Shown here: positions 1 through 10,056 of the stretch, piece by piece
How positions within the stretch are numbered: the first letter of the stretch is position 1
Layout of the letters: each line of letters begins with the position of its first letter
Assembly (NCBI GenBank): GCA_001898095.1
Contig: MKSH01000064.1
Location: 646-10,701 of the forward strand
Direction: 5' to 3'
Source of the DNA: Solirubrobacterales bacterium 70-9
GTDB taxonomy: Bacteria; Actinomycetota; Thermoleophilia; Solirubrobacterales; 70-9
Length of the DNA stretch: 10,056 nt
Notes under the pieces: generated by a model
What the model was told of the DNA's origin: nothing
The model's database searches: none
Seen by the model: the letters and a program-made list of their open reading frames with translations, nothing else
Program-made: the position numbers and the translations under genes

Positions 1-124
1 CGAGCGTCGCGCCGAGGAGGCCGAGAAGGCGGTCGCCGCGGAGAGCGCCCGGGCGCGCGAAGGCGCCGCCGGCTGGTTGCGCGACCGCATCGACCAGATC
101 CGCCGGGAGGGCGGGGAGCGATAG
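1..124 (+). CDS. C-terminal end of an unidentified protein (partial, 5' end outside window)
   Basis: The window opens inside a reading frame (codons from base 2) that ends at TAG 122-124 and gives 40 residues. Nearly every codon ends in G or C, as in the genes that follow, which supports real coding. The peptide is highly charged and probably helical: Ala/Glu/Arg-rich with heptad-like spacing, then GWLRDRIDQIRREGGER at the end. I do not recognise the family. The stop overlaps the proposed start of nadB (ATAG at 121-124), so the two genes are probably translationally coupled and may share a role in NAD synthesis, but that is inference. Confidence 0.6.
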   Translation, partial: ERRAEEAEKAVAAESARAREGAAGWLRDRIDQIRREGGER

Positions 125-1566
125 CCGCGGTCGCCGAGTACGACGTCGTCGTCGTCGGCGGCGGCGCCGCCGGCCTCTGGACCGCCCTCCGTGCCGCCGA
201 GCAGGGGGGTCGCGTCTGCGTGGTCTCGCGCACGCCGCTGTCCCAGAGCGCCAGCTTCTGGGCGCAGGGCGGATTGGCGGCGGCGCTCGAACCGGGCGAC
301 TCGCCCGCGCGCCACGCCGAGGACACGCTCGCCGCCGGACGCGGCCTCTGCCGGCCGAGCGCCGTCCAGGTGCTGGTCGAGGAGGCCCCGGCCGCGGTCC
401 GCGACCTGCAGGCGCGCGGCGTCGACTTCGACCTCGACCACGAAGGGCGGCTGGCGCTCGGCCTCGAGGGCGGCCACTCGGCCCGCCGCATCGTCCACTC
501 CGGCGGCAGTCAGACCGGCCGCGAGATCACCTCGAAGCTGGCGGCGATGGTCGCCAAGGACGAGCGGATCGAGGTGCGCGAGGGAACTTCCGCGACGGCG
601 CTCTGGTCCGACGGCTTCCGCTGCCACGGGGTGATCACCGACGAGGGTGCCTTCGGCTCGCGGGCGACCGTGCTGGCGACCGGCGGCGCCGCGGCCCTCT
701 GGCGGCGGACCACCAACCCGCGCGGGGCGATCGGCGCCGGGCCGGTCTTCGCCGCCGCCGCCGGGGCCGACCTCGCCGACCTCGAGTTCTGCCAGTTCCA
801 CCCGACCGCGGTCTACCTCCCCGACACCCGCTTCGACGGCCTCCTGATCACCGAGGCGATCCGCGGCGAGGGGGCGAAACTGCTCGACGCGGCGGGCGAG
901 CGCTTCACCGACGAGCTCGCCCCGCGCGACGCGGTCAGCGCGGCGATCCTCGCCAAGATGCGCGAGGAGGGCAGCGCCGCGGTCCGCCTCGACCTGCGGG
1001 CGATCGACCCGGCCCGCTTCCCCAACGTCTTCACCTCGCTGGCCGAGGCCGGGCTCGATCCGCGCGGCGAGCCGGTTCCGGTCGCCCCCGCCGCCCACTA
1101 CACGATGGGCGGGATCGTGGTCGACCTCGACGGGCGCTCCTCGTTGCCCGGCCTGTACGCGGTCGGCGAGTGCTCCTGCACCGGCCTCCACGGCGCCAAC
1201 CGGCTGGCCTCGAACTCGCTCAGCGAGTGCTTCGTCTTCGGCGGGCGGGCGGCGCGGGCGGCGCTCGGCGAGCCCGACCCCGGGGAGCGTCCGGCGGAGC
1301 CCGAGTGGCGCTTCACCCCGCCGACCCGGGAGACCCGCGACGCGGTCTGGCGCCGCGCCGGCCCGCTCCGCAACCCGACCGACCTCGCCTGCCTGATCCC
1401 CGACCCCTACCCGCTGGCGAAAGCGATCGGCACCGCGGCCCTCGACCGCAAGGAGTCGCGCGGCGGCCACCTGCGGACCGACTGCCCGGAGACCGACCCG
1501 GCGCTCGACGGCGTCCACGTCGTCTTCGCCCCCGACGGCACCGTCCGCCGCGAGACCTGGGAGTAG
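121..1566 (+). CDS. nadB: L-aspartate oxidase NadB (non-canonical start likely)
   Basis: Flavoenzyme that oxidises L-aspartate to iminoaspartate, which quinolinate synthase NadA uses in de novo NAD synthesis; cytoplasmic. Visible motifs, numbered from base 121: an FAD-binding strand DVVVVGGGAAG at 8-18, the flavin-contact AQGG at 48-51, FHPTAVY with His227, the RDAVSAAI arginine at 269, HYTMGG with His326, and GECSCTGLHGANRLASNSL. These match the catalytic landmarks of the succinate dehydrogenase/NadB family. The C-terminal helical domain is compact: RNPTDLACLIPDPYPLAKAI leads quickly to RKESRGGH, and the protein is about 481 residues against about 540 in E. coli. The first GTG in frame (220) would delete the FAD motif, so the start must lie upstream. 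No ATG, GTG or TTG exists there back to the window edge; ATA at 121 follows a purine-rich GGGAGG/GGGGAG stretch at 104-118. The product call is firm, the start is not. Confidence 0.93.
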   Translation: MAAVAEYDVVVVGGGAAGLWTALRAAEQGGRVCVVSRTPLSQSASFWAQGGLAAALEPGDSPARHAEDTLAAGRGLCRPSAVQVLVEEAPAAVRDLQARGVDFDLDHEGRLALGLEGGHSARRIVHSGGSQTGREITSKLAAMVAKDERIEVREGTSATALWSDGFRCHGVITDEGAFGSRATVLATGGAAALWRRTTNPRGAIGAGPVFAAAAGADLADLEFCQFHPTAVYLPDTRFDGLLITEAIRGEGAKLLDAAGERFTDELAPRDAVSAAILAKMREEGSAAVRLDLRAIDPARFPNVFTSLAEAGLDPRGEPVPVAPAAHYTMGGIVVDLDGRSSLPGLYAVGECSCTGLHGANRLASNSLSECFVFGGRAARAALGEPDPGERPAEPEWRFTPPTRETRDAVWRRAGPLRNPTDLACLIPDPYPLAKAIGTAALDRKESRGGHLRTDCPETDPALDGVHVVFAPDGTVRRETWE

Positions 1567-1576
1567 CTTCCCCCCG

Positions 1577-3613
1577 ATGCTGCTCGGGGTAGACGTCGGC
1601 GGGACCTTCACCGACGCGGTCCTGCTCGACGACGGGGCGGTGCACACGGCGAAGGTGCCGACCACGCCGGGGGAGGAGTCGAAGGGGGTGATGGCGGCGA
1701 TCGAGGCCGTCATCGCGGAGGCGGCCGCCGATCCCGCCGACGTCGAGCTCTTCTCGCACGGGATGACGGTGGGGACGAACGCGCTGCTGGAGGAACGCGG
1801 GGCGCGCACGGCGCTGATCGCCACCCGCGGCTTCGCCGACCTGCTCGAGATCGCCCGCCAGGACCGGCCCAGCCTCTACCACCTCTGCGCGCCGAAGCCG
1901 ACGCCGCTGATCGCCCCGGAGCTGAAGTTCGAGGCGGCCGAGCGGACCGGTCCGGAGGGGATCGTCGAGCCGCTGGCCGCGGGCGAGCCGGAGCGCCTCG
2001 CCGCGGCGCTCGCCGACGCGGGCGCCGAGTCGGTCGCCATCTGCCTCCTCTTCAGCTACCTCGACCCGACCCACGAGTGCCGGCTCGCCGAGTTCCTCCG
2101 CGAGCGCCTCCCCGACCTCCACGTCTCCGCCTCGCACGAGGTGCTGCCGCGCTTCCGCGAGTACGAGCGCGCCTCGACCACGGCGATCGACGCCTACCTC
2201 TCCCCCTTGCTCGGCCGCTATCTCGGCCGGCTCACCGAGGCGACCGCGGCGGCGGGCCTGCCGGCGCCGCAGGTGATGCTCTCCTCCGGCGGCGTCGCCC
2301 CGGCCGGCGAGGCGGCGCGGGCCGGGGCCTGGAGCGTCCTCTCCGGCCCGGCGGGAGGCGCGGTCGGCGCCGGGCTCCTCGCCCGCCTCTCCGGCGACGG
2401 CAACGCGCTCGGCTTCGACATGGGCGGGACCAGCTGCGACGTCTGCGTGGTCGAGGACGGCGCCGTCCGCCGCACCGACTCGCGCTCGATCGACGGCCGC
2501 CCGATCCAGCTGCCCACGGTCGACGTCCACACCGTCGGCGCGGGCGGCGGCTCGATCGGCTGGCGCGACCAGGGCGGCGCGCTGCGGGTCGGCCCGCGCT
2601 CGGCGGGAGCCGTCCCCGGGCCCGCCTGTTACGGGCGCGGCGGCGCCGAGCCGACGGTCACCGACGCCAACCTCCTGCTCGGCAACCTCGCCGCCGACTC
2701 GACCCTGGCCGGCGGCGTCGCGCTCGACGCCGAGGCGGCCGAGCGGGCGGTCGGCGCGCTGGCGAAGGAGCTCGGGCTCGACCCGCTGGACACCGCCGCC
2801 GGGATCGTCCGCGTCGCCAACCAGGAGATGGTGCGGGCGCTCCGCGTGGTCACGGTCGAGCGCGGCGTCGACCCGCGCCGCTTCGCCCTCCTCCCCTTCG
2901 GCGGCGCCGGCCCGATGCACGCCGCCGCGATCGCCGCCGAGCTCGGCATCGACCGCCTCCTCTGCCCCCGCGCCGGCGGCGTCCTCTCCGCCTTCGGCCT
3001 CTGCGCCTCCGACCGCCGCCGCGACACCGCCCGCACGGTGATGCTGAGCGGCGACGACCTCACCGCCGAGCGCATCGCCGCCGCCGTCTCCGACCTCCGC
3101 AACTCGGTTGACGGGCCGAAAAGCGCTGATATAGAGCGCTTTTCGGCCCGTCAACAGCGAGGCCTCGCGGAGGCCCGGGCCGAGGTGGTCTACGGGATGC
3201 GCTACGCCGGTCAGGCTTTCGAGCTCCCCGTCCCCGGCGATCCCGATCCCGACCCCGCCGACCTGATCGCCGGCTTCGAGGAGGCCCACGAAGACCGCTA
3301 CGGCCATCGCGATCCCGACGGCTCCGTCGTCCTGGTCGACATCCGCCTCGCCCTCGTCATCGACGGCCCCGAACCGCGCCCGGCCGCCGCAGGCGACGGC
3401 ACCCTCGAAGAGTCCTCGCGCAATGTCCGCTTCGATGACGAATGGGTCGAGACGCCCGTCCTCCGAGGCGACCCCGAAGCCGGCCGCACCGCCGCGGGTC
3501 CCGTCGTCTTCGAGCTCCCCGAGGCCACCCTCGTCCTCCCGCCCAGCTGGAGCGCGGAAGTGGACGAGTTCGGGACGATCACCGCCGCGCGCTCGCCCCC
3601 GGAGGCCAGATGA
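1577..3613 (+). CDS. hyuA: Hydantoinase/oxoprolinase family protein, subunit A (HyuA)
   Basis: ATP-binding subunit of the HyuA/HyuB group, which includes N-methylhydantoinase, 5-oxoprolinase and acetone carboxylase relatives; the A subunit activates a cyclic amide or carbonyl substrate with ATP. The N-terminal domain begins with the ASKHA phosphate-binding signature GVDVGGTFTD (residues 4-13). The second half of the fold shows SGPAGGAVGA near 256, GFDMGGTSCDV near 279, GAGGGSI and LLPFGGAGPMHA. A C-terminal beta-rich domain (VVYGMRYAGQAFELPVPG onward) follows. The 678-residue length is usual for the family. The gene starts 10 bases after nadB with only a weak GGGAG about 13 bases upstream, and overlaps hyuB by ATGA, so coupling with hyuB is likely. 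Residues 511-527 are encoded by a perfect palindrome that looks inserted. The substrate cannot be told from sequence. Confidence 0.9.
   Translation: MLLGVDVGGTFTDAVLLDDGAVHTAKVPTTPGEESKGVMAAIEAVIAEAAADPADVELFSHGMTVGTNALLEERGARTALIATRGFADLLEIARQDRPSLYHLCAPKPTPLIAPELKFEAAERTGPEGIVEPLAAGEPERLAAALADAGAESVAICLLFSYLDPTHECRLAEFLRERLPDLHVSASHEVLPRFREYERASTTAIDAYLSPLLGRYLGRLTEATAAAGLPAPQVMLSSGGVAPAGEAARAGAWSVLSGPAGGAVGAGLLARLSGDGNALGFDMGGTSCDVCVVEDGAVRRTDSRSIDGRPIQLPTVDVHTVGAGGGSIGWRDQGGALRVGPRSAGAVPGPACYGRGGAEPTVTDANLLLGNLAADSTLAGGVALDAEAAERAVGALAKELGLDPLDTAAGIVRVANQEMVRALRVVTVERGVDPRRFALLPFGGAGPMHAAAIAAELGIDRLLCPRAGGVLSAFGLCASDRRRDTARTVMLSGDDLTAERIAAAVSDLRNSVDGPKSADIERFSARQQRGLAEARAEVVYGMRYAGQAFELPVPGDPDPDPADLIAGFEEAHEDRYGHRDPDGSVVLVDIRLALVIDGPEPRPAAAGDGTLEESSRNVRFDDEWVETPVLRGDPEAGRTAAGPVVFELPEATLVLPPSWSAEVDEFGTITAARSPPEAR
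3107..3155. repeat. 49-bp perfect palindrome embedded in hyuA
   Basis: Left arm 3107-3127 and right arm 3135-3155 are exact reverse complements over 21 bases, separated by the loop GATATAG. The left arm starts on a codon boundary and the element is read through in frame as VDGPKSADIERFSARQ. It lies between the nucleotide-binding core and the C-terminal beta domain, where the family has a variable linker. It is richer in A/T than the flanks. Such a stem would also form a strong mRNA hairpin. An insertion origin is inferred from the symmetry, composition and position; the symmetry itself is read directly. Confidence 0.9.
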
Positions 3614-5169
3614 TCGATCCGATCACCCTCCAGGTGATGATCGGCGGCCTCGGCGCCGCCTGCGAGGAGATGGGCGCGACCCTGATCCGCTCGGCCTACT
3701 CGGCCAACATCAAGGAGCGTCACGACTGCTCGACCGCCCTCTTCGACGCCACCGGCGAGCTGGTGATGCAGGCCGAGCACATCCCGGTGCACCTGGGCTC
3801 GATGCCCGACGCCGTCGCCGCCGTCCTCGACGAGGAGCACGAGCCGGAGGTCGAATGGATCCTCAACGACCCCTACCGCGGCGGCACCCACCTGCCCGAC
3901 ATCACGCTGGTCTCCCCGGTCTTCATCGACGGCGAGCTGTTCGGCTTCGCCGCCGCCCGCGCCCACCACGCCGACGTCGGCGGCCCGACCCCCGGCTCGA
4001 TGCCCGCCTTCTCCCGGCGCCTCGACGAAGAGGGCGTCGTCATCCCCCCAACCCGCATCGAAGGGGTGCGTTCGCAGATAACGACAACAGTTGTGGATAA
4101 GTGCGAACGCACCGGGGGGACGCTTGACGAGATCGTCGCCGAGATGCGGAACCCGCGGCAGCGGCTCGCCGATCTGCGCGCGCAGCAGTCGGCCAACCGG
4201 GTCGGCCGGCTGCGCCTCGCCGAGCTGGCCGAGCGCCACGGCGTCGCCGGCCTGCGCAAGGGGATGGCCGAGATCCTCGCCTACTCCGAGCGCCGCACCC
4301 GCGCCGCCCTCGCCGCGCTCCCCGACGGCACCTACACGGCCGAGGACTTCCTCGAAGACGACTCGCCCGACGGCGAGGAGCGCGACGTCACCCTGCGGGT
4401 CACCGCGACGATCGCCGGCGAGACGCTCCACCTCGACTTCGACGGCACCGACCGCCAGGTCGAGGGCAACCTCAACTGCCCGCTCTCGGTGGCGAAATCG
4501 GCGGCTTTCTTCGCCGTCCGCGTCCTCACCGACCCCGACGCCCCACCCTGCGCCGGCGCCCACCGGCCGATCGAGGTCACCGCCCCACGCGGGTGCCTGC
4601 TGAACGCCGAGCCGCCCGCGGCGGTCGTCGCGGGCAACGTCGAGACCTCGAGCCGGGTGGCCGACCTGGTGATCGCGGCGCTCGCCGGCGCCCGCCCGGT
4701 CCCCGCCCAGGGCCAGGGAACGATGAACAACCTGACCCTCGCGGGCGAGGGTTTCACCTACTACGAGACGCTCGGCGGCGGCCAGGGCGCCTGCCCCGAC
4801 GCCGACGGCCCGAGCGCGATCCACGTCGCGATGTCGAACACGCTGAACACCCCGATCGAGGCGCTGGAGACCGAGTTCCCGCTGCGCGTCCGCGAGCTCG
4901 CGATCCGCCGCGGCTCCGGCGGCGCGGGCGCCCATCGGGGCGGCGACGGGCTGGTCCGCGAGCTGGAAGCGCTGGCCCCGATGCGCTTCACGCTGCTCAC
5001 CGAGCGGCGCCGCCGGGCCCCGCGCGGCCGCGACGGCGGCAAAGACGGAACACCCGGCCAGAACCTGCGTGACGAACATCACCTTCCGTCCAAGAGCGAG
5101 GGAGATTTGGCTCCAGGAAACCGTTTGCGGATCGAGACGCCGGGCGGCGGAGGCCTGGGTGATCCCTAA
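3610..5169 (+). CDS. hyuB: Hydantoinase/oxoprolinase family protein, subunit B (HyuB)
   Basis: Catalytic partner of HyuA, belonging to the Hydantoinase_B family. ATG 3610 overlaps the hyuA stop (ATGA) and follows GGAGG at 3601-3605, which fixes this start over more upstream in-frame positions. Conserved blocks: MIDPITLQV at the N-terminus, EEMGATLIRSAYSANIKER, QAEHIPVHLGSMPDA, NDPYRGGTHLPDI, HHADVGGPTPGSMP, GNLNCPLSVAKSA, GNVETSSRVADLV, GGGQGA and the C-terminal LRIETPGGGGLGDP. Its 519 residues fall in the family's range. Around residues 152-168 (EGVRSQITTTVVDKCERTGG) the protein contains a low-GC, palindromic stretch where relatives usually go from IPPTRI straight to a short Gly/Glu-Leu linker. 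The last 45 codons are also less GC-rich than the rest. The complex probably hydrolyses an ATP-activated cyclic amide in the cytoplasm, but the substrate is unknown. Confidence 0.9.
   Translation: MIDPITLQVMIGGLGAACEEMGATLIRSAYSANIKERHDCSTALFDATGELVMQAEHIPVHLGSMPDAVAAVLDEEHEPEVEWILNDPYRGGTHLPDITLVSPVFIDGELFGFAAARAHHADVGGPTPGSMPAFSRRLDEEGVVIPPTRIEGVRSQITTTVVDKCERTGGTLDEIVAEMRNPRQRLADLRAQQSANRVGRLRLAELAERHGVAGLRKGMAEILAYSERRTRAALAALPDGTYTAEDFLEDDSPDGEERDVTLRVTATIAGETLHLDFDGTDRQVEGNLNCPLSVAKSAAFFAVRVLTDPDAPPCAGAHRPIEVTAPRGCLLNAEPPAAVVAGNVETSSRVADLVIAALAGARPVPAQGQGTMNNLTLAGEGFTYYETLGGGQGACPDADGPSAIHVAMSNTLNTPIEALETEFPLRVRELAIRRGSGGAGAHRGGDGLVRELEALAPMRFTLLTERRRRAPRGRDGGKDGTPGQNLRDEHHLPSKSEGDLAPGNRLRIETPGGGGLGDP
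4065..4113. repeat. 49-bp imperfect palindrome embedded in hyuB
   Basis: The outer 12 bases (GGTGCGTTCGCA, 4065-4076) are the exact reverse complement of 4102-4113. Inside, 8 of the next 12 positions also pair around a central A at 4089, giving 20 of 24 paired positions. The stretch is open in the hyuB frame and encodes roughly residues 152-168. Its A/T content is high for this window. It has the same total length as the hyuA palindrome but an unrelated sequence. It looks like an in-frame insertion or a displaced linker; this is inferred from family comparison by memory. Confidence 0.8.
4092..4100 (-). promoter_or_regulatory. Consensus DnaA box inside hyuB palindrome
   Basis: Read on the minus strand the nine bases are TTATCCACA, the strongest consensus DnaA-binding box. 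It is a single exact copy lying in the right half of the palindrome; the symmetric position on the left is degenerate (TTATCGTTG-like pairing is broken). A lone box inside a gene may be chance or a DnaA-titrating site; there is no origin-like cluster around it. Confidence 0.3.
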
Positions 5170-5176
5170 ATTTCGC

Positions 5177-5192
5177 CACCAATTATTTGGTG
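5177..5192. terminator. Short AT-rich hairpin after hyuB
   Basis: CACCAA (5177-5182) pairs with TTGGTG (5187-5192) across TTAT, eight bases past the hyuB stop, followed by only TTT. It may weakly terminate the nadB-hyuAB transcript. The right arm doubles as the proposed -35 of the next promoter, so an operator role is equally possible. Confidence 0.3.
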
Positions 5193-5215
5193 TTTCGCGC
5201 GGGCTTCTCTAGAAT
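5187..5215 (+). promoter_or_regulatory. Putative housekeeping-sigma promoter for the DUF1802 gene
   Basis: TTGGTG (5187-5192), a 17-base spacer and TAGAAT (5210-5215) form a good -35/-10 pair in the only AT-rich part of this gap. Transcription would start near 5222, leaving a leader of about 90 bases. Confidence 0.45.
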
Positions 5216-5221
5216 CCGCTC

Positions 5222-5314
5222 CCTCGGGTGGGCACCGCGGCCTTTCACACGGCCTCATTTCAAGCGCCCAGCCCCCTATTTATCGAACACGACCTCCCCA
5301 GGTACTGACTTCAA
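5222..5314 (+). other. Possible structured leader of the DUF1802 gene
   Basis: GGGTGGGC (5226-5233) can pair with GCCCAGCCC (5266-5274) with one mismatch, enclosing a GGCC/GGCC stem (5239-5242 with 5251-5254). No clear ribosome binding site precedes ATG 5315; only a lone AGG lies near 5300. I recognise no known riboswitch. Confidence 0.2.
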
Positions 5315-5944
5315 ATGCCAATCGCTCTCAAGGAATGGGCTGTAACGGTCCGCGCCCTCGCCGAGGGTGAGCAGTTGCTCACGCTCCGTAAGGGCGGAAT
5401 TCGCGAGGAGAACAAGCACTTCGAACTGGAGCACGAGCGGTTCTTCCTCTATCCGACCTTCGACCACCAGCGGAACGACCTGGTCCGGGAATCGCATCAT
5501 CCCGAGCTGCGTCGCGCCCTCGAGGAGGGCGTCTGGCCCGACGAGGAGCCGCCGCCGAAGGCCCTGATCCAGGACGGTGGGATCCCCCAGCCCGACCGCG
5601 TGCGACTGCGCGCCTGGGCGGAAGTCACCGACCACGTCACGATCGAAGACCGGCGGACGCTCGACTGCCTCTCGCCGTACTACATCTGGACGCCGGATTA
5701 CGCCGAGAAGCGACTCGCCTGGAAGCGTCGTCACCCGCTCCACATCCTGCTGCTGCGGGTCCATCGCATCCCCCGCCCGGTCACGGTGCGGGTCCGCGAC
5801 GAGTACCACGGCTGCCGCTCCTGGGTCGAGATCGACCGTGACCTCCCCTTCGAGGGCACCCCGGTCATGGCCGACGAAGAGTTCGACCGCGCCCGTGCGG
5901 CGATCCGCGAGGTCTGCGAGCAGGCCGAACCGGCGCTCGTCTAG
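5315..5944 (+). CDS. DUF1802 family protein
   Basis: A 209-residue soluble protein with the hallmarks of DUF1802: ALKEWAVTVRAL at the N-terminus, LRKGGIREE at 24-32, HERFFLYPTFDHQ at 40-52, and a second half with YYIWTPDYAEKRLAWKRRHP followed by LHILLLRVHRI. There is no signal peptide or membrane segment. The family has no established function; its conserved Lys, Arg, His and Glu residues suggest nucleic-acid or nucleotide binding, but this is speculation. The ATG at 5315 is chosen because the conserved ALKEWAV block begins three residues later. The gene has its own promoter and is followed after 45 bases by another promoter-preceded gene, so it is probably monocistronic. Confidence 0.85.
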   Translation: MPIALKEWAVTVRALAEGEQLLTLRKGGIREENKHFELEHERFFLYPTFDHQRNDLVRESHHPELRRALEEGVWPDEEPPPKALIQDGGIPQPDRVRLRAWAEVTDHVTIEDRRTLDCLSPYYIWTPDYAEKRLAWKRRHPLHILLLRVHRIPRPVTVRVRDEYHGCRSWVEIDRDLPFEGTPVMADEEFDRARAAIREVCEQAEPALV

Positions 5945-5955
5945 CCCGGCTCTCG

Positions 5956-5983
5956 TTTGAAGAACCGCTTCGGGTACTAGTCT
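5956..5983 (+). promoter_or_regulatory. Putative promoter giving a leaderless transcript
   Basis: TTTGAA (5956-5961) and TAGTCT (5978-5983) are spaced 16 bases apart. The -10 ends six bases before ATG 5990, the distance expected when transcription starts at the start codon. No Shine-Dalgarno sequence precedes the ATG, which fits leaderless expression. The -10 overlaps the inverted repeat at 5979-6007. Confidence 0.35.
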
Positions 5984-6007
5984 CGACCCATGTCCTGGGT
6001 CGAGACT
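5979..6007. repeat. Perfect 11-bp inverted repeat around a start codon
   Basis: AGTCTCGACCC (5979-5989) and its exact reverse complement GGGTCGAGACT (5997-6007) flank a 7-base loop ATGTCCT that contains the start codon at 5990. The position over the -10 and start codon suits a repressor operator or an mRNA hairpin exposing the ATG in its loop. Confidence 0.8.
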
Positions 6008-6748
6008 GAGTCCCTCTCTTTCACCGCGCGGCACGACTCCGAAGACGCCGCCTTCGCCGATCGCACGCTCGACCGACTGGAGACGCTGCGGCTGCGACTG
6101 GAAGACCGCTTCGAGAAGATGCCGGCCGAGGTCACGGTCGTCATCCACACGAACCCGCTCTCGCTGACAGCAGCCCACCCGTTCCTGCCCGCGGCCCGCT
6201 GGGCGGCGGCGCCGGCCGGCCGCCGCTACCTCGTCGGCTGGCCGATGGCAACCGAGCTGCACGTCCTCAACGACCGTCACATGGATAAGCGCGCGGCGGG
6301 CGAGGACTCGCTGGAAGCGCTGCGCGGCACCTCCGAGCGCCTCTACGCGCAGCTGGTGATCGCCACCAACAACACCGCGCTGCCGCCCTCCTGGACCCCG
6401 CGCCGCTTCGCCCGCTACCTGCGCTGGGCCTGGCTGGTCGAAGGCGGCGCCCAGTACTTCTCCCGCCAGGTCGGCCTCTACCGCGGCGCGGTGCTGCTGC
6501 GCCTGCGCGGCGGTGGCCGCATCTCCTTCCCGCCGACCCGCCGCGACGCGGTGATCCTCGGCGGCACGATCTTCGACCTGCTGGAGAACGAGCGCGGCCC
6601 CGAGGCCTGCGAGCGCCTCGTCGACGGTCTCCTCCCCGGCGGCCCCGCGGTCACCCTGGAAGACGCCTTCGACGCCCGCTTCCGCGACATCGAGGGCGCC
6701 TGGCGCGACTACCTGCGGGAGATGGCGAACCCCGCCGGCGTCAGATAG
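5990..6748 (+). CDS. Peptidase-MA-like protein lacking zinc-binding histidines
   Basis: A 252-residue soluble protein, no signal peptide. It starts with SLSFTARHDSEDAAFADRTL, continues with a strand VTVVIHTNPLSL (49-60), then YAQLVIATNN (119-128) and WLVEGGAQYFSRQ (148-160), and ends with a helical region. This order resembles gluzincin peptidases of the peptidase-MA group, in which HExxH is followed some 20-30 residues later by a W-L-x-E-G-x-A-x-Y helix supplying the third zinc ligand. Here the Glu helix is kept while the HExxH position reads YAQLVIATNN with no histidine, so catalysis is unlikely. The fold assignment is inference from the motif order. The 3' end overlaps the remains of the convergent minus-strand pseudogene. 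I recall similar uncharacterised proteins in related actinobacteria but can give no function. Confidence 0.75.
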   Translation: MSWVETESLSFTARHDSEDAAFADRTLDRLETLRLRLEDRFEKMPAEVTVVIHTNPLSLTAAHPFLPAARWAAAPAGRRYLVGWPMATELHVLNDRHMDKRAAGEDSLEALRGTSERLYAQLVIATNNTALPPSWTPRRFARYLRWAWLVEGGAQYFSRQVGLYRGAVLLRLRGGGRISFPPTRRDAVILGGTIFDLLENERGPEACERLVDGLLPGGPAVTLEDAFDARFRDIEGAWRDYLREMANPAGVR

Positions 6749-7195
6749 GCGCGCAGGTCGGCGACGACGGCATCGGGCGTCGCCTCCATTTGATCGCCGG
6801 TGTAGCGCCGAGTTTCGATCCCGCGCCCGCGGAGCGCGAGGTCGCGCGTGGACCCGGTGGTTGACCAGGGGACGTGGGAGGTCGTGGCCCTCGCAGAGGT
6901 CTCCACCGTTCCGAGGGTTCGGGAGCGGTGATATCGGAGCCCGGGCCGCGGCTTACGACGAACTGGCGCCGAAGGTGACATGGACCGGGCCGGGGATCGG
7001 CCGGAGGAACTGCCACAGCGCCGCGGCACTCGTATGGCTCAGGACCGCTCCGTCAACCCGCGGCGAGCACCGCCAGCTGAGGTGCGTCCCAAGCCGGACG
7101 CCCGCAGTCACGATCCCATGCTGCCGACCCGCGATCGCCGCAATCTTCGAGTCGGCTATGGAGAGCTCCTCCGCATAGGGGGAGTAAGGCTCCAC
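6709..7195 (-). pseudogene. Decayed AbiEi-type HTH / DUF559 endonuclease-like gene
   Basis: Pieces of a known two-domain family appear in order on the minus strand but in different frames. From 7195 one frame gives SIADSKIAAIAGRQHGIV, the start of the helix-turn-helix, then AVLSHTSAAALWQFL and GPVHVTF, ending at a stop near 6953. A second frame continues with RRKPRPGLRYHRSRTL (6960-6913). A third gives CEGHDLPRPLVNHRV (about 6898-6851). The second frame resumes with RDLALRGRGIETRRYTG and DAVVADLRAYL (6846-6742), the typical end of a DUF559 (Vsr-like fold) domain. Intact members are roughly 300 residues; here about 160 codons remain, so several internal segments are missing, including the VDFLW/ETDG core of DUF559. 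Intact AbiEi-like proteins are linked to type IV toxin-antitoxin or DNA-binding roles. The family assignment is from memory of these motifs. Confidence 0.75.
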
Positions 7196-7215
7196 AGCCC
7201 CGATCTCGCCCCCCG

Positions 7216-7237
7216 GAGCGCGGGAAGGAACGCGCTC
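7216..7237 (-). terminator. GC-rich hairpin at the end of the DUF2007 gene
   Basis: CGCGCTC (7231-7237) and GAGCGCG (7216-7222) form a 7-bp stem with an 8-base loop, beginning within the stop codon of the DUF2007 gene. No T-run follows on the minus strand, so it would be a terminator of the U-less kind proposed for actinobacteria, or simply a 3' end stabiliser. Confidence 0.35.
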
Positions 7238-7703
7238 AGCCGGAGATTTCGAAGGCGATCCAGATCAGGACGATCGCCACTACCAGGCCGGCGACGACGA
7301 ACATCGCCAACCGCTGCGGGGTCATCGGATCGCCGCCGGTCGCCCGCAGGTGCGCTTCGTCCTCGAGCTCTTCCCGCTCTTCGCCCTCGGACTCGGTCAT
7401 CGTCTCGGCGAGGATCTCGCGGGCCCGGTCGGCGTGGTCCTTGTTCACCCAGATGTCGCGCGGGCCGGCGACGAGGAAGTCGGGGTTGTCGAAGCCACCG
7501 GCGCGTTTGAGGATGCTTGGGATGTTCGACTCCTGCAGCAGCGCCTGGAGCATCTCCGCTTCCGCCTGGTTGCGGGCGAAGCCGACCTTGATCAGCTTGC
7601 CGCCGCCCCCGCCGCCCCCGCCACCGCCGTCGTCGCCGCGGTTCCCGCCGCCTCCGTGGGAGCCGCGCGAGTGGGCGCCGCGATGTTTCGTTTGCTGAGC
7701 CAT
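7236..7703 (-). CDS. DUF2007 domain protein with Gly-rich N-terminus and C-terminal membrane anchor
   Basis: A 155-residue protein in three parts. Residues 1-35 are low-complexity and Gly/His-rich with an unbroken run of ten glycines. Residues 36-99 (KLIKVGFARNQAEAEMLQALL through PRDIWVNKDHADRAREIL) match DUF2007, an alpha-beta domain often annotated as a putative signal-transducing domain. Residues 101-120 are acidic (ESEGEEREELEDEAH), and 132-152 form one hydrophobic helix, AMFVVAGLVVAIVLIWIAFE. It is probably a tail-anchored inner-membrane protein with the domain in the cytoplasm. It begins 13 bases after the M67 peptidase stop, with a weak AGGTCAGG ahead of ATG, so the two genes form an operon. 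No biochemical role is established for the family. Confidence 0.8.
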   Translation of the reverse strand: MAQQTKHRGAHSRGSHGGGGNRGDDGGGGGGGGGGKLIKVGFARNQAEAEMLQALLQESNIPSILKRAGGFDNPDFLVAGPRDIWVNKDHADRAREILAETMTESEGEEREELEDEAHLRATGGDPMTPQRLAMFVVAGLVVAIVLIWIAFEISG

Positions 7704-7716
7704 GTCCTGACCTTTT

Positions 7717-8112
7717 CTATCCGATTTCGAGCTCGGCGTCCGCGATCTTCAGATCGGCGAGGTGAAAAGCCTGGACGTCGGGGTTCTCGGCATCGGCCAG
7801 CGAGATGATCACGTAGATGGGTTCGGGCCAGTTCTGCGCCTGGTTCACATCGGTCTGCGACGGATAGGCGGCGCTCTTCGTGTGCGAGTGGTAGATCGCC
7901 AGCAGCTCGCCGTCTGCTTCGATCTCCTTCAACGCGTCGAACTGGCCCTGCGGGTCCATCTCGTAGCGCAGCGGGGTCGCCGCCGCGTTCACCACCCGGA
8001 CCGCCTTGGTCGCCACCCCGTCGGCCCCGCCGATCATGCCGCAGCACTCGTTCGGCAGGTCCTCGCGGGCGTGCGCGACCATCTCGTCGACCAGCTCCTG
8101 GGAGATCTTCAC
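7717..8112 (-). CDS. M67 (JAMM/MPN+) metallopeptidase, probable Mec-type CysO hydrolase
   Basis: A 131-residue single-domain JAB1/MPN+ zinc peptidase. The full JAMM signature is present: catalytic Glu in NECCGMIGG, then YHSHTKSAAYPSQTD carrying the two zinc-binding histidines, the serine and the aspartate. In Mycobacterium the equivalent Mec protein releases cysteine from the C-terminus of the sulfur carrier CysO after CysM has built it there; the neighbouring cysM supports the same role. The start is taken as GTG 8112 (VKISQELVDEMV). An in-frame ATG at 8226 would add about 38 residues rich in Arg, Gly and Pro with no family similarity. TAATCT eight bases upstream of the GTG fits a leaderless transcript. 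The alternative is a different ubiquitin-like-protein-processing peptidase of the same fold. Confidence 0.88.
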   Translation of the reverse strand: MKISQELVDEMVAHAREDLPNECCGMIGGADGVATKAVRVVNAAATPLRYEMDPQGQFDALKEIEADGELLAIYHSHTKSAAYPSQTDVNQAQNWPEPIYVIISLADAENPDVQAFHLADLKIADAELEIG

Positions 8113-8119
8113 GCCCGCG

Positions 8120-8125
8120 AGATTA
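8120..8125 (-). promoter_or_regulatory. Putative -10 element for a leaderless M67 peptidase mRNA
   Basis: TAATCT on the minus strand ends seven bases before GTG 8112. The surroundings are very GC-rich, so this AT-rich hexamer stands out; no convincing -35 is visible and no Shine-Dalgarno lies between it and the GTG. It implies the peptidase can be transcribed separately from cysM. Confidence 0.4.
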
Positions 8126-8219
8126 CTGGGCCGACGCCCGGGCGCCCGCCCCGCCCCTCCGACCGCCCTTCGAGGTGTCAAGCGCCCGTATGGATCCGGT
8201 GCGACGCGACATCTTCCGC

Positions 8220-8239
8220 CGCTCAAATACTCCTGAGCG
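8220..8239 (-). terminator. Weak hairpin downstream of cysM
   Basis: CGCTCA (8220-8225) pairs with TGAGCG (8234-8239) around an 8-base AT-rich loop, 20 bases past the cysM stop. There is no T-run on the minus strand. Together with the M67 -10 element it suggests a partial break between cysM and the next gene. The rest of 8113-8259 shows no gene. Confidence 0.25.
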
Positions 8240-8259
8240 CTAGAAGTTGCGGTGGGCGG

Positions 8260-9225
8260 TTACCACCAGACCGTCGAGTCGAGGTTCTCGATCTCCTCGA
8301 GCGGCTTCGTGTAGATGCCCGAGGAGAGGTACTTCCAGCCGTCGTCGGGGATCAGGAAGACGACGTTGCCGGAGTCGAGCTCCCCGGCGATCCGCGCCGC
8401 CACCCGGGCGACGGCGCCGCCGGAGACCCCGGCGAAGATGCCCTCCTCCTCGAGCAGCTTCTTCGTCCAGACGATCGCGTCGCGGTTGGCGACCATGATT
8501 TTGCGGTCGAAGAGGTTGATGTCGATGATCGGCGGGATGAAGCCGTCGTCGAGGGAGCGCAGGCCCTGGACCAGCTCCCCCTGCATCGGCTCGGCGGCGA
8601 CGACCAGCGTCTCCGGGTCGGCCTCCTTCAGCCGCCGGCCGTTCCCCATCAGGGTGCCGCCGGTGCCGAGGCCGCCGACGAAGGCGGCTACCGAATCGAG
8701 CTCTTCGAGGATCTCCACCGCGGTGCCGTTGTAGTGGGCCAGCGGGTTCGCCTCGTTGCCGTACTGGTAAGGCATGAAGAAGCCGGGCTGCTCGGCCAGC
8801 TCGAGCGCCACCTCGACCGCCCCGTTGGAGCCCTTCGCCCCCTCCGAGTAGACGATCTCGGCGCCGTACATGCGCAGCAGCTGGGTGCGCTCCTCGGTGA
8901 CGTTGTCGGGCATCACGACCTGCAGCGGGTAGCCCTTGCGCCGGCAGATCATCGCCAGCGCGATGCCGGTGTTGCCGGAGGTCGGTTCGAGGATCGTCTG
9001 CCCCGGCTCGATCGCCCCTTCGGCCTCCGCCTTCTCGATCATCGAGCGGGCGACGCGGTCCTTCACCGAGCCGGTCGGGTTGTGGCCCTCCAGCTTCGCG
9101 AAGATCCGCACCTCCTCCTTCGGCGAGAGGCGCTTGAGCTCGACCAGGGGCGTGTTGCCGATCGATTCGACGACGTCGCCGAAGCGGCCCCCGCAGGGTC
9201 TGTTCAGGACTGGATCTGGTGCCAT
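8260..9225 (-). CDS. cysM: PLP-dependent cysteine synthase, CysM type
   Basis: A 321-residue fold-type II PLP enzyme. The N-terminal block SIGNTPLVELKRLSP is followed by NPTGSVKDR with the PLP lysine at about 55, and PTSGNTG at 81-87 binds substrate. GLGTGGTLMG is the PLP phosphate loop, and EGIFAGVSGGA and DDGWKYLSSGIY close the protein. These last blocks and the end STVWW resemble mycobacterial CysM, which uses O-phosphoserine and the thiocarboxylated carrier CysO instead of free sulfide, with its C-terminal tail closing the active site. The next gene downstream encodes the matching M67 peptidase. ATG 9225 is the only reasonable start; the nearest purine-rich tract (GAGGGGG) is about 14 bases upstream, farther than usual. 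A plain O-acetylserine-using CysK cannot be excluded. Confidence 0.92.
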   Translation of the reverse strand: MAPDPVLNRPCGGRFGDVVESIGNTPLVELKRLSPKEEVRIFAKLEGHNPTGSVKDRVARSMIEKAEAEGAIEPGQTILEPTSGNTGIALAMICRRKGYPLQVVMPDNVTEERTQLLRMYGAEIVYSEGAKGSNGAVEVALELAEQPGFFMPYQYGNEANPLAHYNGTAVEILEELDSVAAFVGGLGTGGTLMGNGRRLKEADPETLVVAAEPMQGELVQGLRSLDDGFIPPIIDINLFDRKIMVANRDAIVWTKKLLEEEGIFAGVSGGAVARVAARIAGELDSGNVVFLIPDDGWKYLSSGIYTKPLEEIENLDSTVWW

Positions 9226-9255
9226 GACGTTGCCGGTTGCCCCCTCACTTCAGAA

Positions 9256-9261
9256 AGTGTA
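9256..9261 (-). promoter_or_regulatory. Possible -10 element for cysM
   Basis: TACACT on the minus strand lies about 30 bases before ATG 9225. No -35 at standard spacing is seen, so this is a weak call. Confidence 0.2.
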
Positions 9262-9268
9262 GCGAGGG

Positions 9269-9361
9269 TCAGGCAGTGCGATGCGCCCAGCCGGTCAAGA
9301 ACTCCCGCGTCCGCAGGGCGAGCCAGAACTCGATCCGGTCGGCGGGGCGAGCGCGAGTCAC
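9269..9361 (-). CDS. Doubtful 30-residue ORF upstream of cysM
   Basis: GTG 9361 follows the purine-rich GGGGGAGGGGGCG directly and opens a 30-codon frame ending in TGA at 9269, 43 bases before cysM. The peptide reads RPADRIEFWLALRTREFLTG and then WAHRTA; it is basic and Trp-containing, with mostly G/C third positions. No family recognised. It could be a small leader peptide of cysM or a random frame in GC-rich DNA. Confidence 0.2.
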   Translation of the reverse strand: MTRARPADRIEFWLALRTREFLTGWAHRTA

Positions 9362-9527
9362 CGCCCCCTCCCCCGATGCCGGTGTTTGGACGGTTGTCAA
9401 AAAATGCGGCGGCCAGATTGGCCACCGGTCAACGCATCGGGACCGGCCCGCGCTGCATACTTCGCCGTACAGTGCGGCGCAGCACCATGGGGGTCGCGCA
9501 CCACTGCGGCAAATCTGACCTGGGGGC
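9362..9527. other. Non-coding stretch with short hairpins
   Basis: I see no gene here. CCGGTC (9425-9430) pairs with GACCGG (9441-9446). CGCCG (9463-9467) pairs with CGGCG (9475-9479), extended across a bulge by GCTG (9452-9455) with CAGC (9480-9483). A perfect TTGACA lies on the minus strand at 9400-9395, but no -10 is found at a fitting distance. The hairpins may be a small RNA or chance in GC-rich DNA. Confidence 0.3.
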
Positions 9528-9557
9528 TTGAGCAGCCCGGCCGTGCGGCCGTATGTT
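9528..9557 (+). promoter_or_regulatory. Putative promoter of the solute-binding protein gene
   Basis: TTGAGC (9528-9533), an 18-base spacer and TATGTT (9552-9557) precede the gene by about 35 bases. The spacer contains the inverted repeat CGGCCG-TG-CGGCCG (9538-9551), which could serve as a repressor or activator site. Confidence 0.4.
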
Positions 9558-9591
9558 CATTCCGTCCAATCCAGAATGGAGGCAGCACTCG

Positions 9592-10056
9592 ATGACCAAG
9601 ATCCGGCCCGCCGCGCTCTTCGCGGCGCTCCTGCTGGCGATCGCCGCGCTTGTCGTGGCCGGTTGCGGCGGCGGGAGCAGCAGCTCGAGCTCGGGCAGCA
9701 CGAGCGAAGAAACCAGCGAAAGCTCCGGCGGAGGCGCCGAAGAAACCGAAGGCGGTGAAGAAGAAGCCGAAGGCGGCGGCGAAACGCTGACCGTCGGCTC
9801 CGACATCCCCTATCCCCCGTTCGAGCAGGGGAAAAAGGGCAACTACACCGGCTTCGACGTGGAATTGATGGAAGCGATCGGCAAAGAGATCAATCGCGAA
9901 CCTGAATTCATCGACTCCTCCTTCGAAACGATCTTCCGCGACGTCGCACAGGGGAAGTTCGAAGCGGTGATGTCGGCGGCGACGATCACCGAAGAACGCG
10001 AAAAGGTCGTCTCCTTCTCGCTGCCGTACTACCTCTCCGAACAGGCGATCCTGGTC
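9592..10056 (+). CDS. Family 3 extracellular solute-binding lipoprotein, ABC transporter (partial, 3' end outside window)
   Basis: The first 155 residues of a secreted lipoprotein. A signal peptide MTKIRPAALFAALLLAIAAL leads into the lipobox VAGC with the lipidated Cys25. A flexible Ser, Gly and Glu linker (26-64) tethers the domain to the membrane. The binding domain then starts with LTVGSDIPYPPFEQ, followed by YTGFDVELMEAIGKEI, FETIFRDVAQGKFEAVMSAA and TITEEREKVVSFSLPYYLSE, the classic bacterial SBP family 3 pattern for amino-acid uptake. GGAGG at 9578-9582 sits nine bases before ATG, fixing the start. Glutamate is encoded by GAA 21 times and GAG twice, unlike the other genes here. Permease and ATPase genes would be expected to follow outside the window. 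The exact ligand cannot be told. Confidence 0.92.
   Translation, partial: MTKIRPAALFAALLLAIAALVVAGCGGGSSSSSSGSTSEETSESSGGGAEETEGGEEEAEGGGETLTVGSDIPYPPFEQGKKGNYTGFDVELMEAIGKEINREPEFIDSSFETIFRDVAQGKFEAVMSAATITEEREKVVSFSLPYYLSEQAILV

Follow-up and report, generated by a model that had tools for sequence, protein, structure and literature searches.

We find that the 49-bp palindrome lying in frame within the hyuA gene of the window (the whole stretch of 10,056 nucleotides analyzed here, from Solirubrobacterales bacterium 70-9) is a member of a REP/RPE-like family, which differs from those kinds by its length of 49 bp and by a conserved outer part enclosing a changing inner part, and which is found here in one genus only. 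At sites that are shared between species, the inner hairpin goes with the genome and not with the site. The reading we favor, at a probability of roughly 0.55, is that of a REP/RPE-like element, with no RAYT detected, whose sites are old and whose copies are overwritten in place, combined with a correction of one arm by the other.

The palindrome in hyuA is exact, as the initial annotation had claimed. Its two 21-base arms, GTTGACGGGCCGAAAAGCGCT (3107-3127) and AGCGCTTTTCGGCCCGTCAAC (3135-3155), are perfect reverse complements of each other and enclose the 7-base loop GATATAG (3128-3134). The reading frame of hyuA was also said to stay open through the palindrome, and it does, the element being translated as VDGPKSADIERFSARQ (Table 1). 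The identity of the host gene is given by two Pfam domains (Hydant_A_N, 3.8e-48; Hydantoinase_A, 4.5e-89).

Table 1. Coordinates of the palindrome, its parts and its host gene in the window.
Feature	Position	Strand	Remark
Perfect palindromic element (outer arms and inner hairpin), in frame in hyuA	3107..3155	.	81 genomic copies with at most 3 mismatches of the core
Outer arm GTTGACGGGCCGAAAA	3107..3122	+	Subtypes and species agree here, apart mainly from positions 3 and 6, which are T or C
Inner stem GCGCT	3123..3127	+	Type of this part tracks the genome
Loop GATATAG	3128..3134	+	
Inner stem AGCGC	3135..3139	+	
Outer arm TTTTCGGCCCGTCAAC	3140..3155	+	
Host gene hyuA (hydantoinase/oxoprolinase A), 678 aa including the insert	1577..3613	+	

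The 49-mer folded alone as RNA reaches -41.9 kcal/mol, where shuffled sequences average -12.2 (z = -11.3), and as DNA -28.3 (z = -11.2). So strong a hairpin would suit an ordinary intrinsic terminator, but no terminator (stem plus T tract) is called between 2900 and 3400 and the frame is open, with hyuB downstream. A terminator was therefore rejected, as was a chance palindrome in view of the copies described below, and there is next to no likelihood left for either. No Rfam family matches anywhere in the window at the gathering threshold. Another perfect palindrome, smaller than the 49-mer and built of 12-bp arms around a 5-nt loop, lies at 5979-6007 of the window, across the start of the open reading frame (ORF) listed at 5990. 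The initial annotation had placed the inserted residues in a surface linker. An AlphaFold2 model of HyuA (16 sequences, mean pLDDT 83.6) makes this plausible in that residues 514-528, which make up most of the insert, connect the helix at 497-511 to the strand at 534-543, but this stretch is itself modeled at low confidence (pLDDT < 50). Within hyuA the element probably rides along as neutral cargo.

A 21-bp inverted repeat in coding DNA had been called far beyond chance, and a search for second copies in the genome and its relatives had been proposed. With a 37-mer core query (30 specified bases, at most 3 mismatches) we find 81 matches in the genome of the window (G000; 4.2 Mb, 278 contigs, 84% complete) and none with the reversed core, which served as control. 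The same search in 101 genomes, G000 included, is positive in five, all within the genus (81, 22, 6, 3, and 1 copies). We compared 12 genomes of this genus, all of them drafts (78-100% complete), using a relaxed exact pattern in which only GGGCCGAAAA...TTTTCGGCCC is fixed. The family is then found in seven of the 12 (G006: 91; G000: 65; G007: 60; G003: 42; G008: 36; G009: 29; G011: 1) and the other five have none. By identical hyuA sequences, G007 is SZAS-10, G006 is SZAS-9, G009 is SZAS-14, G008 is SZAS-15, and G003 is RYN_247. In a class-wide draw of 399 genomes, which happened to omit G003 and G008, the family occurs in five, again all in this genus. The six element-rich genomes measure 3.8-4.7 Mb and the remaining six of the genus 2.4-3.4 Mb. 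The sole match in the viral_contigs collection (L206:41-77) is situated close to the end of a 49.5-kb contig, with another inverted repeat after it; our guess is that this contig is possibly host DNA and not of viral origin. In a literature search, which was not exhaustive and is no proof of absence from print, we found no published description of the 49-mer family.

Palindromes abound around these copies. In approximately 743 kb of loci, which were fetched for holding elements, there are 235 palindromes with perfect arms of at least 15 bases; 120 of the loci shuffled by mononucleotide contain none. A second family, GTCCYGGGCGYCTC...GAGRCGCCCRGGAC with a loop near ACAGCCTGCC, is represented on the contig of the window, outside the window itself (G000:C64:17880-17939). 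It is confined to the same six element-rich genomes (G006: 150; G000: 66; G009: 53; G007: 28; G003: 16; G008: 8) and has no match in the remaining six genomes of the genus. Among the matches listed, its middle stems are apparently genome-specific, with GGAGGCG or [CT]GGCGG forms in G000 and ATGGCGCTC in G006.

Where do the copies sit? We examined 54 of the 81 copies in G000, namely those supplied by match listings and fetched loci, with genes called by a simple codon-usage caller trained on five genes of the window. Twelve lie inside ORFs in frame, seven over ORF ends, and 35 between genes; by hand count, 20 of the 35 separate tandem genes, 12 convergent and two divergent genes, with one left unassigned. 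The hosts of the in-frame copies are HyuA, a biotin-dependent carboxylase, a GlcE-like protein, a glycosyltransferase ORF with a GpgS domain, a QcrA-like Rieske protein, a LeuRS-like protein, a GT87 protein, a DnaE-type polymerase, PabAB, MurE, PurQ, and a GH15 protein, although several of these identities fall short of the curated NCBIfam cut-off. The set includes several genes that are usually essential. Neither the 12 in-gene copies nor the hyuA copy of G007 contains an internal stop, and the frame used is VDGPK in ten of the 12 and LMGRK in two. Copies within genes would persist where an insertion is tolerated, as their arms read V-D-G-P-K-(S/T)...F-S-A-H/R-Q without a stop. About a dozen copies in G000 are embedded in a larger repeat of roughly 370-380 bp, which consists of three different palindromes in fixed order with the 49-mer in the center (full copies include L017 1360-1739 and L023 1361-1728).

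The anatomy of the family was studied in 158 full-length copies from six genomes. The family has conserved outer arms, GTYGAYGGGCCGAAAA/TTTTCGGCCCRTCRAC (16 nt each), around a 17-nt inner hairpin; arm positions 7-16 are fixed by the search pattern and are thus uninformative on conservation. Despite varying bases, positions 17-21 pair with positions 29-33 in 119 to 151 of the 158 copies. The arms are perfect over 21 bp in 40 of 54 copies in G000, 18 of 29 in G006, four of 28 in G007, four of 26 in G009, and in none of the 13 in G003 or the eight in G008. When arms are re-paired among copies of one genome, mismatches increase in all six genomes and exceed the observed number in 500 of 500 shuffles (for example, from 0.31 to 0.66 in G000 and from 1.77 to 3.66 in G009). 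The near-perfect arms point to maintenance or turnover.

We label the inner hairpins by type: alpha (GCGCT-GATATAG-AGCGC), b (CCCGTC-AGATA-GTCCGG), c (CTCAAG-n5-CTTGAG), and others. G000 has alpha, with an identical 17-mer in 45 of 54 copies, and G007 has mostly a CCGCT form of alpha. The hairpins of G006 are of type c, many copies having the common stem CTCAAG/CTTGAG and a variable loop. G009, G008, and G003 hold mixtures, which in G009 comprise b, c, and alpha-like forms. At a shared site in the DnaE-type gene, the loop stands in opposite orientation. Might these be selected sites, at which a trans-acting factor maintains the hairpins as binding sites or RNA elements, its specificity having changed in each species so that all sites changed together? 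The G006 copies, which often keep their stem while the loop varies, would agree with this, and so would the REP-like preponderance of convergent over divergent settings among intergenic copies. However, several types coexist in one genome (G009), the loop in G000 is homogenized along with the stem even though pairing does not need it, and a binding-site role hardly accounts for copies in the LeuRS-like, MurE, and PurQ genes. We consider this explanation improbable.

An alignment of HyuA orthologs had been suggested, on the view that an insert shared at the same site by distant orthologs would speak against a mobile element. The segment is absent in seven of the nine compared orthologs of the genus and present in G000 and G007, the latter being the only one of eight relatives to share it. 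Neither this adverse outcome nor the other one named there, the lack of a second copy in any related genome, was thus observed. The initial annotation read the palindrome as a mobile or recently inserted element and its perfect arms as a sign of recent arrival or active maintenance. A dispersed element is confirmed and maintenance or turnover is favored by the re-pairing of arms, but recent arrival at hyuA is not borne out, because the sister G007 carries an element there too, one whose arms show paired differences. Relative to the usual empty length, hyuA is longer by 45 nt in G000 and 63 nt in G007, and MurE exceeds most empty relatives by 45 or 48 nt, the flanks being too diverged to fix the exact length of an insertion. 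The hyuA gene of G003 holds another palindrome in frame in its 3' part (L075:4751-4821; 21-bp arms, 29-nt loop), and similarly built palindromes stand at or just beyond the 3' end of hyuA in G003, G007, and G009.

Three other genes illustrate how content changes from species to species. PurQ, which was picked without knowledge of the state in relatives, contains alpha in G000, c in G006, b in G007, and a degenerate palindrome in G011 (49 nt, 16 of 21 pairs), with none in the other eight of 12 genomes; in G001 this gene has an extra stretch of unrecognized kind. MurE, whose sharing with G009 was known beforehand, contains alpha in G000, c in G009, and b in G008, with none in the other eight of the 11 genomes in which the gene was found. 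A second site in PabAB (L152:2097-2133; orthologs in L203, L119, and L052) holds c in G006 and decaying copies in G009 (type c) and G007 (type b); the G000 palindrome at this site, also 49 nt long, has 15 of 21 pairs and a largely different arm sequence. Presence conflicts with the tree: the element is in PurQ of G006 and not of its sister G008, in MurE of G008 and not of G006, and in hyuA of G007 and not of G009. Losses or repeated gains are therefore needed on this tree, in which G006 and G008 are joined with a support of 97 and the other key nodes have 42-60.

A count by physical copy gives 33 pairs of copies that occupy the same site, over 22 sites. The number of shared sites is biased upwards, since the loci of relatives were fetched for carrying an element, and five of the 33 pairs are loosely mapped (unaligned gap > 150 bases). 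At four sites (L052/L203, L053/L193, L168/L187, L128/L197) the flanks align without gaps to both edges of the 49-mer at 85-89% identity, and the inner hairpins differ. Over the 33 pairs the mean inner distance is 8.82 of 17 positions, and random draws of copies from the same two genomes give 9.09. Taking a single pair per site makes both values 9.55, and the 28 pairs whose unaligned gap does not exceed 150 bases give 9.18, with 9.02 for the random draw. Six or more inner differences are seen in 24 of the 33 pairs; the nine closer pairs are mostly alpha with alpha-like, also b with b. The nearest other copies in the two own genomes lie at mean inner distances of 0.58 and 1.18, and the distance to the site partner exceeds both in 31 of the 33 pairs. 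The random draw is the fair control here, because a comparison with the nearest of many favors small values. Variants in the outer arms agree at shared sites in 89 of 132 cases, compared with 81.5 at random (301 of 2,000 simulations as high), and inner bases in 227 of 561, compared with 205.1 (272 of 2,000 as high), neither being a clear excess. With no clear inheritance by site of either kind of variant, exchange of the center only and replacement of the whole element are equally possible.

We read the sites as old because degenerate palindromes stand at shared sites, and their contents as replaced because the contents go with the genome. Many sites would predate the split of the species, and newer types would then spread within each genome as they supplant older copies in place, either by copying of short tracts or by re-use of the same site. 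The idea that REP sequences evolve by gene conversion is reportedly an older one, going by the title of a 1988 paper by Higgins cited in PMC3116915. Within a single copy, template switching between the arms would keep the palindrome near perfect and could flip the loop. It would explain the near-perfect arms and the opposite loop at the DnaE-type site, and not the spread between loci. It is tempting to go further and to suppose that "alleles" sharing their arms compete for old hairpin sites by a homing-like rewriting in place without a dedicated transposase, so that the peptides in PurQ, MurE, and PabAB would be rewritten species by species and in concert; we offer this extension tentatively, as less probable than the general reading.

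The chief rival to overwriting is repeated insertion at the same sites. A transposase that escaped detection would put each subtype into a limited set of targets, and sister species would be hit separately at the same base with no overwriting. The conflict of presence patterns with the (weak) tree fits this explanation, and so do empty orthologous sites (hyuA in seven genomes, the sites of L049 in G007 and of L036 in G008, and a second L044 site in G009). There is also a weak common flank pattern, CGAT or CCA adjoining the arms, which is unpaired across the element and amounts to at most 0.56 bits per position; such a pattern, however, looks too weak to select the same base in megabases of DNA. 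Nor are marks of insertion clear: when the borders of 143 copies were scanned at offsets of 0-4 for direct repeats 2-5 bases long, as expected of target duplications, no clear excess over shuffles emerged, the closest being length 3 at offset 4 (three observed, 1.2 expected, reached by 37 of 300 shuffles). The Y1 transposase domain of RAYTs (Y1_Tnp, PF01797) is found in none of the 12 draft genomes of the genus, with a positive control that matched five of 14 named genomes, and mobilization by a RAYT was rejected on this result. We further took the loci of 160 elements and compared their 634 predicted ORFs all against all, considering clusters present in at least five loci. No dedicated gene recurring beside the copies was seen among the eight clusters that span at least five loci, which we take by eye to be common paralog families. 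Together with the degenerate palindromes at shared sites, which point to old occupancy, these results make independent insertion rather unlikely in our view. A DDE-type MITE, a short element derived from an insertion sequence and keeping its terminal inverted repeats, would likewise be small and dispersed with perfectly inverted ends, but in the same tests there is no clear excess of border repeats and no partner gene was seen to recur among the clusters of at least five loci, and we give it very little weight.

If overwriting in place is true, peptides within housekeeping enzymes are rewritten from outside the mutation history of the gene itself. The clade lends itself to a direct count of gain, loss, and overwriting, since it offers many copies, at least two families, shared sites, and distinguishable types.

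Several known systems resemble the 49-mer in part. Template switching is described as homogenizing the arms of a hairpin and inverting its spacer (PMC8604942; PMC8794818), and in the features covered by these accounts the 49-mer has the same near-perfect arms, paired changes, and loop inversion. Template switching acts within one hairpin, however, and does not alone explain homogeneity across dispersed sites. REPINs, or GTAG REPs, are likewise built from two inverted conserved 16-mers around a less conserved, pairable spacer and form populations within a genome, according to the part of their description used here (PMC3116915). They accompany RAYTs (PMC3116915; PMC8049555, on the same footing). 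Unlike them, the 49-mer belongs to a genus in whose 12 genomes Y1_Tnp has no match, shows no GTAG end in the flank tallies, and has in-frame copies in housekeeping genes. It resembles CGTC REPs, which, as far as the sections of PMC3733652 drawn on here describe them, are short palindromes of several phyla with no dedicated transposase, for the most part downstream of genes and in some cases intragenic. By the same account these have an unpaired CGTC end, stems of 8-9 bp, and loops of 4-5 nt, whereas the 49-mer has 21-bp arms and no conserved unpaired tag; no flank tag of the CGTC kind was found, no flank position exceeding 0.56 bits. RPE-4 and RPE-6 of Rickettsia are counted among the CGTC REPs, which seem to lack a transposase (PMC3733652, in the same sections).

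The likeness to Rickettsia palindromic elements had been raised in the initial annotation. It holds for a palindrome dispersed in frame in unrelated genes with the frame kept (the 12 of 54 copies in G000 and the hyuA copy in G007), for several families per genome, and for orthologs with inserts at the same locus (here hyuA, PurQ, MurE, and PabAB). Membership in an RPE family does not follow, for RPEs are described, in the portion of PMC3767692 relied on here, as 100-150 bp long. Judged by that description and not by sequence, the 49-mer also stands apart in its 21-bp arms, its conserved outer and changing inner part, and its high-GC actinobacterial host. The change of type at one site has a precedent, because different groups of RPE are reported from the same or nearly the same position in Rickettsia orthologs, RPE-4 in one and RPE-6 or RPE-7 in another (PMC3767692, same portion). 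The 49-mer works like the RPE, CGTC REP, and REPIN kinds but fails tested defining features of each, and the protein-coding palindromes of Rickettsia are the nearest known kind.
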